Shown piece after piece: positions 1 to 64,000 of a DNA stretch of 64,000 nt. Under the pieces are notes generated by a model, which worked only from the letters and a program-made list of their open reading frames with translations, was not told where the DNA came from and made no database searches. The stretch covers positions 62,001 through 126,000 of the forward strand of contig WRAQ01000003.1 in the NCBI GenBank assembly GCA_009780115.1. Reading direction: 5' to 3'. The DNA is from Lachnospiraceae bacterium. Its GTDB lineage: Bacteria; Bacillota; Clostridia; Lachnospirales; Lachnospiraceae. Every line of letters starts with the position of its first letter. Position 1 is the stretch's first letter. Both the position numbers and the translations under genes were made by a program.

Positions 1-68
1 TCCTCACTCTTTCACTTACATTCAAGCAATAAATTCTTTTACATATAGCCTAATGCGATTGCTTTCCT

Positions 69-1058
69 TTAACCATACATTTTTTTCAATTTTTCAATCG
101 TATCTTTCATCCGGCTTACGACATGGTCAGGCGAAATAATCTGCGCCCCTTCACCAAGGCCGATAATCCACGCAATAAACTGCATGCTTACCGCAACTTT
201 AACCACTACCGTAAAGTGACTTTCGCCAGTCAGCCTAAAGGTAACATCTTTGCCGAAGCGGTCAATTACCACCCCGGCTAAATCATTCCGGAATTGAATT
301 TTCACTAACTCGTCAGCCCCATGATACATGCCAAACATTTTTCGGGAATAAGAGGCCATATTGAATTTTTCAAAAAACTCACGCCCCTCGCGATTTTTTT
401 CCGTAAGTGATAATTTCATCATCTTGTCAACGCGGTAATGTTTGATGATTTCATCACGGCTGTCATAAGCGACAAGATAGTAATTCTCATTATCCCAGGA
501 CAATGCCCACGGGCTTACTTCATATATTTCACCATCTTTTTTCAGTTCCAGAATTTTATCAACAGTCCATTGGGTATACTGAAAACGTATTTTTACATTA
601 CTTCCAATCGCATTATGTAAAATATCGACATTGTAGTAGATACTTTCATTCATCGTCTTTATCCGGTCGGCTACATAGACTTGGCGATTTAACTTCAGCG
701 CTTCATTGAGGCTGGTTAAATTACCAAGTTTTTTAATTAACCCGGTTGATTTCTTGACGGTGATAAATTTGGAAGCCTGAACCGCATCAACTAGCAACTT
801 AAGCTCTGCCAGCTCAAACTGGCGGCTTCCGATGTAATAAACATAACCCTTACCAAGTGATTCACCGATGATGTCAAGGCCGTATGCCCTTAACGCCTCA
901 ATATCATCATACAGGCTCTTACGTTCGGCACTAATACCATAAGCTAAAAGGGCGGCCTGGATTTCCTTTAAGGATAGGCGGTGGGTATCGTCGGTTTTCT
1001 CCTGGAGGATTTTCACCAGGTATAAAATTTTCAGCTTTTGGTTGGTACTCTTTGGCAT
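69..1058 (-). CDS. WYL-domain transcriptional regulator
   Basis: About 329 residues. The N-terminal ~60 residues read as a helix-turn-helix of the HTH_11/DeoR type (SLKEIQAALLAYGISAERKSLYDDIEAL). The middle and C-terminal parts fit a WYL domain and its C-terminal extension (PWALSWDNENYYLVAYD, then a region ending VVSRMKDTIEKLKKM). WYL proteins are DNA-binding regulators that sense ligands, often nucleotide-like; no ligand can be inferred here. I chose the ATG at 1058, which follows an AGAGAG purine run, over the in-frame GTG at 1067. A family A repeat lies directly upstream (1083-1192). The target genes are not evident. Confidence 0.85.
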   Translation of the reverse strand: MPKSTNQKLKILYLVKILQEKTDDTHRLSLKEIQAALLAYGISAERKSLYDDIEALRAYGLDIIGESLGKGYVYYIGSRQFELAELKLLVDAVQASKFITVKKSTGLIKKLGNLTSLNEALKLNRQVYVADRIKTMNESIYYNVDILHNAIGSNVKIRFQYTQWTVDKILELKKDGEIYEVSPWALSWDNENYYLVAYDSRDEIIKHYRVDKMMKLSLTEKNREGREFFEKFNMASYSRKMFGMYHGADELVKIQFRNDLAGVVIDRFGKDVTFRLTGESHFTVVVKVAVSMQFIAWIIGLGEGAQIISPDHVVSRMKDTIEKLKKMYG

Positions 1059-1082
1059 AAATAACACTCTCTAATTTGAAAT

Positions 1083-1192
1083 GTTAGTCAGGAAATAAAC
1101 ACTTTCCGCCACTATGGGCCTAATTGAAATTGCGTTTTCGTTCGGGAAGAAGGCGGCCTAATGCAACTTCAAGATGTTTTTGCCTTCCTTAC
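1083..1192 (-). repeat. Family A structured repeat, copy A1 (degenerate arms)
   Basis: It contains the two core CGGCCTAA-type motifs (GGGCCTAATTG and GGCGGCCTAA) and CGGGAAGAAGGCGG. The outer arms GTTAGTCAGGAAATAAAC and GTTTTTGCCTTCCTTAC pair only partly. It lies between the mutM stop (1197) and the WYL gene start. This is the most diverged copy that keeps the full core. Confidence 0.75.
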
Positions 1193-1196
1193 CCTC

Positions 1197-2000
1197 TCAC
1201 TTTTGACAATTTTTGCAAAAGTATGTCCCGCGGCCGCCGATGGCAATTTTTGCCACCGGGCTTTGACAGGATGGGCAGCTTTTCTGCCCGTGAACACTAA
1301 GTTTCGTTTGAAAAAGGCCGCTGATACCGCCGGTGGTAAATGAATGAATCGTCGTCCCGCCTAATTCAATCGCTTCATTAAGGATTTCGCCGGCAACTTT
1401 AATCAATTCGTCTGTCTGCTTTTCCGTAAGCCGGTTGCCGGGGGTGCGGGGGTCAATTTTCAGACGGTAACAAATTTCATTGGCATAAATATTTCCGATT
1501 CCATTAAGGAAACGTTGATCAAGAAGCAAAGATTTGATTGGTAAACGGCTTCTTTTCAATTTTTCATACAAAATTTCCGCATCGGCGAAAAAAGGTTCCG
1601 GGCCTAATTTGTTAAGCGGCGGTTCACTCAAATAAGTATCGCGGCTTACCAATTCCATCCGGCCGAATTTGCGCGTATCCTGATATCTAAGTTCGCGGTT
1701 ATCAGCAAGATGAAAAATGATATGCTCGTGTTTATTTATTTCTACTTCCGGGCCGGCGATATTATATTTTCCTTCCATACGCAAATGGGAAATAAAAGCG
1801 ATATCATCAAGGATAAAAATTAAATATTTACCTACCCGGCCGATATCACGGATTGTTTGTCCGCTAACTGCATCTATGAATTTATTTGTATCACCGGAAA
1901 TTATTTTGTCATAAATGGCGGTAACATTAATTATTTTTGCATTTAAGACAAGATTTTTCAAAGTCCGGCGAACCGTTTCCACTTCAGGGAGTTCGGGCAT
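1197..2000 (-). CDS. mutM: Formamidopyrimidine-DNA glycosylase (Fpg)
   Basis: A 267-residue base-excision repair enzyme that removes 8-oxoguanine and formamidopyrimidines and nicks the strand by beta/delta elimination. The start MPELPEVETVRRTL carries the catalytic Pro2 and Glu3. The helix-two-turn-helix region contains LDQRFLNGIGNIYANE. The C-terminus holds a four-cysteine zinc finger (CPSC...CKNC) with the conserved RGTYFC segment. Length matches the family. The start is separated from the upstream SH3-protein gene by 3 bp, so the two are probably cotranscribed; GAGGAATGATAA precedes the ATG. Confidence 0.97.
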   Translation of the reverse strand: MPELPEVETVRRTLKNLVLNAKIINVTAIYDKIISGDTNKFIDAVSGQTIRDIGRVGKYLIFILDDIAFISHLRMEGKYNIAGPEVEINKHEHIIFHLADNRELRYQDTRKFGRMELVSRDTYLSEPPLNKLGPEPFFADAEILYEKLKRSRLPIKSLLLDQRFLNGIGNIYANEICYRLKIDPRTPGNRLTEKQTDELIKVAGEILNEAIELGGTTIHSFTTGGISGLFQTKLSVHGQKSCPSCQSPVAKIAIGGRGTYFCKNCQK

Positions 2001-2003
2001 TTA

Positions 2004-2459
2004 TCATTCCTCAACTAAAGCTAAAAAACTGCTGCTGACAAAAGCAGCCCCGTCACCATGTTCGATTTTGTACCAGCTTGATGATATACTTTGGCCAATT
2101 ACCCGGACTTCCTGGTTCGCCGACAGACTGCCGACCCGCTCAAAATCTGTACCGGGGCCGGCCCGCAAATTCACCGCCGAAGTCGCATACATCATTTGGT
2201 AAAGCCTGGTTATATCAGGGTCGTCGTCTTCTTCGACCTCTTCTTCATCCTCTTCTTCAGCGAAAAGATTAAGCGGTTGAGATGAATCATTTTCATCAGG
2301 AATCGGGGTAAGATTAAAAAATATCTCACGTTCAGTGGTTTTCGCTTCTTCTTCAATAGTATTCGTTTGTACGGCCGGCGGTTTATTAGCATTCATATAG
2401 GCTAATATAATAATCATAACCGTTAATAACGCCATTATGGCATACATCGCATACTTCAT
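2004..2459 (-). CDS. Membrane-anchored SH3b-domain protein
   Basis: 151 residues. Residues ~4-24 form one hydrophobic segment (MYAIMALLTVMIIILAYM), a signal anchor with the rest predicted outside. A low-complexity acidic linker (EEEDEEEVEEDDDPD) leads to a bacterial SH3 domain at ~90-150 (AVNLRAGPGTDFERVGSL...SSWYKIEHGDGAAFVSSSFL). SH3b domains commonly bind cell-wall peptides; no catalytic domain is attached, so a wall-binding or sensing role is inferred. GGAG sits 4 nt before the ATG. Its leader carries a 16-nt motif (2493-2508) also found at ftsQ. It is immediately upstream of mutM. Confidence 0.8.
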   Translation of the reverse strand: MKYAMYAIMALLTVMIIILAYMNANKPPAVQTNTIEEEAKTTEREIFFNLTPIPDENDSSQPLNLFAEEEDEEEVEEDDDPDITRLYQMMYATSAVNLRAGPGTDFERVGSLSANQEVRVIGQSISSSWYKIEHGDGAAFVSSSFLALVEE

Positions 2460-2492
2460 AAGGCTCCATTCTATTACATCTAAAGTTTAGAT

Positions 2493-2508
2493 ACCTATGG
2501 ATTGCTGC
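2493..2508 (-). repeat. 16-nt leader motif shared with ftsQ
   Basis: ACCTATGGATTGCTGC on the plus strand is identical over 16 nt to 22822-22837 at the ftsQ start. Both lie just 5' of a minus-strand gene. Around this copy GATAC/GTATC and GGAT/ATCC can pair to form a hairpin (about 2490-2524). It may be a fragment of family D; function unknown. Confidence 0.5.
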
Positions 2509-2613
2509 TACTATCCTAGTATCTGGTATTATACATTATCCGGGCAAGCTTGTAAATTATAAGTATTTGTGTTATTATTTTTTTATGATTTTTCTATAAT
2601 CAGGAGGTAAGGT

Positions 2614-3663
2614 TTGAATACTAATAAAGTAAAAAAAGATATACTTGAAAATATGGCACATGAGTTCCGGACTCCGCTAAATGCTGTCCTTGGGTTGGCC
2701 GAACTTCTAATGCATGAGCCGTTAACTGAACGGCAAATGGAATATGTTAATGATATTTATGCTTCCGGCCAGGCACTACTTTTCATTATTAATGACCTTG
2801 ATGATGAAAATACCCAATCAGAATTAAAAAAAGCGAAAAAGCAAAAACTTGATGCTTCTTTAGCAAAGGTTTTAGTCATTGACGATAATGAATTTAATCT
2901 CAAGGTTGCAAAAGGTTTTCTTAAATTGTCACAAATTGATGCCGACATAGCTTTTTCCGCCAAAGAGGGGATTGAATTAATTAAAGCAAATGATTATAAT
3001 CTTGTTTTTATGGATTATATGATGCCGGAAATGGACGGAATCGAAGCGATTTCCTTAATCAGAAAACTGGGCAGCAAATTTGCCGGACTAAAAATTATTG
3101 CCACAACTGCCAAATTTGGCAGCAGTGCAAAAGAAATGTTCCTTAGTAATGGATTTGATGATTTCATGCCCAAACCGCTCAACATTACCGAGATAGAAAG
3201 AGTACTTAAAACCTGGCTTCCGGCAGACAAAATCATCTTCGAAGAAACTACCTCAAAGATTGAAACTGACAACGAAATTAATAATGATAATAATGACACG
3301 GCTTTCATTAATGCACTGTCAGAAATAAAAGAAATTGATACCCTGCTTGGGCTTAGCCGGGTCGAGGATGATATATTCATTTATAAAGCAACCGTGGAAA
3401 TTTTCTATAATAACCTAATGAGTGAATGTATTAAAATGTCTGAACTTTTAGCCGGGCACAATATTGATTTATTCGGCACCAATGTCCATGCAATGAAATC
3501 AATGCTTTCAACTATTGGGGCAATGGAACTGTCGGAATTAGCCCTTTTGCTTGAACTTGCGGCAAAAAAAGGAGAAGCAGATTATTGTTATGACAATTAT
3601 CCGCCTCTCCATCAAAATTTGCTTTCACTTCACCAACGCCTTGCCGGCATATTTCCTAATTAA
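2614..3663 (+). CDS. HisKA-receiver-HPt protein without an ATPase domain
   Basis: 349 residues, starting at TTG, chosen because AGGAGG lies 6 nt upstream. Residues ~10-65 are a HisKA dimerisation/phosphoacceptor hairpin with the H-box HEFRTPLNA. The usual HATPase_c domain is absent: the chain passes from IINDLDDEN directly to a receiver domain at ~85-205 (IDDNE, phosphoacceptor in VFMDYMMPEMDG, Lys in PKPLN). The C-terminal ~100 residues resemble an HPt domain (HAMKSMLSTIGAMELSEL). It therefore cannot autophosphorylate and may be a phosphorelay intermediate or scaffold, which is inference. It converges on the hydrogenase-sensor gene with only 10 bp between stops. Confidence 0.85.
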   Translation: MNTNKVKKDILENMAHEFRTPLNAVLGLAELLMHEPLTERQMEYVNDIYASGQALLFIINDLDDENTQSELKKAKKQKLDASLAKVLVIDDNEFNLKVAKGFLKLSQIDADIAFSAKEGIELIKANDYNLVFMDYMMPEMDGIEAISLIRKLGSKFAGLKIIATTAKFGSSAKEMFLSNGFDDFMPKPLNITEIERVLKTWLPADKIIFEETTSKIETDNEINNDNNDTAFINALSEIKEIDTLLGLSRVEDDIFIYKATVEIFYNNLMSECIKMSELLAGHNIDLFGTNVHAMKSMLSTIGAMELSELALLLELAAKKGEADYCYDNYPPLHQNLLSLHQRLAGIFPN

Positions 3664-3673
3664 ATCTGTTAAA

Positions 3674-5395
3674 TTATTCATCTTGATTGAAATTTTCTAA
3701 TGAATGTGTCAAACTTTGGTCAATAATCGAAATACTGATATGCGCGCGGTCAATATTAGCAATGATTTCATTTATCATATTAATAATTGAAGCAATTGAT
3801 TCGCTGGATTGTTTGGAAAGAGCATCCGATTCGGATACTGTTTTCTTTGACTGAGTTGCAAGCTTGCGGATTTCTTCAGCTACGACCGCAAATGTTTTCC
3901 CTGCTTCACCGGCCCGTCCGGCTTCAATCGAAGCATTAAGCGAAATAAGATTGATAAATGTTGCTATGGAATTGATGTCACCGGAAATCGCATTATACTT
4001 CACGATAACTTCATTCAAGACATCAATTAGCTCACCAATGCTCGCTGATTTACTTTTAATATCAGCTATATCTTCGGTTAAATGAGCAATACTCTTCGTA
4101 TTCGATTCCGCGATATCAAGAATGATTTTCTTCTCTTTTACTATTTCGTCACGGAGTTTCTGAATACAATTCTCCGGCAGGTTGGTTCCCGCCATAATCC
4201 CCCTTGCCATTTCATGGCAGGAGTCGTATCCACATGCACTACAGTCAAACAGCTTCGATTCTTCGGTCTTTTTGTTAAGCAGTTTGAAACCTTGCTCAAT
4301 TTGTTCTTCTGTAACGTGCTTTTGACTAACCGGCCTGGTTGTATATCTTCTGATAAAATCATGCAATTTGAGCCGTGAATCAAAATCTTCAAGCAAAGCT
4401 ATATACTTTTCCAAGTCAAATTGCTCATATATTTGCTGACGGTGCTCTTCCATTATCGCATTTGACTGCAATCTAGTCCGGTCATGGGTAATTCCGGTGC
4501 CGATATTACATCCGTCGTGACAGTTAAGAACGTCAAATATCGGCGGAAGATGATCCGGGTTTGCCTTGGCAAAGTCCCTAATCGAATCATATACGCCGGC
4601 ACCTTCTGATTGGTCAACCCGGATTTTTTTTCCAAAATAGAATTCAATATTTTCTTTGAGGCCGCCCGGCATAGAATACAACCTGCCAAGTGCTGATTCC
4701 GGATGGTCAAATCCGGTTTCATCGTTCGGAAGGTGAATATTATTCTTCTGAACATATTCCAGCAAATTCTTGATTGTAACATTATATTTCACATAACCGG
4801 TTTCTTCAAATTCATGCGCTTTCGCAAGGCAAGGCGAAATTGCTGCAATATTGTCATGGATGCCTTCGTATTTTTTCATATAAATTGCGGTACACAACAT
4901 CGGGCTATGTATCTGCGAAAGATATTTCACCAAACCCGGTTCATATAACTGGATAAAAGTGACGATTGCCGGACATGGCTGAGTTATCAGTGTTTTCGGT
5001 TTGTTTTTTTCAACAAACCGGATATGCCCCCAAGTACAAATATCTGCCCCTAAGGAAACATCATATATTTTCTTGACACCCAACCGTTTAAGCCAGGTAA
5101 ACAGCCGCCCCCAGTCTTCGGTATTCGCCCGAATAGCCGGTGCAACCATTAATGAAATCTGAACCCCTCTTTTCAAATCATTAATAAAAACTTCGGTATC
5201 GTCCTCAAAACCCCTAACATCATGCCGGCATGTATACATACAATTTCCGCAGGCAACACAACGATCGCTAATAACTTTTACATTGATTCTCCCCTCACTC
5301 AATGTGACATTATTCGCGCCGTCTACAGGGCAGACACGGATACATCGATTACAACCAACGCATTTAGTTTCGTCGTTTGTGATAAGTTTACGCAT
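3674..5395 (-). CDS. [FeFe]-hydrogenase-like sensor fused to chemoreceptor signalling domain
   Basis: 573 residues. Order: two [4Fe-4S] ferredoxin motifs ([23 protein letters not shown], residues 12-56); a hydrogenase large-subunit domain (~75-340); a four-cysteine FeS motif (CSACGYDSC, ~385-410); and a C-terminal methyl-accepting-chemotaxis signalling hairpin (~440-560, with [26 protein letters not shown] shortened here as [20 protein letters not shown]). H-cluster ligand cysteines are present at 141 (QPCP), 189 (SPCLAK) and 292/296 (CHDGC), but the proton-transfer cysteine before the first ligand is Pro. This matches sensory rather than catalytic [FeFe] hydrogenases. GGAGG lies 6 nt before the ATG at 5395; no transmembrane segment is seen, so it is probably cytoplasmic. 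Confidence 0.9.
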
Positions 5396-5646
5396 TAACT
5401 TCCTCCCATAAGAATTTGATGCCAAAGCTAAGTATATGCTCTCGCATAGTACCATAGTATCACAATTTTTTCGCAAATTCAACCTTTTTTTACCCTTTTT
5501 CCGCCCCTTTTTCACTCCTGTTTCCGCACTTTTTGCGGCCTCTTTTATTTTTAGGCTAAAATTTCCATAAAATATATTTTTTTCAATTGCGGAATTGAAA
5601 TTTTAAGTTTGATATGTTATCTTTAAAGAGGGGGAAAGAGAGTATA

Positions 5647-6075
5647 ATGGAAATTGAAACTGGTAAAAAAACGAAATTGATTCGTGAGCCGATGCCCTAT
5701 GGAAAAGTTCTAATCGTTGAAGATGTTATGGTAAACATCGAAATCGTCAAACTTTTACTGAAACCTTATTTGATAAATACCGAGGAATCAGAAAGCGGCT
5801 TTGATGCAATCGAAAAACTGAAAAACGGCAAAGAGTATGATATTATTTTTATGGACAATTTCATGCCGGAAATGAATGGCTTTGAAACAATGCTGAAAAT
5901 AAGGGAAATGGGTTATACCCGTCCGATTATTGCCTTGACCGCCAATTCATGTACCAACCAAGCTGAACTGTTTTGTGAAAATGGTTTTGATGATTATATA
6001 TCGAAACCAATTGATATCCGTCAGTTAAATGATATTCTGATAAAATACATCCGTGATAAACATTTATCACCATAA
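5647..6075 (+). CDS. Single-domain response regulator
   Basis: About 142 residues, essentially one receiver domain (VLIVEDV, phosphoacceptor in IIFMDNFMPEMNG, switch Thr in ALTAN, Lys in SKPID) with no output domain. The segments REPMPYGKVLIV and DDYISKPIDIRQLN closely match the C-terminal receiver of the hybrid kinase at 6580-8982, so it looks like a detached copy of that domain. An ATG at 5614 is also in frame; I prefer 5647, preceded by GGGGGAAAGAGAG. It is transcribed divergently from the hydrogenase sensor. Likely a CheY-like shuttle or phosphate sink. Confidence 0.88.
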   Translation: MEIETGKKTKLIREPMPYGKVLIVEDVMVNIEIVKLLLKPYLINTEESESGFDAIEKLKNGKEYDIIFMDNFMPEMNGFETMLKIREMGYTRPIIALTANSCTNQAELFCENGFDDYISKPIDIRQLNDILIKYIRDKHLSP

Positions 6076-6171
6076 TCACGAAAATAATTTTATAATTATA
6101 GAACAGCAGACTTGCAAAATTCTCATAAATTAGCTATAATATTTAGAAATACTGCATTGAAAGGAGTTCTT

Positions 6172-6561
6172 ATGAAAAACTCTACTGCAAAACCTTTAAT
6201 TGTCGCTGTGGATGACACTAGATTTGTCTGCGATACCCTTACAACCTGGTTAAAGGATATTTATGATATCAAGACATTCTTGAGTGGTGATGAAGCAATT
6301 TCTTTTTTATCCGAAAATCAAGTCGATTTATTTTTGCTCGACTATGATATGCCGGAGATGACCGGTTACGAAGTTCTGATGAATATTCGTCAAAACCTAA
6401 ATTACAGCACAAAAGTCCCTGTTATCTTCCTTACTGCTGTTACAAATGACCGGATGGAGCAGGAAATGCTTGAACGGGGCGCTAATGCTTACATCCGCAA
6501 ACCGCTTGATTTGAATGTATTAAAACGCACTATCGTGAAATATCTGAACGAAAAACTTTAA
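6172..6561 (+). CDS. Single-domain response regulator
   Basis: 129 residues, one receiver domain: VAVDDTRFV, phosphoacceptor in LFLLDYDMPEMTG, Thr in FLTAV, Lys in IRKPLD. There is no DNA-binding or enzymatic output. AAGGAG lies 5 nt before the ATG. It follows the previous receiver gene on the same strand by about 96 bp and converges with the hybrid kinase, with 18 bp between stops. Its sequence is closer to the receiver of the 10981-11967 protein (dmPEMdGyEl style) than to its neighbour, so the two small regulators are probably not a recent duplication of each other. Confidence 0.88.
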   Translation: MKNSTAKPLIVAVDDTRFVCDTLTTWLKDIYDIKTFLSGDEAISFLSENQVDLFLLDYDMPEMTGYEVLMNIRQNLNYSTKVPVIFLTAVTNDRMEQEMLERGANAYIRKPLDLNVLKRTIVKYLNEKL

Positions 6562-6579
6562 TAATCATCATTTTTTTCA

Positions 6580-8982
6580 CTATTCGGTGATGTTTAACAG
6601 CATCGTCTCTATTTCATTGACGATTCTCCACGCTTTTTGAAGAAATTCCGGAGTGCGGCAATTGATATAGCCCAAATTGCCGGAATTGGCTGCATTTTCC
6701 AAATCTCCGGCCATATTGCCGATTTCGTCGGCATAAACATCCAGACTGGCCCCTTTTATACTATGGATGCTTAGTTTGTATGCATCAAGATTATCCTCAT
6801 TTACAATGTCTATCCCTTTTAATATCGAACGTATACTTTTTACATATATATCAAGTATTTGTAAGTAAGAATCCTCTTCATCATATTTCATGACTCCCTT
6901 AATCATATCCAGGCCGGCTATCTCAATATTTTCTATCCGGGATTCAGGTTCGCCGATATCTTGCATCTGTACCGCTTTGCTTTTCCCGGGCAAATATTTG
7001 TCACGGACAAGCTGATTCAAAACCGCATTAAGTTGGCGGATATCAATCGGCTTGGATATGAAATCATCAAAACCGTTTTGGATAAACATATCTGCTTGCC
7101 CTGCGACCGCATTCGCAGTAAGGGCAACAATCGGCGGCTTATATCCTAATTCGCGTAATTGCTTTGCCGCCTCAATTCCATCCATTACCGGCATCATGTG
7201 ATCCATAAAAATTATGTCATATACCTTACCGTTTTTGACTCTGTTAACCGCTTCCAGCCCGCTTGAAGCCGTATCAATTTGCAACTTATATGGCTTAAGA
7301 AGGCCTTTGGCAACATACAAGTTTGCTTCGACATCATCTACAATCAGAACGCTTCCATATGGCATCGGTTCACGGATAATCTGACTCATTTTTTTACTCA
7401 TTTGATTTATCCTGAACCGCTTTAAGTTTTCTGCTTTTTCCTTACCGATTACTTCCGGGCTTACCACCATTTGCGGTAGGCGTATCACAAACAGCGAACC
7501 TGTCCCCGGCTTACTCTCGACATGTATTTCGCCGCCCATCATCTTGACCAATTGCTGCATTATCGCCAAACCAAGCCCGGTCCCCTCAACTATCCTGCCT
7601 GATTGTTGGTTAAAACGGGTATATTCATCAAACAGTTTGCTTAATTGCTCTTCTGACATTCCATGTCCGGTATCTTGTACGCTTATGCAAAGAATTACAT
7701 TTTGCTTATCCGGTGAAACTTCTGATGTTACTGATAATATCACCTTTCCTGCCTCGGTATATTTAAAAGCATTGGACAGCATATTATTCAAAATTTGTTT
7801 GATTCTAAGTTCGTCACCAATCAGCTTAGCCGAAACATTCTCATTGATTTGCAATTCAAATTCGATTGGTTTGCCGCCAATCCGCATTATATTTAGCTGT
7901 ACCGAATCATTTATCATACTGGCTATTTCATATTGTGACGGGGTAATGTCCATCTTGCCCGCTTCTATTTTGGAAAAATCCAAAATATCATTGATGATTC
8001 CGAGCAGCATATCACAGGAACTATATATTTTGTCCAACCCTTCTTTGATCTCATGAGGAAGTTTTTCATTTTGCATCAAAATCATCGTAATACCGATAAT
8101 AGCATTCATCGGTGTCCGGATTTCATGGCTCATATTTGCTAAGAATGACGATTTTGCTTGATTGGCACTTTCGGCGGCTTTTGCTGCGGACTCCAAATCA
8201 CGCTGTAGATTAATAATCTTGATATTACGGCGTACTCTATGCTTAACAACCATCATATCAAATGGCTTGCGGATATAATCGACAGCTCCAAGCTCAAGGC
8301 CGCGGTGTTCATTGAAATCGTCACTCATTCCGGTAATAAAAATTACAGGTATGTTCTTGGTTTCATCAAGTTTGAGCAATTCAGTTAAGACATCAAATCC
8401 ATTCATATCAGGCATAACAATATCTAAAAGGATTAAGTCGGGTAAGGTCTTTTGCGCCTGCATTAAAGCTTGCGCCCCGTCTTTTGCCGTATATATTTTG
8501 TATTTGGGCAATAAAATATGGGAAAGCTCCATCAAATTTGATACATCATCGTCTACGATAAGCAAACTATTCTTTTTTTCTTCAGTTATTTGGGGGGCAA
8601 CTATTGGCTCAACAGGTTCCGCCGCTATTGTGGCGGCCGGACTGTCAATCAACATTTTAAAGTCGGCTATCGCATTATTGAGTTCTGCTTCCAGGGCCTC
8701 CATTTGCCAAGGGCTGACAAGGTTTTTATCATTTTTGAGATTTAACTCAACTTCAGCGGCCGCTTTTTGCAAAAATGGTTTATTTAATTGACCGGCATTA
8801 CTCTTCAAGTTGTGAGCCAGCCGGTAGGCATGACTGATATCACCAATATCTATCGCCGCAACTATTTCATCGAATTTTCCCCGGTTATTTTCGACAAACA
8901 TCTGGATGAGTTTCTCTTGAAATTCACTTTCGGACAATTGTTCTTCAGAGTCTTCATTCTGCCAATCTATGTATTTTTTCAT
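6580..8982 (-). CDS. Hybrid histidine kinase HPt-REC-HisKA-HATPase-REC-HPt
   Basis: 800 residues from the ATG at 8982 (GGAGG 5 nt upstream). Six modules: HPt with His57 (AHNLKSNAGQL); receiver with Asp187 (ILLDIVMPDM); HisKA with His286 (MSHEIRTPMN); HATPase_c with N box NNMLSNAFKYT, DTGHG and EGTGLGLAI; second receiver with Asp594 (IIFMDHMMPVMDG); C-terminal HPt with His740 (SIHSIKGAS). No transmembrane segment or periplasmic sensor is present, so the input must be cytoplasmic or through a partner. The start of a phosphorelay that could feed the neighbouring single receivers is inferred. It is divergent from the chemoreceptor gene. Confidence 0.92.
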   Translation of the reverse strand: MKKYIDWQNEDSEEQLSESEFQEKLIQMFVENNRGKFDEIVAAIDIGDISHAYRLAHNLKSNAGQLNKPFLQKAAAEVELNLKNDKNLVSPWQMEALEAELNNAIADFKMLIDSPAATIAAEPVEPIVAPQITEEKKNSLLIVDDDVSNLMELSHILLPKYKIYTAKDGAQALMQAQKTLPDLILLDIVMPDMNGFDVLTELLKLDETKNIPVIFITGMSDDFNEHRGLELGAVDYIRKPFDMMVVKHRVRRNIKIINLQRDLESAAKAAESANQAKSSFLANMSHEIRTPMNAIIGITMILMQNEKLPHEIKEGLDKIYSSCDMLLGIINDILDFSKIEAGKMDITPSQYEIASMINDSVQLNIMRIGGKPIEFELQINENVSAKLIGDELRIKQILNNMLSNAFKYTEAGKVILSVTSEVSPDKQNVILCISVQDTGHGMSEEQLSKLFDEYTRFNQQSGRIVEGTGLGLAIMQQLVKMMGGEIHVESKPGTGSLFVIRLPQMVVSPEVIGKEKAENLKRFRINQMSKKMSQIIREPMPYGSVLIVDDVEANLYVAKGLLKPYKLQIDTASSGLEAVNRVKNGKVYDIIFMDHMMPVMDGIEAAKQLRELGYKPPIVALTANAVAGQADMFIQNGFDDFISKPIDIRQLNAVLNQLVRDKYLPGKSKAVQMQDIGEPESRIENIEIAGLDMIKGVMKYDEEDSYLQILDIYVKSIRSILKGIDIVNEDNLDAYKLSIHSIKGASLDVYADEIGNMAGDLENAANSGNLGYINCRTPEFLQKAWRIVNEIETMLLNITE

Positions 8983-9151
8983 AATAGCCTCCGTATGTTC
9001 CAAAATATTTTCTCATTATTCATCCATTTTCTCCATATTTCAAACAGAAAATTCCACTTTTTAATCTACTATTGTATTAATTATATACTTAAATTGAAAA
9101 ATACACAATAAATGAGCTGAAAGTACTCTTTCTTTTTCTAATATTCTGTGA

Positions 9152-9180
9152 TAGAATGTAGACTATCTAATTTATAGATA
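9152..9180 (+). promoter_or_regulatory. Candidate promoter and operator of the chemoreceptor gene
   Basis: A -10-like TAGAAT (9152-9157) is followed by a perfect inverted repeat TATCTA-N5-TAGATA (9164-9180), about 40 bp before the chemoreceptor ATG. No good -35 is visible. The palindrome just after the -10 is the usual place for a repressor site; no regulator is assigned. Confidence 0.35.
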
Positions 9181-9220
9181 AATCATAAATGTTGATAAAA
9201 ATACTATTGGAGGATTTTGG

Positions 9221-10951
9221 ATGAAAAATATTAATATCAGCGACATGAAAATTACCGAAAAATTGAAAGTCAGTTTTAAAGCAATACTCAAATTGATGGT
9301 TATTGTCTGTGCAATCGGTGTACTTGGTATGTTAGTGCTTTCTTTTTCTAACCGGTCAATGTACAACAACAATGTTATGGCTATTGTCGATGTCGGCCAT
9401 ATGGAAGCAAGCTTTTTTGAAACCCGTGTCCAAATCCGTAATTTCATCATGTATGACAGCGACAGCCCTACTTATGCAAGTGCAGTCAATACATTAAGAT
9501 CCGCCGAAGAAGAATTTCTTAAATACATGAAAGATTATGAAAAGGTGGTCAACAGTTCTACTGAAAGAACAAAATTGGAAGTCATTAGAAATACTTTCGC
9601 ACAATGGCAAAATTTTACGTCGCAAATGCATTCACTTACTTCCGCAGGAAATGTTGATGATGCAAGGGCTCTGTTGAATAGTACCGGGGCAAGCCTAAAC
9701 GATTCCCTCTCGGCAACGATAAAAGAAGTTGTCGCCTACAATGAAACGGCAGCAAGAAGCAGCCTGAATACGAACTTAATCATCTTTATCGCTCTGGCTA
9801 TTCTCCAAGTTGCAATCCTGGCTTATTCTGTTCAGGATTCAAATAAAATCGCCAACCGTGTCTCTGTCAATATCAGCGCCCCGCTTGAATTATTATCCGG
9901 ATTTATGAGCAGGGCCGGCTCTACCGGCGATATTGCCCGCAACAAGGAAGAAGAAGAAGCACTTCACAAATTTGGTGAAGCAAAAGATGAAATCGGTCAA
10001 ATCATTACCAGCACCGATAGTTTTATGGGACATATCAATCATATTGCCGCTGAACTTGAATTACTTGCCGGCGGTGACTTGACTACTGATATCGAAATAA
10101 TGTCTGATTCTGATATCATGGGGCAGTCGGTCAAACATCTTGCCGACAATTTGAACAATGTTTTCCAGGATTTGAATGCTTCATCAGCCCAGGTATCTTT
10201 AGGCTCCAACCAAATCGCCGAAGCAGCTATGAACTTAGCCGAGGGTGCAACATCACAGGCTATGTCGGTTAAACACCTCTCCGAAACAATGAGCGTAATT
10301 GCTGACAAGACAAAAGATAATGCCGAAATCGCTGACAAAACAGCTAATCATGCGGGATTAATCCAAAGTAAAGCCGAACAAGGCAGCCGTCAGATGGAAA
10401 ATATGATTGATGCGGTCAAAGATATTAATGAAGCAAGCAAAGCAATCAGCGAAGTTATCAAAACAATTAGCGGTATCGCTTCAAAAACGAATATCTTATC
10501 ACTCAATGCCGCTGTTGAAGCCGCCCGTGCCGGTGAGCATGGCAAAGGGTTTGCCGTTGTTGCCGATGAAGTACGGAAGCTGGCCGCCCAAAGTACCGAG
10601 GCTGTCCACCATACTACTTCCTTAATCCAAAACTCAATTGATAAAGCCGACCTTGGTAATAGCATTGCGCTGGAAACGAGTGAAAGCCTGATTGAAATCG
10701 TCAATCTTATCAAAGAATCAACCGAATTTATCAATGATATAGCCAAATTATCGGATGAACAATCAACCAGCATCGTCCAAATTAATGCGGAAATCGACCA
10801 AGTCCTCGAAGTCGTTGAAAACAACAGCGCTACCTCCGAAGAAAGTGCCGCTTTTAGTGAAGAAATGAGTGCCCAGGCAAATGTGCTTGAAGAAATGGTT
10901 GCCGAGTTCAAATTAAGAAACGCTGATCACGTCCGCAGCAAATTAAAATAG
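9221..10951 (+). CDS. Methyl-accepting chemotaxis protein
   Basis: 576 residues. TM1 at ~23-43 ([18 protein letters not shown]) and TM2 at ~186-206 ([19 protein letters not shown]) flank a ~140-residue extracytoplasmic helical sensor of the four-helix-bundle kind. A HAMP-like linker and a long cytoplasmic coiled coil follow, with the conserved signalling tip ([32 protein letters not shown]). GGAGG lies 7 nt before the ATG. It is followed after 29 bp by a receiver-containing gene on the same strand, so the two probably form an operon. The ligand cannot be told from sequence. Confidence 0.93.
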
Positions 10952-10980
10952 CGCTACTCGCTTATAGGAGGAACTTTTAA

Positions 10981-11967
10981 ATGGAACGTAAAAATGATAG
11001 CAATGCATATTGTTACCGGGTAAGGGGTTTGTATGTACCTTATGAAACTCCTGCGAATATTGAAAAAGATATTGATAGTTATATCAACCGGATTGAGCAA
11101 TATACCGACCGGCTGACCGATACGTACAACAACAAAGATAAAGCCGGTTTTATCAATACCTTAGAAACAGTACAAGGTATGTTACAGGCTGTGTTTGCAA
11201 AACAATGTTTATCATATGCTAATGCCTTAATTGATGCGGCTACTAACCGGAGCCTGGAATATTGTGAACGGCTTTTACAACAAGCAATCGCCGACTTTTT
11301 GCTGCTATCGATAGAAATGCAAAAAGCACAAAAGCTCAATGTAAACCGCCCGGTTAAATATCGCAATATCGAAAAGAATGAAGATATTTCACACGGCTTA
11401 GCTTCTATTAGCCGGAGTATTGAGGTCCGTGATTACACCGGTGCCGAAAGTATCGCCAATGACTTAAAAGACTTAAGCGATACCTTCTCAAAAGCCGGAG
11501 AAATGATTAAGTCACGCCAGTACGACCGGGCAAAAGAAATGGCTGAGAAAGTTGAAAAAGAACACATCAAGATTATCGAGCAAGGCGGAACCGGAAAATC
11601 AGCCAAAACGATTCTTGCTGTTGACGACCGTCCGGAAATTCTGTCCAGCGTAAACGCTGCCTTACGGAACCACTACAAAGTCCTTGGCGCGCCGAGCGGC
11701 AAAATCGCCTTACAAATCATGGCTAAGCAGCATATCGATTTATTTTATCTTGATATTGAAATGCCGGAAATGGACGGTTTTGAATTATACCGCCAAATCC
11801 GCATGATTCAAAAATACAAAGATACCCCGATTATTTTCTTGACTTCCAACGCTTCACGCGAATACATTTCCCGCGGTATCAACCTTGGGGTCAGCGATTA
11901 CATAGTTAAACCCTCCAATCACGTGAACCTGATTGTTAAGGCACGAAAGTATATGGATGAAGCTTAG
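10981..11967 (+). CDS. Response regulator with unrecognised helical N-terminal domain
   Basis: 328 residues. Residues ~205-328 are a receiver (LAVDDRPEI, phosphoacceptor in LFYLDIEMPEMDG, Thr in LTSN, Lys in VKPSN). Residues ~1-200 are predicted helical, contain two His-poor helical bundles, and I do not recognise them; an HPt or adaptor role is possible but no HPt motif is seen. AGGAGG lies just before the ATG (spacing about 8). It follows the chemoreceptor gene and ends before a strong bidirectional terminator, so the two genes make a short operon. The receiver at the C-terminus means the output, if any, is through the N-terminal part. Confidence 0.82.
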   Translation: MERKNDSNAYCYRVRGLYVPYETPANIEKDIDSYINRIEQYTDRLTDTYNNKDKAGFINTLETVQGMLQAVFAKQCLSYANALIDAATNRSLEYCERLLQQAIADFLLLSIEMQKAQKLNVNRPVKYRNIEKNEDISHGLASISRSIEVRDYTGAESIANDLKDLSDTFSKAGEMIKSRQYDRAKEMAEKVEKEHIKIIEQGGTGKSAKTILAVDDRPEILSSVNAALRNHYKVLGAPSGKIALQIMAKQHIDLFYLDIEMPEMDGFELYRQIRMIQKYKDTPIIFLTSNASREYISRGINLGVSDYIVKPSNHVNLIVKARKYMDEA

Positions 11968-11988
11968 AAATGAATGAAACTTAGAAAT

Positions 11989-12024
11989 AAAAAAGAGCCG
12001 CTCAAAAATAGCGGCTCTTTTTTT
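11989..12024. terminator. Bidirectional intrinsic terminator
   Basis: GAGCCGCT (11995-12002) pairs with AGCGGCTC (12010-12017) over a 7-nt loop. A run of seven T follows on the plus strand and a run of A precedes, giving a T-run on the minus strand too. It separates the response-regulator gene from the convergent metallopeptidase gene and overlaps the last codons of the latter. Confidence 0.93.
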
Positions 12025-12403
12025 GATTATTCGGCCGATGCTTGTACCTAGCCAATCTTCTTGCATCTTCTATCTCTAAACCTCTCTCACCGGCTAATGA
12101 TTCCAAATGATGGGTAAATTCATGTAAAAGTGTCTTTCTAAGTTTTTCTCTTAACTGTTGTGGCTGAAGATAACTAAAAGCTTTGGCGAAAGAACCATAA
12201 TAAATAATGATAAACCGGCCAAGGCCCCTTGGCTGGCTATGATATTCGCCTAAAATATATAACGGAAGATTTCCGTCACTTGCCGGATGCATTTTCATCT
12301 CCGGTGACAAAATCACCCCGCCATTAAGGTCTTTATGAAAATCAACCGGTAGCTCATCATAGATATCATCAAGCATTTCCATTGCTTCATCGATTGTAAT
12401 CAT
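12002..12403 (-). CDS. Metallopeptidase-family (zincin-like) protein
   Basis: 133 residues from the ATG at 12403 (MITIDEAMEMLDDIYDELP). The motif HEFTHHLE is an HExxH zinc site of the small zincin family (PF06262-type), found widely in bacteria with unknown substrate. Start choice is by homology to the family's usual N-terminus; the ribosome site is weak. The frame stays open upstream through a family B element (12441-12496), which would add about 30 unrelated residues; I treat that as leader. It follows sigG by 98 bp on the same strand. Confidence 0.8.
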   Translation of the reverse strand: MITIDEAMEMLDDIYDELPVDFHKDLNGGVILSPEMKMHPASDGNLPLYILGEYHSQPRGLGRFIIIYYGSFAKAFSYLQPQQLREKLRKTLLHEFTHHLESLAGERGLEIEDARRLARYKHRPNNQKKSRYF

Positions 12404-12440
12404 TCTTTTATTATAATTACCTATCAAAAAAAATGCAACC

Positions 12441-12496
12441 GTGTAAATCCTTGGGAGGATGCAAGATTCTTTAAATGCGTCGCTGCCGGGCAACGC
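12441..12496 (-). repeat. Family B palindromic element, copy B1
   Basis: On the minus strand GCGTTGC pairs with GCGACGC around CCGGCA, then GGATTTACAC matches the end of the other copies. The second hairpin is eroded. Read in the same frame as the other two copies it gives LPGSDAFKESCIL. It lies between sigG and the metallopeptidase gene. Confidence 0.65.
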
Positions 12497-12500
12497 TATC

Positions 12501-13280
12501 TCACGCCGTCAAATATCCTTTCATTACCCGCAGCGCATTCTTTTCAAGCCGTGAAACTTGAGCCTGCGAGATTCCAACAATTTCCGCAACCTCCATCTGT
12601 GTTTTCCCTTTAAAAAACCGTAAGTCTATAATTTCATTTTCGCGTTCCCCAAGATGTTTCATTGCTTCGCTTAATGATATGTGTTCGACCCATGTTTCTT
12701 CTTTATTCTTCTTGTCGCTGATTTGATCCATGACATACAATGTATCACCACCATCGGTATAAATCGGCTCATAAAGGCTCATTGGATTTTGGATGGCATC
12801 AAGGGCATAAACTATATCTTCTTTTGATATCCCGATTTCTTCGGCAATTTCAGTTAGGGTCGGCTCTTTTAAGTTTCGTTTGACCATATTTTCTTTGGCA
12901 TAAATAGCTTTGTAAGCGGTATCTTTTAGCGAGCGGCTAACCCGGATTGCATTATTATCACGCAAAAAGCGGCGGATTTCCCCAATTATCATCGGGACCG
13001 CGTAGGTTGAAAACTTTACATTTAAAGTCGAGTCAAAGTTGTCGATTGCCTTAATCAAACCAATACAGCCGATTTGGAAAAGGTCATCAACGTTTTCATT
13101 GCTGGAGGAAAAGCGTTTAATCACACTTAAAACGAGCCGCAAATTGCCTTCTATATATTGTTTTCTCGCATCCAAATCTCCTTCTTCTATCCGCGAAAAA
13201 AGTGCTTCTTTTTCGGCTGGCTTAAGTAAAGGCAATTTTGCTGTATTTACCCCACATATTTCTACTTTTCCTTGTGCCAT
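12501..13280 (-). CDS. sigG: RNA polymerase sigma factor SigG (late forespore)
   Basis: 259 residues. The N-terminus KVEICGVNTAKLPLL is diagnostic of SigG. Region 2 includes NGNLRLVLSVI-like YIEGNLRLVLSVIKRF, DLFQIGCIGLIKAIDNFD and KFSTYAVPMIIGEIRRFLRD; region 4 ends QMEVAEIVGISQAQVSRLEK. SigG directs forespore transcription after engulfment (SASPs, germination proteins). It is normally next to sigE; here ylmC and an anion permease gene lie between. AAAGG is 13 nt from the ATG, a loose spacing. Confidence 0.97.
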   Translation of the reverse strand: MAQGKVEICGVNTAKLPLLKPAEKEALFSRIEEGDLDARKQYIEGNLRLVLSVIKRFSSSNENVDDLFQIGCIGLIKAIDNFDSTLNVKFSTYAVPMIIGEIRRFLRDNNAIRVSRSLKDTAYKAIYAKENMVKRNLKEPTLTEIAEEIGISKEDIVYALDAIQNPMSLYEPIYTDGGDTLYVMDQISDKKNKEETWVEHISLSEAMKHLGERENEIIDLRFFKGKTQMEVAEIVGISQAQVSRLEKNALRVMKGYLTA

Positions 13281-13356
13281 AATTTAAACCATGCCTTTCC
13301 CGTTGAATGATTACACATTAAATTAATCATTTACCAAAGATGGGAAAAATATACAT

Positions 13357-13394
13357 GAAAAAAGACCATTCACAATTATGAAATAGTCTTTCTT
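13357..13394 (-). terminator. Probable intrinsic terminator
   Basis: On the minus strand AAAGAC...GTCTTT closes a stem that continues with TTCA/TGAA and is followed by T6. It lies downstream of the anion permease and repeat A2 and upstream of sigG, so it would separate sigG from the permease transcript. Confidence 0.55.
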
Positions 13395-13419
13395 TAAGTT
13401 TATTATAATTATATACTCC

Positions 13420-13536
13420 GTAAGTTAGATTAAAGTATATCTCTTCGTCTCTACGGCCTAATTGATGTAAAATACAAGTTTTATCCCGGGAAGAAGGCGG
13501 CCTAAGGTTCCTGCGAGATATCTTTATCTAACTTAC
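13420..13536 (-). repeat. Family A structured repeat, copy A2
   Basis: The arms GTAAGTTAGAT...ATATCTC and GAGATAT...ATCTAACTTAC are complementary apart from small bulges, with sequence different from the TCAGGTAA type. The core CGGCCTAATTG...GGGAAGAAGGCGGCCTAAGG is intact. With the terminator at 13357-13394 it fills the 308-bp gap between permease and sigG. Confidence 0.88.
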
Positions 13537-13588
13537 TCCTACTATAGCATTACAATTACTTTTTAATCAAGAAATATTAGCCGCCTTA

Positions 13589-15016
13589 TCATCCGAATAG
13601 GCCGGCGTTGCTCCATATTGGGATAGCTACCAATAGTGCGATAAAGCAGGCTATGAAATAGATAATTCCATAAACACCGATTTGCTTGTGGGTAAACGTC
13701 CGGTCGCCGGCTAGCGTTTTAGTCATCATAGCCCATATATTTTGATAAACTAAAACAAAGGAGTTAGCAGCCATAATAAAGACGAACATCCAAACTAACG
13801 GGCTTATTTGATAAGCTTCCTGAATTGAAGGCAGAATTGGCACGAGAATAGCAATTGTCGGTATAAATAATGCCACATCGAGAAACTTCCACAAAAATAC
13901 GAATATCATCACCGAGAACATAAACAGATAAGGGTTTCCGGCTACCGGTGCTAAGACCGGCACAACGATACCGGCGAACCACATGGATATGCCGGTTTCA
14001 GTAAAGATAGCACCGAAACTAAGAGCCATTGCAATAAAGACGACCAAATCCCAATTAACCCCGTTATTAAAATCTTTCGCTTCAAGGACACCGGTCAAAA
14101 AGAAAAGAAAAACAGCGGCAAGGCATACGGCAGCATCGGGTATTCCATGTAAACCATGAGTTAAAAACATCGTAAAAGCTGCTACCAATATAAGGATAGT
14201 AATAATTTCGCTCTTTGTTATTTTAGTAACAGTCAGTTTTTTTATTGCATCTAACGCATCCGGAGGCAGCTTTTCTTTTGGCTTTAATACTAGCAAACTC
14301 CCGGCAATTAAAACTAAAGTAACAATCATCAGCGGAATAAATAATACGTTAAACCAGCTATAGAAAGTAACAATCCCTTCTGTTTCCGGAACTGAATTTA
14401 TCATTCCCGAAATAATCGGCCCCCACAAAGAGCCGGACATCCAGCCCATCCCGGGAAAAACCGCCATCCCAAAAGCCGTAAGAATGATTAGGGAATTTCC
14501 TTTTGAACCTTTCTCAAGCCGGCAAAGCTCACAGCATTGTGCGGCTATCGGTATCATTATCGCAATCCTAACCGTACTTGACGGTGTCATTAAGCTAATA
14601 ATTATCCCAATTAAAACCCAGGCAAACACTAATGACACATATGATGGTTTGAAAATTTTGATAATTCCAATGGCAATCCGTTTCCCTAAGCCGGTTTTTT
14701 GCAAAGTAAAACCAAAAAAGAGGGCCGGTATCAAGATCCATATTGCCGATTGGGTAAAGCCGGAAAAGACCACCGCCGGTTTAAGGCCAAGCGCAAGGGC
14801 GAAAAAGCCAAGAAAAAACCCGCCTACCGCATAAGACAAATCAAAGGGCTTAAAAATCCAAATACTTAATGAAATCAATATCCCGCCAAGCATTAACTGC
14901 GCCGTATCATTAAGATTTGCTGAAAAAGGCTTAATAATCATTATTAATAGTGCAAGTAAGATAAAAAACCCGCTGCCAAAATAACTTATATTTATTTTCT
15001 TTAGTGCTTTTAACAT
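13589..15016 (-). CDS. SLC13/DASS-family anion permease
   Basis: 475 residues, about 12 hydrophobic segments across the whole length, resembling sodium:dicarboxylate/sulfate symporters of the DASS family. Recognisable stretches include IGIIISLMTPSSTVRIAIMIPI and the C-terminal LFIPTIAILVPILPSI with hydrophilic ends inside. Substrate (di- or tricarboxylate, sulfate) cannot be decided. The Shine-Dalgarno before the ATG is poor. It stands between ylmC/sigE and sigG, a place where no transporter is usual, and is flanked by a family A repeat. Confidence 0.82.
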   Translation of the reverse strand: MLKALKKINISYFGSGFFILLALLIMIIKPFSANLNDTAQLMLGGILISLSIWIFKPFDLSYAVGGFFLGFFALALGLKPAVVFSGFTQSAIWILIPALFFGFTLQKTGLGKRIAIGIIKIFKPSYVSLVFAWVLIGIIISLMTPSSTVRIAIMIPIAAQCCELCRLEKGSKGNSLIILTAFGMAVFPGMGWMSGSLWGPIISGMINSVPETEGIVTFYSWFNVLFIPLMIVTLVLIAGSLLVLKPKEKLPPDALDAIKKLTVTKITKSEIITILILVAAFTMFLTHGLHGIPDAAVCLAAVFLFFLTGVLEAKDFNNGVNWDLVVFIAMALSFGAIFTETGISMWFAGIVVPVLAPVAGNPYLFMFSVMIFVFLWKFLDVALFIPTIAILVPILPSIQEAYQISPLVWMFVFIMAANSFVLVYQNIWAMMTKTLAGDRTFTHKQIGVYGIIYFIACFIALLVAIPIWSNAGLFG

Positions 15017-15152
15017 TTTTTAAATTTAGCACGGACATAGTAATTTGTCAAGAAAAAAGTGTCTATGCTGCTTATACAATAATTTTCTTCTGTATACATT
15101 AATTTATTTTTTTTTCATATACATTAATAAACATAATTAGTCAGGTAATGTG

Positions 15153-15398
15153 ATGCTATATTCCGATTTAAAATGTAAAGATGTAATAAATATTAAAGAT
15201 TGTAAATGCCTTGGCCGGGTTAACGATTTAGAATTTGATGATTGCACCGGGCATATCCATGCCCTAATAATTTGCGGCAAAAACCGGCTCAACGCCCTAT
15301 TCTACGGTGAGCCGGATATTGTAATCCCCTTTCGCGATGTTATCAAAATCGGGCCGGATATCGTGCTGGTGGAAATCGGAAGGAAACATCACCGCTGA
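15153..15398 (+). CDS. ylmC: YlmC/YmxH-family sporulation protein (PRC-barrel)
   Basis: 81 residues, a lone PRC-barrel (SDLKCKDVINIKDCKCLGRVNDLEFDD...DIVIPFRDVIKIGPDIVLVEI). This small protein is a frequent neighbour of sigE/sigG in spore formers and is annotated as YlmC/YmxH. AGGT lies 6 nt before the ATG at 15153; a GTG at 15150 is also possible. It is convergent with sigE (6 bp between stops). Its molecular role is not established. Confidence 0.87.
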   Translation: MLYSDLKCKDVINIKDCKCLGRVNDLEFDDCTGHIHALIICGKNRLNALFYGEPDIVIPFRDVIKIGPDIVLVEIGRKHHR

Positions 15399-15404
15399 AT
15401 ATCC

Positions 15405-16148
15405 TCACCCTTCCTTCATCAACTCTTTCTTTAAACGTTTCATAATCTTTTTTTCCAACCGCGAGATATAAGACTGCGAGATGCCAAGGAGCTGGGCTAC
15501 TTCTTTTTGGGTCATCTCATTGCCGTCCGGTGTGCCAAGCCCGAAACGCAGGTTAATAATCGTCTGTTCCCGTTCCGAAAGCTTACGGATTGCCTTAAGC
15601 AAAAGCTTACGTTCCACCTCATTTTCAATATCTTTATATATGACATCTTCGTCAGTGCCAAGAATATCCGATAAAAGAAGTTCATTTCCATCCCAATCGA
15701 CATTTAACGGCTCATCAATTGATACTTCCAGTTTAGTTTTGTTATTGCGCCGCAGATACATCAATATTTCATTTTCAATACAACGTGAAGCGTAAGTTGC
15801 AAGTTTGATATTTTTGGTCGGATTGAAAGTATTAATTGATTTAATTAACCCAATCGTACCGATGGAAATCAAATCTTCAACCCCAACCCCTGTATTGTCA
15901 AACTTCTTGGCAATATAAACCACCAGGCGCAAATTGTGTTCTATTAAAAGTGATTTGGCTTCCTTTTCATATTCGGTACCAAGATCATTAATGACAGCAT
16001 TTTCTTTGTCAAGCTCCAAGGGCGGGGGCAGAACCTCGGTACCACCGATATAGTGGATATCCCCCTGCTGCTTGATTACCCTGAAACCCATGTCTTTCCG
16101 ATAAAGTTTAAACTTAACCTTTCCCGGGATTGCAATTTTAAAAACCAT
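15405..16148 (-). CDS. sigE: RNA polymerase sigma factor SigE (early mother cell)
   Basis: 247 residues including a ~25-30-residue pro-sequence before the conserved [13 protein letters not shown], where SpoIIGA cleavage activates pro-SigE. Region 2 has [32 protein letters not shown] and [19 protein letters not shown]; region 4 ends [17 protein letters not shown]. SigE runs early mother-cell gene expression. AAGGAG lies 6 nt before the ATG. It lies 19 bp behind spoIIGA, its activating protease, the standard spoIIG operon arrangement. Confidence 0.98.
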
Positions 16149-16167
16149 TTCTTTCTCCTTCGCTTTT

Positions 16168-17040
16168 TTATTTGCAGTTATGTAAATCCTTTAAGGAGAA
16201 CGCTTGCGTTCTCTTGGAAGTGTCGCCGCCGGGCGACACTTTTTTAAATAGCTGCGGATTTAAAATCATCTGATATTTACCGCTGCCGGATATTTTTCCC
16301 GGCCCAACCGCAACGATTACATTTTCATATCTTACTTTCTGCCCTGACTTTTCAATATAAATCTCTGAAATCTCATATCCTATCATCATACCGTGGGCAT
16401 TCCCGATATTGTGGTACGGGATGGCCTTCGTTTTTTCCGGTTTCATTAAAGGTTTTAGTTCTTGCCATACTGCTTCTTCAAGGATAGTTACCGGTTTTCC
16501 GTTGACTGGTTCAGTCAATCCGTTGCCCGTATCTACTAATGCCGTTACTTCTATCTCTTTTCCCTCACAAGGGATAAAAACTATAAGAAAAACATTTTCC
16601 TGATTGCGGTGATGTAGTTTCAAAAAATAATCACTTAGGGCAAAAACTGTATAACCTAAAACCAGAACTAACCAAACTTTATCCGAGTGTAAACCGAAAA
16701 CAGTTATTTGGCGCTGTAAAAACAGGATTACTGCCCCGGTTAAAAAGGCATATATAAATAAAAATCCGGTTTGGCGCAGAATATTTTTTATTCCTTGTGA
16801 CTTAAATGTGAGCTTTATCATGAGTAAACTTACAGGAACCAGGCCGATAAATACTTTCACCGGATATGTAACCGGCAGGGGCAGGGCTAAGCAGTATCCT
16901 AAAGCTCCGAAAACCCCGCCGGCCAAAATTCGTAATTTGGTTGCGGAAAGCTTTAAAGTCCTTGCCGTCAGAATTAAGATGAAAATATTGAGAACTAGGT
17001 TGATGATAAAAACTTTTCCGATATCGATTTCAAAAATCAT
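16168..17040 (-). CDS. spoIIGA: Sporulation sigma-E factor-processing peptidase SpoIIGA
   Basis: 290 residues from the ATG at 17040 ([18 protein letters not shown]). Five hydrophobic segments fill the N-terminal half; the C-terminal half is the aspartic protease domain with the DTGN site ([18 protein letters not shown]). It sits in the septal membrane and cleaves pro-SigE. The final ~24 residues ([20 protein letters not shown]...) are encoded by family B element B2 and do not look like a normal SpoIIGA end. It is directly upstream of sigE. Confidence 0.95.
16180..16241 (-). repeat. Family B palindromic element, copy B2, inside spoIIGA
   Basis: On the minus strand AAGTGTCGCC pairs perfectly with GGCGACACTT (10 bp), and GAGAACGC with GCGTTCTC. 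Translated in frame it makes the SpoIIGA tail [18 protein letters not shown]. The same frame and a similar peptide are found in copy B3. Confidence 0.8.
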
Positions 17041-17231
17041 ATCTTTTCGCTCTCTGTTAAGGGCTGCTGAATGTGCTAGTTTCGTTACACTTGGCGACAC
17101 TTAAGATTCATTCTTAATGCAGTGCTTGTTTCCTCATGTTTTTCATTATATACATTAACTTGTTCAGAATTTGTCAAACCTTAGGCTGGTATCGCCGTTA
17201 TTTATCGCAGGTAATCGACAGGGGCGGGGAC

Positions 17232-17262
17232 AAAAAAAGAATGGTTTTTACCATTCTTTGAA
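17232..17262 (-). terminator. Intrinsic terminator of the ABC transporter gene
   Basis: AAAGAATGG (17236-17244) pairs with CCATTCTTT (17251-17259) over a 6-nt loop; on the minus strand a run of seven T follows. It stands downstream of the ABC transporter and repeat A3 and upstream of spoIIGA, so spoIIGA-sigE must have its own promoter. Confidence 0.88.
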
Positions 17263-17281
17263 GTTACTATGAATCCTATAC

Positions 17282-17343
17282 GTCAGGTTAATATATCTCT
17301 CCGTCACTGCGGCCTAAGGTTCCTGCGAGATATATTACCTGAC
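17282..17343 (-). repeat. Family A structured repeat, copy A3 (core-deleted)
   Basis: The arms GTCAGGTTAATATATCTC and GAGATATATTACCTGAC pair almost fully. Only one CGGCCTAA motif remains: the sequence jumps from CACTGCGGCCTAA directly to GGTTCCTGCGAGA, as expected from deletion between the two direct repeats of the core. Confidence 0.85.
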
Positions 17344-17352
17344 TAACGGAAT

Positions 17353-19176
17353 TTAGTTATCCACACCAACATACTTGCTCGCTTGTAGGTTAAATAGTTC
17401 GGCGTATTTTCCTTTTAAGGCCATTAGTTCAAGATGGGTACCGTTCTCAATTAGTTCACCGTCGTCTAATACTAGTATTTGGTCTGTTGAGATTACATTT
17501 GACAGGCGGTGTGATATCAAAACGGCGCACTTGTCGGCATATTCGGCTTCTAGTTGTTTAAATAACCTGTCCTCTGATTCTGCATCAAGGGCGGCTGAAG
17601 GTTCATCAAGAATCATAACCGGTGCTTCACGGAAGAACGTCCTTGCCGCCGATATCTTCTGCCACTCACCGCCGGATAATTCCACCCCCGCCTCATCGTA
17701 TTGCCTGGTGAGATATGTATCGATTCCATCCGGGAACTTGGTAATAAGCTGCCCGGCATCGCTTTTTGCCAATGCCTTTTCAATCCGGTTTTCATCTTCT
17801 GCTTTCTCATAATCAGATACCGAAATTGAGTCCCGGACATTAAAAGCATAGGACGGATAATCCTGAAACATTGTACTAAAACACTTCCGGAGACTTTCAA
17901 TTGTATACTTACGCAAATCAATACCATTTAACAGTATTTCCCCGGTGGCCGGGTCATATAACCGCATCATTAATTTCACGATTGATGATTTCCCGCTGCC
18001 GTTCACCCCAACGATAGCCGTTTTTTCCGGTGTCCGGATTGTAAAATTAATATTTTTTAGAACCAACGGCATATTGCTATTATAACGGAATGAGACATTT
18101 TTAAACTCAATCATGATATTATCAGGGCCAGAGTCAAACTCAATCTCACCGTCATTTTTAATAATATTATCCCAGCTCATGAATTTCTGATAATTCTCAA
18201 TCCGCGCTTTGCCGTCCATTAATTGCCCGTAATTATAAACCATCACATACATCGCCCCCATTACCTGGCCGGCGATTCCATAATAGTAAGAATAATCACT
18301 TAATAAATAACCGCCGCCGATTACCCCGATACCCATCCGGATCATAATTGCCACCATAATCATTTCGGGCAAAAGATTGGAAACAGCTAACAAGACTGTA
18401 TATTTGAATGACATTTTTTTCTTTTTCGTAAATATCAGCTTCCAGGTACCGGTGAATTTCGCTTTGATAAAGGGAAACAAGCTAAAAAGTTTCACATCTT
18501 TGACATATTCCTTTGAATATAAAATTCCCGAAAGATAATATAATTTCCGCTCCTCCCCTAATGTCATCCGCTGTAAGTTGTACATCGCATCCAACTGCTT
18601 CCGCTGGAAAATAACGTGGGGGATAATCGAAACGGCAAGAAGAAGCGTAAATACGATACTAAACCGTGACATCAGTACTACGGCCACAATTAACTGGATT
18701 AAGTTCTTGATGAAATCAAAGGTTTGGAATGCCGTTTGGGCAATTAACGGGGCATTATTAGTCGCATCACGCATTTCATTATAAAACCCGGGCGAATCAA
18801 AAAAACTTACGTCAAGGCTTGCACTTTTTTCCATCATCAGAATATTAATATGGTTATTAAGGATTTCACGGTACATTCCGTCACAGTACATTTTGAAATT
18901 ATCAATCGCTTTTGAAAAGAAACCGACCACCAAAACTAAAATACATAAGAAAATAAAATGCTGAAGTGACTCGCTCCCTGCTTCACCGGCAAGAACCCCG
19001 ATTATACTACTTGTAATATATATAAACATAAACGGCAGCGTTACCGAAACAACCGAAAATAGGATATTTAGGATAAAATATTTCCGGCAGTCTTTTGTTG
19101 CGGGGCTTAATGACATCCGGAGACAAAAAATGATAATTAAGATTAGCTCTTTAGTTTTGGTTATTGTTTTTTTCAT
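17353..19176 (-). CDS. ABC exporter, fused permease and ATPase
   Basis: 607 residues. Six membrane helices lie in the first ~330 residues (ABC_membrane type), followed by the ATPase with Walker A GVNGSGKSS, signature LSGGEWQKI, Walker B VMILDEPSAALD and switch SHRLSN. Half-transporters of this type work as homo- or heterodimers exporting lipids, drugs or peptides; no partner gene is adjacent, so a homodimer is likely. It is divergent from the subtilase gene at 19280, which raises the possibility of peptide export or processing, but nothing ties them directly. Confidence 0.9.
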   Translation of the reverse strand: MKKTITKTKELILIIIFCLRMSLSPATKDCRKYFILNILFSVVSVTLPFMFIYITSSIIGVLAGEAGSESLQHFIFLCILVLVVGFFSKAIDNFKMYCDGMYREILNNHINILMMEKSASLDVSFFDSPGFYNEMRDATNNAPLIAQTAFQTFDFIKNLIQLIVAVVLMSRFSIVFTLLLAVSIIPHVIFQRKQLDAMYNLQRMTLGEERKLYYLSGILYSKEYVKDVKLFSLFPFIKAKFTGTWKLIFTKKKKMSFKYTVLLAVSNLLPEMIMVAIMIRMGIGVIGGGYLLSDYSYYYGIAGQVMGAMYVMVYNYGQLMDGKARIENYQKFMSWDNIIKNDGEIEFDSGPDNIMIEFKNVSFRYNSNMPLVLKNINFTIRTPEKTAIVGVNGSGKSSIVKLMMRLYDPATGEILLNGIDLRKYTIESLRKCFSTMFQDYPSYAFNVRDSISVSDYEKAEDENRIEKALAKSDAGQLITKFPDGIDTYLTRQYDEAGVELSGGEWQKISAARTFFREAPVMILDEPSAALDAESEDRLFKQLEAEYADKCAVLISHRLSNVISTDQILVLDDGELIENGTHLELMALKGKYAELFNLQASKYVGVDN

Positions 19177-19279
19177 TTGTTTTCATTCCTTTTGTTTGCT
19201 TATATAGTAATACAAAAAAACAAAATGTCAATAACAAACTGATAAATAAATCATATATTAATTTTATGGAGGGAAATTA

Positions 19280-20413
19280 ATGCATGATTATATTGAAGCC
19301 GGAAAAATAGTTGTTACCTTGAATTGTTATTACTATCCCAACCTTTTAGAAGGAAATGCGTATGAAAAAGTGGATATTATTTTCCAATGCGACAACAATA
19401 AAATTGATATAATTTTAATTACTTTAATTGATAAAAATAAAGAAATGGTGTATCAGGAAATTGAAAAGCTTTTAACTAATCACAATGTAGTTTTTGCCGA
19501 ACCGGCTTATTTATGCGAATCCTATCTTATCCCAAACGATCCGGAATATAGGTTTTTGTGGGGATTAAATAAAATTGAGGCACCTTCAGCATGGGATTAT
19601 ACAACAGGAGATACAAATGTTGTTGTTGGTGTAGTTGATAGCGGTATCGATTATACTCATTTGGATATAAAAGATAATTTGTGGGTTTCTCAAAATGGAT
19701 TTTTCGGGTGGAATTTCGCTGACAATAACAGTGATTCCATAGACAGAACCGGCCATGGTACACATGTGGCCGGAACGATTGGTGCGGTAGGAAATAACGC
19801 TATCGGGATTACCGGGGTATGCTGGAATATAAAAGTCGCTTCATTGAAAATAGGGAATCATGCTTTTAGCATTGCTGCGGGAATAGCAGCAATTGATTAT
19901 GCAAATAAAAATAATATCTCTATTCTTAATAATAGTTGGGGAGGGCGGGATTACTCAAATAGTTTAAAATACGCAATTGGCCAATATAAAGGTATCTTTG
20001 TAGCTTCAGTAGGCAACAATGGGTTGAATAATGATTATTATCCTGATTATCCGGCTTCTTATGATTGTGAGAATATCATTTCCGTAGCCGCTTCAGACCA
20101 AAATAATGAATTAACCTCATTTTCAAACTTTGGTGCTGTCAGCGTTGATATTGCCGCTCCCGGAACTAATATTTTGAGTCTAACATTAAACAACGGATAT
20201 GATTACAGCAGAGGGACTTCTATGGCTGCACCCCACGTTGCCGGGGCCGCTGCCTTATTAAAATCATATCTGCCGGATTTGACCATTGCAAATATAAAAA
20301 ATATTATTTTATCAAGTGTTGACAGAAATACTAATCTTTCTGGTAAAATACTAACCGGGGGAGTATTAAATGTAAATAGGATGATAAGTATGGCTAGAGC
20401 GGAAAATTTATAA
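19280..20413 (+). CDS. Subtilisin-like serine protease (S8)
   Basis: 377 residues. The catalytic triad is clear: Asp in VVDSGIDYTH, His in GHGTHVAGT, Ser in GTSMAAPHVAGAAAL, plus oxyanion Asn in NNSWGG. Residues ~1-85 resemble an I9-type propeptide (KMVYQEIEKLLTNHNVVFAEP-like), but there is no signal peptide, so either it is intracellular or exported another way. GGAGG lies 7 nt before the ATG. The gene is more AT-rich than its neighbours and is the only plus-strand gene between spoIIGA and the wall cluster, which suggests later acquisition. Confidence 0.93.
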   Translation: MHDYIEAGKIVVTLNCYYYPNLLEGNAYEKVDIIFQCDNNKIDIILITLIDKNKEMVYQEIEKLLTNHNVVFAEPAYLCESYLIPNDPEYRFLWGLNKIEAPSAWDYTTGDTNVVVGVVDSGIDYTHLDIKDNLWVSQNGFFGWNFADNNSDSIDRTGHGTHVAGTIGAVGNNAIGITGVCWNIKVASLKIGNHAFSIAAGIAAIDYANKNNISILNNSWGGRDYSNSLKYAIGQYKGIFVASVGNNGLNNDYYPDYPASYDCENIISVAASDQNNELTSFSNFGAVSVDIAAPGTNILSLTLNNGYDYSRGTSMAAPHVAGAAALLKSYLPDLTIANIKNIILSSVDRNTNLSGKILTGGVLNVNRMISMARAENL

Positions 20414-20503
20414 TAGAAATTGCGGATAACTATTTTATATGTATTGTATGTCTATCTATATTACTAGACAATCATTATTTTACACATGTCAATATTAGAT
20501 ATC

Positions 20504-20534
20504 AAAAAGAACGGCCATCACGGCCGTTCTTTTA
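20504..20534. terminator. Bidirectional terminator between subtilase and ftsZ
   Basis: GAACGGCC (20509-20516) pairs with GGCCGTTC (20522-20529), with an A-run before and T-run after. It serves both convergent genes. The remaining part of the 20414-20565 gap shows nothing else. Confidence 0.92.
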
Positions 20535-20565
20535 ATATCCTTTTAATATTATTAGATTTTTCTTT

Positions 20566-21765
20566 CTACTTCCCGTCCTTATTACTCTTTTGCAAAAAGT
20601 CCGGAATCTTTAGTGATTTTTCCTCAACATTACTCTTGATATCACCGGGACGGTTAATACCTTGTAATTGCCGGCCGGGGGCAAGCGGGGTGCGGGGCTG
20701 GACAGAGACACCGGGAATGCTGTTCGGTTTAACCGTACTACTGGGAATAATCGAACGGGCCACGGTACTTCCCGGTTTGTAAACACCGGCACCTACCGGC
20801 CTAACGGGGACACTCTTGTCCTCTAAACCGGTTGCAATAACCGAAATTTTGCAAATATCAGTCATATCTGCATTGTATGTAGCGCCGAAAATGACATTCA
20901 CGTCATCACCGGCTAATTCTTTCACATAATCAGCGGCATCATATACTTCGGCTAAGGTGATGTCGCCGGAAATATTAATCAGGACATTCGTCGCCCCGGA
21001 AATCGTAGTTTCAAGCAGCGGGCTTTCGACAGCGATTTTGACCGCTTCACTAGCCTTGTCGTCACCTTTGCTTGTCCCGATACCAATATGGGCAATCCCC
21101 TTGTCCTTCATCACTGTCTGAACATCGGCAAAGTCAAGGTTAATCAGGCCGGGCACATTAATCAGGTCGGTAATACCCTGAACCGACTGTTGTAAAACTT
21201 CATCAGCCTTTTTCAGGGCATCCGGCATAGTCGTCCGGCGGTCTACGATCTCCATTAATTTATCATTAGGGATAACAATCAAGGTATCAACATAATCCTT
21301 AATCCGGTCGATACCGGTTAAAGCATTAACCATTCTGGTACGGGCTTCGAAACGGAAAGGTTTCGTAACAACACCAACGGTTAATATCCCCATATCTTTC
21401 GCTATCTTTGCTACTACCGGGGCAGCACCGGTCCCGGTCCCCCCACCCATTCCACAGGTGATAAAGACCATATCCGCGCCATTAATCGTCTGCGCTACTT
21501 CTTCAAGGCTTTCTTCGGCCGCTTTTTCACCGATTTCGGGTTTCCCCCCGCAGCCAAGCCCTTTAGTCAGCTTCTCCCCAATCTGTAACAGCTTCGGGGC
21601 TTTACATAATTGTAGTGCCTGCCTGTCCGAATTAATTCCAACGAACTCAACACCACTAATATTTTCATCTACCATTCTATTAACGGCATTGTTGCCGGCG
21701 CCGCCAATTCCGATGACGATTATCTTCGCGGCGGCCTCTATGTCGTTTGTTTTTATTTCAAGCAA
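20566..21765 (-). CDS. ftsZ: Cell division protein FtsZ
   Basis: 399 residues. The tubulin-like GTPase that forms the Z ring: N-terminal [17 protein letters not shown] signature [10 protein letters not shown], and the T7 loop region [14 protein letters not shown] variable linker (~320-385) precedes a C-terminal LKIPDFLQK, the conserved peptide bound by FtsA/SepF-type partners. The start is TTG at 21765, supported by GGAGG 8 nt upstream. It is the last gene of the wall/division cluster; its leader carries family D element D1. Confidence 0.99.
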
Positions 21766-21843
21766 AAGGATGCCCTCCTTATAATTTCCTATCTAATAAG
21801 TACAGATTACGTGCTGCCCTGCATAGCATAGTTACGCACTCTA

Positions 21844-21956
21844 ACAATCCTAAAACATTCAAAATCCGCCCTATCGGGCTACTATCTCATGTTTTTTGGG
21901 TTTCAATGTCATGTTTTTTTATACAAGCATGAAACACATGACCTTTTGACCCTAGT
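21844..21956 (-). repeat. Family D structured leader element, copy D1 (before ftsZ)
   Basis: It shares with D2 the blocks ACAATCCTAAAA, ATTCAAA, ATCCGCCCTATCGGGCT, CATGTTTTTT and AAGCATGAAACACATGAC. GCCC/GGGC form a hairpin with loop TATC; GTCATG/CATGAC close a second with outer GGGT/ACCC. It lies between ftsQ stop and ftsZ start. Confidence 0.78.
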
Positions 21957-22031
21957 ATAATAATATAATTAAATCAAAAATTTAGCAACTACAAATTTGA
22001 TAAATTTTTCAAAAATCAACCGATTTTCTTC

Positions 22032-22805
22032 TCAGTCATGTTCAAAAATCGTTTCCGGTGAATATTGATCATAGTTTTCCATCCTTAAAATACCGCTTAA
22101 ACCAATCAGATTTGGCAAGATACCCTCTAGTACCATTATTTTTTCATCAATAAAACCTTCATTTCCTAATGCAACCCTAACCAAATCAAAATGGAGGGTT
22201 ACTTCATTTCTTTCGCTAAAAGATATCCGGTCGGCCGGAATATTGTATTGCTCAAGCAAATGCCTGATATTAAGTATCTCCGTAAAAATCATCATATCCC
22301 TTACCGGCAGCTTCTCATGCAGCACCGCATAATCAAACTTAAGGCCGATGACTTCCGGTATCCCGGCATTTCTTTTATTTGAACTCTCAACAATAATCCC
22401 GTCTTTATCAAAATAAAGATACCGGTCAAGAAACTCAACAAACCCGGCAATTGCTTTCTCATAAACATTAATCCGGATGGTATCACGCTCAATAATCGTA
22501 ACGTCGATTTTTTCGATAAAAGGAATGCCGTCAATACTTCTGTCTTTGTATCTTTGTGCCAGAACCAAGGAATTATTGCCAAAGCGGCCTTGCATGACAA
22601 AATCAATAATTTCCTGGCTTGTATACTGGGTATTTCCGTCAACATGAATCCTCGTTACCGTATAGTTATTAACTATATATTCATAACCTGTCCACAACAA
22701 AATACCCAGCACCAGGAGCGAAAGCGTGATAATTATCAAGCTTCGCCGCTGGCGCAGAAATTCCCCGAAAGTTTCTCTTTGTTTTTTTTCCCGTCTACTT
22801 AGCAT
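22032..22805 (-). CDS. divIB: Cell division protein FtsQ/DivIB
   Basis: About 257 residues from the ATG at 22805 (MLSRREKKQRETFGEF); an in-frame GTG at 22823 would add six residues but falls inside a 16-nt motif shared with another leader. Topology: short basic cytoplasmic tail, one TM at ~25-45 (SLIIITLSLLVLGILLWTGY), then a POTRA domain (VTRIHVDGNTQYTSQEIIDFV) and the FtsQ/DivIB beta domain. It links early and late divisome proteins with FtsL and FtsB/DivIC. Its position between murA and ftsZ is typical. Confidence 0.93.
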   Translation of the reverse strand: MLSRREKKQRETFGEFLRQRRSLIIITLSLLVLGILLWTGYEYIVNNYTVTRIHVDGNTQYTSQEIIDFVMQGRFGNNSLVLAQRYKDRSIDGIPFIEKIDVTIIERDTIRINVYEKAIAGFVEFLDRYLYFDKDGIIVESSNKRNAGIPEVIGLKFDYAVLHEKLPVRDMMIFTEILNIRHLLEQYNIPADRISFSERNEVTLHFDLVRVALGNEGFIDEKIMVLEGILPNLIGLSGILRMENYDQYSPETIFEHD

Positions 22806-22821
22806 ATTCTTTGTTTCCGGC

Positions 22822-22837
22822 ACCTATGGATTGCTGC
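22822..22837 (-). repeat. 16-nt leader motif shared with the SH3-protein gene
   Basis: ACCTATGGATTGCTGC is identical to 2493-2508. Here it lies at the 5' end of ftsQ and next to element D2; GGATTG (plus-strand 22828-) can pair with CAATCC (22872-) to form a stem containing the small hairpin GGAATC-AAA-GATTCC. Confidence 0.5.
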
Positions 22838-22870
22838 GTGTATATGGAATCAAAGATTCCTTTGCAATAT

Positions 22871-22985
22871 CACAATCCTAAAAAATTCAAATCCGCCCTA
22901 TCGGGCTGCTTTTTCATTTTTTGCGGACCCCAAAATCATGTTTTTTCATGCAAGCATGAAACACATGACTTTGGCCCTGGTGTCT
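22871..22985 (-). repeat. Family D structured leader element, copy D2 (before ftsQ)
   Basis: Same block order as D1. Here TCATG...CATGA closes a hairpin with inner TTTCATG/CATGAAA, and outer CCAAA/TTTGG replaces the GGGT/ACCC of D1, so pairing is kept with different bases. It runs from the murA stop codon toward ftsQ. Confidence 0.78.
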
Positions 22986-24246
22986 ATACATTGTTAATAA
23001 TAACCCCTAAATTGCGAAAATCCCTTGCAATATCCTCGTATCCCCTCTCGATGAAATGCCGTTTACTAATTATGGTATTTCCTTCGGCAATAATACCGGC
23101 AATTACCAGGGCCGCCCCCCCCCGCAGTTCTTTCGCTTTTACCTTTGTCCCTTTTAAGCGGTTGACACCTCTAATCGTCGCTGTGTTACCATTTACCGTA
23201 ATATCCGCGCCCATTTTTTTAAGTTGCGGGACGATTTTTAGACGGTCTTCAAAAATCTTTTCACAAATCACACTCTCACCATCAGCTATTGTCAGAATCG
23301 ATAAGAGCTGTGATTGCAAATCAGTAGGAAAAAGCGGATAAATATCCGTTTCCAGGTACGGTATTGGTTTCGCAATACAATCGGCAAGGACAGCGATCCC
23401 TTTATCTGTGATATCGACATCGGCATTCATTTCCTTTGCCAATTCTATAACTGCCCGCATATGGCCGGCCGGTGCATCCTCAAGGAAGACGTGCCCGCCA
23501 ACACCAAGGACACCCAACATATAGGTCCCGGCGACAATCCGGTCTGTTGGAATCCGGAACGTAACCGGATTAAGGGCCCGCCCGCCATATATTACGATGA
23601 TTACCTTCCCTTTTTCTTCTTTGATGTCGATTTTGGCCCCGGCCGCTTTCAGGAAATCACATAACGCAACAATCTCCGGTTCCGGGGCGGCATTCTTAAG
23701 AATTGTAACCCCTTTGGCATTTACTGCCGCAAGAATAACATTTTCCGAAGCGCCGACACTTGGGATTGGCAGCTCAATGACCGAACCGGTCAATTTATCG
23801 GTGGTTGCGGTAAAATAACTTTTTTCTTTTTCGATACTTACGCCCATTTTTTTCAGGGCTTCAAGATGTATATCTATCGGTCGCGCTCCAATTACGCAAC
23901 CCCCAGGGTAGTTCATTACTGCTTTCCCAAAACGTCCCAGCATCGCACCAAGAAGCATAATCGATGAACGCATTTTTCCTACTGATTCGCTATTCATCTT
24001 ATTATCATTGGCATTTGAAGCATTGATATAAAGGGACCGGTTTCGCCAGTGAATTATGCAGCCGATTTCAGTGAGCAACTTCTGCATATGGTCAACATCG
24101 GTGATTTTGGGGCAGTTTTCAATGACACTAACACCTTCAACAAGTAAGGCCGCTGCCATTATCGGTAGTACGGCATTTTTGGAACCTTGGATTTTCGTCT
24201 CTCCAAATAGAGGATTACCTCCCCTGACATGAATAGAGTCCAACAT
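22984..24246 (-). CDS. murA: UDP-N-acetylglucosamine 1-carboxyvinyltransferase
   Basis: 420 residues, two-domain EPSP-synthase fold. It transfers enolpyruvate from PEP to UDP-GlcNAc, the first committed step of peptidoglycan synthesis. The active-site loop is YPGGCVIGARPIDIH with the Cys alkylated by fosfomycin, so the enzyme should be of the sensitive type. Conserved QGSKNAVLP at ~20 and the C-terminal RGGAALVIAGL-like RGGAALVIAGIIAEG are present. AGG lies 5 nt upstream of the ATG. Placed between ftsW and ftsQ, where many relatives have murG instead. Confidence 0.98.
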   Translation of the reverse strand: MLDSIHVRGGNPLFGETKIQGSKNAVLPIMAAALLVEGVSVIENCPKITDVDHMQKLLTEIGCIIHWRNRSLYINASNANDNKMNSESVGKMRSSIMLLGAMLGRFGKAVMNYPGGCVIGARPIDIHLEALKKMGVSIEKEKSYFTATTDKLTGSVIELPIPSVGASENVILAAVNAKGVTILKNAAPEPEIVALCDFLKAAGAKIDIKEEKGKVIIVIYGGRALNPVTFRIPTDRIVAGTYMLGVLGVGGHVFLEDAPAGHMRAVIELAKEMNADVDITDKGIAVLADCIAKPIPYLETDIYPLFPTDLQSQLLSILTIADGESVICEKIFEDRLKIVPQLKKMGADITVNGNTATIRGVNRLKGTKVKAKELRGGAALVIAGIIAEGNTIISKRHFIERGYEDIARDFRNLGVIINNV

Positions 24247-24338
24247 TTCACCTGCCTTTTCGTTAGTTTAAAAGAAAGACCTATTCTATCTATATGGGGA
24301 GTTTTCAATTTTTGTATCTTGTCCTATCATAGTAATCC

Positions 24339-24419
24339 GTAAGTCAGATAAAGTATCTCTCCGTCTTTACGGCCTAATCGATATAAATTAAAAATTTCAT
24401 CTCGGGAAGAAGGCGGCCT
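24339..24419 (-). repeat. Family A structured repeat, copy A4 (half copy)
   Basis: One arm GTAAGTCAGATAAAGTATCTC (first 20 nt quoted: GTAAGTCAGATAAAGTATCT) and the core to GGCGGCCT are present. The second arm is missing: the sequence runs straight into the end of ftsW, whose TGA stop begins at the junction. Confidence 0.8.
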
Positions 24420-25561
24420 CATACATCTTTTAACCTAATACCACGGGCTACGCTCAAAACAATCCCTATTTCAATCAGCAAAAACATCGCTGAAGAACCG
24501 CCGTAACTGATAAAGGGTAAGGAAATACCGGTATTGGGAATGGTATTAGTTACTACCGCAATATTCAAAAAAACTTGGATTGCAATATGCCCCATTACGC
24601 CAACCACAAGCAGGGCGCCAAAGAGGTCATTGGCATTGTTGGCAACCACCATAAACCGCCAAATCAAAAGCAGGAACATCAGGATAATTGCAACCGCGCC
24701 AAATAAACCAAGTTCCTCGCATATTATTGAGAAAATCATATCATTTTGGGCTTCGGGAAGAAAACCTAATTTTTGCATACTTTGCCCAAGCCCTTTGCCA
24801 AGGATTCCGCCGGAACCAATCGCGTAGAGAGCTTGCAAGGTCTGGAAGCCTTTATCCATCGCATAAGCCTCGGGGTCAAGCCAGGCAAGGACCCGTTCAC
24901 TACGGAAACCCATGTTTTCGGAAGTAGATATATTAATAATCGTAAAAATAATTATCGTAACTAAAGCGGTCACAATCGCCCCGATAATAACAAAGCGTTT
25001 ATAATCGGGACTAGCGACGAATAACATTAGCAGGGCAATACCAAAAATAATGATTGCCGAACTTAAGTTAGTCGTAATCTGCCATACCATCAAGCATATT
25101 GGCACCGGCATTGCAAGAACCGTAAGAAAACCTTTAGTAGTACGGATTTTCTTGGTACCCATTTGGCAGACTAAGCTGGCAAGAAAAAGAATCATCCCCA
25201 ATTTTGCTACCTCGGCCGGTTGCAATGAGGTCCCGAAAACGTCAATCCAGCGGCGGGCATTATTACGTTCGATACCAAGCGGGGTGAGGACGAGCAAAAT
25301 CAAAACATGGGAAGCAATAAAAGATGCCGTCGCGAATTTTTGCCAAAAATGATAAGGGATATTAGCGACAACTATCATCAAAGCTAAGCCCAAAATTGTC
25401 GCGACTAACTGACTTTTAAGAAAATAAGCGGCATCACCATATCGCATCGCCCCTTCGTAAGAGCTTACGGAATAAATCATCACCAGGCCGAAGCAAGTGA
25501 GGAAGAGGACGATGAAAAGCAGGCTATAATCGAAGAATTTTTCTTCTTTTCGTTTTGCCAC
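24419..25561 (-). CDS. ftsW: Septal peptidoglycan polymerase FtsW
   Basis: 380 residues, ten predicted membrane helices, SEDS family. It polymerises lipid II together with a class B PBP at the septum. Conserved stretches: RWIDVFGTSLQPAEVAKL and the C-terminal NTGISLPFISYGGSS. The start is GTG at 25561 with AAGGAG 7 nt upstream. A SpoVE-like role in spore cortex is an alternative because SEDS paralogues are hard to separate by eye. Its stop codon lies at the broken end of repeat A4. Confidence 0.95.
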   Translation of the reverse strand: MAKRKEEKFFDYSLLFIVLFLTCFGLVMIYSVSSYEGAMRYGDAAYFLKSQLVATILGLALMIVVANIPYHFWQKFATASFIASHVLILLVLTPLGIERNNARRWIDVFGTSLQPAEVAKLGMILFLASLVCQMGTKKIRTTKGFLTVLAMPVPICLMVWQITTNLSSAIIIFGIALLMLFVASPDYKRFVIIGAIVTALVTIIIFTIINISTSENMGFRSERVLAWLDPEAYAMDKGFQTLQALYAIGSGGILGKGLGQSMQKLGFLPEAQNDMIFSIICEELGLFGAVAIILMFLLLIWRFMVVANNANDLFGALLVVGVMGHIAIQVFLNIAVVTNTIPNTGISLPFISYGGSSAMFLLIEIGIVLSVARGIRLKDV

Positions 25562-25572
25562 AAGTAAACTCC

Positions 25573-26931
25573 TTATAAAACCAACTCTTTGAAAACCCGG
25601 CCGCGTTCTTCATAGTTTTTGAACATATCAAAGCTGGCACAGGCAGGTGAAAGTAAAATAGCATCACCGGGGGTAACGATTTTTTTACCTATCGTTAATG
25701 CTTCATTCATTGTTGCTGTTTTATAAATATTAGTAAAACCTACATTAATGGCGCAAGCGGCGATTTCATCCCTGGTTTCACCAAACAAAATCAGAGCTTT
25801 TATTTTTCCCTTGCATTCTAAAAGCCACAATGTATAGTCGGTTTTTTTGTCCGAACCCCCGGCAAGCAGGACAGTCGGTTTCGTCATCGCCCGGACACCC
25901 TGAATTGCGGCATCAGGATTTGTTGCCTTTGAATCATTATAATAATCCACACCATTATGGGTTGCAACATATTCAAGGCGGTGTTCAACCGCACGGAAAT
26001 TTCTGATTGCAGTTATAATAGTTTCGCGGCTAATCCCCATCTTAATACCCGCAAGCAAAGCTGCCATGATATTTTCCATATTGGCGCTGCCTACCAGCTT
26101 TGTCTCATTAATATTAAAGATAGCCTCCGCGCTTCCATCTTCACAATAAAAAATCGTACCGGATTTTAAATAACACCCGTTATTTAATTCTTTGGTTGCG
26201 GAAAAACCAAGTATATCCGCCGGGCAGCGTTTTCTAAAGTCAGCAGTATATTTATTATCTAAATTTAAAATACAAGTTTTATCTTTATCCTGATTTTCGG
26301 CAATCCGCTCTTTTATTGCAACATAATTTTCCATATTGCCATGGCGGTCAAGGTGGTCGGGGGTGATATTTAGAATCGCCGAAATAAAGGGGCTAAAGGT
26401 TTTTATTGTTTCAAGCTGGAAACTGGAGACCTCTAAGACAATTACGGTTTCGTCAGTTGTTTCTAAAGCAATTTCACAAAATGGCCGGCCAATATTACCA
26501 ACAATGAAAACCTCTGGAAAATGGGCTTTCATGATTTCCCCGATTAAAGATACAGTTGTCGTTTTCCCATTCGTCCCGGTAATTGCAATAATCCGGCCTT
26601 TGGTATTTATGTAAGCAAGCTCAATTTCACTGATAAGCGGGATTCCTCTTGCCTTAAATTCTTTAATTGCTTTAGTTTCAAGGCTTATGCCGGGACTTAC
26701 AACTACCATCTTAAGGCTGTTCACTATTTCATCCGGCGGCAGGGCCCCGGTATAAATAGGCACCTCCAGCCCCGGAGGTAATTTATCCTTTATATCATTG
26801 ATGGTTTTTTTCGCATCACTATCATAAAGAATCGGGGCCGCCCCAATATCAGCAAGTAGTTTTACCGCACTAAGGCCGCTCAAACCGGAACCGAAAACCA
26901 ATATGTTTTTATTTTTTAAGTCATTAACCAT
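25573..26931 (-). CDS. murD: UDP-N-acetylmuramoyl-L-alanine--D-glutamate ligase
   Basis: 452 residues, three-domain Mur ligase adding D-Glu to UDP-MurNAc-L-Ala. The ATP loop is AITGTNGKTTT, followed by the conserved EVSSFQLE and NITPDHLDRHG, and the C-terminal domain has YNDSKATNPDA. It is separated from mraY by 11 bp and from ftsW by 11 bp, so cotranscription is certain. Confidence 0.98.
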   Translation of the reverse strand: MVNDLKNKNILVFGSGLSGLSAVKLLADIGAAPILYDSDAKKTINDIKDKLPPGLEVPIYTGALPPDEIVNSLKMVVVSPGISLETKAIKEFKARGIPLISEIELAYINTKGRIIAITGTNGKTTTVSLIGEIMKAHFPEVFIVGNIGRPFCEIALETTDETVIVLEVSSFQLETIKTFSPFISAILNITPDHLDRHGNMENYVAIKERIAENQDKDKTCILNLDNKYTADFRKRCPADILGFSATKELNNGCYLKSGTIFYCEDGSAEAIFNINETKLVGSANMENIMAALLAGIKMGISRETIITAIRNFRAVEHRLEYVATHNGVDYYNDSKATNPDAAIQGVRAMTKPTVLLAGGSDKKTDYTLWLLECKGKIKALILFGETRDEIAACAINVGFTNIYKTATMNEALTIGKKIVTPGDAILLSPACASFDMFKNYEERGRVFKELVL

Positions 26932-26942
26932 TTTCTATCCAA

Positions 26943-27905
26943 TCACATTGCTATCAAGCCGATAACACATAAAACCGCAGTAATAATTGAAAAAACCGCA
27001 ACTACTTTTGTCTCTTTCCAACCGCATAATTCAAAATGGTGGTGAATCGGTGCCATTTTGAAAACCCGTTTACCGCCGCTTAATTTAAAGTAACCAACTT
27101 GGATAATAACCGAAAGCACTTCAAGCATATAAACCAAACCAATGATGGGGATAAATAGTTGCATTTGGGTAATATAAGCACTTGCGGCCACAAAACCGCC
27201 TAATGCAAGTGAACCGGTATCACCCATAAAAACACTGGCCGGGTGGACATTAAAAAGCAGGAAACCTAATAAAGCGCCTACCACCGCACAGGCAACCGGG
27301 GTAATTCCGGCGGAAAGCCCGATCGATACCACGGCAAAAAATGTTGCTATCAGAACTGTCACGCTTCCTAGCAAGCCGTCAAGGCCGTCAGTAAAATTAG
27401 TCCCGTTAACACAACCAATGACGATAAAAAACAAAAGGGGGATATTAAGAAAGCCAAAATCCAGGAATACGCCGTTTGTAAAGGGTATTTTCATCGCTAA
27501 AGGAATATCAAGGATATAGACAAGATAATAAGCCAAAATGCTCGTTACTAAAATCTGACCCAACATTTTTTGCCAAGCTTTAAGCCCCATTGAACGTTTG
27601 AGGACCACTTTTAAATAATCATCTAAAAAACCAATCAAGCCAAATCCCAGGATGGTAAACAAAACGGGGATGATTTTCGGATAATCTTTGACATAAAAGA
27701 GTGATGTCGCCAAGATGCTTCCAAGGATAAATAATCCGCCCATTGTCGGAGTACCGGTTTTTTTAAGATGTGACTTAGGGCCGTCATCGCGTACCATCTG
27801 TCCCGCTTTTACTCTTTTGAGAATCGGTATCATAACCGGCCCTAAAACAGCGCTTAGGATAAATGCGATAACGACGGGCATGATTACTTGGTAGTTGGTG
27901 AACAT
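26943..27905 (-). CDS. mraY: Phospho-N-acetylmuramoyl-pentapeptide transferase
   Basis: 320 residues, ten membrane helices. It makes lipid I from UDP-MurNAc-pentapeptide and undecaprenyl phosphate. Conserved sites: KKTGTPTMGGL near the N-terminus, FLDDYLK with the Asp pair, NFTDGLDGL, and the C-terminal MAPIHHHFEL. AAAGGAG precedes the ATG by about 10 nt. The gene usually before it, murF, is missing here; repeat A5 occupies that place. Confidence 0.98.
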   Translation of the reverse strand: MFTNYQVIMPVVIAFILSAVLGPVMIPILKRVKAGQMVRDDGPKSHLKKTGTPTMGGLFILGSILATSLFYVKDYPKIIPVLFTILGFGLIGFLDDYLKVVLKRSMGLKAWQKMLGQILVTSILAYYLVYILDIPLAMKIPFTNGVFLDFGFLNIPLLFFIVIGCVNGTNFTDGLDGLLGSVTVLIATFFAVVSIGLSAGITPVACAVVGALLGFLLFNVHPASVFMGDTGSLALGGFVAASAYITQMQLFIPIIGLVYMLEVLSVIIQVGYFKLSGGKRVFKMAPIHHHFELCGWKETKVVAVFSIITAVLCVIGLIAM

Positions 27906-27957
27906 AAATAAATTACTCCTTTAAATAACAAATAATGAATTGGCTTGGGTTTTCTCC

Positions 27958-28070
27958 GTAAGTCAGGTAATAAACTCTCTCCGTCACGACGGCCTAATTG
28001 GTTTACCCGTTAAGTCTTATTTCGGGAAGAAGGCGGCCTAAGGTTCCTGCGAGATGTTTTTACCTGACTT
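27958..28070 (-). repeat. Family A structured repeat, copy A5
   Basis: The arms GTAAGTCAGGTAA and TTACCTGACTT pair, and the stem extends through AAAC/GTTT and CTC/GAG. CCGTCACGACGG can form an inner hairpin. Both CGGCCTAA motifs are present. It lies between the spoVD-like gene and mraY. Confidence 0.9.
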
Positions 28071-28138
28071 CCTCCTGGAATCCAGCAATAAACTCTTCAT
28101 CATTCTAAATTATACATGACATCTATACTTAAAACAAC

Positions 28139-29869
28139 TTATCTTTCCATATAATACGGCAGGATATTTTCAAACAAGTGCCTGACTACCGGGGCGGCTA
28201 CTTGGCCGCCATAGTAGATTCCTTGCGGGTTGTTGATAATAACAATGGCCAAAATCTGCGGGTTGTCAGCCGGGGAAAAGGCTACAAATGAGGCAATATA
28301 TTTCCCGCTGCCGCGGGGCAGGGTCTGGCTTGTTGCTGTTTTACCGGCGATATGCCACCCTTCAACATAAGCATTACGGCCGGTCCCGTCCTCTACTACC
28401 AGTTCGAGAACTTCCTGAAGTATTTCATTGGTAGCATCAGAAATGATGTCCCCGGTGTATGGATACATGAAAACTTCTTCACTTTCAGGGCCAACCGACT
28501 TAACCGCAAAATGGGGGGTAACCCGGTTTCCGCCATTAACTAATGATGCTACTGTTACCGCCATTTGAATGGGCGTAACTTGAAAGGACTGGCCAAATGA
28601 AACAGTAGCTAATTCAACAGCTTTCATGTTTTCCCTTTTGTGCATGATTGTGGCGGCTTCACCCGGAAGGTCAATCCCGGTTTTTTTAAGTAACCCGAAC
28701 TGCTCAAAATAATTATAGAAATTGTCAACCCCTAAACGCATTCCAATTGTTACAAAGGCCGGATTACAACTATTTTTCGTTGCTTCGCTAAAATCCTGCC
28801 CGCCATGCCCCCCGGGCTTATGACATCTCATCCTGCGGTCCTCAACCATGATATAACCGGGGCAGCCGAAGGTATCGGAAATTGATAATACCCCGCCCTC
28901 CAAACCGGCCGCTGCCGTCATTATTTTGAAAGCTGAACCGGGCTCATAAGTATCATTAATACAACTGTTCCGCCAGACTCCGTTCAAAATATTCTGGGTC
29001 TCTTCCGGGGTAAGGGTGGTTTCACTATATTCCGGGGGCAGGGCAAAGGGGTTGTTCAAATCAAACTCGGGGGCATCAACCATTGCGATGATTTCACCGT
29101 TATTCGGATTCATAACAATGATTGAGACACTGTCGGCTTCTTTGTTTTCCATTACCTGCATTGCCAACTGGGTGGCATAACTTTGGATATTCATATCAAT
29201 ACTGATATGCAAATCATTACCGCTGACCGGCTCAATCCGCTCTTCACCGGCAGTACTTATTTCTACCCCTCTTGCATCAGTCACCGTCAGGATTTGCCCC
29301 GGGGCTCCCCGCAAATATTCTTCGTATTTTACCTCTAAACCAATGATTCCCTGATTATCGCCGCCGGTAAAACCAAGCACCTTTGATGCAAGTGAACCAT
29401 ACGGATAATAACGCTTATAGTCATCATCCACCTTAACCCCGTCAAGGCCTAAATCCCTGATTTTATCACCGGTAGCTTTATCAACATTACTTCTTATTCT
29501 TTCAATCGAGGTATATTTTTCAACTCTTCTTCTGACAAATTCTTCCGAAAGGCCCAATTCCCGTGAAAGGGCGCTGATTACTGCCTCGGGGTCGATTATC
29601 TGATTATGGATGACAGAGATGGTGCAAACCGTTTTGTTGTCGGCGATAACTACGCCGTTTGCATCTATTATCCGCCCCCGGGCTGCTTTAATGCTTCGTT
29701 CCCGCTCGTGCAGGCTTTTCGCCCGCGCCGTATAATGTTCAGAGCGATATATCATCAAATAGGCAAGCCGGCCGGTCAAAAGGATAAATACAGTAACACA
29801 AAGAAAAAATACAATCACTATTTTGTGGCGGTTATGGGTTTTATTTCGGGCCGCAACTTTGTCCGGCAT
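28139..29869 (-). CDS. Class B penicillin-binding protein, SpoVD-like
   Basis: 576 residues. One N-terminal membrane anchor (IVIVFFLCVTVFILLTGRLAYL), the class B dimerisation domain, then a transpeptidase with SAFK (312-315), SCN (367-369) and KTA (510-512) in place of the usual KTG. No PASTA domain follows. Being the second of two adjacent class B PBPs suggests SpoVD (spore cortex), but the missing PASTA domain means that is inference. GAGGT lies 5 nt before the ATG. Confidence 0.85.
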   Translation of the reverse strand: MPDKVAARNKTHNRHKIVIVFFLCVTVFILLTGRLAYLMIYRSEHYTARAKSLHERERSIKAARGRIIDANGVVIADNKTVCTISVIHNQIIDPEAVISALSRELGLSEEFVRRRVEKYTSIERIRSNVDKATGDKIRDLGLDGVKVDDDYKRYYPYGSLASKVLGFTGGDNQGIIGLEVKYEEYLRGAPGQILTVTDARGVEISTAGEERIEPVSGNDLHISIDMNIQSYATQLAMQVMENKEADSVSIIVMNPNNGEIIAMVDAPEFDLNNPFALPPEYSETTLTPEETQNILNGVWRNSCINDTYEPGSAFKIMTAAAGLEGGVLSISDTFGCPGYIMVEDRRMRCHKPGGHGGQDFSEATKNSCNPAFVTIGMRLGVDNFYNYFEQFGLLKKTGIDLPGEAATIMHKRENMKAVELATVSFGQSFQVTPIQMAVTVASLVNGGNRVTPHFAVKSVGPESEEVFMYPYTGDIISDATNEILQEVLELVVEDGTGRNAYVEGWHIAGKTATSQTLPRGSGKYIASFVAFSPADNPQILAIVIINNPQGIYYGGQVAAPVVRHLFENILPYYMER

Positions 29870-29986
29870 AACTGACCTCAGTTTAAGGTATTAATATAAT
29901 CTATTACCGTTTTTATGAGGTTATGCTTAGTATAAAGAGATTTTCTAAGGTGTCGGACACTAAAAACATTCTCCTGCCATTATTTA

Positions 29987-32176
29987 TCAAGGCGGTTCGT
30001 CATCAATTCCGCCCACCGGGGGAAGGATGTCAAATCCGGTACTTGAGAAACTCCCGCCGATGGTTACGCCGGTCTGGCGGTCCACAAAAGCGTTGGTCTC
30101 CGGGTCAATCGCATGGCCGGTTTCCGCATCGATAGGGAAAGTACGCCAGATTTCATTATGAACGGATAGCGGCGGCGGAAGAACCTCTTCTTCATCACTC
30201 TCGCCCCCTTCCTCTTCTTCACTTCCCGTCATAATCGGTGAAAGAATTTCTAACATCAAAGCTTCCAATTCTTCTCTTTCTTTGTCACTCAATTCTTCGG
30301 TCATATAAATATTAAGATAAGGTAAAACCTCGGTCAAAATATTCCGGACAATCCCGGTCGCATATCTTGCACTATCCTGAAACCTTTCATTGGGCCGGTC
30401 AACAACAACATAAATAGCAATCCGCGGGTTTTCAACGGGGGCAAAGCCCATAAATGAGACAACATAATTGGTTTTATCCCGCGGCACCATTTCAGCGGTC
30501 CCGGTTTTTCCGCCGATAATATAACCGGCCGGCCTTGCACTGTGCCCGGTGCCCTCTTCCCCTATTACTGCCTCAATTAGCTGCTGACGGATAATATCCG
30601 ATGTTTCGGCTGATATAGTTTGCTTGAGTAAACGCGGTTCAATATTCCTGACGGTCGCCCCGGTCGGGCTGACAATCTTGCTTACCAGGCGGGGCTCATA
30701 ATAATTTCCGCCGTTAATCAATGAACAAAAACCGGTTATCATTTGAATCATTGTCGCATTAAAACCTTGTCCAAATGAACAGGTAGCCAGTTCAGTAACC
30801 CGCATATTACTTTTATTATAAATCAGGGCCGCTGTCCGCGCTTCCCCTTCAAGGTCAATATTTGTCCTTAAACCAAAATTGAATTTCCGCTGAAAATCTA
30901 CAAAAATATCACGGCCGATAATATTGGCAATACGCATCATCGCCACATTACATGAGACCTCTACCCCCCGGGAAACCGAAACATCCTGATGGCCGTAAAT
31001 CATGTTGCAATGGATTTTAAATTGATCAATTTCCAGAAACCCGTTACACTGGAAGTGTTCATTTCCGGTAATCCGGCCGCTTTCAATTCCGGTTGCAACC
31101 GTAAAAGGCTTAATAGTTGAACCCGGCTCAAAAGTATCACTAATTGTAAAATTCCGCCATAAGGCATTCAGATTTTTATTTATCTGGGCTTCACTCATCA
31201 ATACCAGATTTTCCCTGCTTACTACAGTCTGGGGAACTACTCTTCTTCCTTCCTCATCAAGCATTTGCATCCCAATGATTGCATCGGTATTCCTGACATC
31301 ATTTAAATCAAAATCAGGATATGAAGCCATTGCAAGAATATTCCCGGTATCAACTTCCATAATAATTACACCGACATTAAAAGCCCCATTCCCGTCACGG
31401 TGTTTGTCCACTCTCTCTTCAGCAAACCGTTTGATATACTTTTCACATATCGCCTGAATATTCGAATCAATCGTTGTTACAATACTATTTCCGTCAATCG
31501 CAGCAATCGTCGTCCGCTCAAGCTCGGAATCTTCATTAAGGAATCCATACTCGCGGCCATTTGTCCCCTGCAGAACATCATCATAAAACCTTTCCAGGCC
31601 ATAAAGGCCCTGATTATCTCTTGTCGTAAAGCCGATAACGTGGCTTGCAAGTGAAGAATTGGGATAAATTCTTCTAAACTCTTCCTCAAACCAGATACCC
31701 CGGATGTTATTTGTCCGGTCAGCCTGTAAGGCGCGGAACTCGGCAATTTCATCAAAAGACATCCGCCGCAGCAAAACATGGTACTGGGAAGAAGGGTTTG
31801 TTTGGATAAAATTTCTGATTGTAGCAACATCCAAATTAAATTGCGAATTTAAAGCCGCCAAAGTCGGTTCAAGAAAATCGCTGCGGTCAAGGACAGCCCT
31901 TGCATCAAGAATAACATTATATACCTTTTCACTAAGCGCAAGGGTCGTGCCCCGGGAATCAAGAATTGCCCCCCGCCGGTAAGGGATGCTGGAGCTGTCA
32001 TACCGTTGTTGGGACAACACCTGTTTTTTGTACTGCTCACCACTGTCACGGTTAATTAAGAATAATTGAACGGACAAACCAAGAAAAGCCAGAAATACTA
32101 TCCCTACTAGCATTACCAGCTTTTTTTGCATCCGTTTTGTAAATTTTTGTTGTTTCAGTTCATCAATTTTTTTCAT
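29987..32176 (-). CDS. ftsI: Class B penicillin-binding protein (FtsI/PBP2B type)
   Basis: 729 residues. Membrane anchor at ~20-41, dimerisation domain, and transpeptidase with STIK (353-356), SCN (408-410) and KTG (557-559). After the catalytic domain comes an unusual ~100-residue acidic, proline-rich tail (SEEEEGGESDEEEVLPPP... ending GGIDDEPP) instead of PASTA repeats. It crosslinks septal peptidoglycan with FtsW. It follows the ftsL-like gene by 42 bp, the standard order. Confidence 0.93.
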   Translation of the reverse strand: MKKIDELKQQKFTKRMQKKLVMLVGIVFLAFLGLSVQLFLINRDSGEQYKKQVLSQQRYDSSSIPYRRGAILDSRGTTLALSEKVYNVILDARAVLDRSDFLEPTLAALNSQFNLDVATIRNFIQTNPSSQYHVLLRRMSFDEIAEFRALQADRTNNIRGIWFEEEFRRIYPNSSLASHVIGFTTRDNQGLYGLERFYDDVLQGTNGREYGFLNEDSELERTTIAAIDGNSIVTTIDSNIQAICEKYIKRFAEERVDKHRDGNGAFNVGVIIMEVDTGNILAMASYPDFDLNDVRNTDAIIGMQMLDEEGRRVVPQTVVSRENLVLMSEAQINKNLNALWRNFTISDTFEPGSTIKPFTVATGIESGRITGNEHFQCNGFLEIDQFKIHCNMIYGHQDVSVSRGVEVSCNVAMMRIANIIGRDIFVDFQRKFNFGLRTNIDLEGEARTAALIYNKSNMRVTELATCSFGQGFNATMIQMITGFCSLINGGNYYEPRLVSKIVSPTGATVRNIEPRLLKQTISAETSDIIRQQLIEAVIGEEGTGHSARPAGYIIGGKTGTAEMVPRDKTNYVVSFMGFAPVENPRIAIYVVVDRPNERFQDSARYATGIVRNILTEVLPYLNIYMTEELSDKEREELEALMLEILSPIMTGSEEEEGGESDEEEVLPPPLSVHNEIWRTFPIDAETGHAIDPETNAFVDRQTGVTIGGSFSSTGFDILPPVGGIDDEPP

Positions 32177-32218
32177 GGTTACTGCCTTATTGTTTATACC
32201 CTATCTCTTCGTTCTTTT

Positions 32219-32704
32219 CTAAGGTAAGGGATTAAGCTGTCTGACAAAATCGGTATTATTTCCGGCAAAATCAATAACTTGGCCTTCTTTTGCGTATATC
32301 ATGCCTAGTTCTTGAATTGCGACCTGACGAATATAATCAAGATCGACGTTATTAGTTATTCTACTATGATTTTCCTCATTTGCAAGCCTTAAATTATTTA
32401 ATTCCCTTTCCAGCCGGGCAATCTGCTTAATCGAGGTGGTAATATCCGACTGTAAACCGATATAATTTGATAAAGTAAAAGCAGAAATAAGCAGGGCGCA
32501 GACAAGAAACAAAACATAACCCAGGTTCATATAACGTGCTTTGTCACGGTTTTTTAGGTGCCTTGTACTTTTTTTCTTGGGGACAACTGCAATTCTTCTT
32601 GGGGCTGGTTTGAGTTTCCGCGCCGTATTACCATCAATAATGCGGCTTGTACTTCCATGGATTGAATCAGCGTAGTAAGTATTCTTTCTTCCTTGAGTAC
32701 TCAT
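32219..32704 (-). CDS. ftsL: FtsL-like divisome protein
   Basis: 161 residues. A basic N-terminus (~65 residues, KKKSTRHLKNRDK) leads to one TM (NLGYVLFLVCALLISAFTL) and a leucine-rich coiled coil (IKQIARLERELNNLRLANEEN). Sequence conservation in this family is low; the call rests on topology and place between rsmH and the PBP gene. AAAGGG precedes the ATG by 6 nt. Confidence 0.85.
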   Translation of the reverse strand: MSTQGRKNTYYADSIHGSTSRIIDGNTARKLKPAPRRIAVVPKKKSTRHLKNRDKARYMNLGYVLFLVCALLISAFTLSNYIGLQSDITTSIKQIARLERELNNLRLANEENHSRITNNVDLDYIRQVAIQELGMIYAKEGQVIDFAGNNTDFVRQLNPLP

Positions 32705-32728
32705 TGAAATCCCTTTCTAACTTTTTTA

Positions 32729-33676
32729 CTATAAACTCTTCATACTTTTCTCGAAAATGCGTAATTTCGCGCTTTTTGCCCTTTTGTTGTTTTCAAGTTC
32801 TAAAGAGCTTGCTTTGACTGGTTTTCCGGTAATCATCTTTCCCCTACTTTCGTTTCCACAGATACACACCGGAAAATTGGATGGGCAGGTGCAAGGGTTT
32901 TCAGTATTTTTGAAAATAGTTTTTACAATTCTATCTTCCAGTGAATGAAAGGTTATTATGGCTAACCTTCCGCCCGGTTTCAGTAAATCTATCAGTTCAT
33001 CCAAAGTTTCTTTTAAGATTGATAATTCGCGGTTACACTCAATTCTAATTGCTTGAAAAGTACGTTTTGAAGGATGGCCGCCTTCCGCCCGCATTCTTGC
33101 CGGTATCGCCCCCCTGATAATATCATTTAAGCGGCCGGTCGTTTCAATCGGGGCTATTCCTCTTTCTCTTGCGATATGTTTGGCGATGTTCTTTGCAAAT
33201 TTATCTTCGCCGTAATCGCGGATAACCCGGTATAAATCCATTTCACTATAGTCATTAATTATTTCTTTTGCACTTAGTGTTTTGCGCCTATCCATCCGCA
33301 TATCAAGAGCGGTATCGGTATTGTAGGAAAATCCCCGTTCCGGCTGGTCAAGCTGATATGATGAAACACCTAGGTCAAGAACCATTCCGTCGATTGCGTT
33401 GATATTTAATTCTGCTAAAACATTTTTTGTATTTTCATAATTATCACGGATAATTTTTACTTTTTCACCAAACTCCGCAAGATGCGCGGTTGCGGCTCTA
33501 ATCGCATCTTCATCTTGGTCAATTCCGATTAACAAGCCTTTATCATCAAGCCCTTTCGCTATCTCATAGGCATGGCCGCCGCCGCCTAAGGTACCATCGA
33601 CATATATTCCGTCCGGATTTATTGTTAATCCGGCAATCGTTTCATCTAATAATACCGATGTATGGGCAAAGTTCAT
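32729..33676 (-). CDS. rsmH: 16S rRNA m4C1402 methyltransferase
   Basis: 315 residues (former MraW). It N4-methylates C1402 of 16S rRNA with [13 protein letters not shown] at the start, [10 protein letters not shown] as SAM motif, [19 protein letters not shown]-like [11 protein letters not shown], and [10 protein letters not shown] near the end. GTAGGAATAAAA precedes the ATG. It sits between mraZ and ftsL as in nearly all dcw clusters. Confidence 0.98.
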
Positions 33677-33694
33677 TTTTATTCCTACCTACTC

Positions 33695-34126
33695 TTATAT
33701 TCCCATCCCTAGCAAAGCCATTTTTTCAGCGATTTCTTCAGCATCAACATCTTCCATGACACCTTCCCACCTGTCGCGGCTCCAGATTTCAATCCGGCTG
33801 CCATAGCCGGTTACAACAACATCTTTGTCGATTGCGGCAGCGGTACGCAGAACTTCGGAGAGCAGGACCCGGCCTTGCTTGTCCACAGCGACATTCTCTG
33901 CCCCGGCAAGGAAGTAACGGGTAAGCTGACGGGCATCTTTGTTTCCGGTTGGTAATGCCATGAGCTTGTCCACAAATTTTTGCCATTCACTGTTTGCAAG
34001 AACAAATAAGCAACCATCCAAACCTTTTGATACCACGAACTCTTCGCCTAAGCTATCGCGGAACTTGGCCGGAATGATTAATCTTCCTTTTGCATCAACT
34101 GTATGGTTGTATTCACCCATGAACAT
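33695..34126 (-). CDS. mraZ: Transcriptional regulator MraZ
   Basis: 143 residues with two SpoVT/AbrB-like halves (MFMGEYNHTVDAKGRLIIPAKFRD and the second VDKQGRVLLSEVLRTA). MraZ binds repeated GTG boxes upstream of its own operon and represses the dcw cluster. The start MFMGEY is the family standard. A four-box site is visible upstream at 34173-34212. Confidence 0.97.
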   Translation of the reverse strand: MFMGEYNHTVDAKGRLIIPAKFRDSLGEEFVVSKGLDGCLFVLANSEWQKFVDKLMALPTGNKDARQLTRYFLAGAENVAVDKQGRVLLSEVLRTAAAIDKDVVVTGYGSRIEIWSRDRWEGVMEDVDAEEIAEKMALLGMGI

Positions 34127-34172
34127 GGTTTATTACCACTTCCTTGATTTTCTTGTAAAGAATTATTAGAAA

Positions 34173-34212
34173 TCCTCCACTTCGTGGCACAACACACCAC
34201 TTTTTACCACTC
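34173..34212 (-). promoter_or_regulatory. MraZ operator (four GTG boxes, 10-bp period)
   Basis: On the minus strand four units start GTGGT, GTGGT, GTGCC and GTGGA at exact 10-bp steps (CCAC/GCAC ends at 34180, 34190, 34200, 34210 on the plus strand). This matches the known MraZ box pattern of direct repeats about one helical turn apart. It lies 47-86 bp before mraZ. The third box is the weakest. Confidence 0.85.
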
Positions 34213-34293
34213 TATGATGATTTTAGCGTAATTTTCATGATTTGTAAAGCGAAATTTAAGAAATTATTAAGTTTTTTCAATTTAGTTTTGGGG

Positions 34294-34322
34294 AATAAAA
34301 AAACCACAAGATGTTGTGGTTT
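34294..34322 (-). terminator. Intrinsic terminator of the DUF2142-like gene
   Basis: AAACCACAA (34301-34309) pairs with TTGTGGTTT (34314-34322), loop GATG; on the minus strand a T-run follows. It isolates the division cluster from the upstream membrane-protein gene. Confidence 0.88.
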
Positions 34323-34353
34323 CAGAATTTGTATTATTAAAAATTATTATGGG

Positions 34354-35817
34354 TTAGTACACCACCCCAATCTCAAGATAAACCGGAAGCGCCACCCGGT
34401 AAACCATCCATAAAAGGCAGCTAATAATAAAAAGACAAGCCATAATAACCCCGGCCCCCTTCCATCGTTCCGGTATCCATTTCAGCGCGGTTATTTTTTC
34501 AAAACCAGCCGTCACATAATACATCAGCGGAATGATTCCCGGAAGCAAATACCGGCCTTGCGCTTGATAATCAGTACTGTAAGCATAATAAATTAATAGG
34601 ATAAGCGGAAGAATTGCACAAAAAATCATATTAAGATGAAAGAAGAAAATTTTCCCCTTAAATGAACTAACTACTTTATCCCCTTTTTTAATTAGAAAAT
34701 AAGCAAGAATACCAACCGCAAGAAAAGTCAAATACAAACGGTATAGCCATATATTAGCAAAAATTGCCAGCGAACCATATCCGGCAACAAATGAATTAAA
34801 AGTCATGCTAAAAAAATCATTCATCTTAAGCATCTGCCAAATAGTAAAACCTTTTGCTTGATAAGTATCCATGTAATTAGGGTTGCCATACAAGACCGCC
34901 ATTTTATCCCGGGTCTCAAACCCGATGATATCACCGTCATACAGAAAGAAACTCCGGACAAACCACCAGCCAATCCCCAAGAGGACTATCCCGCTGATAA
35001 TGCTTCCTTTTATCAGCATATTTTTCCAGTCATAGCGTAACTTGCCCCTGTCTTCATTTAACAGAAAATTGTTGTGGTGTGAATCATTTAATGAGAATTG
35101 CAAAGCAGTTCTTTTAGAAGTGCCGCTGCCGGGCGGCATTTCTTTTTCCAGAAAACTGCTAAGAAATAATAAAATACTGCTTAAGATAAATCCATACGCA
35201 TTATAATAAGATAAAGCACAAATGATGATACCGCCGCTTAAAAAAATAATACTCCGGCGATTGTACCCCTCTTGATAAATCAAAACCCAAGCGTAACAAA
35301 TCATTGCCGACGAAAGTAGGGCAAACGAATCGGTATTAATATAGGTGTGGGTAAACAGGCTTTGCGGAAGAAACATTATCAGAAAACAAAAAAGCCAGCG
35401 CATACGCTGCTCGTAAAAAAGCCTGTTTGCCAGTTTGTAAACAATGATTGCCATCAAGGTACCGGATAAGATATTTATGAACCGCCCCGCATACAATAAA
35501 GCTAATTCTGAGGTGGTAAAAAAATTGACAAGGCGCATGAAATAGCCTTGGATAATATAGGGTAGGACATTATAAAAAGCATAAGAAAAACCGTACCCTT
35601 CCAAGCGGATTTCTTCTTCAAAACCGGTTGGGATAACCCCATATTCACAGATATAGCGGGGGATTAAATACTTTGCATGTTCATCGGGCGGATTTCCATA
35701 TAGGGGCGGACTATCAAAATGGGGTTGAAAAAATGCCAGCGTGCCGGCTACGATTAAGAAAATACTAATATAAAATAAAAAAAGCGGTTTTTCAGAGAAC
35801 TTTAGTTCTTTACGCAT
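34354..35817 (-). CDS. Polytopic membrane protein, DUF2142/GT39-like
   Basis: 487 residues, about 11 membrane helices. The first loop has PPDEHAKYLIPRYICEYGVIP, like the acidic-pair motif of DUF2142 and related lipid-linked sugar transferases (ArnT/PMT clan). A role in moving a sugar from a polyprenyl carrier to wall or surface polymer is inferred from the clan. Residues ~226-247 (MPPGSGTSKRTALQFSLNDS) are encoded by family B element B3 and interrupt a loop between helices. Confidence 0.65.
   Translation of the reverse strand: MRKELKFSEKPLFLFYISIFLIVAGTLAFFQPHFDSPPLYGNPPDEHAKYLIPRYICEYGVIPTGFEEEIRLEGYGFSYAFYNVLPYIIQGYFMRLVNFFTTSELALLYAGRFINILSGTLMAIIVYKLANRLFYEQRMRWLFCFLIMFLPQSLFTHTYINTDSFALLSSAMICYAWVLIYQEGYNRRSIIFLSGGIIICALSYYNAYGFILSSILLFLSSFLEKEMPPGSGTSKRTALQFSLNDSHHNNFLLNEDRGKLRYDWKNMLIKGSIISGIVLLGIGWWFVRSFFLYDGDIIGFETRDKMAVLYGNPNYMDTYQAKGFTIWQMLKMNDFFSMTFNSFVAGYGSLAIFANIWLYRLYLTFLAVGILAYFLIKKGDKVVSSFKGKIFFFHLNMIFCAILPLILLIYYAYSTDYQAQGRYLLPGIIPLMYYVTAGFEKITALKWIPERWKGAGVIMACLFIISCLLWMVYRVALPVYLEIGVVY
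35077..35142 (-). repeat. Family B palindromic element, copy B3, inside a reading frame
   Basis: On the plus strand GAAGTGCCGC pairs with GCGGCATTTC (one G-T), and GAATTGC region pairs with GCAGTTCT (one wobble). It is in frame within the DUF2142-like gene and is read in the same phase as B2, giving PPGSGTSKRTALQFSLND. Confidence 0.8.
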
Positions 35818-35924
35818 ATTTAATTTATAAACTATTTACTCAAGTTATGCAACTGCTTGTGGACATTTGCCTTAAAAAAGCGTAAGATAATGTTACTATC
35901 CATGGCTCACTATTCTGCATAGAA

Positions 35925-36028
35925 AGACAAACAAAAACATCTCGCAGGAGCATTAGGCCGCCTTCTTCCCGGGATAAAACCTTAATGGGAGCCAATTAGG
36001 CCGTAGCACCGAAGAGAGTTTATTGTCT
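35925..36028 (+). repeat. Family A structured repeat, copy A6 (reversed, upstream of a plus gene)
   Basis: Orientation is opposite to all other core-bearing copies. The arms AGACAAACAAAAACATCTC and GAGAGTTTATTGTCT pair. Core TTAGGCCGCCTTCTTCCCG and TTAGGCCG are present. It is the main content of the 289-bp divergent gap 35818-36106. Confidence 0.88.
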
Positions 36029-36106
36029 GGCTTATTAAGTAGAATAATAGTTGTGAATAGCAACAAGATAATCAGTATATAAACCAAAGAAAGGCGGGTT
36101 ATTTAA

Positions 36107-37366
36107 ATGGGTTTAATTCGGGCAATAAAGGGTGCCGTCGGCGGAGTAGCTGCTGATCAATGGCGGGAGTATTTTTACTGTGAAGCATTAGCTTTAGATG
36201 TTCTTGTAGCTAAGGGAAAAAAGCGGACGAGTGACAAACGAAGCGCAAATAATAAGGGTGAAGACAATATTATTAGTAATGGTTCGTTGATTGCAATCAA
36301 CGAAGGCCAGTTTATGATTATCGTCGACCAAGGTAAAGTCGTTGAGTTTTGTTGTGAGCCGGGTGAATTTACATATGATACTTCGACAGAGCCTAGCTTA
36401 TTATATGGCAACTTTGGTGAAAGCCTGGCCGGGACATTTAAAAATATTGGCAAACGCTTTACTTTTGGCGGTGATACGGCAAAAGACCAACGGATATATT
36501 ATTTTAATACCAAAGAAATAATGGGTAACAAGTATGGTACGGCTAATCCGGTCCCCTTTCGGGTCGTTGACTCAAATATTGGTTTGGATATTGATATTTC
36601 GATTCGCTGTAACGGCGAGTACTCTTATAAAATTATCAATCCGCTGTTATTTTATACTAATGTATGCGGCAACATCACCGAAAACTATCTCCGAAGCAAA
36701 ATTGACAGCCAATTAAAAACGGAATTAATGACCGCCTTGCAACCGGCATTCGCGAAGATTTCCGCAATGGGGGTTCGCTATAGCGCGATACCGGCCCATA
36801 CAATGGAACTCGCCGATGCTTTAAATGATGTTTTATCTTCTAAATGGCACGATTTGCGGGGAATAGATGTTATTTCTTTTGGGATAAATACTATGAAAGC
36901 TTCGGAAGAAGACGAAGCAATGATTAAAGAACTGCAAAAAACTGCAGTTCTGCGTAATCCCAATATGGCCGGTGCATCACTTGTTGGCGCCCAGTCTGAT
37001 GCAATGCGTTCGGCCGCCGCTAATCCGACTGCCGGTCCGATGATGGCTTTTGCGGGAATGAATATGGCAAATAATGCCGGCGGAATGAATGCCCAGAATT
37101 TGTTTGCAATGGGTACGCAAGAGCAACAGGCAGCCCCCCAACAAGCACAAGCAACTCCGATACAAGTTTTTTCGGGCCAGGCGGCCCCGCCGGTTGTTTC
37201 CGCCCCTGCCGATGGCTGGGCTTGCCCGTGCGGCAATTCCGGAAATAAAGGTAATTTCTGCAGTGAATGCGGCAGTGCCAAACCAGTCTCAAGCGACTGG
37301 AGCTGTGCTTGCGGAATGTTGAACAAAGGAAACTTCTGCAGCGAATGCGGGATGAAAAAACCATGA
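36107..37366 (+). CDS. SPFH-domain protein with C-terminal zinc ribbons (YdjI-like)
   Basis: 419 residues. Residues ~45-270 are an SPFH/band-7-type domain, as in B. subtilis YdjI. An Ala/Met/Gln-rich linker follows, and two short zinc-binding repeats end the protein (CPCGNSGNKGNFCSECG and CACGMLNKGNFCSECG). YdjI-type proteins work with membrane-stress or phage-shock components. The next gene overlaps by ATGA, implying translational coupling. Confidence 0.85.
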   Translation: MGLIRAIKGAVGGVAADQWREYFYCEALALDVLVAKGKKRTSDKRSANNKGEDNIISNGSLIAINEGQFMIIVDQGKVVEFCCEPGEFTYDTSTEPSLLYGNFGESLAGTFKNIGKRFTFGGDTAKDQRIYYFNTKEIMGNKYGTANPVPFRVVDSNIGLDIDISIRCNGEYSYKIINPLLFYTNVCGNITENYLRSKIDSQLKTELMTALQPAFAKISAMGVRYSAIPAHTMELADALNDVLSSKWHDLRGIDVISFGINTMKASEEDEAMIKELQKTAVLRNPNMAGASLVGAQSDAMRSAAANPTAGPMMAFAGMNMANNAGGMNAQNLFAMGTQEQQAAPQQAQATPIQVFSGQAAPPVVSAPADGWACPCGNSGNKGNFCSECGSAKPVSSDWSCACGMLNKGNFCSECGMKKP

Positions 37367-38442
37367 ATAACATTAATACGGCAAAAACCTTAAAAGAAAC
37401 TGACAAAAAATGTCCGGCTTGCGCGGGGGTTTTAAACTTTGACCCCCTAGCCGGCGGGCTTCTTTGCCCCTTTTGCGGTTATACGGAAAAAGTTAAGGCT
37501 TGTGAAGATGACCTTTCAGCCGATGAGTTATGTATTACAACTGCCGACCGCCTGGAAAACTGTAATTGGGGCGCTGAAAAAAAAATTGTTACTTGTCAGG
37601 CTTGCGGGGCTGAGTCCATCTATGATGTTTTGCAAATATCGTCGGTCTGCCCTTTTTGTGATTCGAATAAAGTAATGGAAGCCAACTGCGAAAATACAAT
37701 GGCACCAAATGGAGTTGTCCCCTTTAAAATTTCCGAAAGTCAGGCCGGGGAACTATTTCAGAAATGGATTGGCAGGAAATTTTTTGCCCCGAAAGAGGCC
37801 AAAGAAAGCTCGGCGGCGAAATGCTTTCTCGGTATTTATTTGCCATACTGGACCTTCGATACCGATACGATTACCGATTATACCGCTGATTATGGCATAG
37901 ACAAAAGAGTGAAAAAGGGAGACAAAATTCAAACCGTAACGAATTGGTTCAAAACACGCGGAAATTATCTGGAAGATATTGATGATGAATTAATTGTTGC
38001 AACAACAAATCATAATCAAATAATGCTGCGGGGCCTTGAACCATTCAATACCGCCGACAATAAAGTTTACAAACCGGAATATGTGGCCGGTTTTGTTGCC
38101 GAACGTTATGCGATTGGCATCAAAGAAGCCTGGAAGCTGGCAAAACAATATATTAGCCAGCGGTTAAACAGAAATGTCGAGGCGAAAATTAAAAAAGATA
38201 ACCGGGCCGACCGGATCCGCAATCTGAAATTATCAACTTCTTTCACAAACGTTACATACAAATATTTACTGCTGCCGATTTGGATGTCACATTATCAATA
38301 TCATGATAAAGTTTATCATTTTATGGTAAACGGCCAAACCGGCAGAGTTTCCGGCACCGCACCAATTTCCATTCTTAAGGTGGCGCTTACTGTTGCCGGG
38401 GTTATCACAGTTTTAGTATTAGCTTATTGGTTAGGGTTCTAG
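37363..38442 (+). CDS. Zinc-ribbon membrane protein (YdjG-like)
   Basis: 359 residues from the ATG overlapping the previous stop (ATGA); the frame is open further upstream but that part lies inside the SPFH gene. N-terminal ribbons CPACAGVLNFDPLAGGLLCPFC and CQACGAESIYDVLQISSVCPFC are TFIIB-like; one TM ends the chain (VALTVAGVITVLVLAYWLGF). This matches YdjG, the partner of YdjI in Bacillus, where both associate with PspA. No pspA is in the window. Confidence 0.8.
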   Translation: MNNINTAKTLKETDKKCPACAGVLNFDPLAGGLLCPFCGYTEKVKACEDDLSADELCITTADRLENCNWGAEKKIVTCQACGAESIYDVLQISSVCPFCDSNKVMEANCENTMAPNGVVPFKISESQAGELFQKWIGRKFFAPKEAKESSAAKCFLGIYLPYWTFDTDTITDYTADYGIDKRVKKGDKIQTVTNWFKTRGNYLEDIDDELIVATTNHNQIMLRGLEPFNTADNKVYKPEYVAGFVAERYAIGIKEAWKLAKQYISQRLNRNVEAKIKKDNRADRIRNLKLSTSFTNVTYKYLLLPIWMSHYQYHDKVYHFMVNGQTGRVSGTAPISILKVALTVAGVITVLVLAYWLGF

Positions 38443-38484
38443 ATAGGTGATAGTTACTATGAGCAGCCACTGTTCCGCGAGGTG

Positions 38485-38548
38485 TTTTGTGCGCTTTTTG
38501 CACAAAATCCCGAGTTGTGAAAGTGCCAAATCGCGTTTTTGCGATTTG
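38485..38548. repeat. Twin hairpins upstream of the nitroreductase gene
   Basis: TTTTGTGC pairs with GCACAAAA (38485-38507) and CAAATCGC with GCGATTTG (38527-38548), each 8 bp perfect with T-rich loops. No T-run follows either, so they are not standard terminators. They fill most of the gap 38443-38598. Confidence 0.6.
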
Positions 38549-38598
38549 TGTGCATCATGCTTCAATTTATAACGAAGCAATAAATCGAAAGGAATTTT

Positions 38599-39126
38599 AT
38601 GAAAACTTTAGAATTAATCAACCACCGCACCAGTTATCGGGGAACTTACAAAGATACAAAAGTGCCCCGCGAAGATTTAATCAAGATTATGGAAGCTGGG
38701 TTAGCTGCCCCCTCCGGCTGTAATAAACAAACCACAAGTTTAATAGCAATTGACGACCCTGAATTGATGGATAAATTGCGGATAGTTATTGATAAACCGG
38801 CCATTAATTCCGCCCCGGCGATGATATGCGTTTTAACCCAAAAAATCATTGCTTACCGCGACCGGAGTTTTTATATTCAGGATTATTCGGCGGCAATTGA
38901 AAACCTATTGCTTGCAACGGTTGCGTTAGGTTATGAAACATGTTGGTATGAAGGATATATTACCGATGTTGATGCAATCGGGAGGCAAATGGCTGATGTG
39001 CTTGGGGTCCCGGAAGATTATGAGCTTGTTTGCTTTCTACCGATTGGGATTGCCGATCAGCCTATTACCTTTAAGGACAAAAAGCCATTTGCCGAACGAG
39101 CTTGGTTTAACGGATTCGGGGGTTGA
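38599..39126 (+). CDS. Nitroreductase-family flavoprotein
   Basis: 175 residues, nitroreductase fold with FMN-binding segments RTSYRGTYKDTKVP near the start and LGVPEDYELVCFLPIGIAD near the end. Such enzymes reduce nitro compounds, quinones or flavins with NAD(P)H; the substrate is unknown. AAAGGA lies 5-6 nt before the ATG. Followed by an acetyltransferase gene 40 bp on. Confidence 0.87.
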   Translation: MKTLELINHRTSYRGTYKDTKVPREDLIKIMEAGLAAPSGCNKQTTSLIAIDDPELMDKLRIVIDKPAINSAPAMICVLTQKIIAYRDRSFYIQDYSAAIENLLLATVALGYETCWYEGYITDVDAIGRQMADVLGVPEDYELVCFLPIGIADQPITFKDKKPFAERAWFNGFGG

Positions 39127-39166
39127 GCCTTATCGGTTCGAATAATGGCTTGATATGGAGGTTAAA

Positions 39167-39571
39167 ATGGAAATAAAGCACGGTGATTTTGTCATAAGCG
39201 ATGACCCGTCATTAATTAATTTCGATATTGTTCATGAATTATTATCAAAAACATACTGGGCACAAAACCGGACAAAAAAAACAATGAAAAAGTCAATTGA
39301 AAATTCTCTTTGTTTCGGGGTATACAAAGATGGAATTCAAGTTGGGTTTGCCCGCTGTGTTACGGACTATGCTTTTATGTTTTGGCTTGGTGATGTAATT
39401 ATTGCTGAAGAATACCGGAGTTGCGGATTAGGCAAAGCCCTTGTCGGATTTATCACCGGCCATGAAAAAATGGCCGGTTTAATTGGTTTCCTTGGCACAA
39501 AAGATGCCCATGGATTATACGAGCAGTTTGGTTTTGTGATGGATGCAAGGGCAATGCGCAAAGCGCCATAA
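39167..39571 (+). CDS. GNAT-family N-acetyltransferase
   Basis: 134 residues from the ATG at 39167, chosen because GGAGG (39157-39161) lies 5 nt upstream; the earlier ATG at 39155 overlaps that ribosome site. The acetyl-CoA loop is EEYRSCGLGKALVGF and the C-terminal YEQFGF is typical. Acceptor unknown. Convergent with ychF; no terminator is seen in the 45-bp gap. Confidence 0.88.
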   Translation: MEIKHGDFVISDDPSLINFDIVHELLSKTYWAQNRTKKTMKKSIENSLCFGVYKDGIQVGFARCVTDYAFMFWLGDVIIAEEYRSCGLGKALVGFITGHEKMAGLIGFLGTKDAHGLYEQFGFVMDARAMRKAP

Positions 39572-39616
39572 TGATACTAGTTATATTATCCGGTGCTTAT
39601 ATGCTTGCTTATGTAG

Positions 39617-40714
39617 TTAAACGTTAAACCTAAAATTTATCACATCGCCGTCTTTGACGATATACTCTTTACCCTCAATACCAACCAGCCCTTTTTCCCT
39701 TGCCGCCGCTTGAGAACCGCAGTCAAGTAAATCACGGTAATTAACTACTTCCGCCCGGATAAAACCCCGCTCAATATCGGAGTGGATTTTTCCGGCGGCC
39801 CGCGGGGCTTTAGTGCCAACTTTTATCGTCCACGCCCTAGTTTCATCTTCACCGGTAGTAAGGAAACTCATTAGGCCTAGCAAGCGATAACTGGTTTGGA
39901 TTAATTTATCAAGGCTTGATTCACTGATACCAAGGTCTTCAAGAAACATTAATCGTTCATTTTCATCAAGCTGGGCGATTTCCTGCTCAATTTCAGCGCA
40001 GACAAGAAAAATTTCACTGCCGGAATCAGCGGCATGTTCCCGCACTTTTGCGACATTAATATTCCCGGCCCCATCATCAGCTAAGTCATCTTCACTAACA
40101 TTTGCGGCGAAGATAACCGGTTTAACCGTCAGTAAATCAATCGTTTTTATTAGTTTATAATCGTCTTCACCGGCGGTTTCAAAACTACGCGCCGCTTTGC
40201 CGTCTTCCATATGAGTTTGTAAAGCTTTTAAAATATTAAGTTCAGTGATTAGTGACTTGTCAGCTTTAGCCGCTTTCTCGGTTTTGATGATTTTTCTTTC
40301 AAGAATTTCAAGGTCGGAAAAAACCAGCTCCAAATCAAGGTTTTCAATATCCCGCCGGGCATCAACATCGCCGTCAACATGAATAACATTTTCATCTTCA
40401 AAGCACCGGACGACATGGATAATCGCATCAACCTCACGGATATGGCTTAGAAATTGATTGCCTAAACCTTCACCGCGGGAGGCGCCTTTAGCCAGGCCGG
40501 CGATATCGACAAACTCTATCGTTGTAGGTGTTACTTTTTTTGATTTATTCAAATCGCCTAAAAGCTTAAGGCGTTCGTCCGGCACAGTTACGATGCCGAC
40601 GTTTGGTTTGACAGTGCTAAACGGGTAATTAACTGACTCGGCACCGGATTTGGTGAGGGCATTAAAGAGGGTGGTTTTGCCGATGTTTGGTAGTCCGACG
40701 ATTCCTAGTTTCAT
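39617..40714 (-). CDS. ychF: Redox-regulated ATPase YchF
   Basis: 365 residues, Obg-family P-loop protein: G1 GLPNIGKTTLFNAL, DIAGLAKGAS, a central coiled coil, and a C-terminal TGS domain (WTIKVGTKAPRAAGKIHSDIERGFIRAEV region). YchF prefers ATP over GTP and associates with ribosomes. Repeat A7 lies directly upstream. Confidence 0.97.
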   Translation of the reverse strand: MKLGIVGLPNIGKTTLFNALTKSGAESVNYPFSTVKPNVGIVTVPDERLKLLGDLNKSKKVTPTTIEFVDIAGLAKGASRGEGLGNQFLSHIREVDAIIHVVRCFEDENVIHVDGDVDARRDIENLDLELVFSDLEILERKIIKTEKAAKADKSLITELNILKALQTHMEDGKAARSFETAGEDDYKLIKTIDLLTVKPVIFAANVSEDDLADDGAGNINVAKVREHAADSGSEIFLVCAEIEQEIAQLDENERLMFLEDLGISESSLDKLIQTSYRLLGLMSFLTTGEDETRAWTIKVGTKAPRAAGKIHSDIERGFIRAEVVNYRDLLDCGSQAAAREKGLVGIEGKEYIVKDGDVINFRFNV

Positions 40715-40755
40715 ATGGGAGCCTTTCTGTCTATTAAATATTATTATTTATAACC

Positions 40756-40870
40756 GTAAGGAAGATAAAGCTATCTCTCCGCCGCTACGGCCTAATTGAT
40801 GTAAAATAAAAGTTGTCTCTCGGGAAGAAGGCGGCCTAAGGTTCCTGCGAGATAGCTTTATCTTCCTTAC
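40756..40870 (-). repeat. Family A structured repeat, copy A7 (perfect 22-bp arms)
   Basis: The arms begin GTAAGGAAGATAAAGC and end GCTTTATCTTCCTTAC; over 22 nt they are exactly complementary. The arm sequence differs at many positions from A5 and A9, yet every change is matched on the other side. The core is intact. Located between rsgA and ychF. Confidence 0.93.
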
Positions 40871-40914
40871 TGTTATCAGTATCTCTTAAAAGCTTTTAAC
40901 TCTTCATGCAGCTA

Positions 40915-41796
40915 TTAGTATTTCTTCACAGCCTTCAATTCATCATACAGCTTCACATAATTCCGGTACCGTACTTGGCTGATTAGTCCTGCTTCCAAAG
41001 CCACTTTTACTCCGCAATCGGGTTCACTTAAGTGGGCGCATTCGCGGAATTTGCATAAAGCAGCATGGTTTGAAAATTCGGGATAACAATTTTTAAGTTC
41101 TTCTTTATCCATCTTGCTTAGATAAAGCGAGGTAAATCCGGGGGTATCACATATATATGTATTTCCGCCGAGGGCAAAAATCTCCGAATGCCTGGTTGTA
41201 TGGCGGCCGCGTTCGATTTTTTTGCTAAGGGTTGCCGTCGCCATTTTGGCATCCGGATATAAGTAATTTAATATTGTTGACTTTCCTACCCCGCTTGGGC
41301 CGGCAAAAACAGTACTTTTCCCTTCGAGAAGTGCCCGCACCTCTTTAAGCCCGTCCCCATCTTCGGCACTGCAAAACAAAACATTAAAACCACAGGACTC
41401 ATATCCTTTTTTAAGCTCATCCTGTTCCGCTTTAGTAGCAAGGTCTTTTTTATTAAAGCAAATAATGCAGGGAATTTCTTGTTTTTCCATCGTTACGAGG
41501 AAACGGTCGAGAAGGTTGTAATTGGGGTCTGGTTTTACAATAGCAAAGATAATCATCGCCTGGTCAATATTGGCGACTGCCGGACGAAGCAGAGCATTTC
41601 GGCGAGGCAGAATGTCAATAACATTTCCTATTTCGTTTTGCTCATCTGTCACTTCTAAAACGACATTATCACCGACTAAAGGTTTGATTCCCTCTTTCCT
41701 GAATATCCCCTTTGCTTTACACTCATATACTGTCTGTTTATTTTCGACATGGATATAATAAAAACCTGCGATACCTTTAATTATTTTACCTTGCAT
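40915..41796 (-). CDS. rsgA: Ribosome small subunit-dependent GTPase A
   Basis: 293 residues. N-terminal OB fold, circularly permuted GTPase with CFNKKD before GPSGVGKST and DTPGF, then a zinc site (CKFRECAHLSEPDC). It assists late 30S maturation. AAGGA lies before the ATG. Ends the rlmN-prpC-prkC-rsgA block, with 17 bp to prkC. Confidence 0.97.
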   Translation of the reverse strand: MQGKIIKGIAGFYYIHVENKQTVYECKAKGIFRKEGIKPLVGDNVVLEVTDEQNEIGNVIDILPRRNALLRPAVANIDQAMIIFAIVKPDPNYNLLDRFLVTMEKQEIPCIICFNKKDLATKAEQDELKKGYESCGFNVLFCSAEDGDGLKEVRALLEGKSTVFAGPSGVGKSTILNYLYPDAKMATATLSKKIERGRHTTRHSEIFALGGNTYICDTPGFTSLYLSKMDKEELKNCYPEFSNHAALCKFRECAHLSEPDCGVKVALEAGLISQVRYRNYVKLYDELKAVKKY

Positions 41797-41813
41797 AATT
41801 TTCCTTGAAAATT

Positions 41814-43970
41814 TTATTGCTGTATAAACTCAACCGGACGGACAATCTCCTTGCTTTCAGTCCGCGCAGGGACTTCTTCAACTGTACCGTCTTCATGAGT
41901 GATTGTAAAAGCATCTATTTGATTCACATAACGCAAAGTGACAAAACCGTGGGCTGATTTAATATTAGAAAAGTTCACCTGGGTCGGCAGGGTTGTTGTA
42001 TTATCATGTAACTGAACTTCATCGGTAGTCGTTATAATTACCCGCACGTTTGTCCCCGATTTGAAATCCGGGTCCTCATCATAGGAGGGCGGGAGGATAC
42101 TATCGATATAGCTATAAAGCGCCCCGGTAATTCCAGTCGCAATATGAAAATCAATTTCTGTATCCGCATCCACGAAAACCCCTACTGAAATCGATTGATA
42201 GTTAACCCGCATAAACAGATTTTCATTATCAGTAGTTGATTCCGATACGTTTCCAAGTTTTAATCCTGCTTCAATAATAGCCGCTGTTGCTGCTTGTTCG
42301 GTTAAGCCAATCAAATTAGGTACTTCGACCCTTTTTTCTTCCGGCCCTAAACTAACCCACAGGTTTATCATTGCCCCGGCAGCGGCTTTGCTATTACCCT
42401 CCGGGCTTTGTTTATAGACATAACCGGCAGCAATAATATCATCATGGTCATCAGAGCGGCTATAGGTAAAACCTTCACGGTTAAGGGTTGCGATTGCTTC
42501 TTCAATAGTTTTATTAAACAGATCGGGGACTAATACCCCTTCGGAGCCAATGCTGACGGTCAAAATTACATTATTGCCAACCCTTACCCGGTCCCCGGCC
42601 CGGGCTGAAGCCTTGATAATCCGTCCCTCGGGAACATCAGTACTTTCCTCCAGCTCAATTTCCGGAGTTAAACCCAGCTCAATCAAAGACCGTTTGGCAT
42701 CTTCTTCCCGCATTCCGACAACATTAACCATCGTGACAAACTCAATCTCTTCATTCTGGTTAGCTGAATCTCTGTTACCAAATAAATCAAATGAGAATAA
42801 TCCAAAAGCCTGTCCGGCAACAAATAAAACAACACAACCAATTAATACCGCCGCAATAATTGCTAAAACTGTTGTGACTTTTTCCATCTTTGGGTTATAA
42901 TCTTCTTCGTCGTCATAATCATCATAATCTTCATCATAGTCGTCATTTTCATTGTCATCTTCATAATCGTACTCGTTATCGTCGCTATACTCTTCTTCAT
43001 GTTCAGGATAAACCTGCTCTTCCCTTATATCGGCCATATCGGTATTTAATTCCCGTTTACGGCTCTTTTTGATTTCGGCTACTTCCCGCCCTGTTATCGG
43101 CCTGGTTAAAGCATCTTCATCAGGATGTGTCAATTTAACAAAGTCTTCATCAGGGTTCATTAATGATTTTTTGAGGTCATTAATCAACTCTGCCATTGAC
43201 TGATAACGGCGGTCAGGGCTTTTCTGACAGCATTTGAAAACAATCTGTTCAACACTTAGCGGGATTTCAGCGACGTATTCGCGCGGTGAGGGCATATCTT
43301 CCTGAATATGTTTTATCGCAATCGCGACTGTCGTTTCACCATTAAAGGCAACCCGCCCGGTCAGCATTTCAAATAATGTAATGCCTAGCGAATAGATATC
43401 ACTCTTTTCATCAGAAAAACCACCTCTTGCCTGTTCCGGTGAGGTATAGTGGACCGACCCCATTACATTAGAGGTTATGGTATTACTTGTTGCAGCTTTC
43501 GCGATACCGAAATCGGTAACTTTTACTTTTCCATCTTTCGAAATAATGATATTTTGCGGTTTGATGTCACGATGGATAATATGGTTATTGTGTGCTGCTT
43601 CAATTCCCATGCAAATCGGAATCGTAATGCTGATTGCTTCTTTGACGGATAAGCGCGCCTTTTTTTCAATGTATTTCTTAAGCGTTATTCCTTCAACCAA
43701 TTCCATGACAATATAGTAAATGCCATTTTCTTCACCAACATCATATACATTAACGATATTTGGGTGACTTAGGCCGGCGGCCGCCTGCGCTTCAATCCGA
43801 AATTTCGATACAAAATTGGCATTTTCAGAAAATTCTTGCTTTAGCACTTTAACTGCAACGAAACGGTTTAATTTGTGACATTTTGCTTTATATACATCAC
43901 TCATTCCGCCGGTGCCAATTTTTTCTAATATTTCGTAACGATCTCCGATTATCATTCCGATTTTAACCAT
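41814..43970 (-). CDS. prkC: Ser/Thr protein kinase with PASTA repeats
   Basis: 718 residues. Kinase domain ~10-270 with GTGGMSDVY, HRDIKPQNI and DFGIAKA. A strongly acidic Asp/Glu/Tyr linker (~310-375), one TM (VLAIIAAVLIGCVVLFVAG) and three PASTA domains outside follow, then a ~110-residue extra tail. PrkC senses muropeptides or lipid II and controls growth, division and germination. Pairs with the phosphatase gene upstream. GGAGG lies 11 nt before the ATG. Its leader holds element C1. Confidence 0.96.
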   Translation of the reverse strand: MVKIGMIIGDRYEILEKIGTGGMSDVYKAKCHKLNRFVAVKVLKQEFSENANFVSKFRIEAQAAAGLSHPNIVNVYDVGEENGIYYIVMELVEGITLKKYIEKKARLSVKEAISITIPICMGIEAAHNNHIIHRDIKPQNIIISKDGKVKVTDFGIAKAATSNTITSNVMGSVHYTSPEQARGGFSDEKSDIYSLGITLFEMLTGRVAFNGETTVAIAIKHIQEDMPSPREYVAEIPLSVEQIVFKCCQKSPDRRYQSMAELINDLKKSLMNPDEDFVKLTHPDEDALTRPITGREVAEIKKSRKRELNTDMADIREEQVYPEHEEEYSDDNEYDYEDDNENDDYDEDYDDYDDEEDYNPKMEKVTTVLAIIAAVLIGCVVLFVAGQAFGLFSFDLFGNRDSANQNEEIEFVTMVNVVGMREEDAKRSLIELGLTPEIELEESTDVPEGRIIKASARAGDRVRVGNNVILTVSIGSEGVLVPDLFNKTIEEAIATLNREGFTYSRSDDHDDIIAAGYVYKQSPEGNSKAAAGAMINLWVSLGPEEKRVEVPNLIGLTEQAATAAIIEAGLKLGNVSESTTDNENLFMRVNYQSISVGVFVDADTEIDFHIATGITGALYSYIDSILPPSYDEDPDFKSGTNVRVIITTTDEVQLHDNTTTLPTQVNFSNIKSAHGFVTLRYVNQIDAFTITHEDGTVEEVPARTESKEIVRPVEFIQQ

Positions 43971-44001
43971 TTAATAATTAACCTCCAAGCTTACTAGCTT
44001 A

Positions 44002-44096
44002 GAAGAATAGCAATTTTTAGCCATTCTTCCCGTTTGAAGTCTAGTTTATCTTTGACGGCGGGTTATTACCCGGCACCTTAGATAAATTCTTCAAAC
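44002..44096 (-). repeat. Family C structured leader element, copy C1 (before prkC)
   Basis: Plus-strand view: hairpin GAAGAAT/ATTCTTC (44002-44029), then GTTTGAAG (44032) pairs with CTTCAAAC (44096), TTTATCT with AGATAAA, and CGGGT with ACCCG over a TATT loop. The prpC stop codon lies inside the outer arm. Matches C2 before polC. Confidence 0.78.
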
Positions 44097-44822
44097 TTTT
44101 ATAAGGATTACGGTAATATTGTCTTTACCGCCATTATCGTTAGCAGCATTAATTAGCTCATTTGCAAGTTGTTCAATATCTTTCTCCCGGGCTAATATTT
44201 CACCAATTTCACTATCAGAAAGCATATTACTAAGGCCATCCGAACACAACATAACAAGTTCGCCGGCATGAATTTTTTCACTAAAAAAGTCTATTTGTAA
44301 TTTTTCTTTGGCTCCAATCGCCCTGGTAATAATATGCTTATTCGGGTGATGTTGGGCGGCTTCTTTTGCCATTCCGCCAAGCCGGACCATCTCTTCCACC
44401 AAAGAATGGTCTTTTGTAACCTGCCGGATACTTTTTTTCTCCGGCTCAATAATATAAAGGCGGCTGTCACCAACGTTAGCGATTTGTAAATGATGCCCGT
44501 CCAAAGTTGCCGCTACAATCGTAGTACCCATACCATAAAGAACCGGGTTTTCGTAAGCCTTGCGCCGGATTACATTATTCGCGGCCTGCATTGCCTGCTC
44601 AAAAACTTTTCTGGGATTTTTCTCGTCCGAATCAACGATTTCATCAAGCATTGTTTGCACTGTCCATTGTGATGCAAGTTCACCGCCATTATGCCCGCCC
44701 ATTCCATCGGCGACAATAAAAACATTCGGCAGATGTCCTATTTTCTCCCGAGTTGCATAAACATAGTCCTGATTCAAACTGCGTTTCTTACCGATATCAG
44801 TTATTGCAACTGATTCAAGCAT
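44091..44822 (-). CDS. prpC: PP2C-family protein phosphatase
   Basis: 243 residues. Metal-binding motifs SLNQDY, VADGMGGHNGGE, VGDSRLY, TKDHSLV, LCSDGLSNML and DNGGKDNITVILI. It dephosphorylates PrkC and its targets. AAGGAG lies 7 nt before the ATG, and the start overlaps the rlmN end by 8 bp. The stop codon is part of the outer stem of element C1. Confidence 0.96.
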   Translation of the reverse strand: MLESVAITDIGKKRSLNQDYVYATREKIGHLPNVFIVADGMGGHNGGELASQWTVQTMLDEIVDSDEKNPRKVFEQAMQAANNVIRRKAYENPVLYGMGTTIVAATLDGHHLQIANVGDSRLYIIEPEKKSIRQVTKDHSLVEEMVRLGGMAKEAAQHHPNKHIITRAIGAKEKLQIDFFSEKIHAGELVMLCSDGLSNMLSDSEIGEILAREKDIEQLANELINAANDNGGKDNITVILIKV

Positions 44823-45855
44823 TAGTTCTCCTTAATTGTCCGCATGCACCATCAATGTCACTTCCCATTTCCCTTCTTATGGTAACATTTATTTGATATT
44901 TTTCAAGTATATTTTTAAAATCAAGGACATTCTTTGCCGGTGAAGCGCAAAAATCATGCTCTTTTACCGGGTTTAACGGAATTAAATTAATATGACAAGG
45001 CAGCAGTCTTTCCTGCTTTCTGAACCTAAGGATCAAATCCTTAAGTTCCATTGCATCTTCTTTACTATCATTAATATTATTAATTAAGCTGTATTCAAAA
45101 GTAATCCGGCGGCCGGTTTTCTTAAAATAATACTTGCAGGCTTTCATAAGTTCATCAAGCGGATATGCTTTTGTTACCGGCATTAGCTTGAGCCGTTTTT
45201 CATCAGTTGTTGCATGAAGTGAAATCGCTAAATTGATTTGCAGCATTTCGTCGGCAAGCCGGTAAATTTCCGGGCTAAGCCCGCAAGTTGAAACGGTTAT
45301 ATTCCGCTGGCTAAGGTTTAAACCATTATAATCAGACAGGATTTTAATAAAATTAAGCAGTTCATCATAATTATCCAAAGGTTCGCCGATTCCCATCACA
45401 ACGACATTTGATACCCGTTCATTCGTATTACGGGTAATTGCATAAATTTGTTCTAACATCTCTCCCGCTGTCAGGGAGCGGTTAAGCCCCCCGATTGCAG
45501 AGGCGCAAAATGTACAACCCATCCGGCACCCGGCCTGACTGGAAATGCAAACCGAATTGCCATGTTTGTATTTCATTAAAACACTTTCGATTAAATTACC
45601 ATCAGCCAAAGCAAAAAGATATTTCCGTGTTCCATCAAATGCTGATTCCTGCATTTTTTCAAGAGTAAAAACGGGCAGCTCAAAATTTTCAACAAGATAA
45701 GTGCGGGTAGCCCGGGAAAGATTCGTCATTTCCGAAAAGCTCTCAACCAGATGTTTGTGGAGCCATTCATAAATTTGCCTGGCCCGGTAAGGTTTCTCGT
45801 CGGAGGCCAGGGCATCCTGGAGGCTAAGCAGGGGAAGGGATTTGATGTCGGTCAT
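44815..45855 (-). CDS. rlmN: Dual-specificity RNA methyltransferase RlmN
   Basis: 346 residues, radical-SAM enzyme making m2A2503 in 23S rRNA and m2A37 in tRNAs. The [4Fe-4S] motif is CRMGCTFCAS; the two catalytic cysteines sit in the C-terminal REMGSDIDGACGQL and earlier STCGLSP regions. Starts within TAATG of the rsmB stop, so coupled. Confidence 0.98.
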   Translation of the reverse strand: MTDIKSLPLLSLQDALASDEKPYRARQIYEWLHKHLVESFSEMTNLSRATRTYLVENFELPVFTLEKMQESAFDGTRKYLFALADGNLIESVLMKYKHGNSVCISSQAGCRMGCTFCASAIGGLNRSLTAGEMLEQIYAITRNTNERVSNVVVMGIGEPLDNYDELLNFIKILSDYNGLNLSQRNITVSTCGLSPEIYRLADEMLQINLAISLHATTDEKRLKLMPVTKAYPLDELMKACKYYFKKTGRRITFEYSLINNINDSKEDAMELKDLILRFRKQERLLPCHINLIPLNPVKEHDFCASPAKNVLDFKNILEKYQINVTIRREMGSDIDGACGQLRRTNA

Positions 45856-47210
45856 TAGTTGGTTTCCTTTAAACGTTTTAACCGGCAGATAAAAAATCCG
45901 TCGGCTAAATGTATACCGGGAAAGAGTTGCAATATCCCGTTCTGTGATTTTCCTTGTGTTAAATCCGCAAGCCTTTCCGGCAATTGCTCATATATAAAAG
46001 GAAAATTTGCTACAAACCAAGCCATCATTTTTTCATTTTCATCCTGATTAATTGTACAAGTGCTATAAAGCAAAATCCCGCCTGGTTTGACGTACTGCCA
46101 TATAGTTGATAATATCCGGCGCTGCAGGTCACATAGTCCGGAAATAGAATCTGGTGAAAGTTTATATTTAATATCCGGTTTTTTACCAATAACACCAAGG
46201 CCGGAACAAGGTAAATCAGCCAATAAAATATCTGCTTTATTAATAAGTGATACATCTAATTTGCTTGCATCATAAACAGATATTTCAAGATTAGTCTGCT
46301 TCAAACGGCTTGCATTTTCTCTGATGTAATTACATTTAGTTTCGCTGATATCGCGGGCAATAACTTTTTTCGCCCTTTCAGCGGCGTGGAGGGCTTTTCC
46401 GCCGGGGGCGGCGCAGACATCTATCACAATATCCTCCGGCTTAATCCCGGCCGCCTCACAAACAAGCATTGAACTAACATCTTGCACCGTAAGAAAACCG
46501 GCCTGAAAACAAGGTAAGTCAGCAATATTTTCGATACAATTTAGTTCATAGGCATAATCCAGATAAGGGTGGCGTTTTACTTCTGTCCCGGTTGTTTTTA
46601 TCTTATTTTGCCAATCTTCCACTTGCTTAGCCGAAGGCTTGTTATGTAAGCGTACTGTAACTGGTTTGACTTCAAGTAAGCCGCGGCAAATTGATTTTGT
46701 TTGTTCATAATCATATTCTTTCAGCCATTTTTCGATTATCCATACCGGAATTGAATAATAAACCGATAAATAATTAACCGGCTCATCCGCTTCATTTGGC
46801 AGTTTTAAGTTTTCTTTATTACGGCTAATATTACGGAGGATACCATTTATGAATCCTTTTAAAGAAGAAAAACCCCGCTTCGCCGCCAGTTTGACGGCTT
46901 CGTCACAGGCAGCACGGTCAGGGATATTCGTCATAAAAATAATTTGATATACGCTAAGGCGCAAAAGATTGCGAATCAGCGGTTTCATCTTTTCTACCGG
47001 AATTTTGGCAAATTGATTAATGATATAATCAATTTGGATTTGCTGTTCCAGTGTCCCCTCAGTTAAGCGCTTAATTAAAGCCTTATCCCGTTGAGAATAG
47101 TGGCCTAATTTTGCTAATGTTTCCCGCATTAGAAGGTGACTAAAAGCCCCGTCCTCATTTATCCGGATGAGCATATTCAAGGTGATACTGCGTGTTTCTA
47201 ATCCGTTCAT
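45855..47210 (-). CDS. rsmB: 16S rRNA m5C967 methyltransferase
   Basis: 451 residues: N-terminal NusB-like domain (~1-140) and a C-terminal SAM methyltransferase with DVCAAPGGKALH, DLPCSGLGVIGKKPDIKY and YSTCTI (the two catalytic cysteines). AAAGG lies 5 nt before the ATG. Order rsmB-rlmN-prpC-prkC-rsgA is as in Bacillus. Confidence 0.97.
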   Translation of the reverse strand: MNGLETRSITLNMLIRINEDGAFSHLLMRETLAKLGHYSQRDKALIKRLTEGTLEQQIQIDYIINQFAKIPVEKMKPLIRNLLRLSVYQIIFMTNIPDRAACDEAVKLAAKRGFSSLKGFINGILRNISRNKENLKLPNEADEPVNYLSVYYSIPVWIIEKWLKEYDYEQTKSICRGLLEVKPVTVRLHNKPSAKQVEDWQNKIKTTGTEVKRHPYLDYAYELNCIENIADLPCFQAGFLTVQDVSSMLVCEAAGIKPEDIVIDVCAAPGGKALHAAERAKKVIARDISETKCNYIRENASRLKQTNLEISVYDASKLDVSLINKADILLADLPCSGLGVIGKKPDIKYKLSPDSISGLCDLQRRILSTIWQYVKPGGILLYSTCTINQDENEKMMAWFVANFPFIYEQLPERLADLTQGKSQNGILQLFPGIHLADGFFICRLKRLKETN

Positions 47211-47219
47211 AATAACCTT

Positions 47220-47915
47220 TCACTGCCTGCGGTTACGCAGAGCGAGTAACCGGAAGAGCTGCAAAAGGGCGGCAGCGGCGGCGGCAACATATGTCAGGGC
47301 AGCAGCAGTTAAAACCTTACGGCTTCCTCTTGTTTCTTCATCACCCATAATCCCATAATCTGAAAGAGCGGCTAAAGCACGGTTGGAAGCATCAAATTCT
47401 ACCGGTAAAGTAACAAGCTGAAATAATACTGCAAGGCCAAAAGCGATAATACCGATATTAAGCAGCATCATTCCCATCGGTAATTCAAGCCCCATGATAA
47501 AACCAACAAAAACAAGCGGCATACCCAGCCTGGAACCGATGGTTGCAACAGGAACTAATACCGAGCGTAACTTAAGGGGGGCGTAACCGATATTGTCCTG
47601 AACAGCATGGCCGCATTCATGGGCAGCTACGCCAACAGCGGCAAGTGAGCTTGAATCATAAACAGTTTCTGAAAGACGCAAGACTTTTTTGCGGGGGTCA
47701 TAATGGTCGGTTAAATTTCCGGCAACTCGTTCAATTTTTACATCATTGATACCTGAACTTCTCAGGATCCGTTCAGCGGCGGCGGCCCCGGTCATTCCGC
47801 TGCGGCAGCGGACACGGGAGTATTTATTAAAGGTACTCCGCAGATAACCGCTTGCGGCAATGCTTAGCAGGGCGCCGAGCAGGACTAGGATGTAGGTGCT
47901 GTCCATTATATACAT
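47220..47915 (-). CDS. Membrane zinc metallopeptidase, YugP family
   Basis: 231 residues from the ATG at 47915, preceded by AGGAGG 9 nt upstream; a longer frame exists but would overlap fmt. Zinc site AAHECGHAVQ. Four hydrophobic segments surround it (STYILVLLGALLSIAASG at the N-terminus). Family PF04298, function unknown. Inserted between fmt and rsmB, as in many Clostridia. Confidence 0.9.
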   Translation of the reverse strand: MYIMDSTYILVLLGALLSIAASGYLRSTFNKYSRVRCRSGMTGAAAAERILRSSGINDVKIERVAGNLTDHYDPRKKVLRLSETVYDSSSLAAVGVAAHECGHAVQDNIGYAPLKLRSVLVPVATIGSRLGMPLVFVGFIMGLELPMGMMLLNIGIIAFGLAVLFQLVTLPVEFDASNRALAALSDYGIMGDEETRGSRKVLTAAALTYVAAAAAALLQLFRLLALRNRRQ

Positions 47916-47953
47916 GATTTTTTTCCTCCTTGATACTATAAAATTAGTAAGGT

Positions 47954-48910
47954 TTATTTCTCTGAAAGGGAAAGCCGATAACAAATCTCCCCGGCGGTCA
48001 TTTTACATCCTAACAAAAAGGCGCGGGCGGGCATTCGTTTTTTGCCTTCGAGTTGTAGTTCGGTGATTGCAAGGCAGCCTTCACCGCAAGCGATAATGAT
48101 ATTGTCTTTTGCTGCTTCGATAATTATACCAGGTTTGGTATTTTTTTTATCCCGGTCCGGAACCGGGTCAGCCGCCCAGATTTTCAAGGTTTTGTTATGG
48201 TAATAAGTATACGCGCCGGGCCGGGAATTTAACCCCCGGATTAATCTTTCAATTTCAACCGCGCTTTTCTGCCAATCAATTTCACCTTCTTCACGGTTAA
48301 GCATTGGCGCATAAGTTGCCGCATCATCGTCCTGTTTTTCGGCAGTGACTTCACCTTTTTTAATTTTATTCAGAACTTCTGCCACCAAATCAGCGCCTAA
48401 ATCCGATAATTTTTCATGAAGTGAATCATTTGTTTCTTTATCTCCAATCGATATTGAAGCTGCTAATAATATATCACCGGTATCAACACCGATATCCATT
48501 TGTTGAATGGTAATTCCGGTTTCTTTTTCACCGCTGATAATTGCGCGCTGAATCGGAGCGGCACCACGGTACTTGGGTAATAATGAAGCGTGAATATTGA
48601 TACAGCCATAGCGGGGCAGGTTCAAGATTTCAGCAGATAAAATCTGCCCGTAAGCGGCGACAACATAAATGTCGGCATCATATTTTTTAAGTTCTGAAAT
48701 TGCTTCATCTGTTTTTATTTTAAGCGGTTGAAGAAGCGGTAAATTTTGCTCAAGTGCATATTTCTTAACCGGTGAAATTTGCACTTCCCGGCCCCGGCCT
48801 TTTTGTTTATCCGGTTGGGTAACAACTGCAAGGACCTGATGTCCGGAAGCCAAAATCGCTTTCAGCGGCGGCACCGCAAAATCAGGGGTTCCCATATATA
48901 TGATTTTCAT
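47954..48910 (-). CDS. fmt: Methionyl-tRNA formyltransferase
   Basis: 318 residues. It formylates initiator Met-tRNA with 10-formyl-THF. MKIIYMGTPDFAVPPL, the catalytic region INIHASLLPKYRGAAPIQRAII, and a C-terminal OB-like domain. GGAG is 13 nt from the ATG, longer than usual. Def lies upstream across a 355-bp gap filled by repeat A8 and a multibranched segment. Confidence 0.98.
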   Translation of the reverse strand: MKIIYMGTPDFAVPPLKAILASGHQVLAVVTQPDKQKGRGREVQISPVKKYALEQNLPLLQPLKIKTDEAISELKKYDADIYVVAAYGQILSAEILNLPRYGCINIHASLLPKYRGAAPIQRAIISGEKETGITIQQMDIGVDTGDILLAASISIGDKETNDSLHEKLSDLGADLVAEVLNKIKKGEVTAEKQDDDAATYAPMLNREEGEIDWQKSAVEIERLIRGLNSRPGAYTYYHNKTLKIWAADPVPDRDKKNTKPGIIIEAAKDNIIIACGEGCLAITELQLEGKKRMPARAFLLGCKMTAGEICYRLSLSEK

Positions 48911-48966
48911 TATATATACATTGCTCCAATCATGTTATTATTTATATTTCAATGCTATTTTGATAA

Positions 48967-49081
48967 GCAAGTCAGGCAATAAACACTCTCCGTCACTACG
49001 GCCTAATAGATGTAAAATATAAATTATTTCTTAGGAAAAAGGCGGCCTAAGGTTCCTGCGAGTTGTTTTTGCCTGACTTGC
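48967..49081 (-). repeat. Family A structured repeat, copy A8
   Basis: The arms GCAAGTCAGGCAATAAACA and GTTTTTGCCTGACTTGC pair. Compared with A5/A9, GGTAA/TTACC becomes GGCAA/TTGCC and GTAAG/CTTAC becomes GCAAG/CTTGC, both compensatory. The core is slightly changed (TTAGGAAAAAGGCGG). Confidence 0.9.
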
Positions 49082-49111
49082 TTGCTAACTTAATGACATT
49101 GATTGATTAGT

Positions 49112-49254
49112 CGTGAGTGACATTCTGACTTCGCAAGCAGACCCTTGAAAAACATCGTTACTAGGTTTCGTATTTCAGAAACCGTATGTAACGCGATGCT
49201 TTTTCACGGAGCGAAAGCGTGTCCTGCGGCCGAAGTACAGAGATGTCACACGCG
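49112..49254. ncRNA. Multibranched foldable segment, candidate structured RNA
   Basis: Outer stem GTGACAT...ACTTCG with CGAAGT...ATGTCAC; inside, CAGAC with GTCCTG, TGAAAAA with TTTTTCA, CATCG with CGATG, GTTAC with GTAAC, and hairpin GGTTTC/GAAACC, plus GC-GAAA-GC. The strand is undetermined. It does not match tmRNA, 6S, SRP or RNase P by motif. Together with A8 it fills the def-fmt gap. Confidence 0.5.
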
Positions 49255-49265
49255 GAAAAACTAAA

Positions 49266-49763
49266 TCATTCTTCGTTTTCCTCTTCATCTGCTTCAGAAT
49301 TATCCCGCAATTCCCCTTCAATCAAATCAAGATATAAACGCCCGTCAAGATGGTCAATTTCATGGCAAACCGCCCGGGCTAATAGCTCGGTTGCTTCAAA
49401 CTCAAATGGTTTGAGTTTTTCATCATAAGCTAATACTTTGACATAATTGGGCCTGGTGACGGTACCATGCTTGCCCGGAATACTTAAGCAACCTTCATTG
49501 CCGGTTTGTTCCCCACTGCTTTCCAAGATACGGGGATTAATCAGAACAAGGGGTTCTTCGCCATATTCTTCATTTGCATCAACAACAAAAATACGTTTCA
49601 ATACTCCAACCTGACAAGCCGAAAGGCCAATCCCCTCAATACTATACATTGTATCTATCATATCACTAATCAGTAACTTCGTACGGGGTGTCATTATCAT
49701 CACTTCTTTACTGATTTTTCCTAGTATTTCATCACCGATTTCTCTAATGTTTCTAATAGCCAT
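49266..49763 (-). CDS. def: Peptide deformylase
   Basis: 165 residues. It removes the N-formyl group from new proteins. Motifs GIGLSACQVG, EGCLSIPG and HEIDHLDG give the Fe/Zn ligands Cys and two His. The acidic C-tail (RDNSEADEEENEE) is longer than needed. GGGAGAGATAAA precedes the ATG. 27 bp after priA. Confidence 0.98.
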   Translation of the reverse strand: MAIRNIREIGDEILGKISKEVMIMTPRTKLLISDMIDTMYSIEGIGLSACQVGVLKRIFVVDANEEYGEEPLVLINPRILESSGEQTGNEGCLSIPGKHGTVTRPNYVKVLAYDEKLKPFEFEATELLARAVCHEIDHLDGRLYLDLIEGELRDNSEADEEENEE

Positions 49764-49790
49764 TTTATCTCTCCCTGCTTTTTATAAGGT

Positions 49791-52061
49791 TCATAACGGG
49801 TCAAAATCGAATTGAATACTAATCCCAGTCATCTCATTTTGCTGCCGCCGCCTTAGTAAATTTTCCTCAAGAATATCCTTACACTTTACCAGTATATCAT
49901 AATTATCATGTTTAATAAAAATTAAAAAACGATAAACATCATTAATTTTCGCTACCGGTGCAGGAACCGGGCCGATAATTTGCAGTTTTCCGGCCTTTAT
50001 CACAACTTCATTGACCGTTTCGGTCAACGAAGTTTTTCCGAATAATTTCAACAATTCTTCACCTAATAACCAACCACTAGATTCTTTTTCCGCATTAATG
50101 AGTACTGCAAGCATATGAGCCGCCGGGGGATATGAAGCAAGCTCACGATAAAGGATTTCTTCATTATAAAAAGCCGGGTAATTTTGGTTCGCCGCATGAA
50201 TAATACTATAATGATCCGGCCGGTAAGTCTGAATCACAACTTCGCCCGGTTTTTCACCCCGCCCGGCCCGGCCGGCAGCTTGGGTCAGTAGTTGGAAAGT
50301 CCGCTCTCCGGCCCGGAAATCATTTATATTAAGGGATAAATCAGCGGCAATGATTCCAACCAATGTCACATTAGGAAAATCGTGACCCTTAACAATCATT
50401 TGTGTCCCAACCAAAATATCCGCTTTGCCATTCGCAAATGCCGCCAAAATTTCACCATAGCTATCTTTTGTTTTGGTAGTATCGCCATCCATCCTAAGTA
50501 CCTTAGCCGCCGGCCATAATTTATGGATTAACTCTTCTATCTGCTGTGTCCCGGCTTTGAACCCAAGAAGATATTTTGAATTGCATGAAGGGCAAAGCTT
50601 TATATCACTTTGACCGTAACCGCAATAATGGCATAACATTTTTCCGCCCCGGTGTTTGGATAACGATATATCACAATGAGGGCATTTCAAAACAAAACCG
50701 CAAGAACGACAGGAAATAAAACTAGAATAACCACGACGGTTAAGGAAAAGCATTATCTGTTCGCCTGAATTAAGGCGGGCAGTGATTAATTCCTGTAATT
50801 TGATGCTGAATATCTGGCGGTTGCCATTTTTAAGTTCTTCCCGCAAATCAACAATATATACTTCAGGCAAAACCGCACCACTTAACCGGTTTTCTAAGGT
50901 AAAAAGACGATATTCATCATTTTTCGCCCGATAATATGCTTCCAAAGACGGGGTTGCCGAGCCTAGAATAAGGCAGGCGTTTTTAATCTTTGCCAAAGCA
51001 GCGGCGGTCTCACGGGCATGATAACGGGGTGTCTGTTCGCTTTTATAGCTGATTTCATGTTCTTCGTCGATAATTATCAAACCTAAATCAGGAAAGGGTA
51101 CAAATAAGGCCGAACGCGGGCCGATAATAATATCAATTTCACCACGTTTTGCCCGTTCGCACTGGTCATATTTTTCGCCGGAAGAAAGTGTTGAGTTAAT
51201 AACCGAAACCCGGTTGCCGAAACGCTTATAGAAACGAAGTAAGGTCTGATAAGTGAGCGCAATCTCCGGAATCAAAACGATACATTGTTTCCCCAGCGCA
51301 ATCACATTTTCGATTAATCCCATATACACTTCAGTTTTGCCGCTTCCGGTAATGCCCCTGATTAAATAGGTAAACCGATTACCTGCACGATACTCATTAT
51401 TAACAGTATCAACAATTATTTGCTGTTCCTGACTCAAAATTGGTCTGCTGTTTTGCTCTGCCTCTAATTTCACCGGGTTCCGGTAATAATGAATTATATC
51501 AATTGCAATTAAACCTTGGAGTTTAAGGCTATTAAGAGTCGCCGCTGTGATATGGAGTTTTCCGGTCACTAACTCATATGGTAAAATTTCTTCACTTAAT
51601 AGTTCGCTTAAAATACGTATCTTTGCCGCCTGTTTTTTATTGACTGATTCGGTCAATGCTGCTTGTATTTCCGTTTTTGATACTAAACAGCGAACTGTCT
51701 TTTTTTCTTTTGGCTTAAATTTCCGTTTGGCAGGTAAAACTGTTTTCAAAGCCGCAATCATTGTGCCGCCATAGTTTTTCTTCATCCATTCCGCCAACTT
51801 GATAGCATCGGTGGTCATATTTACACCGGCTTCTGTTGTCCCGATGACCTCTTTTAATTTTTCCGGCGGATACTCGGCTTGATTCGTCAGCTCAATAACA
51901 AAGCCGGTTATCTGGCGGTTGCTTTTCCCAAAAGGAACCGTTACACTCACTCCCGGTGCAAGCAAACCATCAAGGGACGGCGGTATTTTATACTGAAAAG
52001 GCCGGTCAACATTTTCATGGGCGATTTCTATGATGATATTGGCATATAAATATGATGTCAT
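49791..52061 (-). CDS. priA: Primosomal replication restart helicase PriA
   Basis: 756 residues. Helicase motifs GITGSGKTEVY (Walker A) and IIDEEHE (Walker B), then the cysteine-rich zinc region (CRSCGFVLKCPHCDIS, CHYCGYGQSDIKLCPSC). It reloads the replisome at stalled forks. First of the priA-def-fmt set. Confidence 0.98.
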   Translation of the reverse strand: MTSYLYANIIIEIAHENVDRPFQYKIPPSLDGLLAPGVSVTVPFGKSNRQITGFVIELTNQAEYPPEKLKEVIGTTEAGVNMTTDAIKLAEWMKKNYGGTMIAALKTVLPAKRKFKPKEKKTVRCLVSKTEIQAALTESVNKKQAAKIRILSELLSEEILPYELVTGKLHITAATLNSLKLQGLIAIDIIHYYRNPVKLEAEQNSRPILSQEQQIIVDTVNNEYRAGNRFTYLIRGITGSGKTEVYMGLIENVIALGKQCIVLIPEIALTYQTLLRFYKRFGNRVSVINSTLSSGEKYDQCERAKRGEIDIIIGPRSALFVPFPDLGLIIIDEEHEISYKSEQTPRYHARETAAALAKIKNACLILGSATPSLEAYYRAKNDEYRLFTLENRLSGAVLPEVYIVDLREELKNGNRQIFSIKLQELITARLNSGEQIMLFLNRRGYSSFISCRSCGFVLKCPHCDISLSKHRGGKMLCHYCGYGQSDIKLCPSCNSKYLLGFKAGTQQIEELIHKLWPAAKVLRMDGDTTKTKDSYGEILAAFANGKADILVGTQMIVKGHDFPNVTLVGIIAADLSLNINDFRAGERTFQLLTQAAGRAGRGEKPGEVVIQTYRPDHYSIIHAANQNYPAFYNEEILYRELASYPPAAHMLAVLINAEKESSGWLLGEELLKLFGKTSLTETVNEVVIKAGKLQIIGPVPAPVAKINDVYRFLIFIKHDNYDILVKCKDILEENLLRRRQQNEMTGISIQFDFDPL

Positions 52062-52115
52062 TTTATCTTTCTCATGATTGCAATGAACCCGATAACAAAA
52101 AGCTACTCAAACTTT

Positions 52116-53579
52116 TTATTTAAATATTTCTTGCACAACTTCGCGTTCATCAAGCGGATACTTTACCCCTTTTATTTCTTGATAATCTTCATGGCCTTTT
52201 CCCGCAAGCACAATAATATCACCGGCCCGGCCATGCCGGATTGCATATGCAATTGCTTCGCGGCGATCGATAATTTCGACATATTGTCCGTTTGTTTTAG
52301 TAATTCCGGTTTTGATATCGTTAATGATATCCTGCGGTTCCTCATCACGGGGGTTATCGGAAGTTATAATCGTCAAGTCGGCTAACCGGCCGCTCACTTC
52401 CCCCATTTTGTCCCGCCGTGACTTGTCACGGTTCCCGCCGCAGCCAAACAAGCAAACTAACCGTTTCGGCTCATATTCTTTCAGCGACTTAAGTAAACTC
52501 GCCAAACTCATCTCGTTATGCGCATAGTCAATCATCAGCGAAAAATCCGCTGCAACCGGAAGTATTTCAATCCGCCCTTTAACACGGGCATTCAAAAGTG
52601 CTTGGCAGATAATCGTTATCGGCACATCAAAATGATGGCACACCAAAATTGCCGCAAGAGCATTATAAACGCTAAATTTACCCGGTGAAGCTACTGATGC
52701 CTGAAATTTCAACAAACCACTAACCCCAAAGCAGACACCCAAGCTACTGTTATCACGATATAATTCCAAGCCATCCGCCTGTAAATCCGCCGGGCTATCA
52801 ATTCCATAGGTAGTAATTTCGCAGGTATGACCCATGATAATCTCGGGATAATGTTCACTGTCAAGGTTCACAAAACCCTTTTTACATTGGGTAAATAACA
52901 TCCTTTTACAGGACAAGTATTCAGCGAAATCAACATGTTCGCCGGGGCCGATATGGTCAGGCGACAGATTGGTGAAAATCCCGATATCAAAAATTATCCC
53001 GGCTGTCCGGTTAAGTTTAAACCCTTGTGATGCTGCTTCCATTACAACTATATCGAGACCGGCTGACACCATTTCGCGTAAGTACTTATGAATCAATAAT
53101 GACTCCGGGGTGGTATTCTTTGCTGCGATATGTTTATCACCAATGATGATTTCAATTGTTCCAATCAAGCCAACTTTGTATCCGGCTTGTTCCAAAATCG
53201 ATTTTATCAAGTAAGCCGTTGTGGTTTTGCCTTTCGTTCCGGTGATGGCAATTGTTTTTATTTCATTCGCCGGATGGCCAAACCAATTAGCCGCTATGAT
53301 GGCCTGGGCATAACGGGTACATGGCACTTTAATAACCGTAACTAGTGCCCCTGCGGTTATATCCGCACAAATGTCCCGCTCAACCACCAAAACCCGCGCC
53401 CCTTTTTCAATTACCTGACTGACAAAATCATGACCGTCACTTTTCATTCCGGTTATACAAATGAAAAGGCCGCCGTTTTCTACTTTACGAGAATCATTTA
53501 TAACCTCATTAACCTCACATTCCAAACTTCCATATAAGCATTCATAATTAAGATTACTTAGTAATTCTTTTAACTGCAT
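52116..53579 (-). CDS. murE: UDP-MurNAc-tripeptide synthetase (meso-DAP type)
   Basis: 487 residues from the ATG at 53579 (AAAGGG 5 nt upstream). ATP loop AITGTKGKTTT; the substrate-selecting motif is DNPR (TSDNPRDEEP), which indicates meso-diaminopimelate rather than lysine as the third residue, so the peptidoglycan should be DAP-type. The gene is detached from the wall cluster, 18 kb away, next to priA. Confidence 0.96.
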   Translation of the reverse strand: MQLKELLSNLNYECLYGSLECEVNEVINDSRKVENGGLFICITGMKSDGHDFVSQVIEKGARVLVVERDICADITAGALVTVIKVPCTRYAQAIIAANWFGHPANEIKTIAITGTKGKTTTAYLIKSILEQAGYKVGLIGTIEIIIGDKHIAAKNTTPESLLIHKYLREMVSAGLDIVVMEAASQGFKLNRTAGIIFDIGIFTNLSPDHIGPGEHVDFAEYLSCKRMLFTQCKKGFVNLDSEHYPEIIMGHTCEITTYGIDSPADLQADGLELYRDNSSLGVCFGVSGLLKFQASVASPGKFSVYNALAAILVCHHFDVPITIICQALLNARVKGRIEILPVAADFSLMIDYAHNEMSLASLLKSLKEYEPKRLVCLFGCGGNRDKSRRDKMGEVSGRLADLTIITSDNPRDEEPQDIINDIKTGITKTNGQYVEIIDRREAIAYAIRHGRAGDIIVLAGKGHEDYQEIKGVKYPLDEREVVQEIFK

Positions 53580-53639
53580 TGTTTTCCCTTTCGAAATTTT
53601 CATATCTGCAAAACCCTGCAAATTTTGAGTTTCCTACTA

Positions 53640-53888
53640 TTATATGTTTTTATATAAAGAATAATAATCTGCTTCCATATTATCCATATATCTTCTAAAC
53701 CATATTTGAATGTCATCAAGAGCTTTGTTGTAAACCCGGGCACCCATTATTTTAATAAAAAAATCAAGCACTGTTTCGGCGGCAATAAGACCAATCTCCT
53801 CATCGCGTTTGTCCTTGAAAAAGGCTTGAATTTCTTTAATCAACTCTTTTTTTTCTTCCGGTTTTAAAATAAGTTTCCCTAAATCCAT
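53640..53888 (-). CDS. DUF2164-family protein
   Basis: 82 residues, hydrophilic and helical; IQAFFKDKRDEEIGLIAAETVLDFFIKIMGARVYNKAL fits DUF2164 (first part IQAFFKDKRDEEIGLIAAET). Function unknown. AGGAGG lies 9 nt before the ATG. Precedes murE by 60 bp. Confidence 0.8.
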   Translation of the reverse strand: MDLGKLILKPEEKKELIKEIQAFFKDKRDEEIGLIAAETVLDFFIKIMGARVYNKALDDIQIWFRRYMDNMEADYYSLYKNI

Positions 53889-54039
53889 TATTATAAGCCT
53901 CCTAAATTATTACTTCATATTTGCCGGTAAATATACCTATACTATAGCATGTGATTATTTAAAAGTATATTCCTTAATAAATTCTTTAGTCTTTCATTAG
54001 AAAGTTGACACACTTTGGACACACTTTTGTTTTAGTATT

Positions 54040-54127
54040 GTAGATAAGATAGTTGTTGACTCACTATCTCCCCCCTCATAAGACTGCGCTAATGCGCGCA
54101 AAAGGCCTCCCACGCGGGAGGCTTTTT
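54040..54127 (+). ncRNA. Candidate small RNA or attenuator leader
   Basis: The ~90 nt before the orphan terminator contain GCGC-TAAT-GCGC and a pyrimidine-rich stretch. TTGACA at 54005 is a possible -35 but no well-placed -10 was found. Part of the 402-bp gap 53889-54290; the rest of that gap shows nothing clear. Confidence 0.35.
54105..54127 (+). terminator. Orphan intrinsic terminator
   Basis: GCCTCCC (54105-54111) pairs with GGGAGGC (54116-54122) over ACGC, followed by TTTTT. No plus-strand gene lies upstream for more than 14 kb, so it must end either a small RNA or the leader of the downstream GGDEF gene. Confidence 0.85.
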
Positions 54128-54290
54128 GTATAGCAGGCCCCTGACATTAAAAATTTGGTCACTTTGTTTATTTTTTTGTAAATTTTTGATTATTTTTGCA
54201 AAAATAGTACTAGTAAATATTAGCACGGCATGGTAAAATTAAACGATTATCCGAATATAATTATTGGTAATTATGAAAGAGGTACTATCA

Positions 54291-55616
54291 ATGTCTATAA
54301 AAATAAAACTGCTAATCCCGATGATTGTTGTCACTATTATTACTGCTTTGACACTTCTTATATCATCAATCATTTTATTTAACCCAAGTCGGGGTATGAT
54401 ATGGACTTTTATCGCGGTGAGTCTAATTACAATATTAATATTGTTTGCTGTCAGTTTAAAATTTATCTCATACATATCAGATTGGATTATCGCACCGATT
54501 AGTAAAAATCTTAACCAGCTTAATTATGATGAATTAACCGGTATTCATAGCCGGCGTTACTTTATCGAAAATATTAACCGGATTTTAACAACTCTCGCCC
54601 GTTCAGGCGATTCGCTTAGTCTGATGATAGTTGGTATTGATTTCTTCAAAATTTATAACGATACCTATGGCCAGGTAAAAGGTGATGAATGCTTAAAGCT
54701 CATCGCTGAAACTTTAATGAAAACTTTAACCAGGACTGATGATTTTGTTGCCCGTTTCGGCGGTAAGGAATTTGTTGTTGTTTTACCGAATACAGATGAG
54801 GGCGGCGCCCATATTATCGCTGCAAAATTACTCAAAAGTATCCGCGCTTTAGCTATCCCTCATGAAGGGAGCAGTGTGGCTGATTTTGTTACTGTTTCGG
54901 TTGGGGTGACTTCAGGGAATGTAGAGCATGTACAAGGAAGCAGTGAATACATCAACCGCGCAGATGAGATGTTGTATACTTCCAAGCTAAACGGGCGGAA
55001 CCGGTATTCATATTTAGAAATTACCGGCAAATCACCTCTCACCTTGTCATCAGCGAAAAAAACGATTGATACCTTAAGGCGGAGTAAAGAATTAGCCGAA
55101 ACATTAACGAAAGTTGCTATCTCATTCCTGACAATGCAGAATATTACTTTTGATTATATAATGTCTTCAGGGGTAAATAATATTGCAAATTTTTTATATA
55201 TCGACTGCATATCGGTCTGGCGTTATATCTGGAAACCGGAGGGCTTGCATTTATCGCAAGTTTATTTGTGGGACAAAGAAGCCGGCGGCACTATCCCGCC
55301 GAAAGCTGATTTAGTCGATGTTGTCTGTCCTGAAACTGAGCAATGCTGGGAAAAAATATTATCAACCGGAGGGGTGATAAACGGCCCTCTGCGGGTAAGG
55401 TCGGATTTTGAAGCAGGGTTACTTAGAGAACACGGGTTACTTTCAGTTCTTGCTGTCCCGATGTTTATTAACAATACTTTCGGAGGGTTTGTACTATGTT
55501 CCGACGGTCAATGTGAACGTATTTTTGATGATGCAGGTACTGACCTAATGCGCTCGGTCGCAGTATTGTTTGCCAGCGCCGTTAATCATACCGATATTGC
55601 AAATGAAGCAAATTAA
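54291..55616 (+). CDS. Membrane GGDEF-variant protein with GAF domain
   Basis: 441 residues from the ATG at 54291 (AGAGGT 7 nt upstream). Two N-terminal TMs (~8-30, ~38-60), GGDEF domain (~80-235) and a C-terminal GAF-like domain (~270-435). The signature reads FGGKEF: Lys159 replaces the metal-binding Asp/Glu, so cyclase activity is doubtful. The inhibitory I-site RxxD is intact (RTDD, 148-151), five residues upstream. Metal Asp117 is kept. It may be a c-di-GMP receptor. Convergent with the PfkB gene, sharing 4 nt. Confidence 0.88.
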   Translation: MSIKIKLLIPMIVVTIITALTLLISSIILFNPSRGMIWTFIAVSLITILILFAVSLKFISYISDWIIAPISKNLNQLNYDELTGIHSRRYFIENINRILTTLARSGDSLSLMIVGIDFFKIYNDTYGQVKGDECLKLIAETLMKTLTRTDDFVARFGGKEFVVVLPNTDEGGAHIIAAKLLKSIRALAIPHEGSSVADFVTVSVGVTSGNVEHVQGSSEYINRADEMLYTSKLNGRNRYSYLEITGKSPLTLSSAKKTIDTLRRSKELAETLTKVAISFLTMQNITFDYIMSSGVNNIANFLYIDCISVWRYIWKPEGLHLSQVYLWDKEAGGTIPPKADLVDVVCPETEQCWEKILSTGGVINGPLRVRSDFEAGLLREHGLLSVLAVPMFINNTFGGFVLCSDGQCERIFDDAGTDLMRSVAVLFASAVNHTDIANEAN

Positions 55617-56551
55617 TTATCAAACCCGGTAATTATTATCTCGTTATAAAGTTCCTTTACTTTTTCAGGCGGAATTATTGCGATGCCCGGCAGAGTTGCT
55701 GCCGCCGCCGAAATAGCAACAGCATTACGCAAAGTTTCTTGCATATCTTGCCCGCTTAACTGCGATATACAAAACGAAGCTACCACACTGTCGCCACAGC
55801 CAATAGTATTCTTCACTTTGATTTCGGGGGCTTTGGCATACAGAACTTTATTTTCCAAGGAGCTGGCATATACTATACCCTTTCGGCCAAGTGAAACCAG
55901 CACATGGGTTATGCCCTTTTGCACCAGTCCCCTGCTTGTTTCTGCAACCGCTTCCACCCCTCTTACCGGATGCTTTACCAGATATTCCAATTCTTTTAGG
56001 TTAGGCTTTATCATATAAGGCTTTTCCCGTACCCCCTCGACTAATAAATCGCCGCTGGTATCAAGAATTACTTTTCTATCTTGTTTTTTGGCAATGCTGA
56101 TTAATTTTGCATAAATATCCGAAGCAATTCCCCGGGGCACACTGCCGGAAAGAACGATTAAATCACTATCTTTCAGCGATAATTTGAAATCCGCAAGAAA
56201 GTGTTCCAATTCCATTTTCGTTATCTCGGGGCCCGGTTCAAGGATTTCCGTGATAAAACCATCGGCGGCAACGATATTTGTGCTGACTCTTGTTTCTTCG
56301 TTTACTTTTGTAAAAGTTGTTACTGCCTTTATTTCCCGCAAATGGTTTTCAATAAAAGTCCCGGAATAGCCCCCGATAAACCCAAGGGTACTTACGCCTA
56401 TATCGTACTGCCGCAGAATCCGGGCGACATTGATTCCTTTTCCGCCGGCATGGTTATGGATGGTCTGCATCCGGTTTACTTGCCCAAGCAATAAGCTTTG
56501 GGTGGTACAGGTTTTGTCGATGGCGGGGTTTAAAGTAACGGTAGTTATCAT
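55613..56551 (-). CDS. PfkB-family sugar kinase, 1-phosphofructokinase type
   Basis: 312 residues from the ATG at 56551 (GAGGAG 6 nt upstream). TLNPAIDKT at the start and HAGGKGINVARIL mark the FruK/LacC subfamily of phosphosugar kinases; the catalytic base is in IGCGDSVVASF. No PTS gene lies nearby, so fructose-1-P, tagatose-6-P or another substrate cannot be decided. Repeat A9 lies upstream. Confidence 0.88.
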   Translation of the reverse strand: MITTVTLNPAIDKTCTTQSLLLGQVNRMQTIHNHAGGKGINVARILRQYDIGVSTLGFIGGYSGTFIENHLREIKAVTTFTKVNEETRVSTNIVAADGFITEILEPGPEITKMELEHFLADFKLSLKDSDLIVLSGSVPRGIASDIYAKLISIAKKQDRKVILDTSGDLLVEGVREKPYMIKPNLKELEYLVKHPVRGVEAVAETSRGLVQKGITHVLVSLGRKGIVYASSLENKVLYAKAPEIKVKNTIGCGDSVVASFCISQLSGQDMQETLRNAVAISAAAATLPGIAIIPPEKVKELYNEIIITGFDN

Positions 56552-56588
56552 AATGGTCTCCTCTCTAATTTCAGAGGTCATTTACTAC

Positions 56589-56703
56589 GTAAGTCAGGTA
56601 ATAAATTCTCTCCGTCACTATGGCCTAATTGGTGTAAAATATAATTTTTCTCCGGGGAAGAAGGCGGCCTAAGGTTCCTGCGAGATGTTTTTACCTGACT
56701 TAC
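56589..56703 (-). repeat. Family A structured repeat, copy A9
   Basis: The arms GTAAGTCAGGTAA and TTACCTGACTTAC are exact complements over 13 bp, and the stem continues with small bulges to CTC/GAG. The core is intact. Located between recJ and the PfkB gene. Confidence 0.9.
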
Positions 56704-56723
56704 TCATTATCTGCCATCAGGTA

Positions 56724-58529
56724 TTAACAATAGTTTTGCATTACTATTCTGATGTCTTCTTTGCCTTTATAGGTGACCATGTCCGGGTAGTAGGTGATGT
56801 TGATTTTCATCGGTTCCGTACCGCAAGAACCTTTGTATAAAAGTTCCTTTTGGGCGGGGGAAAATTTGTCGGATAAGAATTTGTCGAAGGCATCAATGTC
56901 ACCAAAGTGAAGGATTTCAAATTTGCGGCCGTCACAGTCGGAAACTTTATATTTGGCGGCGCGCCCGGTTTTCCCCATTACCCGGCCGTTAAGCAGAATT
57001 AAATCTTTTTGGGCAAAAACCGGTTTAGGGTTCGCTATACCAAACGGCTCTAATAAGTCAAATTCGCGAATCAACTGCGGAGAAATATATGATAACGGCA
57101 TTGCGATATCAATACTTATTTTCGGGATAAAGTCGCCTTCCGTTAAGGCAGCATTTTCGTTTAGCGCTTGGCGGAGCTTTTCGATGTTTTCCGGCGGCAT
57201 TGAAAATCCGGCCGCTTGTTTATGGCCGCCGAATTTCGTAAATAAGTCTTTACATTTGCACATTTCATCATACATATGATAAGTTTCAATGCTGCGCCCC
57301 GAACCCTTAACCCCATCGTCACCATCTGTCAAGACAAAAACCGGGCGGTGGTAACGTTCCTTGATTCTTCCGGCAATAATCCCGGCCAGGCTTTCATGGC
57401 AATCCGGCAGGTAAAGGACAAGAACTGCGTGAAACATTTCTTTATCTTTGTCGTGAAACAGTTCTTCCACTATCGCTATTGCCGCCTCCACGCCTTTTGC
57501 GGTCATTTCTTTACGATTCTCGTTAAGGCTTTTAAGCCCGCCGGCTATATCAATAGCTTCCCGGTAATCAGTCGCTTTTAATAAAGCAATCGCCCGTTCA
57601 GCAGTATCTAAGCGGCCGGTTGCATTTAAGCAAGGTCCAATAATGAAACCGATATGGTAAGGGGAAAGTTTAGCCGCATCAATCCCGTTGACTTCGATCA
57701 AAGCCCGGATGCCAAGGTTTTCACACTCCCGCAAATGTTTTAAACCATATTTAGTTAAAATGCGATTTTCATCGCTTAGTTCCATCACATCACATATCGT
57801 TGCCGCCGCCGCAAGACAACGCAATTCCTCATGCAATTTATCCGGAATTGACAGCGAAAGCTGAATATACAAAGCTTCAATTACTTTTAGCGCTGCCATA
57901 CCCCCGCAAATTTGCTTAAAGGGGTAGGGGCAGTCCGGCTGCCAGGGGTCAACAATCGCATCGGCGGGCGGTAATTGATAAAAGCGTTGATTTTCTTGCC
58001 CCGGCAAAGTGCATTCCTCTTCATACGGTACTTCGTGATGGTCGGTAACAATCACTGTCATATTCATTTCTTTAGCTAATTTAACCGGCCGGGTAGCCGC
58101 AATCCCGTTATCGCAAGTGATAATCGTATCAATCCCGGCCTCATGAGCCTCAATAATCAAATTTTCATTAAGCCCGTAACCATCTTTTATCCGGTGAGGG
58201 AGCACTGTATCAGCTTTCCCCCCTAGCGAGTTAAGCCCTTTCAGCAAAATAAAAGCTGAACAAATCCCATCAACATCATAATCACCGATAATCCTCATTG
58301 GTGCTGATTTTTGAATTTTATCCGCAAGAATAATCACCGCATCAGCCATTCCTTTTAGTAGAAATGGGTCATACATTTCTTCAATCGTACCATGCAAATA
58401 TTTGCGGATATCTTCTTCATCAATTATATCCCGGTTCCGGATCAGGCGTGCAAGAATCGGTGATATGTTGAACTTCCGCCCAATATCATCGAAATCAGCC
58501 TTTTTTGCGCTAATAAACCACTTCGCCAT
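56724..58529 (-). CDS. recJ: Single-stranded-DNA exonuclease RecJ
   Basis: 601 residues from the ATG at 58529 (AGAGG 5 nt upstream). DHH-family motifs DYDVDGICSAF, CDNGIAA, TDHHEVP; DHHA1 segment with GRSIETYHMYD and KFGGHKQAAGFSM. It degrades 5' ssDNA in recombination and repair. Its start lies close to the relic repeat A10 and polC. Confidence 0.95.
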   Translation of the reverse strand: MAKWFISAKKADFDDIGRKFNISPILARLIRNRDIIDEEDIRKYLHGTIEEMYDPFLLKGMADAVIILADKIQKSAPMRIIGDYDVDGICSAFILLKGLNSLGGKADTVLPHRIKDGYGLNENLIIEAHEAGIDTIITCDNGIAATRPVKLAKEMNMTVIVTDHHEVPYEEECTLPGQENQRFYQLPPADAIVDPWQPDCPYPFKQICGGMAALKVIEALYIQLSLSIPDKLHEELRCLAAAATICDVMELSDENRILTKYGLKHLRECENLGIRALIEVNGIDAAKLSPYHIGFIIGPCLNATGRLDTAERAIALLKATDYREAIDIAGGLKSLNENRKEMTAKGVEAAIAIVEELFHDKDKEMFHAVLVLYLPDCHESLAGIIAGRIKERYHRPVFVLTDGDDGVKGSGRSIETYHMYDEMCKCKDLFTKFGGHKQAAGFSMPPENIEKLRQALNENAALTEGDFIPKISIDIAMPLSYISPQLIREFDLLEPFGIANPKPVFAQKDLILLNGRVMGKTGRAAKYKVSDCDGRKFEILHFGDIDAFDKFLSDKFSPAQKELLYKGSCGTEPMKINITYYPDMVTYKGKEDIRIVMQNYC

Positions 58530-58545
58530 AATAACCTCTCTATAC

Positions 58546-58608
58546 AAGGAAGGCAAAAACAACTGCATCCAAACAAGTTTGGTTGGCCGAATGTTTATTG
58601 CCTGACTT
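58546..58608 (+). repeat. Family A relic A10 (arms only)
   Basis: AAGGAAGGCAAAAACAACT and GTTTATTGCCTGACTT correspond to the two arms of the family; the conserved core is replaced by a short segment with AAACAAGTTT. It is the only copy facing against its neighbours' transcription. It spans the recJ-polC gap. Confidence 0.6.
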
Positions 58609-58614
58609 TAAGTA

Positions 58615-61600
58615 TCACAGTAAATCGAATATGTTCATTTGGTTTGATTCCGGCAACTCTCCAAACAATCCTAACCGTTCCATTAATTCAACTACTGTTT
58701 TACTCACTTTCGCCCGTTGACGGAAGTCGTCACGCGATAAATATTTACCCATCTCTTTCGCTTCGACCACGGCATCAGCCGCTTTATCCCCCAATCCTTC
58801 AATACTGCTAAGGGACGGCATTATTTTTCCGTCAATAAGCTGAAAATCATGAGCCTTAGCCGTATAAATATCCAGCGGGACAAACTCAAACCCCCGGGCA
58901 TACATTTCCTGGACAATCCGCATATCACGATATGAGTCCTGCTCTTTTTTAGTTAATTTCCCTATTTCCTCGCGTTGTTTATAATCTGCCATCGCCCGTT
59001 CCAAATGTTTTTGCCCCTGACACATGATTTCATAATTAAATGCCGAAGCCCTGATTGAGAAAAAAGCAGCATAGTAGGCTAGCGGGTAATAAACCTTAAA
59101 ATAGGCAATCCGCCACGCCATCATCACATAAGCGGCCGCATGGGCTTTCGGGAACATGTACTTAATTTTTTCACAAGACCAGATATACCAGTCCGGGACT
59201 TTCGCGGCTTTCATTGCTTCCTTCCACTCATCAGTAAGCCCCCTGCCCCTTCTGACACTTTCAGTAATATTAAAGGATAAAGAGCTGTCCACTCCCTTAT
59301 TAATCAGATAAGTCATGATATCGTCGCGAGTACTGATAACCGTCGAAATTGTCGCTTTCCCCTCTTTGATAAGCTCCTGGGCATTACCTAACCAAACATC
59401 AGTACCGTGAGACAAACCGGAAATACAGATTAAATCAAAAAACGATTGCGGTTTAGTATCTTCCAGCATCTGAATGACGAAATCTGTGCCAAACTCCGGC
59501 ACCCCCATCGCCCCTAAGCGGCACCCGCCAATTTGCTCCGGTGTTACTTTCAACGCTTTTGTGTTTTGAAAAAGTGACATTACTTCTTCATCTTGAAATG
59601 GAATCGATAACGGGTCAACCCCGGTTAAATCCTGAAGCATCCGCACCATTGTCGGGTCGTCATGCCCGAGTATGTCTAATTTCAGAAGATTGTGGTCAAT
59701 CGAATGATAATCAAAGTGAGTTGTGATAATATCGCTATTTACATCATTAGCCGGCCGCTGAACCGGGGTGAATGAATTAATTTTTTCGCCAAGCGGCAAA
59801 ATGATAATTCCGCCGGGGTGCTGGCCGGTACTCTTCCGGATCCCGGTACAACCGGAAACAATCCGGTCAATTTCACAATTCCGTTTAACTTGCCCCCGTT
59901 CGTCAAAATATTTTTTCACATATCCAAAAGCAGTTTTGTCCGCCAAAGTTGAAATTGTCCCGGCCCGGAAAGTCTGTCCGGAGCCAAAAATAACTTCAGT
60001 ATATTTATGAGCTTTGCTTTGATACTCGCCCGAGAAATTAAGGTCAATATCCGGCTCTTTGTCACCGTTAAAACCAAGGAATGTTTCAAAAGGAATATCA
60101 AAACCATCTTTCTTAAGTTCTTCCCCGCACTTTGGACAAGCTAAATCCGGCAAATCAAAGCCAGTCCGGCCGGCAAATCCCTGTACCACTTCCGAATCAA
60201 AATCACTATAAAAACAAGTCAAACAATAATAATGCGGCCGTAAGGGATTTACTTCAGTAATACCGGCCATTGTTGCAACAAAAGAGGAACCAACCGAACC
60301 ACGGCTGCCGACAAGATAACCGTCTTCAAGCGATTTCCAAACCAATTTCTGAGCTATTATGTACATAACGGCAAAGCCATTTTGGATAATCGAATTAAGC
60401 TCTTTATCCAAACGGTTTTTTACCAGCTCCGGCAAGGGGTTGCCATATAATGTGAAAGCACGGCGGAAGCAAATTTCCTCAAGCTCCTTGTCACTATTTT
60501 CGATGACCGGCGGACATTTGTCAGCACGGAGCGGTGAAATCGGGCTAATCATCGCCGCAATTTTGTTGGTATTTTCAACAACTATTTCAAAAGCTTTTTC
60601 CCGGCCAAGATAAGCAAATTCATCAAGCATTTCGTCGGTTGTTCGCAGGTATAACGGGGCTTGATCGTCGGCATCGTCATAACCCTGCCCGGCCATAATA
60701 ATCCGCCGGTAAACTTCATCATCAGGGTCAAGAAAATGAACATCACAAGCGGCAACGACCGGTTTATGGTAATCCTCACCCAATTTAACTATCTTTCGGT
60801 TCAGTTCATGGATATCAGCAAGTGAATTAACTGCCGGAATTTTTTCTGATTTTAGCATAAACTGATTATTCGCGGCCGGCTGAATTTCCAAATAATCATA
60901 AAAATTCACAATCCGGCTCATATCAGCGGCGGATTTCCCCTCAATCAATGCACTATAAAGCTCGCCCGCTTCACAGGCACTTCCAACAATCAAACCTTCG
61001 CGATATTCCATAAGCAGGCTTTTGGGGATTCGCGGCCGGCGGCGATAATAATTCAAATGCGATTCGGATATTAATGTATAAAGATTCTCACGCCCGATAT
61101 CATTAGCCGCCAAAATAATCACATGAAAGCTGGGCAGTTTTTTAACAAGTTCCGGCGTTGAATTATTAAGCATATTCACTTCTTTAAGAGATTTTACCCC
61201 TTTTTCCTTAAGGCGGGAACAAAAATCATTAAAAATTTGCGCAGTGCATTCGGCATCATCATCGGCCCGGTGATGGTTTTTTTGATTTATTTTTAAAGCC
61301 TTACAAATTGTATCTAAAGTATGTTTTTTCAGCTCCGGGAGAAGGATTCTTGCCATAGCTAAAGTATCAAGATAGGTAAATTCCTTTACTAACCCCTGCC
61401 GGCGGCAGTTTTCTTTAATAAAGCTCATATCAAAGTTTGCATTGTGGGCAACCAAAGGCCTTTCGCCAACAAAGGAAAGAAATTCCGGAAGGACTGCTTC
61501 GATATCAGGAGCTTCCAAAACCATTTCATCATTGATTCCGGTTAAGCGCTCAATTTCATAAGGAATCGGCACATTGGGATTGATAAAAGACTGATAACGT

Positions 61601-63117
61601 TTGGTGATATTTCCCCCAATGACCCTTACTGCGCCAATCTCGATAATCCGGTTATTAAGCGGAGAAAAACCTGTTGTTTCAATGTCAAAAACTACATATT
61701 CATCATCAAGGAGCCGAGTGCCGGCATTAGTGGCTATCTCGCGCAAATCATCAACAAGATAAGCTTCTACGCCATAAATCACTTTGAAAAAATCCGCTTC
61801 CGCCGGCGGCTCTTTACCCTCCTTTTCCCAAAGGCGTTTTTTTTCTTGATTATATATCTTCTTCCAGGCTTTGTATGCATCAGGAAATGCCTGTACCACA
61901 CCATGGTCAGTGATTGCAATAGCACTGTGCCCCCATTCAAAAGCCCGCTCAATCAGTCTTCCCGCTTCGGAAACCCCATCCATATCACTCATTTTGGTAT
62001 GGCAATGAAGCTCAACCCGTTTAAGTTTTGCTTCATCAAGCCGCTTCGTAGTAAAATTAAGCGTTTTTTTGATTCCGACAATGGAACCGATAGTCAAGTC
62101 ACCATCAAACTTGTCCATCAGTACAATCCCCTTGATTTTCACAAATACACCGTATTTAATATTCTCCTTAAGTTCATCGAGCATTTCATCACCGACGAAA
62201 AGCTTTATTTTTATCGTATCCGTAAAATCGGTAAGGCTAAATATCACAATCATTTTTTCATTTTTGATTGAGCGAAAATCAAGGAAGATAATCTGGCCCC
62301 GGATAATAACTTCGCCAATTTCACCAATGATTTCTTTAAGCGGAGTAAATTCACCGTCATCAAAATCGCGGCCATACAAAACATCAGGGTTATCGGAACG
62401 TTTGCGGGATTTTCTGGCCGGGGGTCTTTTGATCTTTTCAGCAACTAGAGTATCAGTTTCTTCCTTAAGGATAATGGGTTCATTATTTTCTTGCGGCTGA
62501 ATCCGGATACTGTCAGGGACGGAATCTTCATTTACCTTAAGCTCGCCCCGGGCAATATTTGTCACTTCATTAATTCTTGCCCGTATTTTTGCATCATCAT
62601 CGCGGGATTTGCGCTTATTTTCTTCATTATCAATTATAATTTCAACAGAAAGGCCACAGCGTTCATTAAAAACCTGGCTAAAATATTGGGCTAATTCTGC
62701 TGCTTTATTTTCAATTAAAAGCGAAGCATCAATCGTTAAAAGAAGTTGCTTTTCATTAGGGTAACTAATTTTGGTATTTTTTAAGATACTTAAAAGCACC
62801 GGTTTATCTTTTAATTCAAGGATAATGCTTTCCTGATAAATATGCAGAAGTTTTTCCGCATTATATTGGGCTGAAAGTTTGAAGTTTTCAAAAATTTTGA
62901 TTCTGACCGGCTGTTCCCGGAAAAGTTGCTTTTTTATTTCATTTTCTACTTTGTAGACAACCGCCTTATGAATCAGGCGGTTACTTGATATGTAAATACG
63001 GATAAAATCCCTCTGTCTGGTCATTTTCACTTTCTCGACCCAAACTTTCGAGAATAAATCGTGAATTGATTTTTCCAACTTGAGCGCGGGAAATACTTCT
63101 GTAAAATTTTGTGCCAT
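58615..63117 (-). CDS. polC: DNA polymerase III alpha subunit, Gram-positive type
   Basis: 1500 residues, slightly longer than the ~1440 typical. Order: N-terminal domain and OB fold (~1-380), PHP (VELHCHTKMSDMDG) split by a DEDDh proofreading exonuclease (FDIETTGFSP, HNANFDMSF, HRADDDAECT), a zinc site (CLTCFYSDF...CPKCGEE), polymerase palm with PDIDLNFSG, and C-terminal helix-hairpin-helix. Leading-strand replicase in low-GC Gram-positives. GAGGAG is 12 nt from the ATG. Its leader has element C2. Confidence 0.98.
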   Translation of the reverse strand: MAQNFTEVFPALKLEKSIHDLFSKVWVEKVKMTRQRDFIRIYISSNRLIHKAVVYKVENEIKKQLFREQPVRIKIFENFKLSAQYNAEKLLHIYQESIILELKDKPVLLSILKNTKISYPNEKQLLLTIDASLLIENKAAELAQYFSQVFNERCGLSVEIIIDNEENKRKSRDDDAKIRARINEVTNIARGELKVNEDSVPDSIRIQPQENNEPIILKEETDTLVAEKIKRPPARKSRKRSDNPDVLYGRDFDDGEFTPLKEIIGEIGEVIIRGQIIFLDFRSIKNEKMIVIFSLTDFTDTIKIKLFVGDEMLDELKENIKYGVFVKIKGIVLMDKFDGDLTIGSIVGIKKTLNFTTKRLDEAKLKRVELHCHTKMSDMDGVSEAGRLIERAFEWGHSAIAITDHGVVQAFPDAYKAWKKIYNQEKKRLWEKEGKEPPAEADFFKVIYGVEAYLVDDLREIATNAGTRLLDDEYVVFDIETTGFSPLNNRIIEIGAVRVIGGNITKRYQSFINPNVPIPYEIERLTGINDEMVLEAPDIEAVLPEFLSFVGERPLVAHNANFDMSFIKENCRRQGLVKEFTYLDTLAMARILLPELKKHTLDTICKALKINQKNHHRADDDAECTAQIFNDFCSRLKEKGVKSLKEVNMLNNSTPELVKKLPSFHVIILAANDIGRENLYTLISESHLNYYRRRPRIPKSLLMEYREGLIVGSACEAGELYSALIEGKSAADMSRIVNFYDYLEIQPAANNQFMLKSEKIPAVNSLADIHELNRKIVKLGEDYHKPVVAACDVHFLDPDDEVYRRIIMAGQGYDDADDQAPLYLRTTDEMLDEFAYLGREKAFEIVVENTNKIAAMISPISPLRADKCPPVIENSDKELEEICFRRAFTLYGNPLPELVKNRLDKELNSIIQNGFAVMYIIAQKLVWKSLEDGYLVGSRGSVGSSFVATMAGITEVNPLRPHYYCLTCFYSDFDSEVVQGFAGRTGFDLPDLACPKCGEELKKDGFDIPFETFLGFNGDKEPDIDLNFSGEYQSKAHKYTEVIFGSGQTFRAGTISTLADKTAFGYVKKYFDERGQVKRNCEIDRIVSGCTGIRKSTGQHPGGIIILPLGEKINSFTPVQRPANDVNSDIITTHFDYHSIDHNLLKLDILGHDDPTMVRMLQDLTGVDPLSIPFQDEEVMSLFQNTKALKVTPEQIGGCRLGAMGVPEFGTDFVIQMLEDTKPQSFFDLICISGLSHGTDVWLGNAQELIKEGKATISTVISTRDDIMTYLINKGVDSSLSFNITESVRRGRGLTDEWKEAMKAAKVPDWYIWSCEKIKYMFPKAHAAAYVMMAWRIAYFKVYYPLAYYAAFFSIRASAFNYEIMCQGQKHLERAMADYKQREEIGKLTKKEQDSYRDMRIVQEMYARGFEFVPLDIYTAKAHDFQLIDGKIMPSLSSIEGLGDKAADAVVEAKEMGKYLSRDDFRQRAKVSKTVVELMERLGLFGELPESNQMNIFDLL

Positions 63118-63144
63118 TAATTAATCATACTCCTCAAAATCCAT

Positions 63145-63295
63145 GAAGAACGCGCTTTCTGCGTTCTTCCCGTGTGAAGCTTTAAATTTTCTTTGCAACT
63201 GAAGCATTAGATTTTCTTGAATGGTGTATTATACCGTTTTAGAAAATCTCTTCAGTTTGGACAATTGTCCGATTCCTTAGAAAATCTTTTCACAC
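63145..63295 (-). repeat. Family C structured leader element, copy C2 (before polC), with nested hairpin
   Basis: Hairpin GAAGAACGC/GCGTTCTTC (63145-63169); outer stem GTGTGAA (63172)/TTCACAC (63295); nested hairpin ACTGAAG...AGATTTTCT with AGAAAATCT...CTTCAGT (63198-63256); palindrome GGACAATTGTCC (63259-63270). The closing stem differs from C1 by a compensated pair. Confidence 0.78.
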
Positions 63296-63332
63296 TATTA
63301 TAGCATGAGAATTGCTTTTTATTCAAGATTAG

Positions 63333-63444
63333 TATAATATCACTTCAAAGTGATTATTCTATACAAGGGGTAAAGGTTGAAAGAAAAACATTTCAACGCC
63401 TGAATGTAATTCAGGTTTTGATTATCAAGTCCGCCGATGGCGGA
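63333..63444 (+). promoter_or_regulatory. Hairpin-rich leader with possible promoter
   Basis: TATAAT at 63333-63338 with TTGCTT 15 bp upstream is a possible promoter. Downstream come four hairpins: TCACT/AGTGA (63340-63353), GTTGAAA/TTTCAAC (63376-63397), CCTGAA/TTCAGG plus TTTT (63399-63419), TCCGCC/GGCGGA (63430-63444). The last overlaps the GGAG ribosome site of the next gene. Rest of the 63118-63456 gap is C2. Confidence 0.5.
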
Positions 63445-63456
63445 GATTGGGTGTAT

Positions 63457-64000
63457 ATGACATATCTTACGATTATTATCCACAAAATTGATTACAAGAT
63501 TTTTTTGACAAAGTTTAAATCATCCATAAATCAAAATCCGGCTTCTTCACGCACCGGTTTTCGTGACACATTTTTGAGTATAATTCAGCCATTGTTGCCA
63601 ACCTTGGAATCTCTTACTTTAACCAGAAATATAATTGCTATGCAGGCTAACAAAATTGCGATGGATTATGGGCTTGCTATTAACACGTATCTGGAAAAAA
63701 CTGACACATATTTCAAGAAAATAAAAGAAGGGAATACGAATTGTATGCTTACTTTATCCATTACAATTGAAAAAATTGACTATCAAAAGATAATCAATGA
63801 GATTAAGAAAAGCGCTTCTTCCCAAAATGATAATGCTATTTTATCCGACGTTTTAAACATCGTCGAGCCTTTTGCCGCCGAGACACTTAATACTATCCCA
63901 CCCGCTGCAATCGCCGATTTGTTTATGTTACTTGGAAAAGATAAAATTATTGACCTTGCTAAAAAATATGGGGTGAAGCTTTCTGATTTGTCGGTGACCG
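63457..64000 (+). CDS. Unrecognised protein with internal duplication (partial, runs off the window)
   Basis: At least 181 residues, starting MTYLTIIIHKIDYKIF and open to the window end. Two similar units are visible: residues ~3-85 and ~102-181. Matching pieces are YLTIIIHKIDYKIFLTKFK with MLTLSITIEKIDYQKIINEI, FLSIIQPLLPTLESL with VLNIVEPFAAETLNTI, and KIAMDYGLAINTY with DLAKKYGVKLSDL. No known domain is recognised, and no signal peptide or TM is seen. GGAG (63442) is 11 nt from the ATG. A second start at the repeat junction is in frame but not separated by a stop. Confidence 0.7.
   Translation, partial: MTYLTIIIHKIDYKIFLTKFKSSINQNPASSRTGFRDTFLSIIQPLLPTLESLTLTRNIIAMQANKIAMDYGLAINTYLEKTDTYFKKIKEGNTNCMLTLSITIEKIDYQKIINEIKKSASSQNDNAILSDVLNIVEPFAAETLNTIPPAAIADLFMLLGKDKIIDLAKKYGVKLSDLSVT

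Follow-up and report, generated by a model that had tools for sequence, protein, structure and literature searches.

In Rickettsia, small palindromic elements (RPEs) that are restricted to the genus lie between genes and also in frame within genes for unrelated conserved proteins, where they encode a recognisable peptide (PMC2229807, PMC10969869). RPEs are 105-146 bp long and their terminal inverted repeats form one long stem-loop (PMC2229807); gmk, the only host tested, keeps its activity (PMC2229807, PMC10969869). According to a review, in-frame palindromic insertion is unusually frequent in Rickettsia, and whether proteins evolve in a similar way elsewhere was left open (PMC10969869). ERIC and the short form of Correia also fuse in frame with genes (PMC2229807). 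REPs are extragenic and carry a GTAG or CGTC tag at one end (PMC3733652). SPRITE of Streptococcus pneumoniae is a long AT-rich single stem, present in ~30 copies and enriched between convergent genes (PMC3049150).

The window, which is the whole 64-kb stretch of DNA that was analysed, contains copies of a palindromic repeat that has spread within one genus (Table 1). An earlier note on this DNA had described three copies with two hairpins, at 12441, 16180 and 35077. All three are present, but only two of them fold: the 16180 copy (z -6.6 against shuffles) and the 35077 copy (z -3.8) each form two hairpins, while the 12441 copy is decayed and folds no better than shuffled sequence (z -0.12). 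The best score of the covariance model (R1) elsewhere in the window is 16 bits, to be compared with the three scores in Table 1, and the core GTGYCGCYGCCGGGC occurs three times in the window where 0.25 occurrences are expected. As the note had claimed, two of the copies lie in frame and in the same phase, and encode related peptides; Pfam confirms both hosts as SpoIIGA and a DUF2142 protein. The spoIIGA copy is placed in the 3’ end of the gene between the codons for ..LF and the native stop, and the next gene, which runs in the same direction and encodes a sigE-like factor, starts ~25 bases past it. The DUF2142 copy encodes the block ..SFLE-KEMPPGSGTSKRTALQFSLNDSHHN. The decayed copy follows the stop of the sigG-like gene, whose congener orthologue is 96% identical over the searched stretch and ends at the same codon without an element. 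This is the commonest position genome-wide, the in-frame copies being a minority (11/75). The earlier note had overlooked this main niche immediately after native stops, and also how strictly the copies are oriented.

Table 1. Positions of the repeat, its host genes and associated features; coordinates are those of the window unless a locus or contig handle is given.
Feature	Position	Strand	Evidence
Element copy in spoIIGA	16173..16245	- (sense = minus strand)	R1, 90.9 bits
Hairpin 2 of spoIIGA copy, AAGTGTCGCC-GCCG-GGCGACACTT	16218..16241	.	sequence, fold, covariation
Hairpin 1 of spoIIGA copy, GAGAACG-CTTG-CGTTCTC	16196..16213	.	sequence, fold, covariation
spoIIGA, sporulation sigma-E processing protease (host gene)	16168..17100	-	Pfam PF03419 (Peptidase_U4), E=6.9e-54
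spoIIGA stop codon	16168-16170	-	
sigE-like sporulation sigma factor gene	15405..16148	-	ORF list, context
Element copy in frame within DUF2142 gene	35070..35145	-	R1, 73.2 bits
DUF2142 membrane protein gene (host)	34354..35817	-	Pfam PF09913, E=1.7e-11
Decayed element copy adjoining sigG stop	12434..12501	-	R1, 50.5 bits; stop TGA 12501-12503
sigG-like sporulation sigma factor gene, upstream of decayed copy	12501..13280	-	ORF list
~137-base repeat, copies	13401-13537, 17279-17336, 24339-24419, 27937-28073, 35921-36046 (reverse), 40735-40871, 48946-49082, 56568-56704		
~137-base repeat, partial copies	1134-1190, 33581-33608		
Element copies with a palindrome in the hairpin 1 loop	L121:3091, L107:14210, L084:2636, L086:2919, L115:7692, L106:3066, L094:7015, L104:3082		
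Paired element copies	L114:2256-2413, L087:2791-2956, L106:7732-7926; G005 C40:14307-14477		

On its sense (S) strand the element is laid out as TA-AAAAAGTG(hairpin 2)TTCTAAGA(hairpin 1)CTCCTTAAATGATTTAC..TTGCAATTTCCTA. In the window copies, hairpin 2 is GC-rich and hairpin 1 is shorter, with the form GAGAANN..NNTTCTC; on the plus strand, TTTT directly follows hairpin 2 of the spoIIGA copy. The observation in the earlier note that the stem bases differ and still pair is borne out by covariation. Among the 15 copies from which R1 was built, both sides of a pair are changed in 36 cells, compared with 12 in shuffles, and structures slid out of register lose the signal; among 77 copies the counts are 209 and 68, in an alignment that is fitted to the model. 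Hairpin 2 occurs in several variants (GTGTCGCC.., CTGACACC.. and TTGATGCC..), and four copies carry GCGAGCTTGCTCGC or a close relative. No terminal inverted repeats were found, as the ends TAAAAAAG.. and TATAGGAAATTGC.. match only in TA.

In the own genome (3.08 Mb), R1 finds 70 matches at E<=0.01 and 87 at E<=1, where the E-values are rough; the matches are 67-97 bases long, up to 116 with nested inserts. The possibility raised in the earlier note that the genome holds no more copies is thus disproved, with ~70 to 85 copies present, including 11 that lie in frame within unrelated host genes. Among 40 relatives, matches are confined to congeners (11 in G005, 5 in G002 and 3 weak ones in G003), and the 35 relatives from other genera gave none. 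A search of 291 genomes of the class with stricter filters returned only the own genome (0/290 others), no Rfam family reaches its gathering threshold at the copies, and a scan for the exact pattern across 84,980 species hit only 11 times, singly and in unrelated taxa but never in Rickettsia; we read these hits as chance. G003 contains eight copies of an 83-base relative, bounded on the left by TAAAAAA and on the right mostly by ..CCTATAGAATAAAAA, with TAAAAA on both flanks of the young copies; seven of the eight are 95-100% identical, indicating recent spread. One copy, L114:2256-2330, is orthologous to G005 C21:28528-28603 (L066, L148) and follows the same gene end in both species. Both arms of hairpin 2 have changed together between these two, GTGGCGCG..CGCGCCAC in one and GCGTCGCC..GGCGACGC in the other, and the stem is still perfect.

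The element resembles the RPEs in being small, palindromic and genus-restricted, and in lying between genes as well as in frame in unrelated conserved protein genes (11 copies within ORFs) with a recognisable peptide. It differs in its size (~75-83 bp), its two independent hairpins and its main niche behind stops. We did not file it as an RPE because it has neither the 105-146 bp size nor one long stem formed by terminal inverted repeats, a comparison made by description and not with RPE sequences. The likeness to the Rickettsia elements proposed in the earlier note therefore holds for the mode of working and not for membership. Its remark that no such element is known from Clostridia agrees with our searches of open-licence papers, which found no in-frame palindromic elements in that class. 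Hairpin 2 with its T-tract is similar in kind to the SPRITE stem, again by description and not by sequence: both have a hairpin with a T-rich tract and AAAA/TTTT ends, both lie near gene 3’ ends and no target duplication is established for either (PMC3049150). Unlike SPRITE, the element has a GC-rich hairpin 2 accompanied by hairpin 1, is for the most part placed between same-direction genes and turned opposite to a terminator, and has in-frame copies. REPs and BIMEs with their RAYT (Y1) transposase are also palindromic, numerous, partly modular or tandem, and in some cases near stops (PMC12306157), but the own genome has no Y1 transposase and the GTAG/CGTC tag is absent from the element consensus. 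MITEs of the ERIC, Correia/NEMIS and RUP type are likewise small and non-autonomous with TA at their ends, but possess terminal inverted repeats, and the own genome lacks DDE_3.

The 11 copies within ORFs add ~25 amino acids each, as variants of a peptide that includes ..QFSLNDSHN; the phase of entry is the same in eight of them, and the later ..FSLNDSHN-like stretch is present in most. In all 11, the S strand is the coding strand. We compared the host proteins with those of the congener G005, whose SpoIIGA is 69% identical, leaving out a Wzy-like copy. The block is absent from the G005 orthologues of SpoIIGA, a GT2 enzyme, GlpK, the DUF2142 protein, a GH39 enzyme, a HemN-like protein and a GDSL protein, so that at least seven copies have clean empty orthologues, while the comparison is less clear at the Lhr-like, YlbJ-like and L100:4710 sites. 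The alternative that the SpoIIGA peptide is an old family-wide tail was refuted, as the orthologues of three congeners end in ..NPQMLIK*, ..LINNLP* and ..HPDLV*, none with the element peptide. Glycerol kinase (GlpK) is the clearest case: its congener orthologue is 80% identical without the block, and in an alignment with the solved E. coli GlpK ~30 query residues (309-338) stand opposite 3 chain residues (297-299). An AlphaFold2 model of GlpK with the insert, made from a two-sequence alignment, was uninformative (mean pLDDT 30.8). These sequence comparisons show the in-frame blocks to be insertions and not ancestral parts of the host proteins. In addition, a few genes, named from sequence and including NusB-like and AroA-like ones, run into the element and stop there, which gives each protein a short new tail.

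Most copies start directly behind the native stop codon of a gene, genes being defined here by their ORFs and not by a gene finder. Between same-direction gene pairs, 20 of the 26 intergenic copies start at the stop, where uniform placement in the gap would give 2.6; counting TA positions only, the figures are 18 of 23 and 6.65. G005 follows the same pattern, with 5 of its 10 readable copies abutting the stop of a long gene. Because in 27 of the 31 stop-abutting cases the orthologue in the congener terminates at precisely that codon, nearly always without the element, the stop is native, and we rejected the idea that genes are cut short by a stop that the element supplies. The own stop is TAA in 23/31 of these cases, compared with 17 in the congener, and at eight sites a TAA corresponds to TAG or TGA in the congener. 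At 23/31 sites the congener lacks the A-run behind the stop, implying that in most cases the element brought the A-tract with it, and a T stands directly before the A-run in nearly every copy, whether in genes, at stops or elsewhere. Reading frames alone do not account for the orientation. The idea that the orientation follows from a single open frame was rejected because more copies have an open frame on the opposite (A) strand (57/75) than on the S strand (45/75).

We think it probable that the element is a non-autonomous palindromic repeat that was formerly, and perhaps still is, mobile, and that insertion at TA followed by selection sets its distribution. The element would insert via a TA-containing target, its A-tract end being joined to the TA. 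If it landed in S orientation on the TA of a stop codon TAA or TAG, its first base would rebuild TAA, leaving the upstream protein unchanged. In the opposite orientation the stop codon would be destroyed and the hairpin with its T-tract, now terminator-like, would face transcription, so that such insertions would mostly be lost by selection. The remaining distribution would follow from tolerance, either between operon genes or in frame where the block is accepted; since one frame of the S strand is often free of stops, some insertions within genes could be tolerated as ~25-residue blocks. None of the young G003 copies lies at the stop of a long ORF, which suggests, in a small sample of a different subfamily, that the stop-abutting copies are what selection leaves and not what insertion aims at. 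Against this reading count the six own stops at abutting copies that are TGA, where healing through TA is not directly applicable, and the terminator scan, which did not call the window copies. Moreover, the excess at stops over the TA prediction means that TA plus tolerance may fall short of a full account. The empty sites all come from another species, and thus the exact junctions and a target duplication are not proved.

The mobilising enzyme is probably missing or foreign. In the own genome, which is 96% complete, there is no match to the Y1 transposase (PF01797), to which 5 of 14 control genomes have a match, and none to DDE_3 of the IS630-type transposases or to the RVT_1 reverse transcriptase domain. 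Mobilisation by IS200/IS605 or RAYT was accordingly rejected for want of a Y1 domain, and by an IS630-type enzyme for want of DDE_3.

The clustering at stops could instead mean that the copies serve a function in the cell, as intercistronic RNA hairpins kept behind stops for mRNA stability or translation, with the in-frame copies as side effects. A role of this kind has been suggested for stop-proximal REPs of E. coli, and REPs <=15 bases from stops are reported to stall ribosomes (PMC12306157), which would suit functional hairpins, as would the stop clustering (20/26), the compensatory changes that keep both hairpins paired and the exchange of both bases of stem pairs in the L114:2256 copy shared with G005. 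However, there is almost no positional conservation, as nearly all compared congener sites are empty; the family is absent outside the genus; and copies lie within enzymes. We consider this explanation rather unlikely. The same clustering might also reflect insertion that is itself aimed at gene ends, by a machinery whose cue is the stop codon, or else a ribosome or transcript at termination, and not a DNA word. The exact-codon placement even at TGA and TAG stops (L103, L106:3066, L102, L115:7692), the stop use above the TA prediction and the occurrence of the same rule in the second species argue for such targeting, but the near-identical G003 copies, being young and away from long-ORF stops, point to later selection, and 11 copies lie inside genes. 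We also know of no enzyme that targets stop codons or terminating ribosomes in such a way, which speaks against it. Gene-end targeting is improbable, and the form in which insertion by such sensing also occurs in a fixed orientation is very improbable. If true, stop-sensing insertion would mean that a bacterial mobile element chooses its target in a new way.

Two further explanations start from the terminator-like half of the element, and we hold both to be extremely doubtful. Ordinary intrinsic terminators might have become alike by convergence, given that hairpin 2 and the T-tract lie on one strand and that some copies stand behind genes of the T-tract strand (e.g., L138 and L107:5338). Convergence is hard to reconcile with 75 bases of common sequence that include the spacer and hairpin 1, with a T-tract that is mostly on the strand opposite the host gene, within operons and genes, and with window copies that the terminator scan passed over. 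Retroposition, in which the terminator-ended strand of a small RNA is reverse-transcribed with priming on genomic A-tracts, was attractive because the element resembles a small RNA with a U-tract end; the T-tract end is always at an A-rich junction, and A-tracts are already present in some of the empty congener sites. It was largely refuted by the congener sites without an A-run behind the stop (23/31) and by the missing RVT_1 domain.

The repeat is a second, independent case of in-frame palindromic insertion, in a free-living sporulating lineage. One sibling species holds the empty sites and another holds near-identical, recently spread copies, which makes it testable how short repeats move and whether enzymes merely tolerate the added blocks or make use of them. 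For a small element, sitting exactly behind a native stop, with a junction able to rebuild TAA, is a simple way to stay harmless.

We also observed further palindromes, such as GCGAACTCAGCGAAGCTGAGTTTTGC and AAATCCATGCTTCGCAAGGATTGCAGC, within the hairpin 1 loop of some copies (Table 1). Similar units occur outside the element as well, which suggests nested palindromic families. Some copies are paired at a distance of ~85-120 bases, like short tandem arrays, with a joiner of the form ..TTTCCTATA(n)TAAAAAAG... At L155 of G005, where the orthologue of the L134 gene ends, the stop is followed by a lone hairpin, TAAAAAATGGTCGTCCTGCGGAGACCATTT, without hairpin 1; the own genome has a full element in this place. 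The window contains, in addition, a second dispersed repeat of ~137 bases with the cores CTCTCCGTCACTACGGCCTAATTGATG and GGGAAGAAGGCGGCCTAAGGTTCCTGCGAGAT, which is intergenic there and matches no Rfam family at gathering thresholds. Two Clostridiales-1 RNAs (RF01699) lie ~1 kb apart on the minus strand, at 21817-21960 and 22818-22985.
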